64,000 nucleotides of DNA from Isoetes taiwanensis (lineage: Eukaryota; Streptophyta; Lycopodiopsida; Isoetales; Isoetaceae). The translations under genes were made by a program, and so were the position numbers. Shown here in pieces: positions 1-64,000 of the stretch; the first letter of the stretch is position 1; each line of letters starts with the position of its first letter. Under the pieces are notes generated by a model. The model was not told the origin of the DNA, made no database searches, and saw only the letters and a list, made by a program, of their open reading frames with translations. The stretch lies in NCBI GenBank assembly GCA_021234155.1, contig JAJEKV010000006.1, positions 11,185,317 through 11,249,316 of the forward strand, given 5' to 3'.

Positions 1-12
1 TTTTTCCAAAAA

Positions 13-845
13 GATCACACCAAGCGAATTTTGTATAAGCTAAAAGGTTGGAATATACTAAATTCGCATGGTGTGATCCACTTTCTTGTTTGTTGTCAAT
101 AGATAATAATACCAAGTCCCTCATCAATAGTCTCCCATTTGCGTATAAAATATGTAGCATTCCAAATTATATTATGTTTTATGAACTAAACTTTTTCAAA
201 GAGGGTCCCAAAGCAAAATAAAAACACTTAATCAATAAGCCAACACTTTACCAACAACCAAAGCTTTATTAAATAAGATTTTTATGTTATTTTATCAAAC
301 CTAACAATGTTTCCATATGTGACACTTTGAGTTAACTGATCCAAAGGCTCATGAAAGCGACATTTTATACAATATGTCTTTGGAGCTTTTGTGTCGTGGC
401 ATTAGTAAACACCTCTAATGGAGCAAATATTTTGTAACTCATTTTTTCAACAACCCTGGATGCACGTCTTATCAAACATTTCTTCATTGCAAGGACACCA
501 TTCTCATAAGGCTTGCACAATTAAACTAAAAAGGTCATGGGACGACTTTCAAGCTCGGCTCCCACAACTTTACAACGTAAAACTAGATGCCCATTGCCCT
601 GAATGTATATCTTGGAAAAGCATGTCTCTTATGTCCATATGTTGGACAACAACGATGCTAGTAATGCTTTTCCCTAGTCTCAAATCCCCGACATCTGATA
701 AATATAGCCCAAAGAAAAATATTTGATTCAGTGAGTGAATATAAATCAAGAAGAGGGAAGAAAAAAGAAGCAAGGATCACATGACGCGAAATCTCACTAC
801 ACATTTACAAAGTGCATATGCATTTTCGCATGGTGTGATCCATGT
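13..845. repeat. Possible element with hairpin-forming ends
   Basis: An inverted repeat of 19 bases (18 matching) lies at 13-31 and 60-78, with arms reading GATCACACCAAGCGAATTT and its near complement. A related, weaker inverted repeat lies at about 777-794 and 825-843, again with GGATCACA and GCGAAA. The outer arms therefore also face each other as terminal inverted repeats about 830 bases apart. No clear target-site duplication is visible and no gene lies inside, so a small foldback or MITE-like element is only a suggestion. Confidence 0.35.
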
Positions 846-1654
846 ATTATTGAGGGTGCAAATTTGCAAATATCCTCCTCTTCAAATCCCTTCCCCCCTC
901 CCTTCCCTTTTTTTTTGCAATATACTATCCATAGCATTTATTTTGAACCCTATAGTTCTACCTATTCATTGCGTATGAATGTCGCTCCGGCGATGTAACT
1001 CCATAGTCACCCTTCGTTAAGGATAGCATTCTCACCCACGAGCCTATGGATAGATATCCTTCCACCGTCAGATCAATCGGTCGTTGAATTGTAAGAATAA
1101 TTGACAGGGAGCAATACGATGAATGGGAAGAGCTGAAAAGTAGGAAAACTTCAGAATGAAAATTTGGGTAGTAAAAACATGGCATGTAACGTACGTTTGC
1201 TTGTCCGCACATCGCCTTGTTGTTGCTTAACTCTATGCTCGCCCATAAAAAACACGGACACTATTGGAGACTTGGATTCCAAATGAAGAGCTTAGGAGGA
1301 GAGGATGCACGTAAGCGGTGCTAATGTGAACAATGGAAATCTTGGTGCCAAAATTTGATAAGATGGTTGGTGCATGTGGGCATGTGCACAGTAGGCGGGA
1401 AAAGTAGCCATTATTTTGGTCCGCGATACGATTTTCGAAAAATGCGGGCCATTAATGTGGTTGCAATGAATGCACAAACATGTCCTATGAAATTTCGCCA
1501 TGTGGATGCCAAGTAAGCCTGCTCCTCTTTCTACTTGCCAACTAATACTGACTTTGGAAAAAAATGCGCAAACATCATTGGTCGCGAGAAACATGACGTG
1601 GAATTCTGGCATCCAAGATATGGGCCATTTTGAGACCCCAAATCTGCCCTAATG
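846..1654. other. Intergenic DNA, nothing recognised
   Basis: AT-rich sequence with short ORFs in all frames. None has a recognisable motif or codon pattern. The tandem duplication starts just after it. Confidence 0.5.
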
Positions 1655-2914
1655 ATATAAACAAAGACAATGCACTATAATATTTCTATAGTTTCAACAT
1701 CTGAGATCAAACTCGTATGACATCAAATCCATAATTTTCTACACTATAGTTTTTTTTTTTTTTATCTAATCCATTGTTGAAAGGCTTGCTTCATATTACC
1801 CTTGCCCCATCTAACAGACAACGTTATTCTAGCCAACAATGAAACAATCGCCCCTTTAAATTGTTACTAACGACCGAGAATATTGGGCACCATAACTAGT
1901 TTTGATTAAAAGCTAAACATAATTTTGCCATGTCATATAGTCGTCATTGCGAAAGTTAAATTTAAAATATCCATGTCCTTTTGCCAAAACCTTTTTTAAA
2001 GGACAACCAATATTTGGTGGCCTTAAAATGATAATGCTGTATGTTGCCACGTGGATCTCCATTTCATTTTTTTTTTGTTCTATTTTTCGTTCTTGATCCA
2101 TTAATTGTTCTACGTAGATTTTTTCATGTTCCATATGTGGAATGACTCCATAAAAACTATGACTTAAATTAAGAAACTATAATGCCCTATCCTCAAAGAT
2201 GTCCAAAGATGTCCACCCTACTCAAACCTCACCATAAAGTGGAGTAGTCTCACTCCATTTGAATTTTCGATTAGAGGACTATAAACTTTTGCTCCTTGAG
2301 TCCCATTTTACACCCGTAATACACACCAGGCCAAGATTACTGTATTTTTAGCTTAAAATTATATGACGCAATTCTTCCGCCGCTTCTATATCTGTCCGCC
2401 GCCACAGAAATCGTTTGCTCCGCCAAAGAAACTATTTTCCGCCGCCACAGAGTTAGACCACAGACCATCTTAAGCAGACCACAGACCACAGAGTTTTCCG
2501 ACCATCTTAAGCAGAGACCATCTAAAACAGTGGAAATAGAGGCCGGAATCGTAGCACCTGCAAGCATCTGCACCGGAATCCCTAAGCACCTGCAAGCAAT
2601 CTGTTCGTAATCTTGGCCTGGAGTGAATTACGTAGTCCTACATCCAACTTTAAAAGCCAACCAAGCCCTAAAGTGGAGTAGTCTCAGTCCATTTTGAATT
2701 TTTCAATTAGAGGACAAAACTTTTGCTCCACGAGTCCCCATTTTACACCGTATATGCAACTCTAAAAGTCCAAATAATGTGTGTCTCCTCTCCCGGACCA
2801 AAAGATGGTTTGTCCCCATTGGAATCAGATTTTGCATTAAGCATAAAACATCGTGCTCTTTATTTATATTTATTGAATTTTTAGAAAGAAACCACTAAGG
2901 GCGCTTTCCCACGG

Positions 2915-3230
2915 GCCTTCAACCTCAAGGTTTTCTCATGGGTGCCTCAGCTTGAAGGATACAGGTTTCTGACCTAAATTCAAAGTAATTATCAAGCATT
3001 TATAAACACGGAGGTTTTGGATCTTAGTGTGCGGGTTCTCATGGGTGCCTCAGCTTGAAGGATTCAGGTTTCTGATCTAAATTCAAAGTAATTATCAAGC
3101 ATTTATGAACACGGAGATTTTGGATCTGGCAATTTATGTTCAGGTCGGCAATGTCATGGGAAAGCAGACCAATTTGCATGGAAATTCGGGAGAGAGACGG
3201 CTTAATTTTGACACTTGTGTTGTCGTTTAA
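2915..3230. repeat. Two tandem copies of a ~105-bp repeat
   Basis: The phrase TTCTCATGGGTGCCTCAGC and the following 80 or so bases (up to the TTTTGGATCT region) occur twice in a row. The same pair is present in unit B at about 16385-16625. A diverged single version lies at 8746-8930 and 16707-16890. It is a small dispersed repeat family with no coding capacity. Confidence 0.7.
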
Positions 3231-3246
3231 TATACAAGAAATTTAT

Positions 3247-3270
3247 CGCGGCGGCCTTGCGGCCGCCGCG
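3247..3270. repeat. Perfect GC-rich hairpin
   Basis: CGCGGCGGCC, loop TTGC, then GGCCGCCGCG: a perfect 10-bp stem in otherwise AT-rich DNA. The matching place in unit B (around 16909-16930) keeps only a decayed version. It sits at the end of the first shared block of the duplication. Confidence 0.75.
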
Positions 3271-3299
3271 AACATTTCTCTTCTCCAACCCGCTGCAAA

Positions 3300-6200
3300 A
3301 GAAGTTTTGTGCTAAGTTGAATAGATTTCAATTCTGGACATCCTTGAGATGTGAAAGAACATGCAGGAGTTGAATCTGCATGTTCCTCAAACTATATTAG
3401 TTTTGAGAATCTACTACTCATCCTCTTGTGGCATTCCCTTGATAAAAATTTGGCTGCTTATTCATGTTAAAAGTTTTAGTTTTATGAGCTTGGTGCCCGC
3501 CATACCCATCATTGTAGTTTTTATCTTATGAGAGTTTATACTATACCCTTGCTGTCCATGTCTCCTTCAGCTCAAAGAGCACTAAAAATTTTCTTGCTCA
3601 AAGAGCACTAAAGAATTTCTTATGAAGCACCAATTCATTCAGAGACTACCCAATAGAGTTAATACTTGATGAGAGAATCTGAGCCATAGCCCATTATTGA
3701 GTGAAGAACTTACCCGCCAAAATGCAATTAACTTATGACTACTCCATTTTTTGCTTTTTTTTTTTTTTTTTTTTCCGAGGAAGCTGCACCTAGCCTCAAT
3801 ACTGCCCATTATTGGGTTCTCATTTCCAGGCCTAGAATTTAGCAAAGCCTTAATTACTAGGTGCTACCCAAGTGGTCCTAGATATTGCATCTAAACATCG
3901 AACTTCTTTTAAGGGAGGGAGGTTTTGGATTGCCCCTCTTAAGGGGTGGTTTTGAGCATCTTAAGGAATGTTTTGGGTTGCCCCTGTTAAAGTGCAATTC
4001 GTTAGGTAGTTAGCATATCTAATGGTGCAATGGCTAAAATTTTGGTACCAATTTAATTCGGCGGGTTGTCTCAAGGGAGGCAATTTTGTGGATATCAAGT
4101 GACTCTATTGTTAATTTCACCCAATGGTCTGACAATCATAGGGTACAATTTTGTGGATATCAATTAATCTATCGTGGACTTTAACCCTATGGTTTGATAA
4201 TCATAGGGTGACCTGAAAAAAGCATCTTGTTTTTAAGGGAAAGTCATACTGCTATGACTTACGCCTACCACAAAGAGTTGTTGTAAAAGCGAGGGGGTAT
4301 TCCTTAGGAATGAAGCATCTAAGTCCTTTGCTCAACCCATGAATAGGAGTGACTTTTTGCACCACCCAAAGTTTCTTCAAGGTTAAAAAACGATAACCGG
4401 ATCGAGATGATGGCTTGTTGTTTGGCAAGTTTTTCATACCCCAAGGAATGCTTATGCCAATGCCTATGAACGACTTGTGTGCAATCACAATGCCTTGCAC
4501 AAGTTTTAATGACATTGAGATACATATTGACCATTTCAACGTCGAGATATTTCAATGCCATTATGGAAATCTACATACTTCGTTAGATGTCAAAACTTCG
4601 AAGTAAATTCCTATAGAACCTAACAATCATTTACATTAGATCCTTATAAATGTGCATTGCCACCAAAAAGTTGATGTCTAGTAAGGGATGAGATTAACAT
4701 TTGTATTGTTTTTTTGACAAGAGCATACAACTTGGGTATATAAGATGGTATAATAAACTCCAATCTGCAAGCATCAAAAGTTGAATGCACACACGTTTTT
4801 TTTTGCCTTCATTCTTGAACATTTTCTTGCATGTCTTCTTGTGTCATCTTGCATCTTCATTCCATGCTTCTCTAAAACAATATCTATCCATCTATCTTAC
4901 CGCTTTGCAAGGCACTAATTCAAAAAGACTGAAAGAAATTAGAAATGTCGAGAAAACTTCACAAGCAAGACTTTAAACAAAAGAACTAGGCAATAGCTAT
5001 AGCTCGTGTGGACACGAAGCTGTCATTGAAGGCGAGAAGCACGCCATTAGACAACATCGTATCTGAAAAATTCACCAAGGGATAACTAAGATCCACGATT
5101 CCAAAGGATAATAGAAGTCTTCATGCATGCCTTTGTTTTAGGGCTAGAGCTCTGAGGCCTTCCCAGGTATATAATTTGAAGTCCTCCAAAATCCAAAGCA
5201 ATTTTTTTTCTCAAATTGCTTCACTAGAATTGAAATGTCTCTTTGAAACAGATAAACATGGAAAATTCCAAGACCTAGATGTAACAGAGAATGTTTTGAA
5301 AACATGCAACACAGAATGTTGTTCTTGGTGCGCGTGAAAGACTTAATATCATGCGAGAACCCGCAATGATCCCTTTGCCATTTAACAAAGCTAATTATAT
5401 AATATCGATGATGATCGCATTACCAAGACATAAGCATAAACCCGCATTCAACACCCTTATATTTCGACAATTTTTGCTTGGTTTGAGAAAAATCGGGGAG
5501 TAAAAAATTTACGGAAAAATGCCGGGTGATATGCATGCTCATCATATAATAGATCATATAATAGGGAACATGCTTAGTGGGAAAAACCTCCTTTGGATTG
5601 GTAAAGATCGTCCAACGCCCGAGTGCCAAATGTTCAATGTTAAGCATCGAATGTGTGCATTTTTGCACTGATAACCACACAAAATTAGCAAAAAGGGAAG
5701 AGCATATTCACAAAGAAGAATTGCATGTAAAGCAAAAGAGGAAGCATACATGTCTTAGAGCCAAGCGATCCTGGACATCAGAATTCTTCCTTCTGCAGTC
5801 TGCAACTAAGAACCAACAAATGAAAATATCTTCACATAATGAAGAACTACCTTATCCACGAAAATGCAGTTACTCAGGACTGAAAGTGTTGAAGGGAGAC
5901 AATGGGGTCCCAGAACCCATTGTAAAGTGTCTGGCAGAAATGGCAGACGTATCAGCAGAACAACCTACTTAACTTAAATCTAGAAAGATGGGGACTGTCA
6001 TATAATTAAGCCTAGACACATATCAAACGCTTTTAAAGTGATGAGAAAGGGGATTCCAAATCTACCATAAATGAAATGCCTCCTACTACTTACAAACATA
6101 ATAAACATCGATCCGGGACTTGAGTCTCTAATATCTTATATTGTGTAAAAGGGACACACAATTAATTTCTTTCGAGAATCTTAAATCATATGCCCGGCTC

Positions 6201-8729
6201 CTTCAACTGTTGAGAGTCTAAGCTTTCATGCCTATGACAGATGCAATATGATTCTACATTTGGTCTGATTTGCGACCGTTATTTACCTTTTGGTCATATG
6301 CAAATTCAATACTTACATCTTCCCAAAAGCCTTTGTCTAAGAAGTCAAAGCGGATGCAACACAAAATATCGGGGAAAAATATGACCGGCATTTCCATCTT
6401 AAATGTCTTTCCGGGAGCCCTTGACTAAAGCGGATGCAACACGAAAATATTAGGATTTGTTACAATTCACATTTTTGAGGACTTCTTTGAGAGCATGAGA
6501 TTCATACACAATTACACGTAATATCATCTCAAAGATGATTTAACATCGTGTAGGAAATCACCATCACCTTTGGTGTTTCTAGACTGCCGACTCATTTTCT
6601 CCTCGAAATACATTGACAATCCGGCATTTAAATCCATATAGATGATGCAAAATGCGAGAACAAATAAGAGGACATGCTATTTAGAACTAGGCGGCCAGAT
6701 AAAACACAAGCATGGTGTAAACATTTGAGTCGTGCCAAATTACCTTGCACATTCACAAATACCAAACACTCAAAGAAGAACAACTCTTCTCCACTTCTAC
6801 GGATCCCCAACTCTTCGTTGCCTTAACATGCATAATTCACGCAAGTTTGCTGTTCCATGATCACATACATTTTGGAACATCTTATACGGCGTTTGCGTCT
6901 GCATAAAGCATCTAACTCAATATATCTTTTCAACCTTTAGTACTTCACAGAATATATCTTAAAGGCAGCATTATAGCGCATTATAAACTAAAAACTTTAT
7001 AGCTATGGGCCATGTGCTGTGGATGTGCCTTGGATGCACTAGATCTAATGGGGCAAAAAAAGCAGTAGTCCAAGGAGGGTAATATGCAAAGAGGGCGATC
7101 ACCTTCAAGATATTAAGTATAACTAAAACAACTTTTCAAAATCCAACGAAAGGCATCCTAGGAAGATTATCTGTTGGCTATCCTAGCTGCTTCAAGGGAT
7201 GCTCTGACATCAACATTTGAGCTTCTTTGCATCCTATCTTATCTTCTGAAAAGATTGCTCGTGCTTCTATTTTGCTGCCTGTTTGACTCTTAGTCAGCCA
7301 CATATATTACCATCTGTTGTTGAGTTTCCAAAAAGGGTATATTTTTGGTATGCCATGAAGACTATGACATAAAAACCTAAGTTCTTATAGTGGGACTTTA
7401 CCCATACTTATGTTGCATACACTGTCTTATGCACCTGGTTTTATAGTATATTCTTAAGGACAGTTATGTAGACAAACATATATCGATCACACGCATTACC
7501 TTTGCTAGGTCTCCTAGTAAAGCCGAGGGCACTCGACGTACATCGACGCTTCATCAACGCAAAGCACTATAATAGTAGTTCTCGCCAAATCACTCTAAAT
7601 AACCCGATAAAAGAAAGGAAATTTTATTACTTCGGCAACTTTTGCCCCGCAATCAATCTTCCGAGAGATATACATGCATAAAAATGTATTACCAAACGCG
7701 CTCCATGTTGGCCGAACTTTTCCCACAGATCACGCCATGCAAAATGAGGCCGTCTTCGGCCGGGCAAAGGAGCGGCTCCCAAAGTCTGCCGATGGTGCCA
7801 AAGGAGTGCAAACTAAGCTGCGTTAAATGGGGTAGCATGTTGGACCTTCAAAGGAAACCAGAAGAGAAGCCATGGCGGTATTGAGGGGCTCCCTAGCTTC
7901 GGGTTGCCGCAGATTCATCCGCCAAAAAACCGAACAATCGAGCATGGCAAATCGGGCCTATAGCGGTAGAAATTGATAAATTTGCAAGCACTATAATCAA
8001 TTGCCCATCGGATGATCCGATTTGCCCTTGAGAGCTGCCATAACCCGAGTCCTGTGCTCCCAAATCATTATCAAAGGGAAAAACAGAGTATTTTTGGGGA
8101 AAAACAGAGCATATCGCTTGTGAGAATCGGGATTTCGGTCTGTAAACAGGGATTTTGTGCCCAAACATGTTCAAGCAAGAGATAAGCGAGAACAGCCGAT
8201 CTTTGCACATGCGGAGGCACATATGTAGTGCGCTCAAAACTTGAAGCATCCCATCTTTTACTGCATTACTCAAAGATTGCCGCACACACAAGGCTTCGAA
8301 AATGCAAAAGAAGAAGGAATGGGAGGTAAACCATGCCCGCGATCTTCAGAAGCTAAGCAAGCGGCCTCTTGTTTGCTTTCTGTTCTCGTAAAAATGTAAA
8401 CGAGCTTTTTCTAATGGCGACACCCAAGCCTCTTTGGGGCTGTTTCTTTTTGCCCATTTTGCCTTTCCTAGACCTATTAAGGCCCGGTCCCGTCTGGGCT
8501 CTTGTCTTGGTTTATCTGCCGGAAGTGGAATACCCTGGCTTGAGAAGGGCTTCTGGCTATGGCTGAACATGCAAATAGCGATCAAGATTGGACGGAATCG
8601 TGTCGACCATCCAATATTTTGTCGTTTAAGGTTTTAGAAAAGGAGAGAAAAATGTACGTGTCAAGCGCTTAGGTTGCTCTCAGCCCAGAAAAAATACCTC
8701 CTATTTTTCTTAAGAAGGAAAATGATACT
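3300..8729. other. Unit-A-specific intergenic stretch
   Basis: About 5.4 kb without a gene I can support. Unit B has only about 2 kb at the same place and I saw no matching sequence, so the two units have been replaced or eroded differently here. The ORFs are short, overlap on both strands and show no known domain. A poly(T) run of about 23 bases lies near 3755. Confidence 0.45.
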
Positions 8730-8745
8730 GCTTTATATATGGTAT

Positions 8746-8930
8746 GATAGAACCTCAAGGTTTGAGGTCCAGATCTAGGCATGTGGGTTCCCATGGGTAC
8801 CTCACCTCAACTGAATTCAAAGTAATAATGAAGTTTTTATGAACGCAGAGGTTTTAGACCTGGCAATCTAATTTGAGGTCAACAATGTCATGGGAAAGCA
8901 GGCCAACTTGCTGAGGTTACATGATTTATT
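8746..8930. mobile_element. ~185-bp repeat in the P450-A upstream region
   Basis: In unit B, CTGCTTTATATATG is followed within a few bases by AAAATAGTCAACTT. In unit A these two landmarks are separated by about 185 bases beginning GATAGAACCTCAAGG. The same 185-base sequence also stands at 16707-16890 in unit B, but not next to that P450. It therefore behaves like an insertion into the region 280-470 bases upstream of the first P450 start codon. I see no clean target-site duplication. Confidence 0.6.
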
Positions 8931-8994
8931 TATAAAATAGTCAACTTAATTGGGAGAGGGACCGAAGAAGACATGTTGTGGTTAATATACAGCC

Positions 8995-9085
8995 GAGAAT
9001 AGAATATGCGGTTGAAAGGTTTGTTTATATGAGGGGGACGAGAATAGAATATGCGGTTGAAAGGTTTGTTTATATGAGGGGGACA
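8995..9085. repeat. 45-bp direct repeat upstream of P450-A
   Basis: GAGAATAGAATATGCGGTTG and the 25 bases after it occur twice in tandem, ending in GAGGGGGAC each time. Unit B has a single copy. It lies about 130-220 bases upstream of the start codon, in the likely 5' UTR or promoter. Confidence 0.75.
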
Positions 9086-9213
9086 AGTGGCAAGGGGGTT
9101 GAAAGGTTGTAATATGTACACAGGGGGATTTCAAACACATGAAGGAAAGAAAGGAAGGAAGTATATTTTAACGTCTACGGAAAGAGATTGAGGAGGAGCT
9201 TGAGTGAGAAGCG

Positions 9214-10897
9214 ATGGGGTGGATTTCATGGGTAGCAGGGGCAGCGGTGGTATTATGGTGGATATGGAGCAAAATGGTGCAGAGAAGGAAGGGGCCAAGG
9301 CTACCGCCGGGGCCGGCCGGGCTGCCGATTGTGGGGAGCCTGCTCAGCATCAGGCCTCCGGTGTACAGGTGCTTTGCAGAATGGGGCAAAAAATACGGGC
9401 CGATCATGACTGTGAATCTGGGCGTGTACCCCAACGTCGTGTTCTCGACTGCTTCTCTGGCCGCCGAAGCTCTCAAGGCGCAGGACCACGTCCTCGGCTC
9501 CAGGCCTCCCAATATGATCGCCCAGATCATGAACGCCTCCGGTTACGACATGGTCTGGGCTCCCCTTGGCCCCGAATGGACCACTGCCCGAAAAATCTCC
9601 AACACAGAGCTCCTCTCCGCTGTAAGCCTCAAGAAATTCCGCGAGGCTCGCCTTCTCGAAGTCTCTAAACTCGTCCACGAGATCCAAAACAGAGTCTCCA
9701 ATTCCAATTCCAATTCCAGGGACCCAATTGTTATCCGCCATCTCCTCTGGAACGTTGTCATCAATAATATGTCTGAGATGGTCCTCGGCAAACGCTATGT
9801 TCCCAACGACCCCCAGGCGCAGGAAATCCGTAGCATCACCACTGACCTCATGCGCCTTGCAAGCCTCTTCAATATCGGCCAGTTCATCCCTTTTCTTCGT
9901 AAATTGGACCTCCAGGGATCCGAGAAGCTGGTTCGAAGCATCAAATCTCGCATGAATTCCGTTGTCGATGCTCTCGTTTCAAACCACAAACCAAATCAGA
10001 ACCAGGGGTTTCTCGACACTCTGCTTCGGCTTCAGGATACGTATCACATGAACCACCAAACTGTGGGAAATCTGCTTTGGGTAAGTAAATATTTTTCCTG
10101 CTAGTTTTCTTCGATTGCATGCTATTTAAAATTTTGTATTCCTTCACAGCGACTTTTTTACATAGAACAGTGTTTTGAAAACCAAATGCACAGTATCATC
10201 AAATTCAAAACGCTATTCTATTCTTCACGTTTGATTACTTTAATCGGGCAATACATAACGGATTGTGGTGTATTTATTTTTTCCGTGTCAGAACATGATG
10301 GCCGCTGGAACAGACACCATAGTTTCAAGCACAGAGTGGACTATGGCAGAGCTTCTCACCCACCCCGAGAAACTCGCCCGAGCAAAAAAAGAGATCGCCC
10401 AAATCGTGCCACGTGGCAAGCTCGTGGACGAGGATGACGTGGACAAGCTAACCTACCTTCAATGGTCTTACAAAGAATCCCTCCGCCTCCACCCCCCCAC
10501 CCCCATGTTGCTCCCACATTTCAGCACTCAGGATTGCAAGGTTGCTGGCTATGACATACCCGCCCGCACTGTTGTTCATGTCAATGCCTTCGCCGTCCAC
10601 AGGGATGCATCTGTTTGGGACAATCCTGAAGAATTTTTGCCTGAGAGGTATGAGACGGAGGACGTCGACATGCGCGGCTCTGACCTCCGCCTCATACCCT
10701 TTGGTAGCGGCCGTAGAGTCTGCCCTGGACTACGCTATGCCATCATTGCTGCTACTCTTATGCTCGCCAATTTGATCCATCACTTTGAGTGGTCTCTCCC
10801 TTCTGGAACATCACCTTCTGATGTAGATATGGTGGAGGATTTTGGTATTGTCCAGGGCATGCGTACTCCAATATCTGCAGTTGCTTCCACTAGCTAA
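9214..10897 (+). CDS. Cytochrome P450, A-type (71 clan), CYP98-like; copy A
   Basis: Two exons, 9214-10080 and 10292-10897, joined by a phase-0 GT-AG intron, encode 490 residues, a normal plant P450 length. Residues 3-19 form a hydrophobic ER anchor, followed by a basic stretch and the hinge PPGP at 31-34. The I-helix AAGTDT is at 293-298, the K-helix ExxR (KESLR) at 350-354, PERY at 406-409 and the heme loop FGSGRRVCPG at 426-435 with Cys433 as iron ligand. The C-terminal third (VDMRG...RLIPFGSGRRVCPG and GMRTPISAVA near the end) recalls CYP98 enzymes, which hydroxylate p-coumaroyl esters in phenolic metabolism. The N-terminal half is less close, so substrate and subfamily are open. All catalytic motifs are intact. 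It is a monooxygenase expected on the ER membrane using P450 reductase. A near-identical copy lies 9.9 kb downstream. Confidence 0.93.
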
Positions 10898-12254
10898 TAT
10901 GCAAGACCACATGTGGTCATTCATTGAAATACTTTATCTGTACTTTTGCATCATGCCTAAAATTGTAATCTTAAGCTCAATGAATTACATTAATGAAAAC
11001 ATAAGGGTTGTTGCAAATCACAATGGTAAAGATAAAATAATTGAATTTAAAGAATCCAGTGGATTCCATCTTTTCATTGCATGTCATGAAAGTGCATTGG
11101 TATCTTACCTTTGTTGCATCCCAACTAACACTAGGAAATCAATACATGTATATTATGCCATAAGGGTTTGACCAAGAAGCAAGAGGAGGGCTTTTTAATA
11201 TTAGTGAGGACTAATTAATATTTTTTTAATTTTTTGTTTTTAAGGAACAGTGTTGACGGAAAGAGAAGGCTGCCACGATAAATTCTTGTAACCCAATATA
11301 TAAAAATTGTTATGTACTATTGGCACATATATAATCGTAATGTTTGGTGGAAAATCGAGTGTTGATCACATTTCTTGCCTTTGGAACACAAATGTTCATG
11401 GTTAGTCTATACACTTACTTCCATGTACATGAATGCTTTAGGTCTACCAAAAAACTTAGGCACAAGAATCATAAATGGAATTAAATTGAACGTTAAATTG
11501 AACAAGTTTAAAGTAACTTTAGCGAGCTCAATCTTTGATACAAGACTAGTCATAAATGTGCATTCCCCGACCTTTAGCAAGCTCGTCATAAATGCCCTGC
11601 ATTGCCCGACTTCCGTAGCCTCTATAATAGAAACTTAGCTTGCTCTAGAAACCAAAATGTTATAATCTGGAAATAAGTACAAAGGAAAGAGATACACAAG
11701 CAACAACTCCAACAAGACTAGGCAGATGCATTATAAATTAGGAAAAAAGTGTCAAGTAAGGGACAACAATTGAGAAGACAACATAGAAAAAGTGGCAAAA
11801 GATCCAACATGCTTTTTTTAATCATGGATAGACGACATCAAAGGAGTCAATGAAGCCAATGGACCACTACACATCAAAAAAAAAGGTAAGGCATGTCACA
11901 AGGATTAAAGGGAAGGAAAGGACACGTGGTGGCCAAACATGAAAAAGAGCACTACAATATGGAAACTGGGTGATTCATTCCGTCCCTAGAATGGAAGTCG
12001 GCCCTACTCATTCCACTCAACATGTAAAAAGTTTAGGTATCAGGTAAATTCCGGTTTCCATGGTGTAAGGGAACTAAAATTGGTCGCAACATTCTGCAAC
12101 TTCAGATGACCCCCTCCTGATTGCCGTCAATCGCAGGACCCCTTCTGAGACTGCAGAATGCTGCCCCCAATCTCTGTTCCCCCATACATACACCGCCAAA
12201 CAAGGTAGATGAATAAATCCGCAAAAATGTCATACCTTTTTGGGAATGGAGGAT
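10898..12254. other. 3' flank of P450-A, duplicated
   Basis: Non-coding sequence matching 20826-22230 with few differences, so the duplication clearly runs past the gene. Short ORFs here (for example around 11375-11638) are also present in the other copy but have no recognisable motif. Confidence 0.6.
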
Positions 12255-12258
12255 AGTA

Positions 12259-12374
12259 CAAATATGTAGCATAATAACAGGGGGTTTTCTTTGTGTTTTT
12301 GTACGCTTTTCACTAAGGTTTTCCTATGATTTCGTGATGTATTCAAATGGATGTACTAATGCGTACATCTAGAG
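12259..12374. repeat. Dispersed repeat, inverted copy at 45988-46106
   Basis: TAACAGGGGGTTT and about 100 following bases reappear on the opposite strand at about 45988-46106 with moderate divergence. It lies at the start of the stretch that unit A has and unit B lacks (12254-13762), so it probably belongs to inserted DNA. Confidence 0.6.
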
Positions 12375-12388
12375 TGCACCATTTCTGA

Positions 12389-12590
12389 GCCATTGATATT
12401 AGCCCTTTTTTTTTCAATGGTCAACAACCAATGGCTCACAACAAAAGCCCCTTTTTTGTGCGTGTGGTGCATAATGGGCACAATGAAGCGGCCATTGATT
12501 TTAGCCTTTTTTTTCAATGGTCAACAACCAATGGCTCATAACAAAAGCCCTCTTTTTGTGTGTGTGGTGCATAATGGGCACATGAAAGGC
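12389..12590. repeat. Two tandem ~103-bp repeats
   Basis: The block containing CAATGGTCAACAACCAATGG, AAAAGCCC and GTGGTGCATAATGGGCACA occurs twice, at about 12389-12489 and 12492-12590, with a few substitutions. No coding role seen. Confidence 0.75.
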
Positions 12591-12599
12591 TTGAAGGGC

Positions 12600-13329
12600 G
12601 CATGTAGTGCAGTTTCCCCGCCGGCAACACATTTCTTATCATAACTTTTGATCCAGAGCTCTGTTTGAGATGATTTTTATTGCGTTGGAAAGCTCTCTCT
12701 GAGATCTTTTTGATAGTGTATGATATGGATATGTTTGGTTAAGTTATCTATGCTAAAACAGCAATTTTTCGGCCGGGTTTGGTAGGCTATCCTACCAGCT
12801 GATTAATACAGGATTGCGCTATTGGATATTGTTTGATGGCTTATTCCGAATGAAGCTTGCAAAAAATTACCGTGCATTTTTAGATTTTGAGGCAGTTATT
12901 AAGCAAATTCCAAGGCTTCTAGATCCTTGTGCTAACAAGCAGAAAAGTTTCCCACTTTGGTTTCTCACCACAAGAATCCATGGAGGCCAGGTCAAAGGCT
13001 ACTGTTAAATTCCAGTTGAAAAATATTTGTGTATGGGTGTTGCAAACTTTATGACTTTCAGAATAATGGGATCAATCTGCTCTATCTTTATGGTAACTTT
13101 TACTTATGTTCTATTTGTTTTATTGTGATCAAATTCAAAAGCCTCAAATGAATTCTAGTTTTTTTCTGGGTTGAATTCTAAAATTTTTTTGTCGGGGGTG
13201 GCGTCCCTAAGGCCCCGAAGGGGCCAAATAATTTTTTTTGCAACACAAACCATTAACATTCAACATATAAAAATTAAATCCCCCAACACATAACAACCAA
13301 CACATAACAACCATTGACATTAACAACCA
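12600..13329. other. Unit-A-specific DNA, nothing recognised
   Basis: AT-rich sequence absent from unit B. Its right part (13250-13330) is built of short direct repeats of the type AACCAACACATAAC next to the foldback element. No gene is supported. Confidence 0.45.
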
Positions 13330-13763
13330 ACACATAACTACCATTGACATTAATCAACACAACCATTGGGTCTAATACATTTAAATTAAAACCCCCCTTA
13401 AACCCCCTTTGGTTTGGGTGCATATTCACACGGTGGGTGACGTAGGGCAGCGAGAGCCCTCATAATTGTATTTTACACGTACGAAATTAACACCATATAG
13501 TATTTCGCTTGAAATCTTATAGTATTTTGCGAATCTTGTTATACAGTATAGCAAATTTTGTACTTGCATACCTCACAAACGAGGAACTTTACGTACGGTG
13601 TAGATTAAGGAATAAGGGGTGAATATGCCTATCCAACGACTCGATTTGCGGAGTCACCCAGGTGTGAATATGCACCCAAACCAAAGGGGGTTTAAGGGGG
13701 GTTTTAATTTAAATGTATTAGACCCAATGGTTGTGTTGATTAATGTCAATGGTAGTTATGTGT
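13330..13763. mobile_element. Foldback element with ~102-bp inverted repeats
   Basis: The left arm, 13330-13431, and right arm, 13662-13763, are inverted copies of about 102 bases that look perfect by eye. Both contain the phrase CCAAACCAAAGGGGGTTTAA or its complement. The 230-base interior has no ORF of note. Unit B joins the flanking DNA without this element, which shows insertion after the duplication. Two relatives lie at 14578-14965 and about 40915-41215. It has no transposase, so it depended on another element for movement. Confidence 0.85.
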
Positions 13764-14134
13764 AAGGCAGATCATCCAATAGAAGGATTAAAGGAAAGAA
13801 AAGAATATGTGGTGACCAAACATGAAAAAATATGGAGCACCACATATAACATCCAACAACATAGAGGAAGGAAAAAAAAAGGATATGTGGTGACCAAACA
13901 TGACTACAGATATTCTCGATGGAGGTTTGCAACAAGGGGCATTTTTGATGGAACGTATATGATCAGGCATTATCTATGGTAAACCTGATCCAATCCAAGC
14001 CCCTGCCATTACCAAGAGGGTTAGGGCAATGCGTTAGATAAAGACGAGAATGGCACATATACCAGAAATGAGTCAACTATAACTTGAAAAGCTCTGTGGT
14101 CATCCATACATTTGGCTGCACTATTTGTACTGCC
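13763..14134. other. Non-coding DNA shared with unit B
   Basis: Matches 22263-22400 and then 23755-23945. About 1.35 kb that separates these two blocks in unit B is missing here. No gene supported. Confidence 0.55.
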
Positions 14135-14577
14135 GTTCCTCACATCTAGTTATGTAATTTGGCTTCATCCTCTTGCCATTGAAAATGGACAAGTTTGGCA
14201 GCCGAAAACCCTCTGCATTCACACAAGCTAAGGTTGTCACCCATTTCCTACTGTTCATGACATTAATCTTCAAACCCCTAACTTTGCCTGCCTAGATATC
14301 GTTTTCATTAGCATTCCATACCCTGGATAAACGAATTTGGTGTCATATATTCCCTTATAATGGTAGAGTAGAACATGTATTTTGGTTCATGGCTAGTGCA
14401 TGCGCCCTTTTTTGGGGTTTGTGCACTCTTCAAAGATATATGGGGATGTCTTTTCTTGACAACTTCCACCATTTGTTACCTGGCAGATTCATGCTTGTGG
14501 ATATCACATTGTTATTGCAAATTCCTATGCCTGAGGCTGCCTTTTCCAAAGCCTAAGCCACCAGTTCTTCTTTCTCG
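14135..14577 (-). pseudogene. pogo/Tigger-like (DDE) transposase relic, unit A
   Basis: Diverged copy of the relic at 27789-28296. Minus-strand fragments encode a CENP-B/Tc5-type helix-turn-helix stretch and part of a DDE domain, but frameshifts and small deletions break the frame. Its upstream (higher-coordinate) end is cut off by a foldback element at 14578. It was present before the duplication, since both units carry it. Confidence 0.6.
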
Positions 14578-14965
14578 TCACGGGGGGTGACTCCGGGCAT
14601 CGAGAGCTGTTGGATAGGCATATTCGCCCCTTATTCCTTAATCTAGACCGTACGTAGAGTTCCTCGTTTGTGGGGTATGCAAGTACAAGATTTGCTATAC
14701 TGTATAACAAGATTCGCAAAATACTATAAGATTTCAACTGGAATACTTTATGGTGTTGATTTCGTACGTGCAAAATACAAATATGAGGGCTCTCCGCCCC
14801 TAACCGTCCCCCCCGTGTGAATATGCACCCAAACCAAAGGGGGTTTAAGGGGGATTTTAATTTAGATGTGTTGGATCCAATGGTTATGTTTATTAATGTC
14901 AATGGTAGTTATGTGTTGGATCCAATGGTTATGTTTATTAATGTCAATGGTAGTTATGTGTTATG
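14578..14965. mobile_element. Foldback family, rearranged copy with inverted interior
   Basis: Shares the right arm (GTGTGAATATGCACCCAAACC onward, about 14815-14915) and the interior of the element at 13330-13763, but the interior runs in the opposite direction and a full left arm is missing. The last 45 bases of the arm are repeated twice (GGATCCAATGGTTATG at 14872 and 14918). It ends unit A. Confidence 0.65.
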
Positions 14966-15407
14966 GTAGTTATCCGACCATCCTATTTCTGGCAAGGTGC
15001 ATCTGTCCTCATGTTTTTTTGTCTATGGCATGCAAATCCGCACTGGCCATGCCCCTTCTGGGCATTCGTTTAGGCACCTCAGAAGCAGATCCGGCCAATT
15101 TATGTACAAAGATGAGGAAAGATGATGCTTCAACGCTTTCGTAGATTGCTTAGGAGAGCAAGAATAGGTTAGCCGGTTTCCAGAGTGGATCCCAAGAACA
15201 TCGGCTACCACTAGTTTACACCTGATAGCAGGTTTGTAGCAGTCATCGGTATATTCCTGGTATATACTGGCATATACCTAGAATATGCCATAAACCCATA
15301 TCAACGAGGGCTTGCCCCCCTAGGGGCAACCCAAAAAAAAAAAAAAAAATCTATAGGATGTTAAAACCTACAAATGCCTCACCATAAAATTATTTTGTAA
15401 AACTGTC
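14966..15407. other. Spacer between duplication units
   Basis: About 440 bases between the two units, with a poly(A) run of 17 near 15332. No gene supported. Confidence 0.5.
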
Positions 15408-16384
15408 ATATAAACAAAGACAATGCACTATAATATTTCTATAGTGTCAACATCTGAGATCAAACTCGTATGACATCAAATCCATAATTTTCTACGCTAT
15501 GGTTTTTTTTTATCTAATCCATTGTTGAAAGGCTTGCTTCATGTTACCCTTGCCCCATCTAACAGACATCGTTATTCTAGCCAACAATGAAAGAATCGCC
15601 TCTTTGAATTGTTACTAACGACCGAGAATGTTGGGCACCATAACTAGTTTTGATTAAAAGCCAAACATAATTTTGCCATGTCATATAGTCGTCATTGCGA
15701 TCTACTCTAACTTGAACGGAAGTTAAATTTAAAATATCCATGTCCTTTTGCCAAGACCTTTTTTAAAGGACAACCAATATTTGGTGGCCTTAAAAAAATG
15801 ATAATGTTGTATGTTGCCATGGTGGATCTCCATTTCATTTTTTTTTGTTCTATTTTTCTTTCTTGATCCATTAATTGTTCTACGTGGATTTTTTTATGTT
15901 CCATATATATATATGTGGAATGACTCCATAAAAACTATAACTTAAATTAAGAAACTATAATGCCACATCCTCAAAGATGTCCACCCTACTCAAACCTCAC
16001 CATAAAGTCGAGTAGTCTCACTTCATTTGAATTTTGGTTAGAGGACTATAAACTTCTGCTCCTTGAGTCCCATTTTACACCCTACATTCAACTTTAAAAG
16101 CCAACCAAGCCCTAAAGTGGAGTAGTCTCAATCCATTTTGAATTTTTCAATTAGAGGACTAGAAACTTTTGCTCCACGAGTCCCCATTTTACACCGTATA
16201 TGCAACTTTAAAAGTCCAAATAATGTGTGTCTCCTCTCCGGGACCAAAAGATGGTTTGTCCCCATTGGAATTAGATTTTGCACTAAGCATAAAACATCGC
16301 GCTCTTTATTTATATTTATTGAAGTTTTAGAAAGAAACCACTAAGGGCGCTTTCCCACGGGCCTCCAACCTCAAGGTTTTCTTG

Positions 16385-16625
16385 AGGTCCAGATCTTAGT
16401 GTGCGGGTTCTCATGGGTGCCTCAGCTTGAAGGATACAGGTTTCTGACCTAAATTCAAAGTAATTATCAAGCATTTATAAACACGGAGGTTTTGGATCTT
16501 AGTGTGCGGGTTCTCATGGGTGCCTCAGCTTGAAGGATTCAGGTTTCTGATCTAAATTCAAAGTAATTAACAAGCATTTATGAACACGGAGATTTTGGAT
16601 CTGGCAATTTATTTTCAGGTCGGCA
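16385..16625. repeat. Two tandem ~105-bp repeats, unit B copy
   Basis: Same pair as at 2915-3230 with few substitutions, followed at 16707-16890 by the related single repeat that also stands upstream of P450-A. Confidence 0.7.
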
Positions 16626-16939
16626 ATGTCATGGGAAAGCAGACCAATCTGCATGGAAATTCAGGTGAGAGACGAGTTAAGTTTGACACTTGTGTTGTCG
16701 TTAATATATAGAACCTCAAGGTTTGAGGTCCAGATCTAGGCATGTGGGTTCCCATGGGTGCCTCACCTCAGCTGAATTCAAAGTAATAGTGAAGCATTTA
16801 TGAACGCAGAGGTTTTAGACCTGGCAATCTAATTTGAGGTCACCAATGTCATGGGAAAGCAGGCCAATTTGCCGAGGTTACATGATTTATGTATACAAGA
16901 AACTTATCGCGGCCTTTACGGCCGCCATAAACGCTTTTC

Positions 16940-18870
16940 TTCCCCAACTTCGTCTATGCATCTTTTGGAACATGAATTTGAACCTGCATTTTGTTGCTTT
17001 GTCTTTAATACCTGCACAATAGAAGAATATTGATCATAACGACTTGTTACGGAAGATGTTTTGCATTAAATCAAAAGAGCATTTCTCTTCACCGAGATAT
17101 CAGAAAAAAGGAGTGTCTCATCATCATCCCGTATCCATGTGCTAGAACCTGCTTACTGATCGACAATCACAAGTTCCCAATTTTGGTTTAAACATAAGAC
17201 AACATTCATACATTAAAAGCTTTATTAATTATTGCTATTTCTTATTGCATTCACAAAAATCGGTGTCTGTTTCTGCCAGTGATGAGTGATGACCTGTTCT
17301 TTTGTTTTTGAGGCCCTACATCAGGAACTTTAGAAGATCAGAGTCATGAAATTGTCGCTAGCTCATCTTCACGCATAATAATGAGAAACATAAAAATGGA
17401 ACAGATATAGAAAACACAACAATAAAACTACCAGAATCTCATGTATACATCAAAAGCAGTTAATAAATTAAACAGAGACTTCCACGTTGGTAATTTCATA
17501 TGAACACTAATTGTTTGCTGAAATCATCATTCTACCGGTGCTAAGATTGTGCGGCGGTGCATGTAACGACTAGCTTTTGGCATATATGCAATGGCGAGCA
17601 TTTACCATATGCATTATTTTGCTAGAACTTGTGCTCCCAATTCGAGTTCGTAGAGCGAGGCACTCAAATACCTCGTAGTTACTTGGTATAGGAAATGCCC
17701 CAAATGAAGAACAATATCTTGTGGGCCAAGACCACAATCAACAATCGACAAGAAACCGGCGTCCTTGAGAATCCCAAATCAAGTCCCGATCTATCTCGAG
17801 CAATTGGGCATTTCGCTATCCCGCCAAACTCATAGGGGTGATGAATCCTTGATCTTCTATGGCAATATACGGAAAGATTTGATGAGGGAACTTCCCCATG
17901 CCGCATGAACATCAACCATGTGTTCCTTGTAACCTTGTGTTAGCTTACGCACAACATCGCACTAGAATGGCGGATCGTGAATTCAATGTTTGGGCGCCCC
18001 CAATTGAGGAAGTTTTAGCTTCGGATGGGAGATCTTAGAATTTATTGCCACGTAAAAAAGCAAGAAGGGCGAGATTGTCTGCAAAAAGAAATGACGGAAA
18101 ATTTGAAAGGACAAACCCAGGCCCTGTGAACGCACCACAAAAGCTCCAGAAGAACAGGATATTCAGCCCAAATCATTCATGGCAGATTTGATGCATTAAC
18201 AGTTCCAAGCATTGCTCGGATGTGAAGCTGCAAGAAAAATACTCACCGATGAAGCATCCTCTAGCTTTAGTTTTAGTACATATGGTAAGCAGGCAGATCG
18301 AAAGTTAGCTTCTGGGATTTCTTTTGCCAGCCCATTGACACGAATAGGCTGTAAACCATAAGCCAATACCGGAACGAGGACCTGTTTCCCTCAAGCCTGA
18401 TGGCAAAACGGCCTTTAAGAAAACGGCCTTTGTTTATCAACCTTGAAGGGCTCTAGGCCAACTTGTCCTTCCCTCTGAAACACATGCTCCTATGATGAAA
18501 TGCTCTGTTATTTAAAAGAATGAAACTCGGCTATGCCAGATTGCCCACATGTAATACCTGATCGCTGCCACACAGAGAAAACTTGAGGTCTCTGCCATCG
18601 CCAACATCCAGGCATCTAGTTGCGATGGCATTGTTGCGTTAAAATTGCAGAGCTCGCTGCTCGCCGGAATGGGGCAGAGGAACTGGAAAAGCAGAGCGGA
18701 ATCTTCCCTTGAAGAGAAGCAATGTATATGACGTCACATGCGTACATCAGTTTTTTTCTCGAACTGGTTCGCTTGGTTGGGTTGGAGCTTAAAGGAATTG
18801 ACCACCACGTGTCAGCAGGAGCTTGTCTCAAATAAATAGCATCAAATAAATAGGAAAAGTTTGAAAAATT
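16940..18870. other. Unit-B-specific intergenic stretch
   Basis: About 1.9 kb without recognisable genes, taking the place of 5.4 kb in unit A. Short ORFs only. Confidence 0.45.
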
Positions 18871-19155
18871 GTCACTGCTTTATATATGAATGAAAATAGT
18901 CAACTTAATTGGGAGAGGGAAGAAGAACGAGTTAATTTTGACATGTTGTGGTTAATATACAGCCTAGAATAGAATATGCGGTTGAAAGGTTTGTTCATAC
19001 GAGGGGGACAAGTGGCATGGGGGTTGAAAGGTTGTAATATGTACATTGAAAGGTTGTAATATGGACACAGGGGGCAAGGCAAGCGAGCTGATACAGTGTA
19101 TTTGAAACACAAGGTATAGAGGAAGAGCTTGGAGGAGGAGCTTGAGTGAGGAGCG

Positions 19156-20825
19156 ATGGGGTGGATTTCATGGGTAACAGGGGCAGCGGTGGTATTATGG
19201 TGGATATGGAGCAAGATGGTGCAGAGAAGGAAGGGGGCAAGGCTACCGCCGGGGCCGGCCGGGCTGCCGATTGTGGGGAGCCTGCTCAGCATCAGGCCTC
19301 CGGTGTACAGGTGCTTTGCAGAATGGGGCAAAAAATACGGGCCGATCATGACTGTGAATCTGGGCATCTACCCCAACGTCGTCTTCTCGAATGCTTCCCT
19401 GGCCGCCGAAGCCCTCAAGGTGCAGGACCACATCCTCGGCTCCAGGCCTCCCAACATGATCGCCCAGATCATGAACGCCTCCGGCTACGACATGGTCTGG
19501 GCTCCCCTCGGCCCCGAATGGACCTCTGCTCGAAAAATCTCCAACACCGAGCTCCTCTCCGCCTCAAGCCTCAAGAAATTCCGCGAGGCCCGCCTTCTCG
19601 AAGTCTCCAAACTCGTCCAAGAGATCCAAAACAGAGTCTCCAATTCCAATTCCAGTCCCCCAATTGTTCTCAGGCATCTCCTCTGGAACGTTGTCATCAA
19701 TAATATGTCTGAGATGGTCCTCGGCAAACGCTATGTTCCTAACGATCCCCAGGCGCAGGAAATTCGTAGCATCACCACTGATCTCATGCGCCTTGCAAGC
19801 CTCTTCAATATTGGCCAGTTCATCCCTTTTCTTCGTAAATTGGACCTCCAAGGCTCCGAGAAGCTGGTTCGAAGCATCAAATCTCGCATGAATTCCGTTG
19901 TCGATGCTCTCGTTTCAAACCACAAACCAAATCAGAGCCAGGGGTTTCTCGACACTCTGCTTCGGCTTCAGGATACGTATCACATGAACCACCAAACCGT
20001 GGGGAATCTGCTGTGGGTAAGTACATATTTTTCCTGCTAGTTTTCGTCGATTGCATGCTACTTGGAATTTTTTATTCCTTCACAGCTAGGAGTGTTTTGA
20101 AAACAAATGCACAGTATTATCAAAACGCTATTCTATTCTTCAGGTCTTCAGGTTTGATTAGTTTAATCAGGCAATAAATAACTTAACGGATTGTGGTGTA
20201 TTTATTTTGACCGTTTCAGAACATGATGGCCGCTGGAACAGACACCATAGTTTCAAGCACAGAGTGGACTATGGCAGAGCTTCTCACTCACCCCGAGAAA
20301 CTCGCCCGAGCAAAAAAAGAGATCGCCCAAATCGTGCCACGTGGCAGGCTCGTGGACGAGGATGACGTGGACAAGCTAACCTACCTTCAATGGTCTTACA
20401 AAGAATCCCTCCGCCTCCACCCCCCCACCCCCATGTTGCTCCCACATTTCAGCACTCAGGATTGCAAGGTTGCTGGCTATGACATACCCGCCCGCACTGT
20501 TGTTCATGTCAATGCCTTCGCCGTCCACAGAGATGCATCTGTCTGGGACAATCCTGAAGAATTTTTGCCTGAGAGGTATGAGACGGAGGACGTTGACATG
20601 CGCGGCTCCGACCTCCGCCTCATACCCTTTGGTAGCGGCCGTAGAGTCTGCCCTGGACTCCGCTATGCCATCATTGCTGCTACTCTTATGCTCGCCAATT
20701 TGATCCATAACTTTGAGTGGTCTCTCCCTCCTGGAACATCACCTTCTGATGTGGATATGGTAGAGGACTTTGGTATTGTCCAAGGCATGCGTACTCCAAT
20801 ATCTGCAGTTGCTTCCACTAGCTAA
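19156..20825 (+). CDS. Cytochrome P450, A-type (71 clan), CYP98-like; copy B
   Basis: Exons 19156-20016 and 20220-20825 with a phase-0 intron at the same place as copy A encode 488 residues. It differs from copy A by scattered substitutions and by a two-residue shorter serine/asparagine stretch near residue 170. ER anchor, PPGP hinge, AAGTDT I-helix, ExxR, PERY and the heme loop FGSGRRVCPG (Cys431) are all intact, so both copies should be active enzymes. Introns and 3' flanks also match copy A closely, which points to recent duplication or gene conversion. The upstream region lacks the 185-base repeat and the second 45-base repeat seen in copy A, so expression may differ. The substrate cannot be read from the sequence. 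Confidence 0.93.
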
Positions 20826-20870
20826 TATGCAAGACCACATGCTTCCACTAGCTAATATGCAAGACCACAG
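20811..20870. repeat. 30-bp tandem duplication over the P450-B stop codon
   Basis: GCTTCCACTAGCTAATATGC plus ten bases occurs twice, at 20811-20840 and 20841-20870. The first copy contains the stop codon, so the protein is unchanged and only the 3' UTR is longer. Copy A has one unit. Confidence 0.9.
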
Positions 20871-22558
20871 GTGGTCATTCATTGAAATACTTTATCTGTA
20901 CTTTTGCATCATGCCTAAAATTGTAATCTTAAGCTCAATGAATGAGATTAATGAAAACATAAGGGTTGTTGCAAATCACAATGGTAAAGATAAAATAATT
21001 GAATTTAAAGAATACAATGGATTCCATTTTTTCATTGCATGTCATGAAAGTGCCTTGGTATCTTACCTTTGTTTCATCCCAACTAACACTAGGAAATCAA
21101 TACATGTATATTATGCCATAAGGGTTTGACCAAGAAGCAAGAGGAGGGCTTTTTAATATTAGTGAGGACTAATTAATTTTTTTTAATTTTTTTTTGTAAG
21201 GAACAATGTTGATGGAAAAAGAAGGCTGCCAGATAAATTCTTGTAACCCAATATATAAAAATTGTTACGTACTATTGGCACATATATAATCGTAATGTTT
21301 GGTGGAAAATCGAGTGTTGATCAGATTTCTTGCCTTTGTAACACAAATGTTCATGGTTAGTCTATACATTTACTTCCATGTACATGAATGCTTTAGGTCT
21401 ACCCAAAACTTAGGCACAAGAATCATAAATGGAATTAAATTGAACGTTAAATTGAACAAGTTTAAAGTAACTTTAGCGAGCTCAATCTTTGATACAAGAC
21501 TAGTCATAAATGTGCATTCCCCGACCTTTAGCAAGCTCGTCATAAATGCCCTGCATTGCCCGAATTCAGTAGCCTCTATAATAGAAACTTAGCTTGCTCT
21601 AGAAACCAAAATGTTATAATCTGAAAATAAGTACAAAGGAAAGAGATACACAAGCAACAACTCCAACAAGACTAGGCAGATGCATTATAAATTAGGTAAA
21701 AAGTGTCAAATAAGGGACAACAATTGAGAAGACAACATAGAAAAAGTGGCAAAAGATCCAACATGCTCTTTTTAATCATGAGTGGACGACGTCGAAGGAG
21801 TCAATGAAGCCAATGGACCACTACACATCAAAAAAAAAAGGCAAGGCATGTCACAAGGATTAAAGGGAAGGAAAGGACACGTGGTGGCCAAACATGAAAA
21901 AGAGCACCACAACATGGAAATTGGGTGATTCATTCCGTCCCTAGAATGGAAGTTGGCCCTACTCATTCCATTCAACAGGTAAAAAGTTTAGGTATCAGGT
22001 AAATTTCGGTTTCCATGGTGTAAGGGAACTAAAATTGGTCGCAACATTTTGCAACTTCAGATGATTCCCTCCTAGTTGCCGTCAATCGCAGGACCCCTTT
22101 TGAGATTGCAGAATGCTGCTCCCAATCTCTGTTCCCCCATACATACACCACCAAACAAGGTAGATGGATGAAAGAAAATCCGCAAAAATATCATACCTTT
22201 TTGGGAATGGAGGATAGACAAAGACGTAGAAGCCAACAATAAACTACAAATAAGAAAAGGTTAAGGCAGATCATCCAATAGAAGGATTAAAGGAAAGAAA
22301 AGAATATGTGGTGACCAAGCATGAAAAAATATGGAGCACCATATATAACATCCAACAAGGTAGAGGAAGGAAAAAAAAGGATATGTGGTGACCAAACATG
22401 AAAAATATGGATCACCACATATAACACCCAACAAGGTAGAGGAAGGAAAAACTCGCGAAAAAATGTATGAGACAAGACCTAAACTAACAAGCCAAAAACA
22501 AATATTCCCTATATCTCTTGATGATGACAAGATGAAATCAAGTGAGGAAAAGACACAT

Positions 22559-23467
22559 CAGTGTTGTTTACGTACCCGTATTTTACGTTTACATACGTCA
22601 CGTACCTTCCTCACAGTACTATACGTACTATACCAATAAGTTGACATGTCAAATTGAGCTCTTGTTTTATTAATACCGTACTTAACGTATTAATACATAC
22701 GGTACGTATGATACGTACTTAAAAAAAAAAAACCCGTCCAAATGACATTAGATCAATAGAATTGGTAAACTTATACGTTATGAAAGATACATTATTATAT
22801 ATTATAGATTAGGAGTAAAAAACACATTAGGAGACTTTAGTCATTAGGGAAATTATGGAATTGTAGTTTAAAAAAAAAAAAAATCTTCTTGCAAATAAAA
22901 ACTTAAAACCTCTGCATTTTCCCCCTCTTTCTTCTTATCCTAGCCGTCGAATCGGAATGGAGATGGAGATGCAAACCCACCTTTCTCCTTGTTTTGTCAT
23001 GGCAGGAGGAACATCTTCTCCTTAATACTTCAATAGTTTGCAATCATGCCAGGAAAGAAATACAGAGGTCAGCGACAGTTAATAACTCTGGATGCAACAA
23101 ATGAGCAATAATTACTTAAATTTATTTGTCTATGGGTGTAGATTGCAAACTAGAATATATCACTCTTAAATAGATATATTTTGGATTGAAATTTTCTAGA
23201 GTAATATATTCTGGTTCATTATTTAAAACTTGAAGTTCTCCATACTAGTTGTTATTGCACTCATTTCAACTACAATACAAGAAATAATAGTTCAAAAGAA
23301 TTACAGGAAGTACTTAACGTACTGTACGTAAAGTACGTATTTAATAAGTATTTTATAATTCCAAAAAATGTATTTAAAGTACCTTTTAAATGAGAGGTAT
23401 GCATACGGTATTAATATGTTAAGTACGTATAATACCCGTACCATACTAAACGTACCTGACAACACTG
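22559..23467. mobile_element. Non-autonomous hAT-type element (909 bp)
   Basis: It is flanked by a perfect 8-bp target-site duplication, AGACACAT, at 22551-22558 and 23468-23475. The ends begin CAGTGTTGT and finish ACAACACTG. An 8-bp duplication with CAGTG termini is the hallmark of hAT elements. The interior has no transposase. It is rich in ACGTAC and TACGTA motifs near both ends, which could be sub-terminal binding sites. Confidence 0.85.
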
Positions 23468-23944
23468 AGACACATAGGGGAGGGTCGCCTGCCCTGGGCT
23501 CGCTGACAGCTGCGTTCTCAGGGTGCCCAACCCCATCTAGCAACCCCTCCTACCACCACGTGAGAAGTGACTTTTCGTTGTGACATATCGCATCGGGGCC
23601 AATCAGGTTACAACCCTCAATCGACTTGGATCACGCCTATTCAACTTAAAGGGATTCGATTTGGCTAGCAGATCAGTCGCGATTCTCATAAATAAAATCG
23701 ATTAATCAATTGAATTGGTTCGAACTATTGCAGAAACTTAATCCCACACACATAGATATTCTCGATGAAGGTTTGCAACAAGGGGCACTTTTGATGGAAC
23801 GTATATGATCAGGCATTATCTATGGTAACCCTGATCCAATCCAAGCCCCTGCAATTACCAAGAGGATTAGGGCAAAGCGTTAGATAAAGATGAGAATAGC
23901 ATATACACCAGAAATGAGTCAACTATAACTTGAAAAGCTTTGTG
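23468..23944. other. Unit B DNA between two insertions
   Basis: About 480 bases of host or older repeat DNA. The last 190 match 13905-14110. No gene supported. Confidence 0.5.
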
Positions 23945-24029
23945 AAGTCGTATTTAATTAAAGTGGGACAAATCTTGAATTTTGGGACTCGGACTGAAAA
24001 TGGGACTCATATTGACATCAAAATTTCAA

Positions 24030-24360
24030 GGGAGAAGAAGGGGCAAGGGAAAGGGGGCAAGGAAGAAGAAGGGGCAAGGGGGCAAGGGGCAAGGGGCAAA
24101 GAAGGAAGAAGGGGGGAAGGGGGGGGCAAGGGAGAAGAAGGGGCAAGCGGGCAAGGGGCAAGGGAGAAGAAGGGGGCAAGGGAGAAGAGGGCAAAGGGAA
24201 GGGAGGGGGCAAGGGAGAAGAAGGGGCAAGGGGGCAAGGGGCAAGGGGCAAGGGGGCAAGGGACAAGGGGGGAGAAGAAGGGGGGCAAGGGAGAAGAAGA
24301 AGGGGCAAGGGGGCAAGGGGCAAGGGGAAGAAGGGGCAAGGGGCAAGGGGCAAGGGAACG
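24030..24360 (+). repeat. Purine-only G-rich satellite
   Basis: About 330 bases of variants of GGGGCAAGGGAGAAGAAGG. The plus strand is nearly free of T, with C appearing almost only in the GGGGCAAGG phrase. Long ORFs in several frames here are by-products of the low-complexity sequence, not genes. Confidence 0.9.
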
Positions 24361-26589
24361 GAACTATTGAGATTAAAAATACATATTATCAAAATATAAT
24401 TAATAATTAATTTAATTAACAATAATTTAATTAATTTAATTAAATAAATAACTAATAAAGAAATATAAATCATTCTCCTCTTCTCGACTAGTGAGTCGAG
24501 AATTGGAATACACCATTATGATGGAAAACACGATTTTGATGGGTTTCCAATTTTGATGGAGCGTAGCCTAAAGTTGATGCATCGCAGGCGGGGAACTTGA
24601 AAAGCGGGCGTCATCTGCGTGCCCTCATCATCAATACGAGGAGCGAGACATCACAAAGGAGTAATCTCCCTTCCCCAAAATTACTGCGTCGGCGGCGTTG
24701 TATTACTCTTTGCCAAATAGCAAAGCATTTCTTTCTCTGTTGTGACATTTATTCCCAAATACGAGTAGTAGGCAGTGCAGGGGCCATGAGTTTCATCGAA
24801 GAAGCTCCGGGCCTTCACCATGCTCCGACCTCCATATCCTGGCGCACATGGTTAGAAGGCCCAAACAAATCCATATCCTACGCACATCGTTAGAAGAAGA
24901 AGAAACGTGAAGACATCCGGGAACGGCAAGATGAAGTTGGACCAAGGCTCCGGTCTACGCCCGCTACTCCGGCAAATCCGGCGAGGCGGATTCTCCATGC
25001 TTTGCCCAAAGCAGATCCGGATTCTCCATGCCAAGCGGGGACGGATCCTCTATCCGCCCTCTTCCCTATGGCCTAAACCAGTCTAAGCACTGGCGGCCGT
25101 CTCATCCCGCCCCTTCTCATCCTTCTCGCCAGCTTGCATTGGCAGCCATAAATGCATCGTTTCGGGCAGTTCAGCCACCATGGTTCTCAGGCCCAAGTTC
25201 TCGCGATTCGGCCACCATGGTTCGAGGAAGAGAGAGTCGACCAGCGGATGAAAGAAGCCAATTCAAAAGTCTGCTTCTACCGATTCAAAAAACTACGCTT
25301 CTCACGATTCTGTGGATTAATTTTTTAGCCCCTTTTCCTTCCTTGCATGGCGTTCACGGTGGCCGATTCAAAGCGCCTTCATTCAAGCGCCTTCATTCAA
25401 AAGCGCCTTCATTACGTTAGATTTTCTATTTCTTGAGCTTTCTAACAAGAAAGCCGATTCAAGCGGAATCAGCGAAAGTAGCGGCCGATTCAAGCGCCCG
25501 ATTCAAGCGGCGATTCAAAATCGGTAGAAATGGAGGAATGAAGAAGTTAAAAGCTTCGATGCGCCCCCTTCGTTTCTTACCCATTTTCTATTTCTTGAGC
25601 TTTCTAACAAAGCTCACCTTTGCTCCTGCGATTGGAGATTGAATATACAAACTTATTCAATTTGGCGAGAATCCAACAAAGCGAAATTTCCCCAAATGGG
25701 GGCTTACATTTGATAGCAGCTCTGCCATTCCCTTTCTTTCCTTTCAATATTCGTGGTTGCCAAGCCGAAATTGATTAGCAAGCCGGTGGGAGCTATGGCG
25801 TTGGGAGCTTATTCCAAGCGGTACAAATGAACTTCTGTCTCAAAGGTATGTACCAAAGTTTGAAATTCAAGCATGGGCGGGAAAAAAAGCGGAGGGTATT
25901 AGAAAAAAGGGGGTAAAATAATACGTTGAAAAAGAAAGTGTAAAATAAATGATTTTAAAATTCAAGCATGGGCGGAAAAAAGGCGATGTATTAGAAAAAA
26001 AAAAGGGTAAAATAATACATTGAAAAGAGCGTGTAAAATAAATGCTAATAATATAGGATTATATTTTGACGTGTCCCCAATTTCCTCTAGGTGCGTTTTC
26101 TAGGCATATATTCTTATTCTAAGGTAAAATTTTACTTTGCGAAGATCATGATATAATTTACCCCTTGTTTAACCCATTTTGAAGGTTCAAGACACAAAAT
26201 GGGGACAAGTACATATTAATATATAGGTCTAATGCTTATTAATAGATTTAATGCATAGGTCTAATAGGCTCTCATAGGTTATAATGTGCATTATAGGTGC
26301 ATATGTTGCTATTTACATGTGCATTAGGCATTACTCTTTACATAGCTAAATATGAGCCCAATGGTCCCCTCTTCATATAGCTATATGGTATGGTCCATTA
26401 GAAAGGGGGAGGGTCCATTGGATGTGTCCATACTGCATACATGGGAGGGTCTATTCTTTATGGAAAATACATAGGAAATTTATGGGGAGGGTTTTTTTTC
26501 ATAGAAAATACATAGGATGTTTGAAGGTTATTCATTTTCGACCTTCTCGGACTCTGAGCTTTGAAATTGCCCTTTTTTTACTTTGAGTT
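24361..26589. other. Interior of the TIR element, no clear gene
   Basis: Contains moderately GC-rich stretches around 24600-25640 with ORFs of 70-130 residues. None has a recognisable domain. It may be captured host sequence or low-complexity DNA. A direct repeat of about 100 bases (CAAGCATGGGCGGAAAAA and similar, near 25870 and 25965) lies at its right side. Confidence 0.4.
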
Positions 26590-27050
26590 GCCTTTTTAGA
26601 CTTGCGAGTCGAAAGGCCCTCAAACTTGCATTTTTAAACTTTGTTTTTGCCTTTCTCGACTTCGCTTGGTCGAAAAGGTCAAGCAACTGCCGGTTTTATG
26701 GGTCGGAAGGCCTTGAGTCGAGAAAGGCCTTCGACCCATAAAACCTGCGTTCGGCTTTTGAGCTGCCTTTCGATTTCGCCCAGAGAAAGGCTTCCGACCC
26801 ATAAAACCTGCGTTTACGGCTTTGGTACGCCTTTCTCATTTCGCGGTCGAGAAAGGCCTTTCCGACCATAAAACCCTGCGTTTTTCGCTTTTTGAAATTT
26901 TGCCTTTTCGACTCGCGAGTCGAGAAAGGCCTTCCACCACTAAAACTTGCATTTTTGCTTTGGTGCGCCTTTCTCGACTTCATGAAGTCGAGAAAGGCTT
27001 TCGACCCTAAAACCTGCGTTCTTCCCTCCGATTTGCCTTTCTCATGCCCT
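26590..27050. repeat. Minisatellite with internal hairpins
   Basis: About six imperfect units of 60-75 bases. Each holds a GCCTTTCTCGACT stretch facing AGTCGAGAAAGGC, then a phrase like CGACCCATAAAACCTGCGTT. The facing phrases make a hairpin in most units, for example GACTCGCGAGTC near 26919 and GACTTCATGAAGTC near 26975. The units have diverged, and no spacer pattern suggests a CRISPR. Confidence 0.8.
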
Positions 27051-27138
27051 GTATTTTTCAAAATGGCCCTAAGAACTGTGTTTTATTTTATTTTTTGCAT
27101 GTAGCATCACTTGACTAATTTGATTTTGTCTCTTGCAG

Positions 27139-27290
27139 TTCTTATCTCGACCAAATAGTACATGCTTGGGAGCAATGAAAAGATCAGTTCATTAAAGAAA
27201 GGTACCGAGAAGAGGGTGGTGACTTCAGTTGGACATACAAGCACGTGGCCCATGAAGGAACTCCTCATACAAATTTCTATCGTCTGTAAG
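27139..27290 (+). pseudogene. Exon-like fragment inside the TIR element
   Basis: After a polypyrimidine tract and CTCTTGCAG, one frame reads as a plausible protein stretch (SYLDQIVHAWEQ, stop, KDQFIKERYREEGGD...), ending before GTAAGT. Acceptor and donor on both sides and a single in-frame TGA suggest a captured or decayed exon. I do not recognise the protein. Confidence 0.35.
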
Positions 27291-27788
27291 TTGCTCCGTG
27301 ACTAGGAGAGAGCTCCACGCGCCCTTTGCACTAGGTTGTTCATGTGTGAAGAGGGTGTAATGATTGTGCCCATACGACCACTATGGTCTCTTCACCCACT
27401 GTAATATATATTGTAATGAGCCCATTTATAAATATAAGGTATCTCAAAACTAGTATTTTTGGGTGATCAAATAAACGATTTGCATAATTTTTGTTGGAAT
27501 TTGTGATCTATTGTCTACCTACCTAAGAAAATAGAGCCAAAATGTTCAACTAAAAATCTCTTTCAATTAGAACTTGATAGGTCTAATGCATGTTTGTGTT
27601 GCATTGTTCTTGTTCTCGACACGCTATCCATGAAAACTGGAAGAAAAGCTTGGATGCACACTAATAGACAAAAATTCCAATTATGGCCAGTTTTTGGGTC
27701 GAGGTGCTTCTTTTTGTGTAAATTAACAGGGTTCCGAAAAAAAATGGGAATGGAATGAGTCCCACTTTAATTAAATACGACTTTGTGG

Positions 27789-28296
27789 TCATCCATACAT
27801 TTTGTACTGTCGTTCCTCACATCTAGTTATGTAATTTGGTTTCATCCTCTTGCCATTGAAAATGGACAAGTTTGGCAGCCGAAAACCCTCTGCATTCACA
27901 CAAGCTAAGGTTGTCACCCATTCCCCACTATTCATGACATTAATCTTCAAACCCCTAACTTTGCCTGCTTGGATATCGTTTTCATTAGCATTCCACACCC
28001 TGGATAGACGAAATTGATGTCATATATTCCCTTATAATGGTAGAGTAGAACATGTATTTTGGTTCATGGCTAGTGCATGAGCCCTTTTTGGGGTTTGTGC
28101 ATTCTTCAAAGATATATGGGGATGTCTTTGCTTGAATAACCTCCACCATTTGTTACCTGGCAGATTCATGCTTGTGGATATCACATTGTAATTGCATATC
28201 TGGGTTGCCTTCCCCTTCACTATATTAAGTTATTAAGTAATTCCTATGCCTGAGGCTGCCTTTTCCAAAGCCCAAGCCACCAGTTCTTCTTTCTCG
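27789..28296 (-). pseudogene. pogo/Tigger-like (DDE) transposase relic, unit B
   Basis: Reading on the minus strand from 28296: a fragment KEELVAWALEKAASGIGIT, a helix-turn-helix stretch of CENP-B/Tc5 type (GNKWWRLFKQRHPHISLKNAQ region, 28220-28032), then part of the DDE catalytic domain (NANENDIQAGKVRG ... VTTLACVNAEG ... IFNGKR, 27998-27789). This order is that of pogo/Tigger transposases. Frames are broken and the C-terminal end is missing. The 3.84-kb TIR element inserted directly beside it. Confidence 0.65.
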
Positions 28297-30483
28297 GTAT
28301 TGAGCACATGAGGATGCTTCTTTTGCTTATGAGTGATACAACCATAATGTCAGTCCCTTGTTGTAGACTCGGATATACTAGACCTCCTAGAAACCTCTCT
28401 AATAGAAATGCCATATTCGCCAACCTCCTCTTGGATATCCAGCATTTGTTGTTCCATCGGCCTCTCTTTGATGTAGAAGTCTTGGGGGTGCCATCTCTAT
28501 TCAACAAAAAGCGAACAAAATATAAAGCAACTCCAGCTAGAAGCACTTGTTAGATAGGTTTAGATTAGAAAAGTTAATGCCAGCTACAAAAATCTAGATA
28601 GCTAATAAAATACATGTTGCCATTTATTCGAATTATCAGCTTACTAATAAAAGTAAGCATGTTACATCTTAATAAACTAACAATGAAAGGAACAAAGGCA
28701 AATATTATGAGCATGGTGGTTGGTCTGTGTTTGTAGTTCAACTAGGCTCTAGAACTTTATTATCACGCAATATCTCGTATATATTCTTTTCAAACATAAC
28801 TTTATATCTCGTGCCCCTAATGGACTAACAAAATTTAAAATTTTATCAAGTTTTGGACACGCAACACATCTTTTAAGTTTATAGGCTTTATCCAAATCAA
28901 ATAATTTCAATATTCCCAAAATACACAGGACTATTATAGGGCATTGAGTCGGCAAAAATATCAGAAAAGAAAGGGTGAAAGCATGTTAGGGTGTACCACA
29001 TTTGGAACCTGCAAAAGTACCTATACCCTAGTACTTCAGAACTAGGTACTTTTTCGTTTCTCCTTTCATTAAAACTGATTCAATAAAAAATAAAAGCCAA
29101 GGAATATTCAGAATTAAGATAAAGATAATGCTATTGGAGGCCAAAATAAATACATCAATTCTAAAATGTACCTTTTATTGTGGTATTACAAAGGTACGCA
29201 GTACCCAAAAAGCATGTTGAATTTAGTGTCATTCGCATCTTTTAGCGGACAAGTGCTGGTTGAGGGGAAGTGCTAGAAATAGTCATCCAGGATTTGCTAG
29301 TTGTAAAATGAAATGTATGTTGTTAATTGAAATGTGTTAAAAAATCATAAAAAGGCAATGACGTGGCAAGAAGGTCGGTCGAAAGAAAAATAGTTTAAAA
29401 GCGAGCAAAGTACGGATGAACTATATCGTGAAACAGAAATCAACTTTGTTGCAACATGGAGTGTGGGATATGAAAGTGAGGATTTCTCCAAGATTTGCTA
29501 CAGAAGAATTCCGTGAGCTTTTTGGAACCACCAAGATCCTTTGATAAGGAGTCCAAATGTTTTAGCTGAGGATTCTTGTGTATTGCACAGGGCAAAGGCA
29601 ATAGATTGGCTGCAGTACAAAACGTAGTGATTGAAAAAATTAGAGTAGCACATCGGGGGGTGCATCTATCATCTAGGGGGTACCTCATGTCCATGCAAGG
29701 GATTGCCGAAAACCCCCTTGTATACGCCTTAGAAATCTTTCAAAAATTCCACATTTCAGCCATATATTGAACCAGAGTCACTTAAAAAAAGCCCCTTAGG
29801 TAAGAGTATATGTATGGTTCAAGCCCGAAATAAACCCTTTTGGATCGCTCACCTAAATTGTATGGCTACAACTATGTGAACCCCCCTTGGTAGCACAACT
29901 GATTTTTGTAGAGGAGCATCGTTGTGTACCATAATTGATTTGAAGAACAGATTAAGGAGTGTGTTGGAGCTGGAGTAGTGGTTTTTCCTTGGGTTCAAAT
30001 CCCAGGGTCTATACTTTCTAATATTCATCGGCTCAAATTTAAGCAGGAAACTAACTTGAAACCCATAGAAAATGGGCAGAAGAACTCCGCCATAGCCGTC
30101 TCCCTGTCATGGGCACCAATGTCTCCGCGCGCCCTGTTTTCCACTGCCAAAAGAAATACGATCCAAAACAGAAACACGTCCCACAAAATCCCTAGACCAT
30201 AAAACAACAGAACCCGATTAATGACGTTAGGAATATATAGTTTTAGCATACAAAATAGCCCCCAAGACCATACCAAATCAGAGACAGGAGCGTAGGCTGG
30301 TGTGCTAAATAGAAAATTATTAAAGGAGAAGCATATTCAAATCACATGCAATTATAATCTCTTTTTTTTTTATTGAAGGCTATAACATGCAATTATAATC
30401 TCAGCCGTGCAATTTCCTATCGTGCTGACAAAGCAGCTTCGCTGGCTATTTAAATCAAAAAGAAAGAAGTACGTGCTCGAATT
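28297..30483. other. Intergenic DNA upstream of the M1AP-like gene
   Basis: About 2.2 kb of AT-rich sequence with no recognisable gene or repeat. The last few hundred bases should contain the promoter of the next gene, but I cannot point to a TATA box with confidence. Confidence 0.45.
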
Positions 30484-33448
30484 ATGGTGCTGTTGTGCTT
30501 CGTTCTGGATTTGCCTTCTTTTGGACCATCTTTGCTTCGAGACATTCAGCAGGTCAGTATTAAACCATCTGGAATCAAGATGTGTTCAAATCCGATCCGG
30601 CATTTCCTTGCTGTTTTAAACTTTCTTACAATCTTTTTGGTTTCAACCTGACAATCTTCGTCACATGGCTCAAAGTGTTTGCTGCAGCTCTCCAACCTTT
30701 TAATCCTCAGAAAGAGAAGGCCGTTTAGAACATCAAAAAATGTTGGAAACATAGGACTGTGTGCTTTGGGCCTCGATGGCATGAGCAATGAATACAAGGT
30801 AATTAACTTATTTACTTTGGTTCAAGGACATCTTTGTGTATTACCTGCTTGCTTTTTATGTCGGCAGTTACAGGTGGTTTATGGGGGAAACGTGCCTTTC
30901 TGTCTCAGGGATTTTCATCACGCTGTCTTGAGTTTGACAACCATTTCACATGGACATGATGGGAATGCCTCAGAATGTACTGGCCAAGGTAAGATCTTTA
31001 TGATATCCACTGCATATATGCATGTTTTTGTTGCTGGGCATTTAGACTTTTATGCTGTCAGTATCAAGTCTCTCCCAGATACTTCAGTCGGACACCGGCC
31101 TTTCATCTTGGGCTGAACCCTGTGTGGATAAGAAGATCATCATGATTAGCTGCTGCTTTAACGAAAATTCTGCTTCTTTTCAAAAAACTATACTGGTAAC
31201 TATATAGGAAGTGTGGTGCTTATAGGGATAGAAGTTTTGCATTATAGGGATAGAAGTTTTGCATTGCTTAGGGATTTTTTCTTTGAATTTTCAGCAAGCT
31301 GAAGAGCAGTGCATCATGGTTGAGTTCATCCAGATCCATCAGGAAGGAATGATGCTGGAGGAAAGGGGAAATGGAATATCAAGAAATATGCAGTCTATGC
31401 CATTTCAAATGAGCATATCTGATTTTGAAAACTGTTCATATCAATGCATGGAACAATGTTAGTAGCACAAATTGTGTTCATGTAATGTTTCTCTGTTTCC
31501 AATTTTTGTAGCTTCTTTAATCTGGTTACTGATATAACCTCTGGTTTACTTGTAGGCTCATCCTTCCTTTCTAAATGTGTGAAGCAATGGCTGCAAGAGA
31601 TAATATCTAATAATGAGTCATCGATGGAAGTAGTCCTGGAATTTAAAGAGCCTCTTCTTGAGTCCACTTGTAAAGTGATTTGTTCATTCTATCCTGCAAT
31701 TATGCAGCTGGAGGATGTAATAAAATCATGCGAGGTACTATTGTACAAAAAAAAAAAAAAAAAAAAAAACTTCTGCTCTTTAGATGTTTAAATATGTGTG
31801 GTAACTAAAGATCACTCATAGCTCCTTTCACTCTCCTAATAGTCTGTCTGTTTCCTGTAGAGAAGAACCTGCTCCAAATGTTAATTTTTTTTTGACCCTG
31901 TGAATAACAAGAAACAATGTACAGACTTGCAGGTGTCACGGGGTGGCGACTGACTCTCCATTAAAGAAAGCAGAAGAGGAAAAGCCAGTATGTCCTGTTA
32001 CGCACGAGAACCTTGATATCAACGATTTAGCAAACAATTGTGTTAGAATTGGAAATGAAGAAGTATTGTGCATGCCCTCTTTTCGGGCACCTCCCAAGAC
32101 TCCAAGTTGTTACAGCAGTAGTGGGCCACCCATTGTATTACATGTGGATAGGTGCATAGTGCTTTCTGAACTTGATGAAGGTAATGGGTGGAACATCCAG
32201 TACGGAAAGAGCTGTAACTGTTAACTCATCAACTAGTTGTAAGTGTTTAACTTCTTGCATGAAGGTCTGTTATTTGGATTGCCCCACATTGGGGTGCCAT
32301 CCTCAGATATTGACATGGATTTTGGCACTGGAGATACTGATAAATTTACAACAAATGATCATGGTAAGCATGTTATAGTGTCTTGCAAATCTCCTGATTG
32401 ATGGGATTTCTGACTACATTAATTGGGCGTAGTATTTGCTGCCATGTGCCAGTATCTATATGAAAAGGATTTGGGTCTGCTTTGTACATCAAATACAGAT
32501 ATTGATGTGGGAATAGAAACCTCCTTTCTATGCTTCTATGTTCTTCTGGCATCACCAAATGGATCATTTTTAGCAAAGGTACATTTGCAGCTATAAGTTT
32601 GGTACTTCTGTTTCTTGTTTGATTTAGTGATGCCCGTTTTGAATTTTTTCTTGTTAACATGGTGTCATGCTCTGTGTAGAGGGCAGCTTCATCGGAAGAA
32701 TTGCTGCTCTCACCGCAGAGGACACTTGAAATGAATATTTCAGATGATACAAAATTTTCTGTGTTTAAATGCTTATCAAAGGTATTGTCCTGTTTCAACC
32801 GACAAGGACGGAATGCTTTGGCTTTTTTTTTCTTTGCATTACTAAATGAACAATGACTTTGATGAAACTTCACAGATGGAAGCTTCAGGTTACAATCCCC
32901 TTCTATATGAAAGGGGGTGTCATTCAAAATTATCATGGTTGGTGAAGGAGAGTTTGCACTTTCGGTAAGCAGAAATGAATTGTTAAGGAAACTTGTAGGA
33001 TTCACTTTTAACCATGTTTATTTATAGGCCAATGGCAGCTAAGAAGGCTGCTACAAGCTTTAGAAGTGCGAGAGAACTTCACGAATCAGATACCAGAAAG
33101 AACTTGTTTGATGCCAGATTGGGAAACAATAACAGTCCAGCTGTAATATTTCAGCCAGTTTTTTCATCTGAACCAGCTTCACAAGACGTTAGCAACAGAA
33201 TGGGGAATAATACTGGGACTAGCCAAATGGCAAGTCCAAGGACACTTGTTACAAATGGAAAATCTCCGCTTGTTGGTGGCACTCAGACTTTCTTTTCTAG
33301 AGGGACTCCAGCAATGGGATCCATTCAGAAACCTTCATTGCCAGTTCAGAATTTATCAACCTATGGACAATCTCAACCTCTAGCAGAACCTCAAAGGCAG
33401 AATTTCAAGACTAGATTTAGAAGGATTAAAAGGGGACAAGCAGAGTGA
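30484..33448 (+). CDS. Meiosis 1 arrest protein (M1AP)-like, 12 exons
   Basis: Exons read 30484-30552, 30688-30798, 30868-30988, 31062-31195, 31295-31457, 31556-31734, 31925-32180, 32265-32363, 32433-32578, 32680-32781, 32876-32964 and 33028-33448. All introns are GT-AG, the phases agree and the total of 1890 bases is divisible by three, giving 629 residues. The start MVLLCFVLDLPS sits where a von Willebrand A-like strand would be. Features recalling animal M1AP are a CxxC-type knuckle before a CPVT phrase, FAAMCQYL...LLC, the FYVLLASPNG stretch and YNPLLYERGCHSKL near residue 480. The tail is serine/proline/glutamine-rich. M1AP works in meiotic crossover formation with SHOC1, TEX11 and SPO16 in animals; a matching role here is inference. 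The last exon has a downstream frame that may once have continued it. The gene converges with DRP5A, with about 600 bases between. Confidence 0.6.
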
Positions 33449-33725
33449 GCTTGGCATAAAACAGCCTTCAATTGCAGCAAATAAGCTGCTCTTATCTGTC
33501 CTTGATTCCATTGACAATTTGGATGTGCTGCAAAAGGAACATGCTGGATATTGTGCGGCAACAAATTCAGTCACCAGATGCATTGTAGCCAACCAATTCA
33601 GTCACCAGATGCATTGTAGCCTGCGTAACTGGTTTGCTTTACAACAGTTTTTACTTCATAATTTTTTTTTTATACTCACTACATTTCCGATGCAGCAGCA
33701 TCTCACAGTAATTCCACAATTTTAG
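33449..33725 (+). other. Possible frame-shifted C-terminal extension of the M1AP-like gene
   Basis: One base out of frame with the last exon, from about 33405, an open frame runs RLDLEGLKGDKQSELGIKQP then SIAANKLLLSVLDSI, which looks coding. It ends in a 29-base tandem duplication (AATTCAGTCACCAGATGCAT and following, 33567-33626). Either a one-base shift has truncated the protein or this is 3' UTR. Confidence 0.4.
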
Positions 33726-34059
33726 AGATTGATCTCACAATAATTGTTTAATATTCTTGTCGTGTATACGAACTGAATGATATAAGATTTAAGCATCAAA
33801 TTGCATCAAGCGAAAGAAACAAACTTTTTGGAATTACAATTTATGTTGTTGCAAATAAATTAGATAACAATGTTTTCTCATCAACGTAATTTTCTTTTAA
33901 AAGAAATGTTTTTCAACCCTATTTTGGTTGCAACCCAAGAATGTTGGAATTCCAAAACATTCAAACAAAAAAAAATGTGTTAGGCTGCAGTTGACAATTA
34001 TATTACAACGGGTGCCATGTTACCAAGGTGTGTAACATGGGCTAAAAAGTCAAAGTCAG

Positions 34060-37000
34060 TCAGATGGAGCGGGCCAGCCTCCGGAACTCTTGAAGGCAAG
34101 ACCTGAGCATTTTGTTTCTCTTCTGCAACAATTCCTTTTCCTTTTCAAGCTCTTCGATCATGCCAGGTGCCACAAACATGTCCATGAATCTTTCGTCGTC
34201 TACTGCAAACAGCTCCAATCCAAGGGACAACGCTAGCCGATCTTGGCTGCAATTCATGAAAAATTAGAATATTTTTTATGAACATTGGATTGGACCCACA
34301 ATAGTAGTTGATTCAAAAACATTTTTATGAACATTGGATTACACAGAAAAATTTGATCTGGGCAACTTACCAAGGTGTTAAAAATCCAGCATTGAGCATG
34401 GCCGGCACAGTGCGCTCTACAAGAACTTCCCTGATCCTTGAAAATTGGTCCGCAACCAGAGAACGAACATCTGCATAAACTGATTTTGCAGTTGGAATCC
34501 TGCTCTCTTTCATCTTCCCAAACATAGGAACACATTGCTTTTTCCTAAGCGCAGCATCTGCTGCAGCAAGGCGGCCACTAGCCAGGGCGAATTCCTTCCT
34601 CTTTGCAGCACAGGCGTCACTAGGAGGCTGTTCGGGAGACGGGGTTTCGGGTATAGTAAGCTGACTCTCTTTTAACGGATCTCTATCTTTGGGCAACATT
34701 TTTTCACTTGTTTGAGGACGAACATACCCTTGAGGTGCCAAATTTTCCGGCTCCTCTGATTGGTTCTCCTGCTCGTCTGAAATCTCCATGACCGGATTTG
34801 TTCCTTCCCAAAAACTCTGCGTTTGATTCTCGTAAGAGTGATATGGAGAATAAGCACTTGTTGCAGCGGTTAGCTCATGCCGAACCAACTGCTTGCACTC
34901 CTTGGTCAGATCCTGAATAAACTGCTCATGGGCTCGTCTCAGGGCTGCATGAAAGGCAACATATCCAGATTTGGTTGATAGCCTTTCGCCATAGATGCCT
35001 GAAAGTTAATACTTGAGTATTAAATATCTTGCGTTGCTGGGTTGCTATTGTTTCTAACAAAGAACAAAAAGACAATGTTGTAAACTTTGTTTACCATCAG
35101 ATGCATTCTGCATCTCCATTCTCTCCATGGCCAATTCAAACAGGTTTCGCAGTACATGTGCAAGGCGGTCACACACGGTGTCAATCAAGGGACCAAGCCA
35201 TGATCTGGCAGCAGCACGAGCTATGCCTGCTGCAGCTGCAGCAGATCCTCCAGTCCTTCCAGCATGGGCAAGTAAGAAATTTGCAACCTGTGTAGCATTT
35301 GCAATCTCAAGCTTACAAAGACTAAAACAGACGCAAGAAAATGGATCCATAATGAAGCAGAGTAAATAGATAAAAAGCATCATAACATACCTTCTCTCTT
35401 GAAACAGGAGGGCACTCGAGAGACCAAGCAGCACAGCGAAATTCATGTAAAACACGCTCAAATGCAGCTCCTCCATATAACTTCAGTGTTGCATTAGGAG
35501 GTAATACATCATTAGCCAACCCGGGCCATTTTCCAGATCCACTGGCCAGTCTCTCCTCGTCTGTTGTCCATCCCCATTCTGCTGGATCAGGGTCTGCTTC
35601 CCCATTAAGAAGAGCACCCTTTTCAAACAAGACCAGCACAAATTAAAAGGCATCTCTAACAATCTATATTGCCTTTGTCTTTTTCAAAATATGTTTTGGA
35701 AAATATAGTTGATACTTGTAGTATTTTACCATGTGCCTTGCAAGAGCAGCTGTATGGATCATAGCTGTTCTTCGAAGGGAACTCACATCTGAGGAGGCTG
35801 CTAGCCTTTCATCTATGTTGGCCAATTCAGCTCCAACTTCGTTACATCTTTTATCCAACAAAGCCAATGTTGCAGGTGCAGCCTCCCTATATCTGCCCAA
35901 ATAAACTGAGCAAATGTTAATGTCATATCATGCATCTCTAGATGTTCGATGTTTTAGCTCTTACCTCCTCTGAAGCTCTGCCTCCAGATACTTTCTCAAG
36001 TTTGCAAATCCTACATTTGCACCAAATTTTTCTTCATCAAATCCCCCAGTTATTTTCTCGCGAAGATGCCTCAAAACCGAGTTGTCAGTATTCATTATCT
36101 GGCTGCGAAATTCTTCATTTGAACATAAGCCCCTATCTTTTGGCAATGCCACGAAAAAATGCCTAACATTTTCTCCTAGGTACCCTCCTGCTCCTAAATA
36201 CCTATCTACTTCCCACCTTTCTGCAAACTCCTGAACATGGCAAAAACAGTTTCAGATATTTTGTATGTTCCTTTCAGTTTGTGTTTAGGTTGCATTGGCA
36301 TACCGTCAAACGATTGTCAAACTTGGAGACTACAACAATTGTCCGATGAAGGGATGGATCAATGCTGCGAATTGTATCCAACCATAGAGAAGAGCACCAC
36401 TCTACACTGCTTTGTTGAAGAAAAAATAGCAGTCTGTTTTGTGGTGCAGCAAGAGATTTCACCATGGCCAGAATGTCCTCAGGAGTGCTAGTTGGTTCCC
36501 CTTTCTTAGCCTGCAAGCAGGGCTATCAGTGATGCAATTTATAGAAGGTACCAAAACAAGTTATCATTGTAATTCTAATTTATATACAGGTATTGATTAT
36601 CTACAATCTTGTTCCATCCATCTTTCCTTTTAACTCTGTTTCAAAGAGGTTTAAGTTCACAAGTTTATCAGCCTTTCGTCAATGTCTACTCTGAAGTTGG
36701 TGTACGCTTAACTTGCAAATTCAACGAGCTAAAATGGCTAAAGTATGGATTATTATATACAGCCTATCCTCATACTGAAACTAAATGTCAGCCAGTGGTC
36801 AGATGCCATGGAATTTGCAATAACCTCCATGGCAGTAAAAAGAAAATGTCAATTACAAGTTCTAGTGTTGTCTAGATTATAAGTTCTATTGTTGTGACCT
36901 TCCAGCCTTCTAGTGATATAAAGTGCACTGTACCTTGAGGACAAATCCGGGTGTGTCAATCACTGTAAGATTAGGGCTGAATGCATACTCTGCCCGCATC

Positions 37001-37517
37001 ACAATTGGTTTTGCGCTCACAACACGTTGTAATTTCTTCAAATGCTCTTCAGTCCGGCTTCTGATAGCCTCAGCAACGGAAGAAAGTGGTGTAATAACAG
37101 GGCCATATTCATCAGCATCCTCTTCCTTCAATATTAAACAACATTTCTCATGCTACATTCTTTTCAACCAAAAACTTCAAAAGATTAAAACCCTACCTGA
37201 AGACGGCATCTTGGTTCTGTAGCAGTGGGGTCGTGCACCATTTGCAGCATAAGAGGTCTTCGTGTCCCCATTTCGACCTCACGGATATTGAATCGGAACC
37301 CAAGAAGGGCTTCAAGGAGTGAACTCTTACCATCGGATTGGCCTCCTAGGACTACAATTTCTGGGATCGTTAAGCGCTCACCAAATGCCACAGCCGTAGC
37401 CTGAAGTCTGGAGTAAGCTTCGTATCTTGCTCTGGCCTCTGTAGTTCCATAGATCGAATCCGGCGATGGTAAGCCCATCTCTGGGTTCGGATCTTGGTGT
37501 TCGTCGAAATGGTGCAT
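34060..37517 (-). CDS. DRP5A: Dynamin-related protein 5A, 9 exons
   Basis: Exons on the minus strand: 37517-37197, 37125-36934, 36510-36304, 36230-35965, 35892-35730, 35618-35391, 35287-35095, 34998-34371 and 34246-34060. All introns are GT-AG and 2385 coding bases give 794 residues, close to the Arabidopsis protein. The GTPase motifs are present: GGQSDGKSS (58-66), the switch threonine in MGTRRP (85), DTPG (164-167) and SKFD (233-236). The rest follows DRP5A throughout, including FDEEKFGANVGF, LKLYGGAAFERV, the IPETPSPEQP segment and the C-terminal GTPase effector part. DRP5A is a large GTPase linked to cytokinesis at the plant cell plate; this is not the chloroplast-dividing paralogue DRP5B/ARC5. 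No stop or frameshift was found, so it looks functional. A copy of its upstream region lies at 47311-47492. Confidence 0.95.
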
Positions 37518-38045
37518 TAGGGCAAGATTTTTAAATTTGAATGTTCAGCTTCCCGTTGAAGACATTCGTTCTCTTGAATCTCAAGGCGGACGCTGTGGGA
37601 TAGGAATATTCCCTGAATATTCGATTTGGATTGGCTGATGGTGGCAACCCAAAATTATTATTTTCGGGTACTCATCGAATCAATCCATTTATAAAGTTCC
37701 ATTTCACCCAGATGCAGTTTGAATTTTTGCTTGAGGGTTTTTTTTTTTTTTAGCACACCAGCCCTACCGGCCTACAGCCTTTTCTGCAATTCTAGGCTAT
37801 CCACGTGTCACTTCCACCTCAGCAAAATCTCACATGGCATTATAAAAAACCGTTAGATCTTCATTTTCCAAAATCTAAGGCCATGAAAATTAGATAAGCT
37901 TGAAAAATTGCACGGAGATGGCATCCGACGCCAGCATTTGACGAAGCAAAGCTGCTTCTTCACCAAACGTGCTTTGTCTAGTTTTTTTTTTACTTTTCCT
38001 CTCCTCTGTGAGCGCGGGCAGTCGTTACAGCCGATTCTTCTATCG
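37518..38045. promoter_or_regulatory. Upstream region of DRP5A
   Basis: About 530 bases between the DRP5A start codon and a TATA-like site pointing the other way. The part 37540-37705 is present a second time at 47311-47492. A poly(T) run lies at 37738-37751. Confidence 0.5.
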
Positions 38046-38085
38046 GACAAATATAAATAGCAGGCCAAGCGGCCAAGCCCTAGCT

Positions 38086-38238
38086 ATGGCGATGATCACC
38101 AAATCCGGTGGTGCAGTTCGAAGGTGGCTCTTGCTTCTACGATGGGGATGTACGCAAGGAAAAGGAGAGATCCAACAGCCAAATCCTGCTCCACAACCAG
38201 CCCGGCCGCTAAACATGGCCATAATCTTTCGCCCTTAG
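38086..38238 (+). CDS. Small ORF, hypothetical
   Basis: An ORF of 50 codons starting MAMITKSGGAVRRWLLLL, about 30 bases after ATATAAATAG. It has a hydrophobic and basic N-terminus that could be a targeting peptide of a spliced gene, but no domain is visible. The short distance to the TATA-like site argues against a simple promoter. Weak candidate. Confidence 0.2.
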   Translation: MAMITKSGGAVRRWLLLLRWGCTQGKGEIQQPNPAPQPARPLNMAIIFRP

Positions 38239-38649
38239 CAAATGCTGAAATTAGCACACCCCTGTACGCACGCTTACTCCTTCAAACCTCTTAGCTCGAG
38301 CTTGTGCTATTGATTTCATTTTGTGCCCGCTGGAAAAAAGCAAAGAGATCGACCATTCTGGTAAATGCCTCTTCTTTCTTTTTTGTTGGGCATGTGCTCG
38401 TGCTTAAAGCAGTTTTTCTAGCTATGTTTTGATACTCGTCCTCAATCGATCCAATGCTTTTTCAGGTTCCTAACTACCATCTTCCATTTTTGAGCTATCG
38501 TTCCAATTCTTCAAGGGCTTCTATTTCTTTCACTGACACGATTTAGCACTGTTGTAACTTTGGGGCTTCTGCTAGCGAAGCCATCTTCTGCCATAAGTGA
38601 TCGGCAGTCAAGTTTTTTTCATTCTGTTGCTATGCACAAAACTCTATGA

Positions 38650-38838
38650 TCCCTTGAACGGCGTTCCTCCTTTCGCCCGTCCCAAATTTGCCACAACCAT
38701 ATTCGCTGCTAGAAAGCCCCACTGACCCAAAAGAACCAATAGACATTGTTAAAGCAGAGCTTAGGATGCAAGGTCCGTCTTCCTTAATTACATCTAGACC
38801 ATCAAAGAGCAAATCTAAAGCAGTTATTATAGCAGCAG
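38650..38838 (+). pseudogene. Possible decayed exon
   Basis: One frame reads LYDPLNGVPPFARPKFATT..., and after a shift of one base in a run of four C near 38718 another reads TDPKEPIDIVKAELRMQGPS up to GCAGCAG followed by GTACAA, a usable donor. The two frames together look like one exon with an added base. I do not recognise the protein. Confidence 0.25.
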
Positions 38839-40914
38839 GTACAATATTTCGATCTTTATTTATAGTTCCATTTCTCCTTTGGTGAGGGCAATAGTTCCAG
38901 ATGCTGCCCTGTTGTCATTGCCCTCCATAAGTAGTTTAGTCCATCTGAGGTATAGAGCCTGAATCAGCATCCAATGTTACCCAGTAAGAGTTAGAGTTAG
39001 TTGTCTTGGATTTTCCTGCATGAAGAAAATATCCAGAGCTTGGATTTGTGGTACTTGATGCATATGTTTCAAAGAGAACTGCATATTGGATGGACAGAGT
39101 CACGAAAATAAGCACCTATATCAGGTAAGTAGCTTAATGCCCATGTTTTGTTACAATTATTTTTGGTTAGCTGTGGATTGACAAAGTACAACGCTATGAT
39201 TAGGCCCATACTGATAATTAACCTTTTTCAATCCTTCCTCTGCTATAGCAATTTTAGCATTGTGCATGGTGCAAACCATTTCTTACCCATATAATTTGAT
39301 GTTTCAAAGAGTTGATTCTGCTATAATCAAGACCAAATGCTTAGTCCCCATTGGACTAGCATTCTACAATGTTTTTGCTCTTATATCAGAAGGATCCTTC
39401 CAACACATGTGGCTTTGGCCAATCCAACATAGTCACATTACCTTTGTCACTCTTTACCACTTTTCAACACTGAGTTCTTGTAAGCCATTCCTACTTGTTG
39501 ATTTGTAATGCCATCATTATCTTTTGAAAAATGAAAGGCTAAGATAAGAGCTGCTTACCCAAGTTTAGAATGGATCATTGGACGTGACAATTAGTGTCCT
39601 TTTAGAACATAAGCTCCTATTTTGGATGGTTAAATTGGGATAGTAACTGTCTATGCACTCTACGCTTTTATGTGGCACAAATGGCGACAACTCGAACCTT
39701 TGTGTTTCTTAAATTTAACAAGCTGCAGATATACTTTATACCTATTTGTATGTCGTGTATTAAAGACCAGTTACTATTGCAGTACATATAAGAGTGCTGG
39801 ATGTGCCAACTACACAGTCCATATCCTAGTGAAGAAATTCGCGGAATGAGCCATGGAATTTCATGACTACAGTTAGAGATAAGTTTCTTTACATTTGTAA
39901 TGAGTTCTGTATTAGTGATGAAGTCAGTTGAGATATCTCTATTTGCAATAGTTCAACGATTCTAAAGAATTATGTGTCACATGTTGAGATGAGCCTTTTT
40001 CACCATCTACTGCACGGAGGAATCTGAATTGGATTAGAATAACGGTTGGGACCTATATGATGCCTACCCATGTAACTGTTGAAGCAAGAGCATGTTCTCA
40101 ATCTGGTGTTGTATACTCTAAGCTGTAGGAGAATCGACCCTCATTACAAAATCATCCATTCTAGAACAAAAAGGAACTTTTTGCTTTGTAATGTAACCAA
40201 CATTCTGAGCTGTTTTGCAACCTAATTGATGTAGATTTGGGTTATGCCTTAAGCTTTCTTGGTTCTTCGATTTTGCACAGGGGAATGCCTTTATGTAGCT
40301 TCTTGGGCAAATCTGCTTTTTTTGGTTGTTAAGCAAGGTTGTCTGAACTTGACATTGACTTTGAAGAGTTGCAAGCAATAATAGATGGAAGCAATAGTGC
40401 ATCCCTACTTTTCCTTTCCAATGCATTATCATGATGAAAATGGCACGCCATAATCAAGCAATATTTGGCAAACTGGTGCCCCTGCTTCTTTGAGTTCCCA
40501 ATTTTCCAGATGCTACCTACAGAAATAATAGATTCTTTATTCATGCTTATGAGATGAACATCTAAAGAGTATTCAACATCTTCATTACAATTGGAAAGCA
40601 CAAACCAACAAATGTCATACATCTAGGTACCTTTTCTGCTTGTATGCATAAATGTACCATGTAGTATGTTTCTTTTAAATGTCCTATAGTTTGGTGGAAA
40701 TAAAATTAATTTGACACTAACTTTGCTTGCGTGGAGAACTATATTATGTACTCATACATAGGAGTACCTTGAAAAAATAATCAAAGTTTATCTCTATGCT
40801 AACGAGGCGACTCGCCTATGTTTGCTTTTGGGATTTCTTTGTTTCTTTATTGAAATAGTACTTGGAAATGTGACTTCTTAATATGGATGTTGTTTTAAAT
40901 GTACAATGCTTAGA
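38839..40914. other. Intergenic DNA, nothing recognised
   Basis: About 2 kb of AT-rich sequence with short ORFs of no recognisable kind. Confidence 0.45.
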
Positions 40915-41215
40915 GTAGTAATAATACATGTACAAAATTAATACCATTAAGTACATTCTTTCAAACCTTATAGTATTTTGCAAACTTTAATATACAGTAT
41001 ACAAAAATTTGTACATGCATACCCCACAAACGAGGATCGCTATGTACGGTCCAGATCTTGGAATAAAGGGCAAATATGCCCATCAAGCGACTCTCGTTGC
41101 CCCTACGTAACTTGGGTGTGAATATGCACCCAAACCAAAGGGGGTTTAAGGGGGATTTTAATTTAAATGTGTCAAATGCAATGGTTTGTGTTAATAATGT
41201 TAGTTGTGTTTTAAT
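40915..41215. mobile_element. Foldback family, third copy
   Basis: Interior (CTTATAGTATTTTGCAAAC, ACCCCACAAACGAGG) and right arm (GTGTGAATATGCACCCAAACC at about 41115) match the element at 13330-13763 in the same orientation. The left arm is missing. More diverged than the copies in unit A. Confidence 0.7.
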
Positions 41216-41689
41216 GGTTTGTGTTAACTAAAAATTTTTTTGGCCCCTTCGGGACCTTAAGGATGGTGTAGGGGTGTAGATATAGACATTATTTAATACT
41301 CTAATGATGGATGGTATATCATTGCCTTATAAATCTAACAAACTAAAGGTGCTCAAATTATGGAAACGAAAACATTGCATAGAATTAGACATATAATGTT
41401 ATACCAATACCAATATTAATACATGAGGTAGCATGTAATAATAGAATTTATTAATAATGAACAAACAGTTAAATCCTCGTTGTTTTTTCTCGAAGTTGCA
41501 TACATACCCTAAAAGTCTATATGGTCTTTGGATTTCTCACGAGAATCATAATCGCCAAATTGGAAGTACCTTGATGGGAAAAATGTGTTGACCACTTTTG
41601 ATCCCGGTGCCTCCTTTGAGCCACTCTGGAACAAGCATGGTTCAGTTCTTCCCATTTCACAACAGACCATGATATGTATGCAGGCACCC
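41216..41689. other. Intergenic DNA, nothing recognised
   Basis: About 470 bases, AT-rich, no gene supported. Confidence 0.4.
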
Positions 41690-44253
41690 ACTTAAGCGCG
41701 GTACAAGGCACCCACTTAGCGCCTTCTCTTGCACGATGCTTTCGGAAGATGGAAAAAGCGGTTGTCAATTAACCATAAGAATTGGACAAGGCTGCCCCCT
41801 GGCTCCCTACCTCTTTATAATTGCTGCTGAAATTCTTACTAAAATGGTCCTCTCTTACCAAGATAAGGGTGTGCTCCATGGTCTTCAAATGCACGATTCA
41901 ATAAACGGCTTTCCATTCTTCAATATCTTGATGATACCTTTACCATGCTCGGAGTGATAATGACAATATGAAGAATTTTATGGTGCATCTCTAAATTTAG
42001 TCTTGCCTACGGGATCCACGAATTTTGCCAAATGCTCCATCCTAGGTGATGGCTCGTATCGGACCTTAATACACATGGCATCAAATTTGTTCCTAATGGC
42101 CAATACCGACTCTTTTAGGCCTCCCCCTTGCAGTTCACATGTCCCATAAGATTGCTTGGCGACCTCTCGATTAATAGGATCGGGGAAAAAGCTTATCCTC
42201 CTTAAAGGTTCTTTATCTCTGGTGGGAGGATTTTGATTGCCAACTCTGTCCTTGCTAGTAGCCATGTCTATTTCTCTTTCTCGCTTTGATTCTTGACAAG
42301 GCTTCCTATAACAAAATTGAGCAATGTATTAAAGAGTATATTTGGCAAGGTACACATCTTTCGCTTGGGATCGGTGACTCATAGTAAAAAGTCGGGGGTT
42401 TGGGATGTAAATCCTTATTTCTCCGAGCCCAAGTGCTTGGGGCCAAAAATGTGTGGAAAGCCATCTCGGTTTCCAATCTCCGCTATGGATTTTATTAGGT
42501 TACCGGATTAATAAAAAGTAAACCCTTAGGAAGTCCCTCCCTTAAGCACCAGCTCCCAGATTACACTTTCTATGAGTTCAAATGTGCGACTAATACTTCT
42601 CCTCTCCTTAGAAGTATCTTTAAAGCATGGGAGAAAGTGGCTGCTAACTTTACTCATGACAAATTGTCCAATTCGATGTGAGAGATACTTCCATATTACG
42701 GTCTCTGTGATGGCCCCTCCCTCCTACTCTGCTATGGCTGCTCTGTCACCCTACATGTTACAAAAAATGGCACTCTGCTAATATTTTGCATGTCGAGACC
42801 TCATTGATGATGAGGAAAATTGGATTCCTTGGGAAATGATTAAGAAGAAAGTTGGAGGGGGTGCTACTCACAGATCGATTTATAAGAAAGTGGTGCTCAC
42901 CTACTCCCCTTTCTTAGGCAAAGATGGCAAGGGGGAGAGTCACTCCCCCCTGAATTGGTTTTTCAAGGTTAAAAGGAGCTACAAAGTATCTAAGATTTAC
43001 CATGCATGCCTTCCCCAGAAAAGCAGAAAGCATGCCTCTCTCCAGGGCTTATCTTCCAAGAATTTCAAGAAAATTCTCCAGTCTAGCTGGAAATCCTATG
43101 CTTGCCCTAAGATAAAAGTGTTCTCTTGGCTCATCCTGCACAGTGCTATCCTGAGTAACACTAACATGATCAAGAGAAACTTTAAGACTGTCCATAGTGC
43201 CCTCTGCCAGCTCTGTAACAATCATGATGAATCTGTGCTACACATTTTCACTTGCCAAAGGATCCAGGACTTTTGGAGATGGTTGACTCGGTCGGGCCTG
43301 AAAATCCCTGATTTCGATTCCATAACCAGTATTTCTCAATTCTTTTCAGCTCGAATTCCGGTGTCAATTATGCGGTCCTACAACTAGCCCTCTGGATTGT
43401 TTGGAAACATAGGAATAATGTGGCTCGGCAAGCGGGGAAGTGTGACCTTAATTGGATGAAGCTCAATTTCCAATTTGAACTTATTAGATGTGCTATGGCT
43501 CATAAAGCCCTTAAATTGGAGAAGTTTGATACGGATTGGTTGAATTGGGGCTCCTTCAAGTCTACTTTCTTTACTATTCATTCTGACTCTCTGATTGACT
43601 TGAATGCCTTTGTGGATTGCAGCCTTTTTGAACAGTGTGGTTCAGGTATTCAGGGGATCAATCCTACCGGATGATGTTCCTACCCACCATTCAGGGACGC
43701 CTCGTCAAGCTGTCAGAGCTACGTTTCGGCTTAAATTCTTGCTGAAGGAAGCATACAATGCACACATTCTCCACAAGTTCATTGGAGCCAACAACCGGCT
43801 TCTTACTGAAAGGCAGTTCTCTTGCTTGCGGTCTATGTATTACTACCATAAAGGCAGATGTGAGGCTGCAGCTGGTGTGTTATTGGATATTATCCAGGTA
43901 CCCATTGAAGAGTTACTGCTGCTGACCCCCTCGAAATTTGAGATTAATTGGATGGCCCCCCCTTGCTTTTCAATGCCCCTTAATGCTACACACTCTTTCC
44001 CTGATCTTCCCACTATCCCGGATTCTCTACTGAACTTATCCCCTACCCCAGGTTCTGCTGCTCCCCTACCAGTTTCCCAAAACTCATCTCCCCCCATCCC
44101 CAGCATATGGTCGTGAAGATGATCTGTTTTGTGAGGACTTTTCTCGTTGCCAATGGACAATTGGTTACTTTGTTTATATTTAATTTTCTCTGATATGGGC
44201 TTTGAGCCTTATTTTGTATGTACTTAAGTTATGATTAATATAATCCTTCCTTT

Positions 44254-44294
<41 letters not shown>
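41690..44294 (+). mobile_element. 5'-truncated L1-type LINE with 36-A tail
   Basis: From 41736 a reverse transcriptase fragment reads IRIGQGCPLAPYLFIIAAEIL, and in the next frame the catalytic box YLDD is encoded at 41924-41935, so a frameshift lies between. About 310 bases at 41978-42290 look foreign and carry a minus-strand ORF. From 42836 to 43387 an ORF carries the zinc-binding region found after plant LINE reverse transcriptases (FSWLILHSAIL ... CQLCNNHDESVLHIFTC). A further ORF to 44116 is the C-terminal end. The element finishes in 36 consecutive A (44259-44294), typical of target-primed reverse transcription. It is dead: the 5' half is gone and the frame is broken. Confidence 0.85.
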
Positions 44295-44296
<2 letters not shown>

Positions 44297-47200
44297 ATTG
44301 GAAATCCTAAGGCATCTTCACCCCCTTCCTGTTCACCCCATTATTTGGCATGCAAGCCATTGCCCATGTTACAATTGCAAGGCTATCATCTTTTAAAAAA
44401 TCAGATGTCTCCATAGCAGTCCTCCTAAAGAAACGTTTGTAACCCCTGCACATTAAATAAAAACTCAATGTAAATGAGACAATTAGAGGCATCATCAACA
44501 CTTTACCTAAAGGGTTGTTAGAGGCTCACCACATACTGCCTCTATATTTCAGAGTGTTAAGGACCGCTTTCTAAAGAGCGATCAAAATGGCTATGAACCT
44601 CATGTTTTCCTTTCCCGCTTTGGTCTAAAAGAGTAAGCTCAAAAAGCGCCCTCACATCTGTGCCCTCACTGGCAACGGCTATAAAAACTGAAACATATAA
44701 AGAATTATCTTCAGCATTTTTGCCATCTGGATAAAAGTAGATCGCCCATTGAAAACCTGCAACTGTAAAGGTTTAGAAAGAAGCGCATCAACTCTGCTTT
44801 GTCTACTGGAAATCTTGTTGAAATTGCATCTACCTGGTCATTTTTGCAGAGAAAAATAGGATTAGACATAGACCACGAACTACTGTGTTACAATTCATAT
44901 AAGATGCATACGTTAATATCAACGTCTCAGTAGGATTTCTCCACCTCATCTCCAGCATAATCCTGTCCAGTTTTTTCTTAATATTTTCACCCAAAACCTG
45001 CAGGCACAAAAGTTGTCACTTGACCATCCTGAACCAGGGGCATTTAAAAGCACAGACTCTTGCCGTTGTTGGCAGTTTCACATCAGGCTTTAGAAAAAAA
45101 TGCCTCTTTCAAATCTAGCTCTGGTATTTTTTTTCAACAAAGACATGGTTTGACGGTTTGAGTAAAGCTCCAATTGCAGAGCGAGAAAATAAGAAATGAT
45201 TCAAAGCCAGTGGTTTCTTGTAGAGCAAGAACCTTGTAGAGCAAGAACCTCAACATCAACATAGTGCTAGACAGATAATTTTACCTGTTGAGAAAACCGA
45301 ATCTTGCCATACCCCACCTTAAGACAATAGCCAAGGTTCCAATGCTCCATAGTTACGACCTCCTCTAAAAACTCCAGCCAGATGCACTGACGAATTTGCA
45401 AACTGAAGATAATCAGCAACAGGGCTTAGCTCCGGATCTACCTCGAACCCTGATTCCAGAGTTATATCTATGAAGCAAGGGGGGTTCGAGCAAGGGAATG
45501 TTTTAGGGATCTGTATAACTGCAAGAGTTCAATGCGAGAAGAAAATTTATGGCAAGGGAGCGTATCTGTCATTAAGTCTGCAGCACCAGAACCTGGAATC
45601 TGTAAGCAAAGATCCAATAGCTTAAGCACTCTGTATAAATCGGAAAGAATTAGGAAGGAAGAACATGCTTTCCATGGCTTTACCGTAAAAAGGAGCCGAC
45701 ATAATTTGGTGTTGGGCGGGATGGAGATCCCTGTGTTCGGGCACCTGTGCTGGTGTGGTTCTTCTGGAGACAGTCTGGATGCTCGAATGTTGATGCTGAG
45801 GCCTGACTAGCTGCCGGATGCCGAAGGAAGCCAATAAGTTCCCAACTCATAACCCTAAAATGGGTTATCTCGAGGCTTGCATGTCGAGCAGAATATGATA
45901 CTACAAGAAAATACAATAATATAATAAAGAAATATATGGCTTATGGGTCTAAGCCATTGGAATTAGGCATCAAAATTAGTATGCGCACTCTAGATATACT
46001 AATTAGTATACCTCATCAAATACATCCATGAAATCATATAAAAACCTTAGGAAAAAACGTACAAAAATACAAAAGAAACCCCCTGTTATTTTGCTACATA
46101 TAGGTGCCTTTGTTATTTTAAGTGAAAGGCCAAGACGTTGATCAAGAACAAATAGTACTATTGATGTCGTAGTTGGCCTTCTAATTTACAATCACGACCA
46201 CCAATAGTAATAAAAGTATTTGCGCTTCAATTAAAGCTCGAATATTTTGCAAAATCAAGGAATATCTTGTAACATGCTCATAATCATTAAATTGCGACGA
46301 AAAGCAATAGATTCAAGCTCCTACCAATCGCCTCCCAAGAATCAAACCTGAGCTATGCCATTGGCTGAAAGGGAAAGTCCATAAGGAATGACTTGTTTTT
46401 ACCTGCAATTATGCCCTAATGGAAAGGCATACCCAATTCCAACAACAACAACAACAATCACCCAGAAGAAGGAAAAAACAATAGCAATCATTTAGTCAAA
46501 CCCTATTTACAAACTACGGTCCTACATAAGCGCATCTAACTATGTTAATAAACAAATATGCTAAAAACTCAAAAAATAGGAATTTATTCCATGTATACAC
46601 CCACAACCATGGACTTCCAACTTCCTTGGGCCTGCTTCAAACTTTCTACATTATAGATTGGATTTTCAATTATATTAAAAGTGTTTTGTAAGTTTCTAAA
46701 CAAATTGCATCTTGCCAACTCCTACAGTAAATGGCTAAGTTCAACCCTGTCAAAGCCTTCTTGCATGCTTTTATACAATCTCCCCAGCAAAGGGTCCCTC
46801 CCTGCTATTGAGCCTCCTTTTCTGTGTCATTGCATCATATGCTCTGGTTGGCATCGGATTACAAGGGCATAGTCGATTTTTGAGTGAAGCCTCCCTCAAT
46901 GCATTGCTATGGCAGAATATGCTTGCCTACTCTACTATAGGGGTTGCCATTTATTGCTCTATTCTGAGTCGTCAGTGCAGGATTAAGGTTAGGGTAAACC
47001 ATTTATTGTCATTGCTGGAGCTCCCGAAAATCAGTTGTGCTTTGCCTTGCTTATGGGCTTAGAATTTTGGTGCAGACTTTGAACTTTGACGAAGAATTGG
47101 CTCTGGCAGATTCTCCTCTGCCATTTCGACATGGGCAAGGTAAACATGCAACAATAGTAGATTGGATGAGGAAAAAGAATGATCAACTAAACAAAAGGGC

Positions 47201-47310
47201 ATCTTCGTCCTAGTGAATTCATTTTTTGAGGAAAAAGAAGCAGAGAAAAATAGGACGAAAAAATGGCCCACTTTTACCTCTGTTGTTTCTTTGTTCTATA
47301 GGCCATGGAA
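44295..47310. other. Intergenic DNA with scattered repeats
   Basis: No gene supported over 3 kb. Holds the inverted copy (45988-46106) of the repeat at 12259-12374 and a short tandem duplication of CTTGTAGAGCAAGAACC near 45220-45253. A few ORFs of 60-90 codons have no recognisable motif. Confidence 0.45.
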
Positions 47311-47492
47311 TGTTCAGCTTCTCGTTGAAGACATTCGTTCTCTTGAATCTCAAGGCAGACAGTCCTTTTGCTGTGGGATAGAAATATTCCTTGAATATGC
47401 GATTTGGATTGGCTGATGGTAGCAAGCCAAAATTATTATTTTTGGGTACTCATCAAATAGCTCCCAACAAACAATCCATTTATAAAGTTCCA
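47311..47492. repeat. Second copy of the DRP5A upstream region
   Basis: From AATGTTCAGCTTCTCGTTG to AAAGTTCCA this matches 37540-37705 in the same orientation, with a few substitutions and small insertions. The match stops at exactly the point where the Helitron begins: the DRP5A region continues A then TTTCACCC, while here the A is followed by CTAGTAAACG. It was therefore the Helitron's target. Confidence 0.85.
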
Positions 47493-47802
47493 CTAGTAAA
47501 CGTGTGCCCCGCATTGCCGTGCATAGGTCCTGGCATATGTTTTGACTCGAACTTTAACGTTTAACGTATCATCAATGTATTAACATTACGTTTATAGATT
47601 TCAGTAGAGAAAACTATACGTTATAAGAAATGTGGAAGGCAATTATATCTGGAAAGACGAAAATTTGGAAAGACAGACCCAAAACTTATGCTCAAAATCT
47701 CAGCCTTAGGAGTAGTTTTAGTACATCAATAAAACAATAGGTATAGAAATACAAAACACAAAATATTGTCCTGGTTCACGACGAAACTCTAAATATGCAT
47801 CT

Positions 47803-48380
47803 TCACATGGGGCACATCACCAAGGGCCTGATCTTGTACTTTTTTGGATGCTCTTGTGATATCTTCACTTCTCCTACAGATAACATCTTAGCTGGGGTAA
47901 AAGTGAAATGCACGTGCGAGTCATTGATTCGAACTGCCCACGATGTCTCACGATTATCTAGCACGTGAGACAACTCATCCGGAAGGTAGTCTCGTATAGT
48001 GGAATCAAATACCGCATTGGGACTCCAAGATCTATAGACCCTAAAACACTCTCCATTACATATTCCACACAGGTGAGTTCTTTTGCCACTAAAATGCCAA
48101 TTCGCAAATGCACAATATTGTTTGTCATCAAAAGAAACAAACAATTGGAGGTTAATCAAAGCATTATATTACCCAATTAGTAGAAACATGTACTCCATCC
48201 TCCACCAACCTCTCTCAAAGCACATCCACATAGACAACGTTCCCTTAGGTAGACTTCAGTAAAGAGAAAGTCATCAATTAGTTGGATGTAGTGCTCCAGC
48301 TTGACGACCTCGTCGGTGCAAAATATTTCTTTGATCTTTGCAATTAGCTCCTCAATTTCCACATTTGCTATGCCATGCAC
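47803..48380 (-). pseudogene. Unknown ORFs between helicase and Helitron 3' end
   Basis: Two minus-strand ORFs, 48380-48177 (67 residues, begins MHGIANVEIEELIAKIKEIF) and 48159-47803 (118 residues, with CGICNGECFRVYRSW). They contain paired cysteines but no domain I can name. They could be the tail of the Helitron protein or captured host exons. Confidence 0.4.
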
Positions 48381-48637
48381 ATGAGCATGGTATTTTTGTT
48401 CCCAATGATACCATGATCCAAGAGCGCGTACGACAAAAGTAACACTGGAGACGTGATAATTTCAATCACCCTTTAGGCATTTAGCGATATGGTGACCAAA
48501 GACATACCATGGGACCAATATGTACACCATCTACATGGATGAAGTAAGTAAGCAAGACAAAATAAAAAGAAAGTCGAAGAAATCAATAAGAATAAAGAAA
48601 AATTAGAAGTAGAGATTTTTAAGTATTAGACTCACAC

Positions 48638-51600
48638 TTAGAGGAGTTCTTTGTATACAATATTTGTTGTATATCTTGATCTGTCGACAACTTTAGAAGC
48701 ATCTCCATCCTTCGATTGAATAAGTATCTTTCTGCCTTGGATTCCTTGAGCTCTTGAGAGTGCCACATAGAGTTGTCTGTGACTAAACACTGAATTTGGC
48801 AAATACAAACCAACCATTTGCATTGTTTGGCCCTGGAGCTTGTTGATTGTCATACCAAAAGCTGGAAGCAATGAGAATTGCATGCGCTCAAACTGGAATG
48901 GGGGTTCTGCATTATTAGGCAACAAAGGAATTCGAAATATGAACACTCTGCTTCCAATATTCTTTCCAGTGACAATCTCAGCATCTATAGCACGTCTTCC
49001 TAATGCACGTATAACGAGACGAGTGCTATTGTATAGTCTCATACGTGTAGAAACAGACCTCAATAACATCACAATCATGCCAACCTTCAATGTTAAATGA
49101 TGTGGAGGCATCCCACTCGGAGTTTGCTCATTCAAAAATTCAGTAGGATAGACCCCTGCATCATTCTCATCAACAGCTCGATCGGCATTGTAATAGTCGA
49201 TAGGTGCAGCAGGCAACCACTCTGTCATCCTCTTGTTTACTTCGTCTACATCTTCATTTAGTGGCATAAGGATTGCCCTTTGCACCCAGTAGGATACACT
49301 TCTATAATTTGTTAAAATGTCGAGAAATGACACGGCTAGCAAGTCATTTAAGTCCTGCGACTTGACACCAATCTCTTCCAGAAGACGTATTACATCTGAT
49401 CCAATATTGGGAAACGTGGTTTCAAGTCCATCTCCAACTTGTAGGAGATAATCAGCAAACGCCCTTTGCTCTTCTGCATTTCTTCCCATATTGTTCATTA
49501 CTCGCATATTTATGTTGAGCTTATGTTCCTCAACATGATCCCATATGTAAAAGTACTTCAAGAAAGCATGCACAATTTGGGGTCGATTTCCTTATGGAAC
49601 CACAGATGGAAGCTGACAAAAATCTCCTCCCAAAACAACAATCAGTCCCCCAAATAAGGTGTCACATGACATCACGTCACGAAGCATCACGAAGCGTTCA
49701 TAGACATGTTTACGCATCATTGGGGCCTCATCCCATATAATCATGCAAGTTGCTCTTATCAATTTTGCCAACTCGGACTGCTTTAGAATATTGCAAGTTG
49801 ATGTATGTTTGTTGGTATCTTGAATCTTGAATGTGCAGTGCGCCCGCCCTTCAATAGAGTAGACGCAATTTCTGAAGAAGCAAAAGCAAGTGCAATGATA
49901 CCTTTGGCACGAACATAGGACAACATGGTGTTAAAAAGGAAACTCTTTCTCCAGCCGCGTGCACCATGAACAAAAAACACTTTTCCTTTTTCCAACATCA
50001 CGTGTTCATTGATCACATGGTCAAAAATAATCCGTTGATCATTATATAGGCGGTCAACATCTTCTTGTACCTCTACCATGTCTTCCTGAAAGACCTCATT
50101 CCGAAATATCATATATGGATCTATTGCACACTCGGGAAGAATGAATTCAAACTCCCTCAAAGATCATCTGATAGAATTCATATGATCTTCAATGTCGAGA
50201 AGTGTCGTGCCAAGTATCCGATCACACACTTGCACACTTTGATCCTCTGCAATCCTTCGTGCCTCATGCAAGAAGTCATCGATCATAGAAAGTTTTACTT
50301 GTTCTCACAGTTGTAGTGGATTTGATGGCGCACAATTTAGAAGGATTATGGTGAACATGTGTCGCAATTGTGGCGGCATGCCCCATGTTGCTGCTTCCTG
50401 AAGAGACTGGAGCCATTATGTGTCATCTCGAAGCATCCCACAACGAATGCAAGCTTCTTTATATGTTCACACAACTCTCCATCAAAAGAGCGTAAATCTT
50501 CAAAACTAATTGCACATGTCACGTGGGTAATATCGCTCTCCTTCTGAAGGATTAATAAAGTCCATGCGTCCAATCATGAGAAACTTCTTGTTGTTGGATC
50601 TCTTCTTTCATATTCTATTGGGTTTATCATAGGTACACTTTTTAGGAAAATCATGATAGAGCAATTGAGTAGCTTATCTCCAGATGCATTCATCTCAAAA
50701 AAAGCTATCAATGTTGTCCCATTATTTTTATTTCTTATAGTGTCCATGCTCATACCTTCCCGATAGTATACATTTTGTTGCATTAGGAGATGCACAACCA
50801 ATCTAGTGACATGAGAAAATTGTTGTTGTATTTCATAAAAGAGAATTCTCCATGATGCCTCAGAAGCTGAGAAGTAGCGTGCATTCAAGAATTGCTCAAC
50901 CTCATCATGGTTTATAATGGGTCCTCTGCTAGTAGATGTACCATCACTCGCTGATTCTAAGTTCACATTGATCATATCTGGCCCTTTGTAGACATATTTG
51001 TATAGATATTTAACGGCCTTAACAGCAGCACATACCTCAACATTGTTATATGGCACAACCCATCCCTTTTTCTCACTTTTTGGCCATCATCCCTTCTTCG
51101 GTACAATGGATATCCGTCAACAACTATTGTCTCATCTGAAAATGCACGTGGATAACGTTTTGTATACTTACCATCCTGCATGCACGGAGCATTTGGATTT
51201 CTAGCACCACATGGCACATGCATCATATTACGGGTGACCATCTCATATTCCTTAGGATACGCGTCCTTATCTGGTGTTTCAGCACAAATAATTTGATCAA
51301 TCTTTTCAGCTGTGAAGGGCTTGTCGGCCTGATCCAACATAGTCAACAAATGTACATGTGGCAATCCTCTTTATTGGAACTCAATAACATAGACTTCTGC
51401 AATTATGCGTCTGAATATACCATAATTATTTATAAGATCTACCAGCTCCTTTACTTTCATGTAGAATACTCTAACCACTAACTCTGGTCGATCACTTGGC
51501 AATTGGCCATATAACAACTCCCGCCTAATCTCTTCCCAGTTTGCATTGGCAGTCATGGTTATAAAAAGGTCCAGCCTGCCAAGTTCGCAAACGATGGACA

Positions 51601-53298
51601 TGGCATCCCGATATCGTTGGGTCATGTATCTTGGATCTCCCACATGTGAGGATGGTAATACAACTTTTCGGCCAATAGCACCTGCATCATCTCCTTCAAA
51701 TAATACCCTACAATATGTCTTTTCGAATGGTGTGTTGATTTAACACAACGAATTGTAGCCTTTCTTGTTCCATCTTTGCAAATATATCACAAATATATTC
51801 TTGAAACAACCTGCCAGCCATGTGAAGGGGAGATGCATGTCCATGATGCATGAATAGATAATATCTATAATACTCCATAATAGTTACTTTGCATCACTCC
51901 GTTCATGGGGTATTTTAAGATGCCATTCATCTGTACCATAGGAAAGAAGTAACACAAAGTGCAATGGATCATATGCTGAGTGATATGCATCTATAAACTT
52001 CAAGCCACCATCCTTAGAATGTATAATAATGTCCCTCTGACCATCTTCAGGCTTATCATCAATAGACATTAAGACAACCACCTCATTTGTAGTTGGAGCA
52101 TTATGTTGCCTCCTCACAGGGTTTTGCACGTCACAAGAAGGTATATGCAAAAAATATCCATGGTCGGATGAATACGTATAATTTTGTGCCGCACTAAGAA
52201 ATATGCTAACAAATGGAGTGAGCTCTGTCATAAGGGCTTGCAACTGCACCACAATTTCTTGCCTCAATCCATCAAAAAGGACATTTTACGTTCAATTTGC
52301 ATGTCATCACCATCCATGATGTATATCTGTGCAAATTTTGCATGCTCTTGATGCCCTTGCGGTGGCAATAGCGTTCCCATCTTATGGCACATACGGCCAT
52401 TGACCCTGAAAGTATAAGCCATACCAATAGCATTTGCCTGTGTCTCATCAATTTTCACGCCAACCGCGGCAAATGAGAATATATTATGGTACTTTCTAAT
52501 GTTCGTTCGAAAGTGATCATCAGCTATCGTTCCTCATATATAGCTCAAACAATGTCTGTGGTGGTTCTGGAATCAATGACAGCTGAATGTTTCCATCAGC
52601 ACATGCTCGACAAGTCTTTTTAACTGGGAGCTCTGCTATCCATTGCATAGCCCCACAGTATAAACATCTATAATCCATATTGCCAAGGTCATGAGGAGGA
52701 GGTAAATTCCATATCCACGCAATCTTATTGAAACTACTTTTACCAGTAGGACGTTCTGCTGGACCTGCAACTCTGTCTTCTATTCTTAAAGCTCGAATCT
52801 TTGCTTTTGATCTACGCTGCACACGTCTCTTTCTCTCCGAGTTAGTTTCACTTGCAGGGGTATCATATGAACCAACATTTGCTGTCAATTGTTTAGACAT
52901 TGTCGTGAGCCCTGGAATCCTTCTGCCAAAACCTCTTGGTTTTCTCCATGAAATTCGTATTGCAAAGCCATCACATGAGCGTCAACATTCTGCTGATCAG
53001 CTACAGTTGTTGTTGGAATGGATGGTTGACCAACATCATTGTCATATACTAACCTCAAATCTGTATGCTTTGCCTTCCTTCTGCGCTGCAAGCGTTTTCT
53101 CTTTTGAGAATCATTCTCGATTTGAGATACCTGATAAGAGGGATTACATGCCACCATATCTGGCGTTTGTTGAGGGGACATTCTAATGAGCGGAGGTTGT
53201 GAAGTAATCCCTTCATCGTTCACACACACTGCTTGCAAAGATCTGACCTTATTAGCTGTTTGTTCATCAACATTCTGACATCCTATTGCGCTTGACAT
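48638..53298 (-). pseudogene. Helitron Rep-helicase (RepHel), broken
   Basis: The reading frame is split into about ten pieces. In order on the minus strand: two Ser/Arg-rich leaders (53298-52885 and 52900-52520), of which the second ends with the zinc-knuckle opening typical of plant Helitron proteins (MDYRCLYCGAMQW ... CRAC); the Helitron-like N-terminal domain (52458-51884); the Rep part with the HUH motif (PHVHLL, about 51362-51347) and the tyrosine-rich YLYKYVYKG (about 51008-50982); then a Pif1-like helicase with a degraded Walker A (GARGWRKS, 49965-49942) and the C-terminal FGMTINKLQGQT motif near 48860. Many frameshifts and a Walker A without the usual GKT/S context show it is inactive. 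Confidence 0.85.
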
Positions 53299-53340
53299 AC
53301 CTCTTCCTAATTGCTCGCAATTTATCGAACCTGTTTCATC

Positions 53341-53799
53341 ATTTTTTTATTTTTTATTTTTTTTTAATTCTTGCTCACTTAGGGCCTTGAGGCCATGGAG
53401 CACAAAAATACACACAGAATATTCACTGTAGTTTTAACAAAAAGGCTCGATGAGCATCTACTACCTTTAAGTATAATCCTAACTCATAGCTAGAAATGGA
53501 AAGCAATGAATAAAAATCAACTACTTGAATTTTTTATTGTTCCCCGATATCCCTATATGCTTCACACTAAACATGGTTTCATTAATTAGAGAAATTTCGT
53601 TTTCTCGTTTGACAACGAAATAGGTTGTGGTCACCCCTGGGATGGTAAGAAATGATTCCTCTCAACCAAAACAAAGCGTCAATAATACTAAGTTCAGCGC
53701 GAAAAAATAAGACGCGCCATAATTTGACACCAGGCATGTAGCCCAAAGCTGTCATGACAGTAACGGAGGGGTTTGAGCATCATCACGAGTGGTCGTAAG
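53341..53799. other. AT-rich spacer between Helitron and methyltransferase gene
   Basis: About 460 bases with poly(T) at its left. No gene supported. The 5' end of the Helitron and one end of the next element should lie near here, but I could not place either. Confidence 0.4.
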
Positions 53800-53922
53800 G
53801 ATCGCCATTGCGATTCTTGCGAGAACAAGTGAAGGCAGAATACAATAAGCACATTGTGTGCATCGTGGTCAAATTACCATCTGGGGGTTGTATAACTGGT
53901 GTACAGAATCGCGACCGCGATC
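53800..53922. repeat. GATCGCG palindromes, group 1
   Basis: AATCGCGACCGCGATC at 53907-53922 and a decayed GATCGCCATTGCGATT at 53800-53815. Both lie downstream (3') of the minus-strand methyltransferase gene. Confidence 0.8.
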
Positions 53923-55981
53923 TCTGAGACTACTTTGTTTATCCAATTCAAAGTTGAGATAGCTCAAAAGCATAGTGAACAAAAGTTTAACACATACTGA
54001 ACTCAAAAAGCATAACTCGTATTGAACATGAAAACAGGTGAAAATGTTATAACAAAAAACTGTTTACAAAATGCTCAGCACAAAGGCGAAGCTACATCAC
54101 TGAGTCTCAAATACAGTCTCTGGATCAATACCATGTTGAGCAGCTATTCTTGCAATATGCTCCTTTCCAATAGCAATGGTCTGTGACAGGTCCATTTCTG
54201 TATATCCAGTTTTGTCTGGGATGTCAACATCCATTGCCCGTGCTGCGTTCTGAACACGCTCTGACATATCTTGGCTATTAAACAATTCATCCTGCAATTG
54301 CTCAGAATATTCATTACAGGGTACCAGCTTCTGCCTTTTAGGTGAAGGGTCGGGGGAGGTTCTCCCACTTCCGGAGGCGGCTTCAGAAGTGCCCACATAC
54401 TCAAAGTTAGGAAGGGGCTTGTCCAGTTGCTTGGATAGCAGTGGCATTATAGTGTCGAAGTTCTTGTTCAGGGCTCCTTGATCCTTTCTTCGAAGCTTTT
54501 ATGATCCAGGCCTTCTAGTATCTGTTCCATGTTGCTGAGATCCGTTCCCTGTGTTATATTAATATCAGGCTTGTCGGAACCTTGTTCTTCACGTTGCTCA
54601 TCTTGCTCTTCACCTTCCTCTTCCATGTCAGGCCTTGCCATTTTCTCTAGAATCTCGAAGAAAGATCTAAGGAAACGGCATACCTTGTCGTCAAACTCAA
54701 AAGCAACACTCCGTTTTCCTTGCATCAACGCCACCCTTGAGGCACTTCCGCCTGAGAAGAAATCCAAAACGCAACCTTCTAATGGTACCAGCTCCTTCAC
54801 TATATAATAGACATAAGAGGTTTTTGCCGGCTCTTAAGCGAAGTCGCCTTCCATAGCTGCCCATTTGAATTTGGGTTTACCACGTAAAGAACTCAAATAC
54901 TTTCTTTTTTGTTTTGCATCTACTTCTTCGCCGCCCGGTTTTTGGATATTTTGGAAGAGGAGTGCTTTGTGGTGCTTTAGTGACTTGAGTGAGTCGCGGC
55001 TCAAGTTGGGTTTAACGGGCAAAGACCGAACGTCACTCCTGTTTTGTCACATGGTGACATAATCTTTGGAATTCTTTTATATTTTTTTTGCTCTCCCAAC
55101 CTTTCTCTTCATAAGCCCCTAGGGAAACATGGGAGCTACCTTGTATCTGGCTAAGACTGTACAAACAGTTTGGCAAATGTACCGATCTGAGAAACATGAC
55201 AATATGGTACACTTTTGCATGTGTCATGCACCGCAACTGCTAAAAAATCGTGTATTTTTCACATCCATTGTGGTGGAAAAACTACGCATGTCTACAAAAA
55301 TCAACCGGCATTTTTCGACACCGTCGCGGAACACACAAGGATGCCACTTTTTGTTACGTGCTGCACGATGTTTTGCTTCTCTTTCATTTTCCGGGCCTCA
55401 TCTGGCCTCATTATAGCAAAAATAGCTTCCAAAAAAACTGCAGGCAGATTACCTTGAACTGCCTCTTTATTATAGTTTGCTTTGACGTATTCGAAATCTG
55501 TGTCTGCAATATCCAGGAGACGTTGCTCAGACAGCTCTGGAAAACATGAAGCCAACTCTTCAAAATTATTGTACATCTTCTCTGAGATAGAATTGGCGTA
55601 TGATAACACTTCACGATGCATGAGTGAAAGTGTTCTGATGTCTAGAGCCCTCTGACTGCAATTAAAACGTCCTGTATACCCCTGCTGCACTTTCAAGAAA
55701 ACCTTGCCCTGTAAGATTTCGTCCATCAACTGGCTTACCTCAGCATTGTTCATTCCTCGTAGGTTTCTCAGGAATGTCTTGTTGAAGAATTCTTTTGAAG
55801 GTTTATCTGGTAATTCCCCCTGATCATCAGTGAGCTTTCGGCTTGCCCAATTGTTGACAACTTCTACGAGTTTAGACCAGGCAGATTCTTGCATAAATAG
55901 GGCGCTTCTCATCCTTCGGTTCCTTAACCTTGAGTTGTGGTAGCCACCTCCACAAAATCCGCACCTGAAAAATTTGGTTAG

Positions 55982-56439
55982 GATCGCGGACGGCGATTTT
56001 CACGAGCAAAGAAACGAATAACATACCTTCCAGGCGGATGTCACTGCAGTTCCTGTTGGCCCTTGTGGAGGACATCCGAATGCCTTATGCTGGTTTCTTA
56101 GTTGTTGGAGCTTCTCAATCAGTGGTTCTTTGTATACTGTATCTGCGATGACGTCGTTGCACTGTATGGAAATCTGAATGTATTCTTTGTTGGAGAGGTT
56201 ACCATTTAATACACGACTTCTTCTTTTTAAATATGCTTTCGCAAATTCCAACCTTTGCTCGACATTGCCCACGCATGTGCATAAAAACTGTGCAGCAAAA
56301 ATGCTGTGTTTACCAGAAATAATATAAATTTTTTTGTTTGCCAATTCTTCTGGGCTTGACCAAGTGACTAATTTCCTGCATGTGATCGAGATACACTAGT
56401 TAGTCCAAGAAATTGTTCACGAAGATCGCGACCGCGATC
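55982..56439. repeat. GATCGCG palindromes, group 2 (in introns)
   Basis: GATCGCGACCGCGATC at 56424-56439 and the looser GATCGCGGACGGCGATT at 55982-55998. Both fall in introns of the methyltransferase-like gene, not in its exons. Confidence 0.8.
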
Positions 56440-57752
56440 CGCTCGAGCATATTTATATATGTAACCAATATGAGAAGAAAGAAATAAATATGATGTAAAG
56501 ACCTTGTTAAAGGATCATATGGAACGAGATCGGCAGGTGTAAGAACTTCTGTCGGGTATTTCTTGAAGCTTTTTATCAGTGTCTGTACATGGTCATTTGA
56601 CCGGACTCTATGTGTCATATTAGCGGGAGCTGGTTCGCAATAAAAAATGCTGACTCTTTGGAACCAGTTTACACCCATTGGATAATATCTTTTGAACTCC
56701 TCGAGCTTGGATGTTGTCTCCTGTGCCAGTTTCTTTTCTTCATCTGGATTAAACTTCAAATCTTCTGGCATTTGGGGATCAGTTCTCGAGGCGATGATAA
56801 GTGGGTGGTAGGTCTTTGGTCTAGTGGACGAGGAAGGAGTAGAAGACGTCGAAGGTTGCGCACTGTCATCCGTGGGCGCCTTTGGAATCTTTATCCTGAA
56901 TGGCGGGATCCTCTTTGATGGCTGTCCTTCTAGTGCGGCAGATTCTCTAGGGGAGCATTCAAAAGCATGACGGGAGCTGAAGGGTCAACTACTGCAGAAC
57001 AACCAACATTTTCCGAGGGGGCTACAGCAGTTGCTGACGGAACAACATTTGCCTCTATGGGCAATACAGTATCCTTTGTAGTGGATGGTTCGCCAATAGC
57101 CTGCAAAGGGGCCACGGATCTCTTCTTTGAAACAGCCCTGAGCCAGTTGGTGTCCATCCTTGAAGGCAGTTTGTTGTCTTTAGTAGCCTTCAAAGCAGCA
57201 AAAGGAGGTTTCTTATCAGCTGAAAGGCCTTTTCTGCACATGCTAAATCCAACAAGTATATCCCTGTTGCACTTTATACCCGACAAACTTAAGGAATCAT
57301 AGGACGGCAATATCCAGCCAAATCCCTTAGCACTAGTAGCCATCCCCTTGCCGCTTGCCGCTTTGTTGACTTTACTGGCAATCATAATGGATGGATCATA
57401 ATTATGCCATCTCAAAACGTACTCGACAAACTGCAGCCCTAGAGTATCTTCTACGCTGCAAATTATTGCATCCTGTACATTATTTTTGGTGCCTTCCCAC
57501 ATAGCAATTACTATACCTAGCTGCTCGTAATCTTCTGGACCCTTCCCATTCCTAAAGAACAAACACAAGTCCTTTCGGCGGTCTCCAGTGACATGAGGTT
57601 TTGCCTGTGCGATTTCAACACACCACTTCCTGCTTCTATCGGGAGTGACAATTCTGATTGGTTCCACATTCGGCCCGCGGAATAGTTCGAGGGCTGCAGA
57701 AGCAATTGAACACAGGTTAGATGCACAAGTATTGGAAGAAGGTGTTCGTAAG

Positions 57753-57965
57753 GATCGCGGCCGCGATCTGGTTCAACAGTTGCAAACTAATAAAGGGTGT
57801 TACCTCAGGACCATTATGTCTTTGGCAAGAAAGCGGCCGCGTTCTTCTGACCATGAGTGTTACGTTTTATATAAATCGCTCGCCACTATCGCGGCCGCGA
57901 TTGTCTTGAGCACTACCTTTCAGAAAATAGCAAAGGTCATGGTCACAACTATCGCGACCGCGATC
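57753..57965. repeat. GATCGCG palindromes, group 3 (first intron)
   Basis: Three copies in 213 bases: a perfect palindrome GATCGCGGCCGCGATC at 57753-57768, TATCGCGGCCGCGATT at 57887-57902 and TATCGCGACCGCGATC at 57950-57965. All lie between the likely first and second exons of the methyltransferase-like gene, close to its promoter. Confidence 0.9.
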
Positions 57966-58158
57966 GTAGCGACCATCTACCTATCCTAAAAAGACATGGC
58001 CGAAGCTATAGAGATACCTATGCTATAAAAAATCGCGGAAATTACCTTCTCTGAGGGCGGAGGCGCGAGACATGGTGGCGCTAGAAATTTTCTGAAGGCT
58101 TTTGAAATTTGCTGAAGGCGCTAGAAATTTTCGCGAGGCTAATGAGAAAAATGAATGC

Positions 58159-58168
58159 CACTCTTTTT
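58159..58168 (-). promoter_or_regulatory. TATA box of the methyltransferase-like gene
   Basis: The minus strand reads TATAAAAAG about 90 bases upstream of the proposed start codon at 58073, which leaves room for a 5' UTR of about 60 bases. Confidence 0.45.
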
Positions 58169-58175
58169 ATAGACA

Positions 58176-58232
58176 TCGCCATTATGACGGGCGCCATTAT
58201 GACGGACGGCGCCATTATGACGGGCGGCATAT
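58176..58232. repeat. CGCCATTATGACGG triple repeat
   Basis: CGCCATTATGACGG occurs three times in a row with small spacers, just upstream of the TATA box of the methyltransferase-like gene. It could be a regulatory repeat or simple slippage. Confidence 0.7.
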
Positions 58233-58511
58233 TCCCCCATTACCCCTAAAAGCAACCCCCAGCTTAGCAACGTACGGGACGGTCACACGTGAGAATTTTT
58301 GTGAGAGTGACTGTGGGGCAGTCAGTTTAAATTGGATAGGGACAGGCGCATTAGGGCATAAGAAGGTCCCGCCCGTCTTACCGCATTTGAAATTCAAATC
58401 AATTTCAAATGCAGTAAGACCCTCACACAATTTCATTCTTGCAAAGTTTGGGAAGAAGTTGTTCGAGGCGCCTGAGTTAATTTGGAGGCGCTATGTTGGA
58501 TTACAATGGCG

Positions 58512-58830
58512 CTTCGATGAATTTCAAAGCATCCAAGCATATTTCACATTGTAGAATTCATTGAAGGCCAAAGACAGGCAAGTTCATTGATTAAACTGTG
58601 TTTTCAGTTAAATCTGCCACATGCACCCTTTTTTTTGTCTGGTAGATGCTTGGATGCTTTGAAAGCATGAAAGCATTTTGTGTCTGGTGGATGCTTGGCT
58701 GAATTTCAAAGCATCCAAGCATATTTGACGATGTAGAATTCATTGAAGGCCAAAGACAGGCAAGTTCATTCATTAGACTGTATTTTCAGTTAAATTTGCC
58801 GCATGCACCCTTTTTTTGTCTGGTAGATGA
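58512..58830. repeat. Two tandem ~180-bp repeats
   Basis: The block AATTTCAAAGCATCCAAGCA ... TAGAATTCATTGAAGGCCAA ... TTTTTTTGTCTGGTAGATG occurs twice with a period of about 181 bases. Non-coding, in the space between the two divergent genes. Confidence 0.8.
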
Positions 58831-58960
58831 AATCCCATTCTAATTTGGTTATATAGATTGCCTGTATCAAAAATTCTTAAGATGTTCCTGTTTGTAGGCG
58901 TTGATGTCATTCATCTTCCAGCGATCTGGTGATTCTTGAGGCCTGACTAGCGATCATCGG

Positions 58961-59224
58961 GATCGATGAAGGCGATCTTTCCGAACATATTCTAGACCCA
59001 TCAAGGGTTATTGATTCATCTACTTCTCCCGTAGGTCGTCCCTACGACACAGCTAGTGCTCGTCCGGATCGCGAAGGCGATTTTGCGCAGCATAATCGAG
59101 ACAGGTACGTATAATCTAGACTATGGTATATGCTTGATGTAGGAGATTATGTTAGCTGCTTGCTCTAGGCACGTACAATCTAGACAAGTGTATCTGCTTG
59201 CTGAAGGAGATCGCGGTCGCGATC
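58961..59224. repeat. GATCGCG palindromes, group 4
   Basis: GATCGCGGTCGCGATC at 59209-59224, GATCGCGAAGGCGATT at 59067-59082 and GATCGATGAAGGCGATC at 58961-58977. These stand upstream of the plus-strand transposase-like gene, mirroring group 3 on the other side. Confidence 0.85.
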
Positions 59225-59334
59225 CTGCTAACCATGTCCTTGCTTAAGCTTGGTCTGTCTGGCTAACGTGAAAGTGCTCTTTGACATCGTGGTGGCGTTC
59301 TCTCTGAGCAATAACGTCCATTGTGCTTGCAGAC

Positions 59335-59778
59335 ATGGCTGCCTCGAAGTCCATACTGTTCCATGGAGTCAAAGTGGGCGAGGGAAAAGTACATGCCTTC
59401 GACAAGCACCACAACTTGCCCTTGCCGAGAGATAGCATTGTAGTGTCTATGGAAGTTATTCTCAACGGAAGCATTGGTTTGCCATTTCCTGAACCGGAAT
59501 TGGCAACACTTGGGGATTCTCGAGGGAGTTTTATTTTGTGGCCAGCGCAGTGGATAGCTAACCTTACAAAAGAACCTGAAATATCCACACTGCCTGCACA
59601 GATTAAAAAAATTGATTGGCTTGGGTTGCAAGCACCGGAAAGCCCTTCCGTGAATAACCTTCGAGGCATTTCAAGGGACGAGCTAGTAGAGAAAAGTTGC
59701 ACACTACTCCATGATCGGCGCAACATCCCGTATGCCCTTGGGGTGATCATCTTCATTGACCCTAATCGGTATCGGTGA
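59335..59778 (+). pseudogene. DUF8039-like domain, likely N-terminal part of the transposase-like gene
   Basis: ORF of 147 codons from MAASKSILFHGVKVGEGKVH. The stretch VVSMEVILNGSIGLPFPEPE ... GSFILWPAQWI resembles the DUF8039 domain found next to transposase-like regions in plant proteins. The frame ends after FIDPNRYR, and the sequence goes on in another frame (MRLGEDYLASNHNEDIPYAD...), so a shift of one base or a lost splice separates it from the downstream part. The head-to-head neighbour on the minus strand starts about 1.3 kb away. Confidence 0.5.
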
Positions 59779-60192
59779 CATGAGATTGGGAGAAGACTAC
59801 TTGGCAAGCAACCATAATGAAGACATTCCCTATGCGGATAGGCCGACCATGCGATGCCAAGCATGTCTTTGAAATGCCACAGTTGCACGACCTGGTGAGG
59901 TGGCCGATTGCTTTGGTGTTAGTAGACAATGTTGCGTTGTGTCAACACTCATAAAGACTGCGAAACATACAGTCGTTGAAGCAGAACCCTATGCCATGCA
60001 AATTGAGCCTGAAAAGGCAACAAAGAGGGGCGTACACAATGGTGAACCCGGACCCCACGTTCACCCTCCGCGGGCCACTAAAAGCTGAGAGAAAAATCAC
60101 GGCAACTTCCATTTCGGACTTCAAGTCTCGCCATTTCTGCTTGCATCGCGAAGATCTTTGCGCAAACTTCTCAACGGCCCGAGATTGCGTGT

Positions 60193-62453
60193 ATGCGTAG
60201 GTTCTACTGGAACTTGCGAGCTTCAGACAGGACCACATTTGTTTTCAACATGTTAGACGTCTGTTCACAGAACGGCCTGGTGCAGAAGCTAATGCTAAAT
60301 AATAAGCAGGTTTGCTTGAAAGCATGGCATAGAGCCTATGGTATTCCAATGTCCACATTCTATAAGTGGCGAAGACTTTTCCTTGCTGGTCACAGAGTTG
60401 CTGAGCATGGTAACATGGGCACGAAAAAGCCGAGGCCTCACACTCTTGCCGGGAAGGCCATACTCTCTATGTACATAGATGAGAATGCAGAGACGATGCC
60501 CCACAGATCGAAAATCACTACTGAAGGGGTGAGAGAGAATGTCAAGAGGCTCCCCTCTGTCCTAACTAAAAAGGACATTCTTCAAGAGGTGGACGCCAAT
60601 GTGATGGAGATGACGGGCAAGCACATCTCACATTCTTCATTCTCACGTGGGTGGAAGCAAAATCACCCAGAGGTTGGAATAGCAAAGAGGACAGCTTTTT
60701 CCAAGTGCAATACTTGTATTGTAATAAAAGAGAAAATGGCTAAAACCAGAGATCCACGGGAGAGAAGAGAATTGCAGATGGAAAGGAAGGAACACATGAC
60801 AGCCCAGATCTCTTGTAGGAGCTTGTACTGGTCATGGAGAGCTTTGTCCCACCGATCACCGGACCAGGCGCTCACTATCATACATGATAAGATGGACCAA
60901 AACAAGACTATGATTCCAAGACTAGAGAAATTAGCGAAATCGGTATGGAGAGGTGAACGCTTGAAAGTTAAGCGTGGTGGTGCAGCGATGCATGGCCATG
61001 GCACGGGTGCCTTAGGACATTTCTCACTTTCGACCTTTGGAAGGATGATTCAAATTTTCATGTTGGTTCCTTGAATCATGCTATCAAAACACTGGAGGAC
61101 ACCAGAAGACAATTGGGGCCATTTGAGAGAAGAATCGGCACCGAGGGAATGTGGGGAACCGCACTACTAAACAGTCTTGGGGTTGAGGACAAAAAAACAA
61201 TACCTTTGGGGTAGACTTTGTAGCACCTCCTAAGCGGCCAGCCAAGTTAAGAGGTTACCTCGGTGGCTCTACTTATGACTAGACAATCATGCAAGTAACA
61301 AGAACAGATATCTCTTCTCTTATCTATCCTATCTTGTGTGGTTGGGTGTTTTTGATCAAATACAGGTTGGCTTCATGATGGTAGGCCACACTCATGATGA
61401 CATTGATGCGCTCTTCGGTAACTATTCAACGTTAATGCGCAGGTCGGATGCTCTAACTATTCCAGAACTAATGCAACTCTTCCGAGAGTGTAGCACGAAG
61501 GCACCGACACCATACCTTGTTACCGAGGTTCCCGATTGGAAGGGGTTCATAAAAGGTTACATTCCTGATAAGAAGGACCGTTTGGTTGGTCACTTGGAGC
61601 CCTTATTATTCAAGTTCTGCATGAATGAAGGGTGGCCATTAATGTATTACAAGATGAGACCTGGTCATAGAGAATGGTTGCCAGAAAAGGGTATTCGGAT
61701 GTGGAAAGCAGATGACAATGGTTTGCCAAAAATACCAATTGGCTCGCCCAAGACTGTCAGGCCATATGCATGCCTCAAAGACATAGGAGCATTGAGGTCG
61801 CCCATTGGAAGTACATGATGCATTGGGCTAACATCTCCGTGGCTGGTGTGAACTTCGTGGTCTAATACCTACATGAAGCGAGGTCATGGACTCTTGGTCT
61901 TGCGGTGATGCGTGTGCTAGGTGAAGTACCCCGGGCAATCCGAAATTCAGAACTTCCGCCTCAAACAAGGCAGGTTGTGCTTCAAGAGCCTGAATCTATT
62001 CAGGTCGATCCATTTGACGCTCCGGCTACCTATGTTGGACCTGCTAAGGATAAACCCAAGAATGCAGTGGAGATATTTGACCCATACCAAGATGTACAGA
62101 AAGGTATGTTTCTTCTTGTAAGACCAGCAGATGCATGTCCTACATGGGTAGCGTATGCGGAAGAGGATCCAATACAAGATCCCACTGCCCCTCATTATAA
62201 CGAGGTTTTTGTTTCTTGGTGGGAGCCTGTGGCTAGGAAAGGCACCCCGTACGCTCAACAGTATCGGGACTGCTGGCATAAAAAGTGGAGGCCGAATCCT
62301 AATGACAGACCACGTTATCAGCCTCTCAAAACGATAGACTATGCTTGGTTTGTGGAACCGAAGCCATTAATGGTTGTGATACCTCCTATTGTAGGAATCC
62401 AGCTGCAAGAATTGCTTGCTAAAGAGGCATCTGATGATGGAGATGAAACTTGA
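60193..62453 (+). pseudogene. DUF7869-type transposase-like protein (decayed)
   Basis: First ORF, 60193-61074: a helix-turn-helix-like region (AYGIPMSTFYKWRRLFLAGH), a CxxC pair (SKCNTCIVIKEKM) and HDKMDQNKTMIPR, an acidic motif expected at the start of an RNase H-like fold. From about 61287 another frame has LDNHASNKNRYLFSYLSYL, leading into the 61336-61818 ORF with VGHTHDDIDALFG, a signature I associate with DUF7869. A TGA stands two codons before the LDN motif. A frameshift near 61790 and a TAA at 61863-61865 interrupt the passage to the last ORF (61905-62453), which carries FLLVRPADACPTWVAYAEE and VFVSWWEP, a small chromo- or Tudor-like module. Order and motifs suggest a DDE-type transposase of an unnamed plant family, now inactive. 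Its exact superfamily is open. Confidence 0.6.
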
Positions 62454-62632
62454 GTGTTACAGGTACATTAAAGCATCTCACACTTTTTATTATCCATAAC
62501 ATCACTACAATAGACTATTTATTATTCATTACGTCTTGCATTTTTCATCTTAACACAAGAGCTCTTACACTATAACATGTTGAACAGGTGATTCATTCAT
62601 CTTCGGGATCTGTAGTAGTGATCCCTGATATC
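62454..62632. other. Short spacer
   Basis: AT-rich 3' flank of the transposase-like gene. No terminal inverted repeat recognised here. Confidence 0.4.
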
Positions 62633-62833
62633 TCATAGCTCATGCGCGGGAAGCCAAATCGGATGGATCATCACACTAATTGATTTGAGGCGCGAATCTC
62701 GGCCGCCCAAAGCTTTTCTTCGCAGGTAGGGATCAAGAAGAAGATGCCTGTCTAGGCAACCAACAAGATCAGAGTGGCTCATTGAGCACTTGATCGCCTC
62801 GATGTGGTTAACTGATGAAGGCGAAAAATCCAT
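62633..62833 (-). pseudogene. Small ORF paralogue 1 (frame-shifted end)
   Basis: 66 codons beginning MDFSPSSVNHIEAIKCSMSH. It aligns with the ORF at 63209-63451: HIEAIKCSMSHSDLVGC against HIRSFKCYLSYNDLGEC, LDPYL against LDPWL, and WLPAHE against WLPYQE. After that the frame ends, but the next frame gives YEISGITTTDPEDE against YELNGITSFDVDDE, so a one-base change has broken this copy. The family is unknown to me. A TATA box stands 36-43 bases upstream. Confidence 0.5.
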
Positions 62834-62868
62834 GAGAGAAGAATGAACTTCAGCCCCGAAGTGAGAAG

Positions 62869-62876
62869 CTTTTATA
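62869..62876 (-). promoter_or_regulatory. TATA box of small ORF 1
   Basis: The minus strand reads TATAAAAG, about 40 bases before the start codon at 62833. The sequence CTTCACTATAAAA is shared with the second copy. Confidence 0.6.
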
Positions 62877-63208
62877 GTGAAGTAGAATTATTGAGGTGAA
62901 TTATTGGGGTTGAATTCGGCGCCATTATTGCTCGTGTATAAGACCGTTGTATAAATACAAGTTTAATACATCTTTCGTATGGATATATATATGCTTTTAA
63001 AACGTGTGCTTGAAAACATGTTTGCTTGACGAATTTAGCTATGATTGAATTCAATGACAGCTTGCAGAATAAGTGGAGGTGGGATAGCACATCGTTACAA
63101 TATACTCAGTTAAGGTACTTGATATTACATCCTTAATCATAATGCTATTACATTCTTACTTAGTTATTAGATACCCATGTCATTATTACATTATTAGCAG
63201 GTGCAGAT

Positions 63209-63451
63209 TTACTCGTCATCAACATCAAAGCTCGTGATGCCATTCAGCTCATAGATCTCCTGGTAAGGAAGCCAGTAAATATAGACTTTAACACGAGTGA
63301 GCTTCCTGCAAGCACTAGCAGGTCCGTCAGCTTTAGATAAGAGCCATGGATCAAGCTTAACGCCATTTCTAGCGCATTCGCCCAGATCGTTGTAGCTCAA
63401 GTAACACTTGAAAGAGCGGATGTGCTCTGGACGAGGCATCGAGGAAGCCAT
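63209..63451 (-). CDS. Small ORF paralogue 2, unknown protein of 80 residues
   Basis: Begins MASSMPRPEHIRSFKCYLSY and ends acidic (SFDVDDE). Conserved with paralogue 1 at HIxxxKC, LDPW/Y, WLP and GIT. I do not recognise the family, and no signal peptide or membrane segment is evident. The two lie in tandem about 620 bases apart, with matching upstream DNA (ATTATTGG and GCCATTATTG phrases), so the whole unit including the promoter was duplicated. A TATA box lies 37-43 bases upstream. Whether it belongs to the neighbouring mobile element is open. Confidence 0.55.
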   Translation of the reverse strand: MASSMPRPEHIRSFKCYLSYNDLGECARNGVKLDPWLLSKADGPASACRKLTRVKVYIYWLPYQEIYELNGITSFDVDDE

Positions 63452-63485
63452 GGAAGATGAATGGCCTCTACCCCCTCGTCAAGCC

Positions 63486-63494
63486 GTTTTTATA
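63486..63494 (-). promoter_or_regulatory. TATA box of small ORF 2
   Basis: The minus strand reads TATAAAAAC at the same distance from the start codon as in paralogue 1. Confidence 0.6.
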
Positions 63495-63730
63495 GTGAAG
63501 TAAAATTATTGATGTCAATTATTGGTGTACAATGTAGGGCCATTATTGACCTTATACGAGTGTCATGTACACCTACAAGTATAACACAAAATTTGTATGT
63601 ATATGTGTATGTTAATTACCTCATGTTTGTTGGGCTCGAGAACTAGGTGAAAGTATTCGTGCTTGAGCAAATAAGGTGTGCTGAAAATTCTCAAAATTGT
63701 GTTATTTTATCCAATTAATGAAATCATGCT

Positions 63731-64000
63731 TCACTGTAAGAAAACATGTGTTTCATCCTCAACCCGGCCCGAATCACATGTTCTACAAATTCGATCTTCA
63801 AGTGGTGTCTTTGACCATCGACCTGTCTCGATTTCCAATCTGTGTGAGCTTGTCCTGTAACGGGCAATGATGTGCTTCAGGGATGTCGGCATGTCTTCTG
63901 ATAGGTATGCTTGACTCTTGTATTCATCCATATGATTGATCTGAGTTCTATAATGAAGCAACCTGCTACCTTGATGCTGCCATAACCGTTCTAGTGCCAA
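63731..64000 (-). pseudogene. C-terminal part of a non-LTR reverse transcriptase (partial)
   Basis: An open frame of 89 codons, running in from the window edge, reads SLKHIIARYRTSSHRLEIETGRW ... RICRTCDSGRVEDETHVFLQ. The Cys-x2-Cys followed by His is the zinc-binding tail found at the end of many non-LTR (LINE-type) reverse transcriptases. Its frame is open to the window end, so the rest of the element should lie beyond it. It differs from the plant L1-type tail at 43 kb. Confidence 0.6.

What the first reader, a model, noticed from the sequence alone, without database searches (positions are those of the whole stretch)
54097..58073. A ParB-like domain joined to a DNA methyltransferase-like domain in a plant transposon-like locus
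The minus-strand gene shows, in order, an unknown N-terminal domain, a ParB-like region (ending in IYIISGKHSIFAAQFL at the place of the GERR-type box), a helical middle and an AdoMet-binding motif (LDFFSGGSASRVALM). This is the order of bacterial and phage ParB-methyltransferase fusions, which I do not know from plant nuclear genomes. It has introns and a TATA box, so it is not bacterial contamination. It may be a domesticated or transposon-carried DNA modification protein.
Basis: partly seen in the sequence, partly recalled or inferred. Interest (0 to 1): 0.9.

Follow-up and report, generated by a model that had tools for sequence, protein, structure and literature searches.

The report
Plant transposon with methyltransferase-like partner gene
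A plant genome holds many copies of a jumping gene that carries, beside its likely transposase gene, a gene whose protein is predicted to fold like a bacterial DNA methyltransferase but lacks the usual catalytic motif, and the element repeats a CG-rich palindrome in its own non-coding parts that this protein may bind.

Summary

The element repeats ATCGCGRYCGCGAT, found only in its non-coding DNA. Best reading: an accessory protein that binds the element's own DNA, as VANC does for VANDAL elements, probably without ordinary methyltransferase activity. ParB-methyltransferase accessory proteins are in print for algal transposons, so this is a new variant of a known kind.

The parts
53569..63731 (.). 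Complete TIR DNA transposon, 10,163 bp
   Evidence: in 18 of 20 copies the alignment ends within 20 bp of 53569; 3 of 20 stretches reach the other end and stop at 63731; TIR plus 4-bp target duplication
53565..53568 (.). Target-site duplication, one copy (AGTG in gene orientation)
63732..63735 (.). Target-site duplication, other copy (AGTG in gene orientation)
53569..53589 (+). Terminal inverted repeat, left (AAGCATGGTTTCATTAATTAG type; the window copy begins AAACATGG)
63713..63731 (-). Terminal inverted repeat, right (AAGCATGATTTCATTAATT)
58046..58073 (-). Accessory gene, exon 1 (ATG; ends in phase 1)
56503..57693 (-). Exon 2: N-terminal part of unknown fold plus first half of the ParB-like region; frame broken near 56935 in this copy
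56027..56375 (-). Exon 3: second half of the ParB-like region with the GKHS/GNHS box
54097..55959 (-). Exon 4 (start set by homology to L009; the splice site there is altered in the window): helical middle, methyltransferase-like module (motif IV position DMRS; motif I VLDFFSGGSASRV), acidic tail; several frame breaks and about 60 bp missing near 54470
59335..62453 (+). Divergent DUF7869 gene, probable transposase; broken in the window copy, open for 947 aa in copy L009
   Evidence: E 1.5e-29; L009: E 1.4e-43
53908..53921 (.). Palindrome ATCGCGACCGCGAT, 3' of the accessory gene
56425..56438 (.). Palindrome ATCGCGACCGCGAT, intron 2
57754..57767 (.). Palindrome ATCGCGGCCGCGAT, intron 1
57888..57901 (.). 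Palindrome ATCGCGGCCGCGAT, intron 1
57951..57964 (.). Palindrome ATCGCGACCGCGAT, intron 1
59210..59223 (.). Palindrome ATCGCGGTCGCGAT, intergenic, upstream of the DUF7869 gene
63208..63452 (-). Small open frame (80 aa) inside the element near the right end

Best explanation
A TIR DNA transposon with two divergent genes. One (DUF7869) is probably the transposase. The other makes an accessory protein with a ParB-like region and a beta-class-type DNA-methyltransferase fold. The protein recognises the CG-rich palindrome ATCGCGRYCGCGAT that the element repeats in its introns, intergenic DNA and 3' end, and keeps the element's DNA accessible or unsilenced, as VANC proteins do for VANDAL elements. 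Its module keeps a motif I that could bind AdoMet but has D-x-R in place of the (D/N/S)PP(Y/F/W) box, so it most likely acts by binding rather than by ordinary N6-adenine or N4-cytosine methylation. Shown here: the element and its ends, the gene pair, the selection, the methyltransferase fold (by a moderate model) and the repeated palindrome. Inferred: expression, ParB identity, transposase identity, binding to the palindrome, loss of catalysis, and the anti-silencing role.
Against: No binding, expression or methylation data. The ParB identity failed each sequence test made. Motif I is kept, which would be odd if AdoMet were not used. The palindrome could serve the transposase or a host factor, and was chosen because it was seen to repeat. 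Foldseek has no match at E<=1e-3, the model has mean pLDDT 61.9 with residues 148-166 and 242-332 below 50, and a profile of three spliced full proteins against the phage fusions gave only E 0.74.
Confidence: 0.5

Rival explanations
1. An active DNA methyltransferase that marks the element's own DNA with N6-methyladenine or N4-methylcytosine, as proposed for the Ectocarpus relative; D-x-R is a variant catalytic box.
For: Fold of catalytic enzymes; motif I kept in 12 of 12 rows that reach it; strong selection; the authors of PMC12477816 propose binding and modification of the element's own sequence.
Against: No DPPY-type box in any relative read. The proline-proline-aromatic part of the box, which holds the target base in known enzymes (recalled), is absent.
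Confidence: 0.25
2. The palindromes are binding sites of the transposase or of a host transcription factor, and the accessory protein does something else, for example supports strand transfer.
For: Transposases often bind subterminal repeats (established knowledge); no binding data link the protein and the palindrome. The second group (L029) does not show this palindrome in the 4.3 kb read.
Against: The sites crowd the accessory gene, mainly its introns; the DUF7869 gene (59335-62453) and the right end hold none of the six exact sites.
Confidence: 0.2
3. A captured gene that rides along with no role for the element.
For: Giant algal transposons carry genes of unknown use (PMC12477816, passages).
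Against: The gene is under purifying selection in several subfamilies, and a second group (27% identity) is also multi-copy.
Confidence: 0.05

Closest known systems
ParB-methyltransferase accessory protein of Ectocarpus Sola1-1_Ec32 (PMC12477816; passages read)
   Same: Same two predicted domains; gene on the strand opposite to the transposase of a DNA transposon
   Different: 21.5-kb element with a 1104-aa protein in a brown alga, predicted there to make 4mC or 6mA. Here 10.2 kb, in a plant genome, with D-x-R in place of the catalytic box. The two proteins were not compared directly
Phage ParB-methyltransferase fusions (e.g. Streptococcus phage Javan113)
   Same: Order: ParB-like region, helical middle, motif IV, then motif I; motif I aligns in register
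   Different: The phage protein has ParB_N (E 3e-5, just under its cut-off) and N6_N4_Mtase (E 1.4e-28) matches and DPPY; the plant protein has no match at cut-off and no DPPY
VANC anti-silencing proteins of Arabidopsis VANDAL elements (PMC5735166; passages read)
   Same: Element-encoded accessory gene; short motif repeated in introns and upstream regions of the element, in part as tandem units
   Different: Different motif (YAGTATTAY); homology not tested; binding and methylation loss shown for VANC, not here
DIRS retrotransposons with a methyltransferase domain (PMC3266345; listing only, the domain is recalled)
   Same: Eukaryotic mobile element with a DNA-methyltransferase-type domain
   Different: Tyrosine-recombinase retrotransposons, not TIR DNA transposons

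Membership tests
Beta-class N6/N4 DNA methyltransferase (PF01555) | Fold | tested here: met
Beta-class N6/N4 DNA methyltransferase (PF01555) | Motif IV before motif I in sequence | tested here: met
   Alignment A5; model strands E174-180 and E351-355
Beta-class N6/N4 DNA methyltransferase (PF01555) | Catalytic (D/N/S)PP(Y/F/W) | tested here: not met
   D-x-R in 14 of 14 rows; DMRS in 19 of 21 close copies, 2 with an indel
Beta-class N6/N4 DNA methyltransferase (PF01555) | Pfam gathering score | tested here: not met
   Window piece 12.8 and L010 piece 13.4 bits, cut-off 26.7; L009 exon 4 and both L029 pieces no match
ParB_N / sulfiredoxin-like (PF02195) | Pfam match or profile similarity | tested here: inconclusive
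   No ParB match in 5 of 5 rows; hhalign score 14.0 reached by 37 of 60 shuffles; box aligned in register
ParB_N / sulfiredoxin-like (PF02195) | Fold | not tested
   No locus held gives the whole region unbroken; the one contiguous stretch, in three overlapping loci, lacks the first strand
Sola superfamily | 4-bp target-site duplication | tested here: met
   Window AGTG, L016 ATAA, L023 TAGA; L026 fits GCTT with one changed end base. That Sola makes 4-bp TSDs is recalled
Sola superfamily | Transposase homology | not tested
   No Sola sequence was at hand; only DUF7869 was matched
Algal transposon ParB-methyltransferase accessory proteins | Both domains, on the strand opposite to the transposase | tested here: inconclusive
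   Opposite strand and methyltransferase fold met; ParB not confirmed
VANC-type anti-silencing factor | Binds the repeated motif and removes methylation | not testable with these tools
   Only motif repetition and conservation were tested

The most novel reading that the evidence does not exclude
A plant transposon has turned a phage-type ParB-methyltransferase fusion into a non-catalytic, AdoMet-binding, sequence-specific guard protein. It clusters on CG-rich, parS-like palindromes that the element keeps in its own introns and promoters, where host CG methylation would otherwise land, and so shields the element from silencing. This would be a ParB/parS-like logic at work in a eukaryotic nucleus.
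Probability: 0.25. Interest if true: 0.88.

Novelty: new variant of a known kind. Interest (0 to 1): 0.64.

Why it matters
ParB-methyltransferase accessory proteins in algal transposons have been proposed to bind and modify their own DNA, but the passages I read name no target site. Here an abundant plant family offers many diverged copies, a conserved candidate target palindrome with four CG sites, and a module whose catalytic box has been replaced consistently. That makes a direct test possible: does such a protein act by methylating DNA or by binding it, and does it protect the element from silencing? It would also be a second route to what VANC does in Arabidopsis.

Tried and rejected
Bacterial contamination: rejected (introns, TIRs, matches on many contigs). 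Domesticated single gene: rejected (multi-copy). Giant-virus insertion: the element has TIRs, a TSD and a DUF7869 gene, and two scans of viral contigs confirmed no relative (349 and 20 pattern matches). Three searches of the protein database scored no relative (139, 2,409 and 7,403 candidates); whether that database holds plants is unknown. Pfam, PHROGs and NCBIfam gave only weak matches; PHROG 3008, DNA methyltransferase, E 0.11 and 0.028 at motif I. PDB sequence searches gave weak unrelated hits, among them cytochrome c peroxidase. The first structure job was useless (pLDDT 43.2); the second, with more diverged rows, worked better. The palindrome-like hit at 26841 has one mismatch and lies outside the element, and the window before 53400 shares no sequence with the element by blastn. 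The second group (L029) does not show the palindrome in the 4.3 kb read. A search for PF01555 in the whole genome did not complete, so a relative with an intact DPPY box is not excluded.

Corrections to my notebook: after it says 18 of 21 for DMRS, the table gives 19; after it says all 444-aa segments lack indels, one search gives 7 of 9. The exon limits are approximate. The identities use only pairs in which both copies match the palindrome with at most two mismatches, which favours the palindrome. The copies used for dN/dS were chosen for open frames, which may lower the ratios.

Full report
What was checked. The size fits Isoetes taiwanensis: PMC10541799 gives an average chromosome of 150.9 Mb for it (passages), and 11 chromosomes are recalled; this identification is inference. 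The gene of the finding runs from 58073 to 54097 on the minus strand in four exons. Relatives show that exon 4 is a single long exon and that the breaks in the window are decay.

It is half of a transposon. In 18 of 20 copies the alignment to the window ends within 20 bp of 53569 (L012 and L020 end earlier); on the other side three of the 20 stretches reach 63731 and stop there, most of the others ending before it. Both ends carry a TIR of about 19 bp (AAGCATGRTTTCATTAATT), with one change at the window's left end, and 4-bp target duplications: AGTG in the window, ATAA in L016, TAGA in L023; L026 fits GCTT with one changed end base. The other gene, divergent, carries DUF7869: E 1.5e-29 for a window piece, E 1.4e-43 for a 947-aa open frame in L009. 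It is probably the transposase; that it is a DDE-type enzyme is inference. No paper in the library holds the word DUF7869.

Abundance and selection. A DNA query gave 40 scored matches of 518 candidates, a protein query 86 scored of 5,980, and a protein from a second, diverged group (27% identity to L039) 130 scored of 2,750. The larger numbers are candidates, not counted copies. Of ten diverged copies fetched as 4.4-kb stretches, L032, L038 and L039 are open in exons 2, 3 and 4; their exon 1 was not traced. A 444-aa segment has its full length in 7 of the 9 copies in which it was found whole; L037 and L040 lack 4 and 2 residues. Of 45 pairs compared, 12 have computable dS and give dN/dS of 0.10-0.21, with one at 0.39; the other 33 are saturated. 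Among 21 close copies, shared substitutions have N:S of 200:119 (exon 2), 23:17 (exon 3) and 121:80 (exon 4), against about 2.6 expected without selection; single-copy changes are 372:113, 36:14 and 131:57. So the gene seems to be selected while elements move and to decay afterwards.

The catalytic box. At the motif IV position the close copies read DMRS in 19 of 21, the other two having an indel there. Across three diverged groups it reads D-x-R with W six residues after the R, in 14 of 14 rows; motif I (D-[FY]-F-S) stands in 12 of 12 rows that reach it. Exceptions at motif I: L029's own piece reads DYFP, and among the 21 close copies L027 reads DLFS and L012, L014, L022 and L024 are disturbed by indels. 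If the ancestor had the usual box, it was replaced before the groups split and has been kept since. METTL14 and MTA9 are a recalled precedent for such loss.

The ParB-like region. Spliced rows show a conserved R-x-R...H-V-x-T-L-x-x-S-F stretch, then Y-x-I-x-(S/N)-G-N-H-S-x-x-A-A-Q or near it, like the phage VIxGHxR box. But no profile or sequence test supports it, and no locus held offered the whole region unbroken for a fold. It stays a lead, strengthened only by the order and by the published algal cases.

The palindrome. ATCGCGRYCGCGAT occurs six times exactly in the window, each time inside the element and outside exons. It was picked because it was seen to repeat. First-order Markov sequence made from the element gave none in 30 runs. 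In ten diverged copies there are 45 (up to one mismatch in the 12-bp core) in 9,947 bp of non-coding DNA and none in 34,666 bp of coding DNA, with approximate exon limits. In intron 1 of L033, L035 and L041 they recur at 34-bp spacing. The 63-69-bp intron 3 could be cut out in 21 of 31 sequences; 19 of the 21 keep the 14 bp with at most two mismatches. Between subfamilies, in pairs where both copies have at most two mismatches, it is 0.77-0.96 identical, against 0.64-0.71 for the rest of the intron and 0.56-0.59 for shuffled DNA; that choice of pairs favours the palindrome. The layout resembles VANC21, whose motif regions lie in introns of VANC21 and VANB21 and upstream of VANA21 (PMC5735166, passages).

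What is known. [quoted passage not shown] its references 50 and 51 were seen as entries in the reference list only. Searches for related cases (listings) showed none in land plants, in a library of openly licensed papers only. The present element is therefore a new variant of that kind.

How it most likely works. The accessory protein binds the element's palindromes and counters silencing, or regulates its promoters, and probably does not methylate in the ordinary way. The binding, the effect and the lack of activity are all inferred and testable.

Noticed in passing
window 48638-49591 and 50574-53346, minus strand: Pif1-type helicase (Pif1_2B E 4.2e-10) and further frames beside the element, perhaps a Helitron-like element.
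   Followed up: no
window 9208-10897 and 19150-20825, plus strand: Two very similar genes, the first matched as cytochrome P450; looks like a recent tandem duplication.
   Followed up: no
window 42782-43387, plus strand: zf-RVT frame, probably a LINE-type retrotransposon remnant.
   Followed up: no
window 63208-63452 and about 62600-62850, minus strand: Two small frames inside the element that look related to each other by eye; the second is broken by a stop. Function unknown.
   Followed up: partly
L015/L029 (C1099:1627000-1631300): One copy of the element has inserted into the ParB-like region of a relative from a second, diverged group, which is how that group was found.
   Followed up: yes
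L016 and L023: Shorter copies (4,119 and 8,743 bp) with both TIRs and a 4-bp duplication, probably internally deleted forms.
   Followed up: no
C1048:12580253 and others: Relatives of the second group show open frames of up to 614 aa and fall to 43-45% identity, so more groups may exist than were read.
   Followed up: partly
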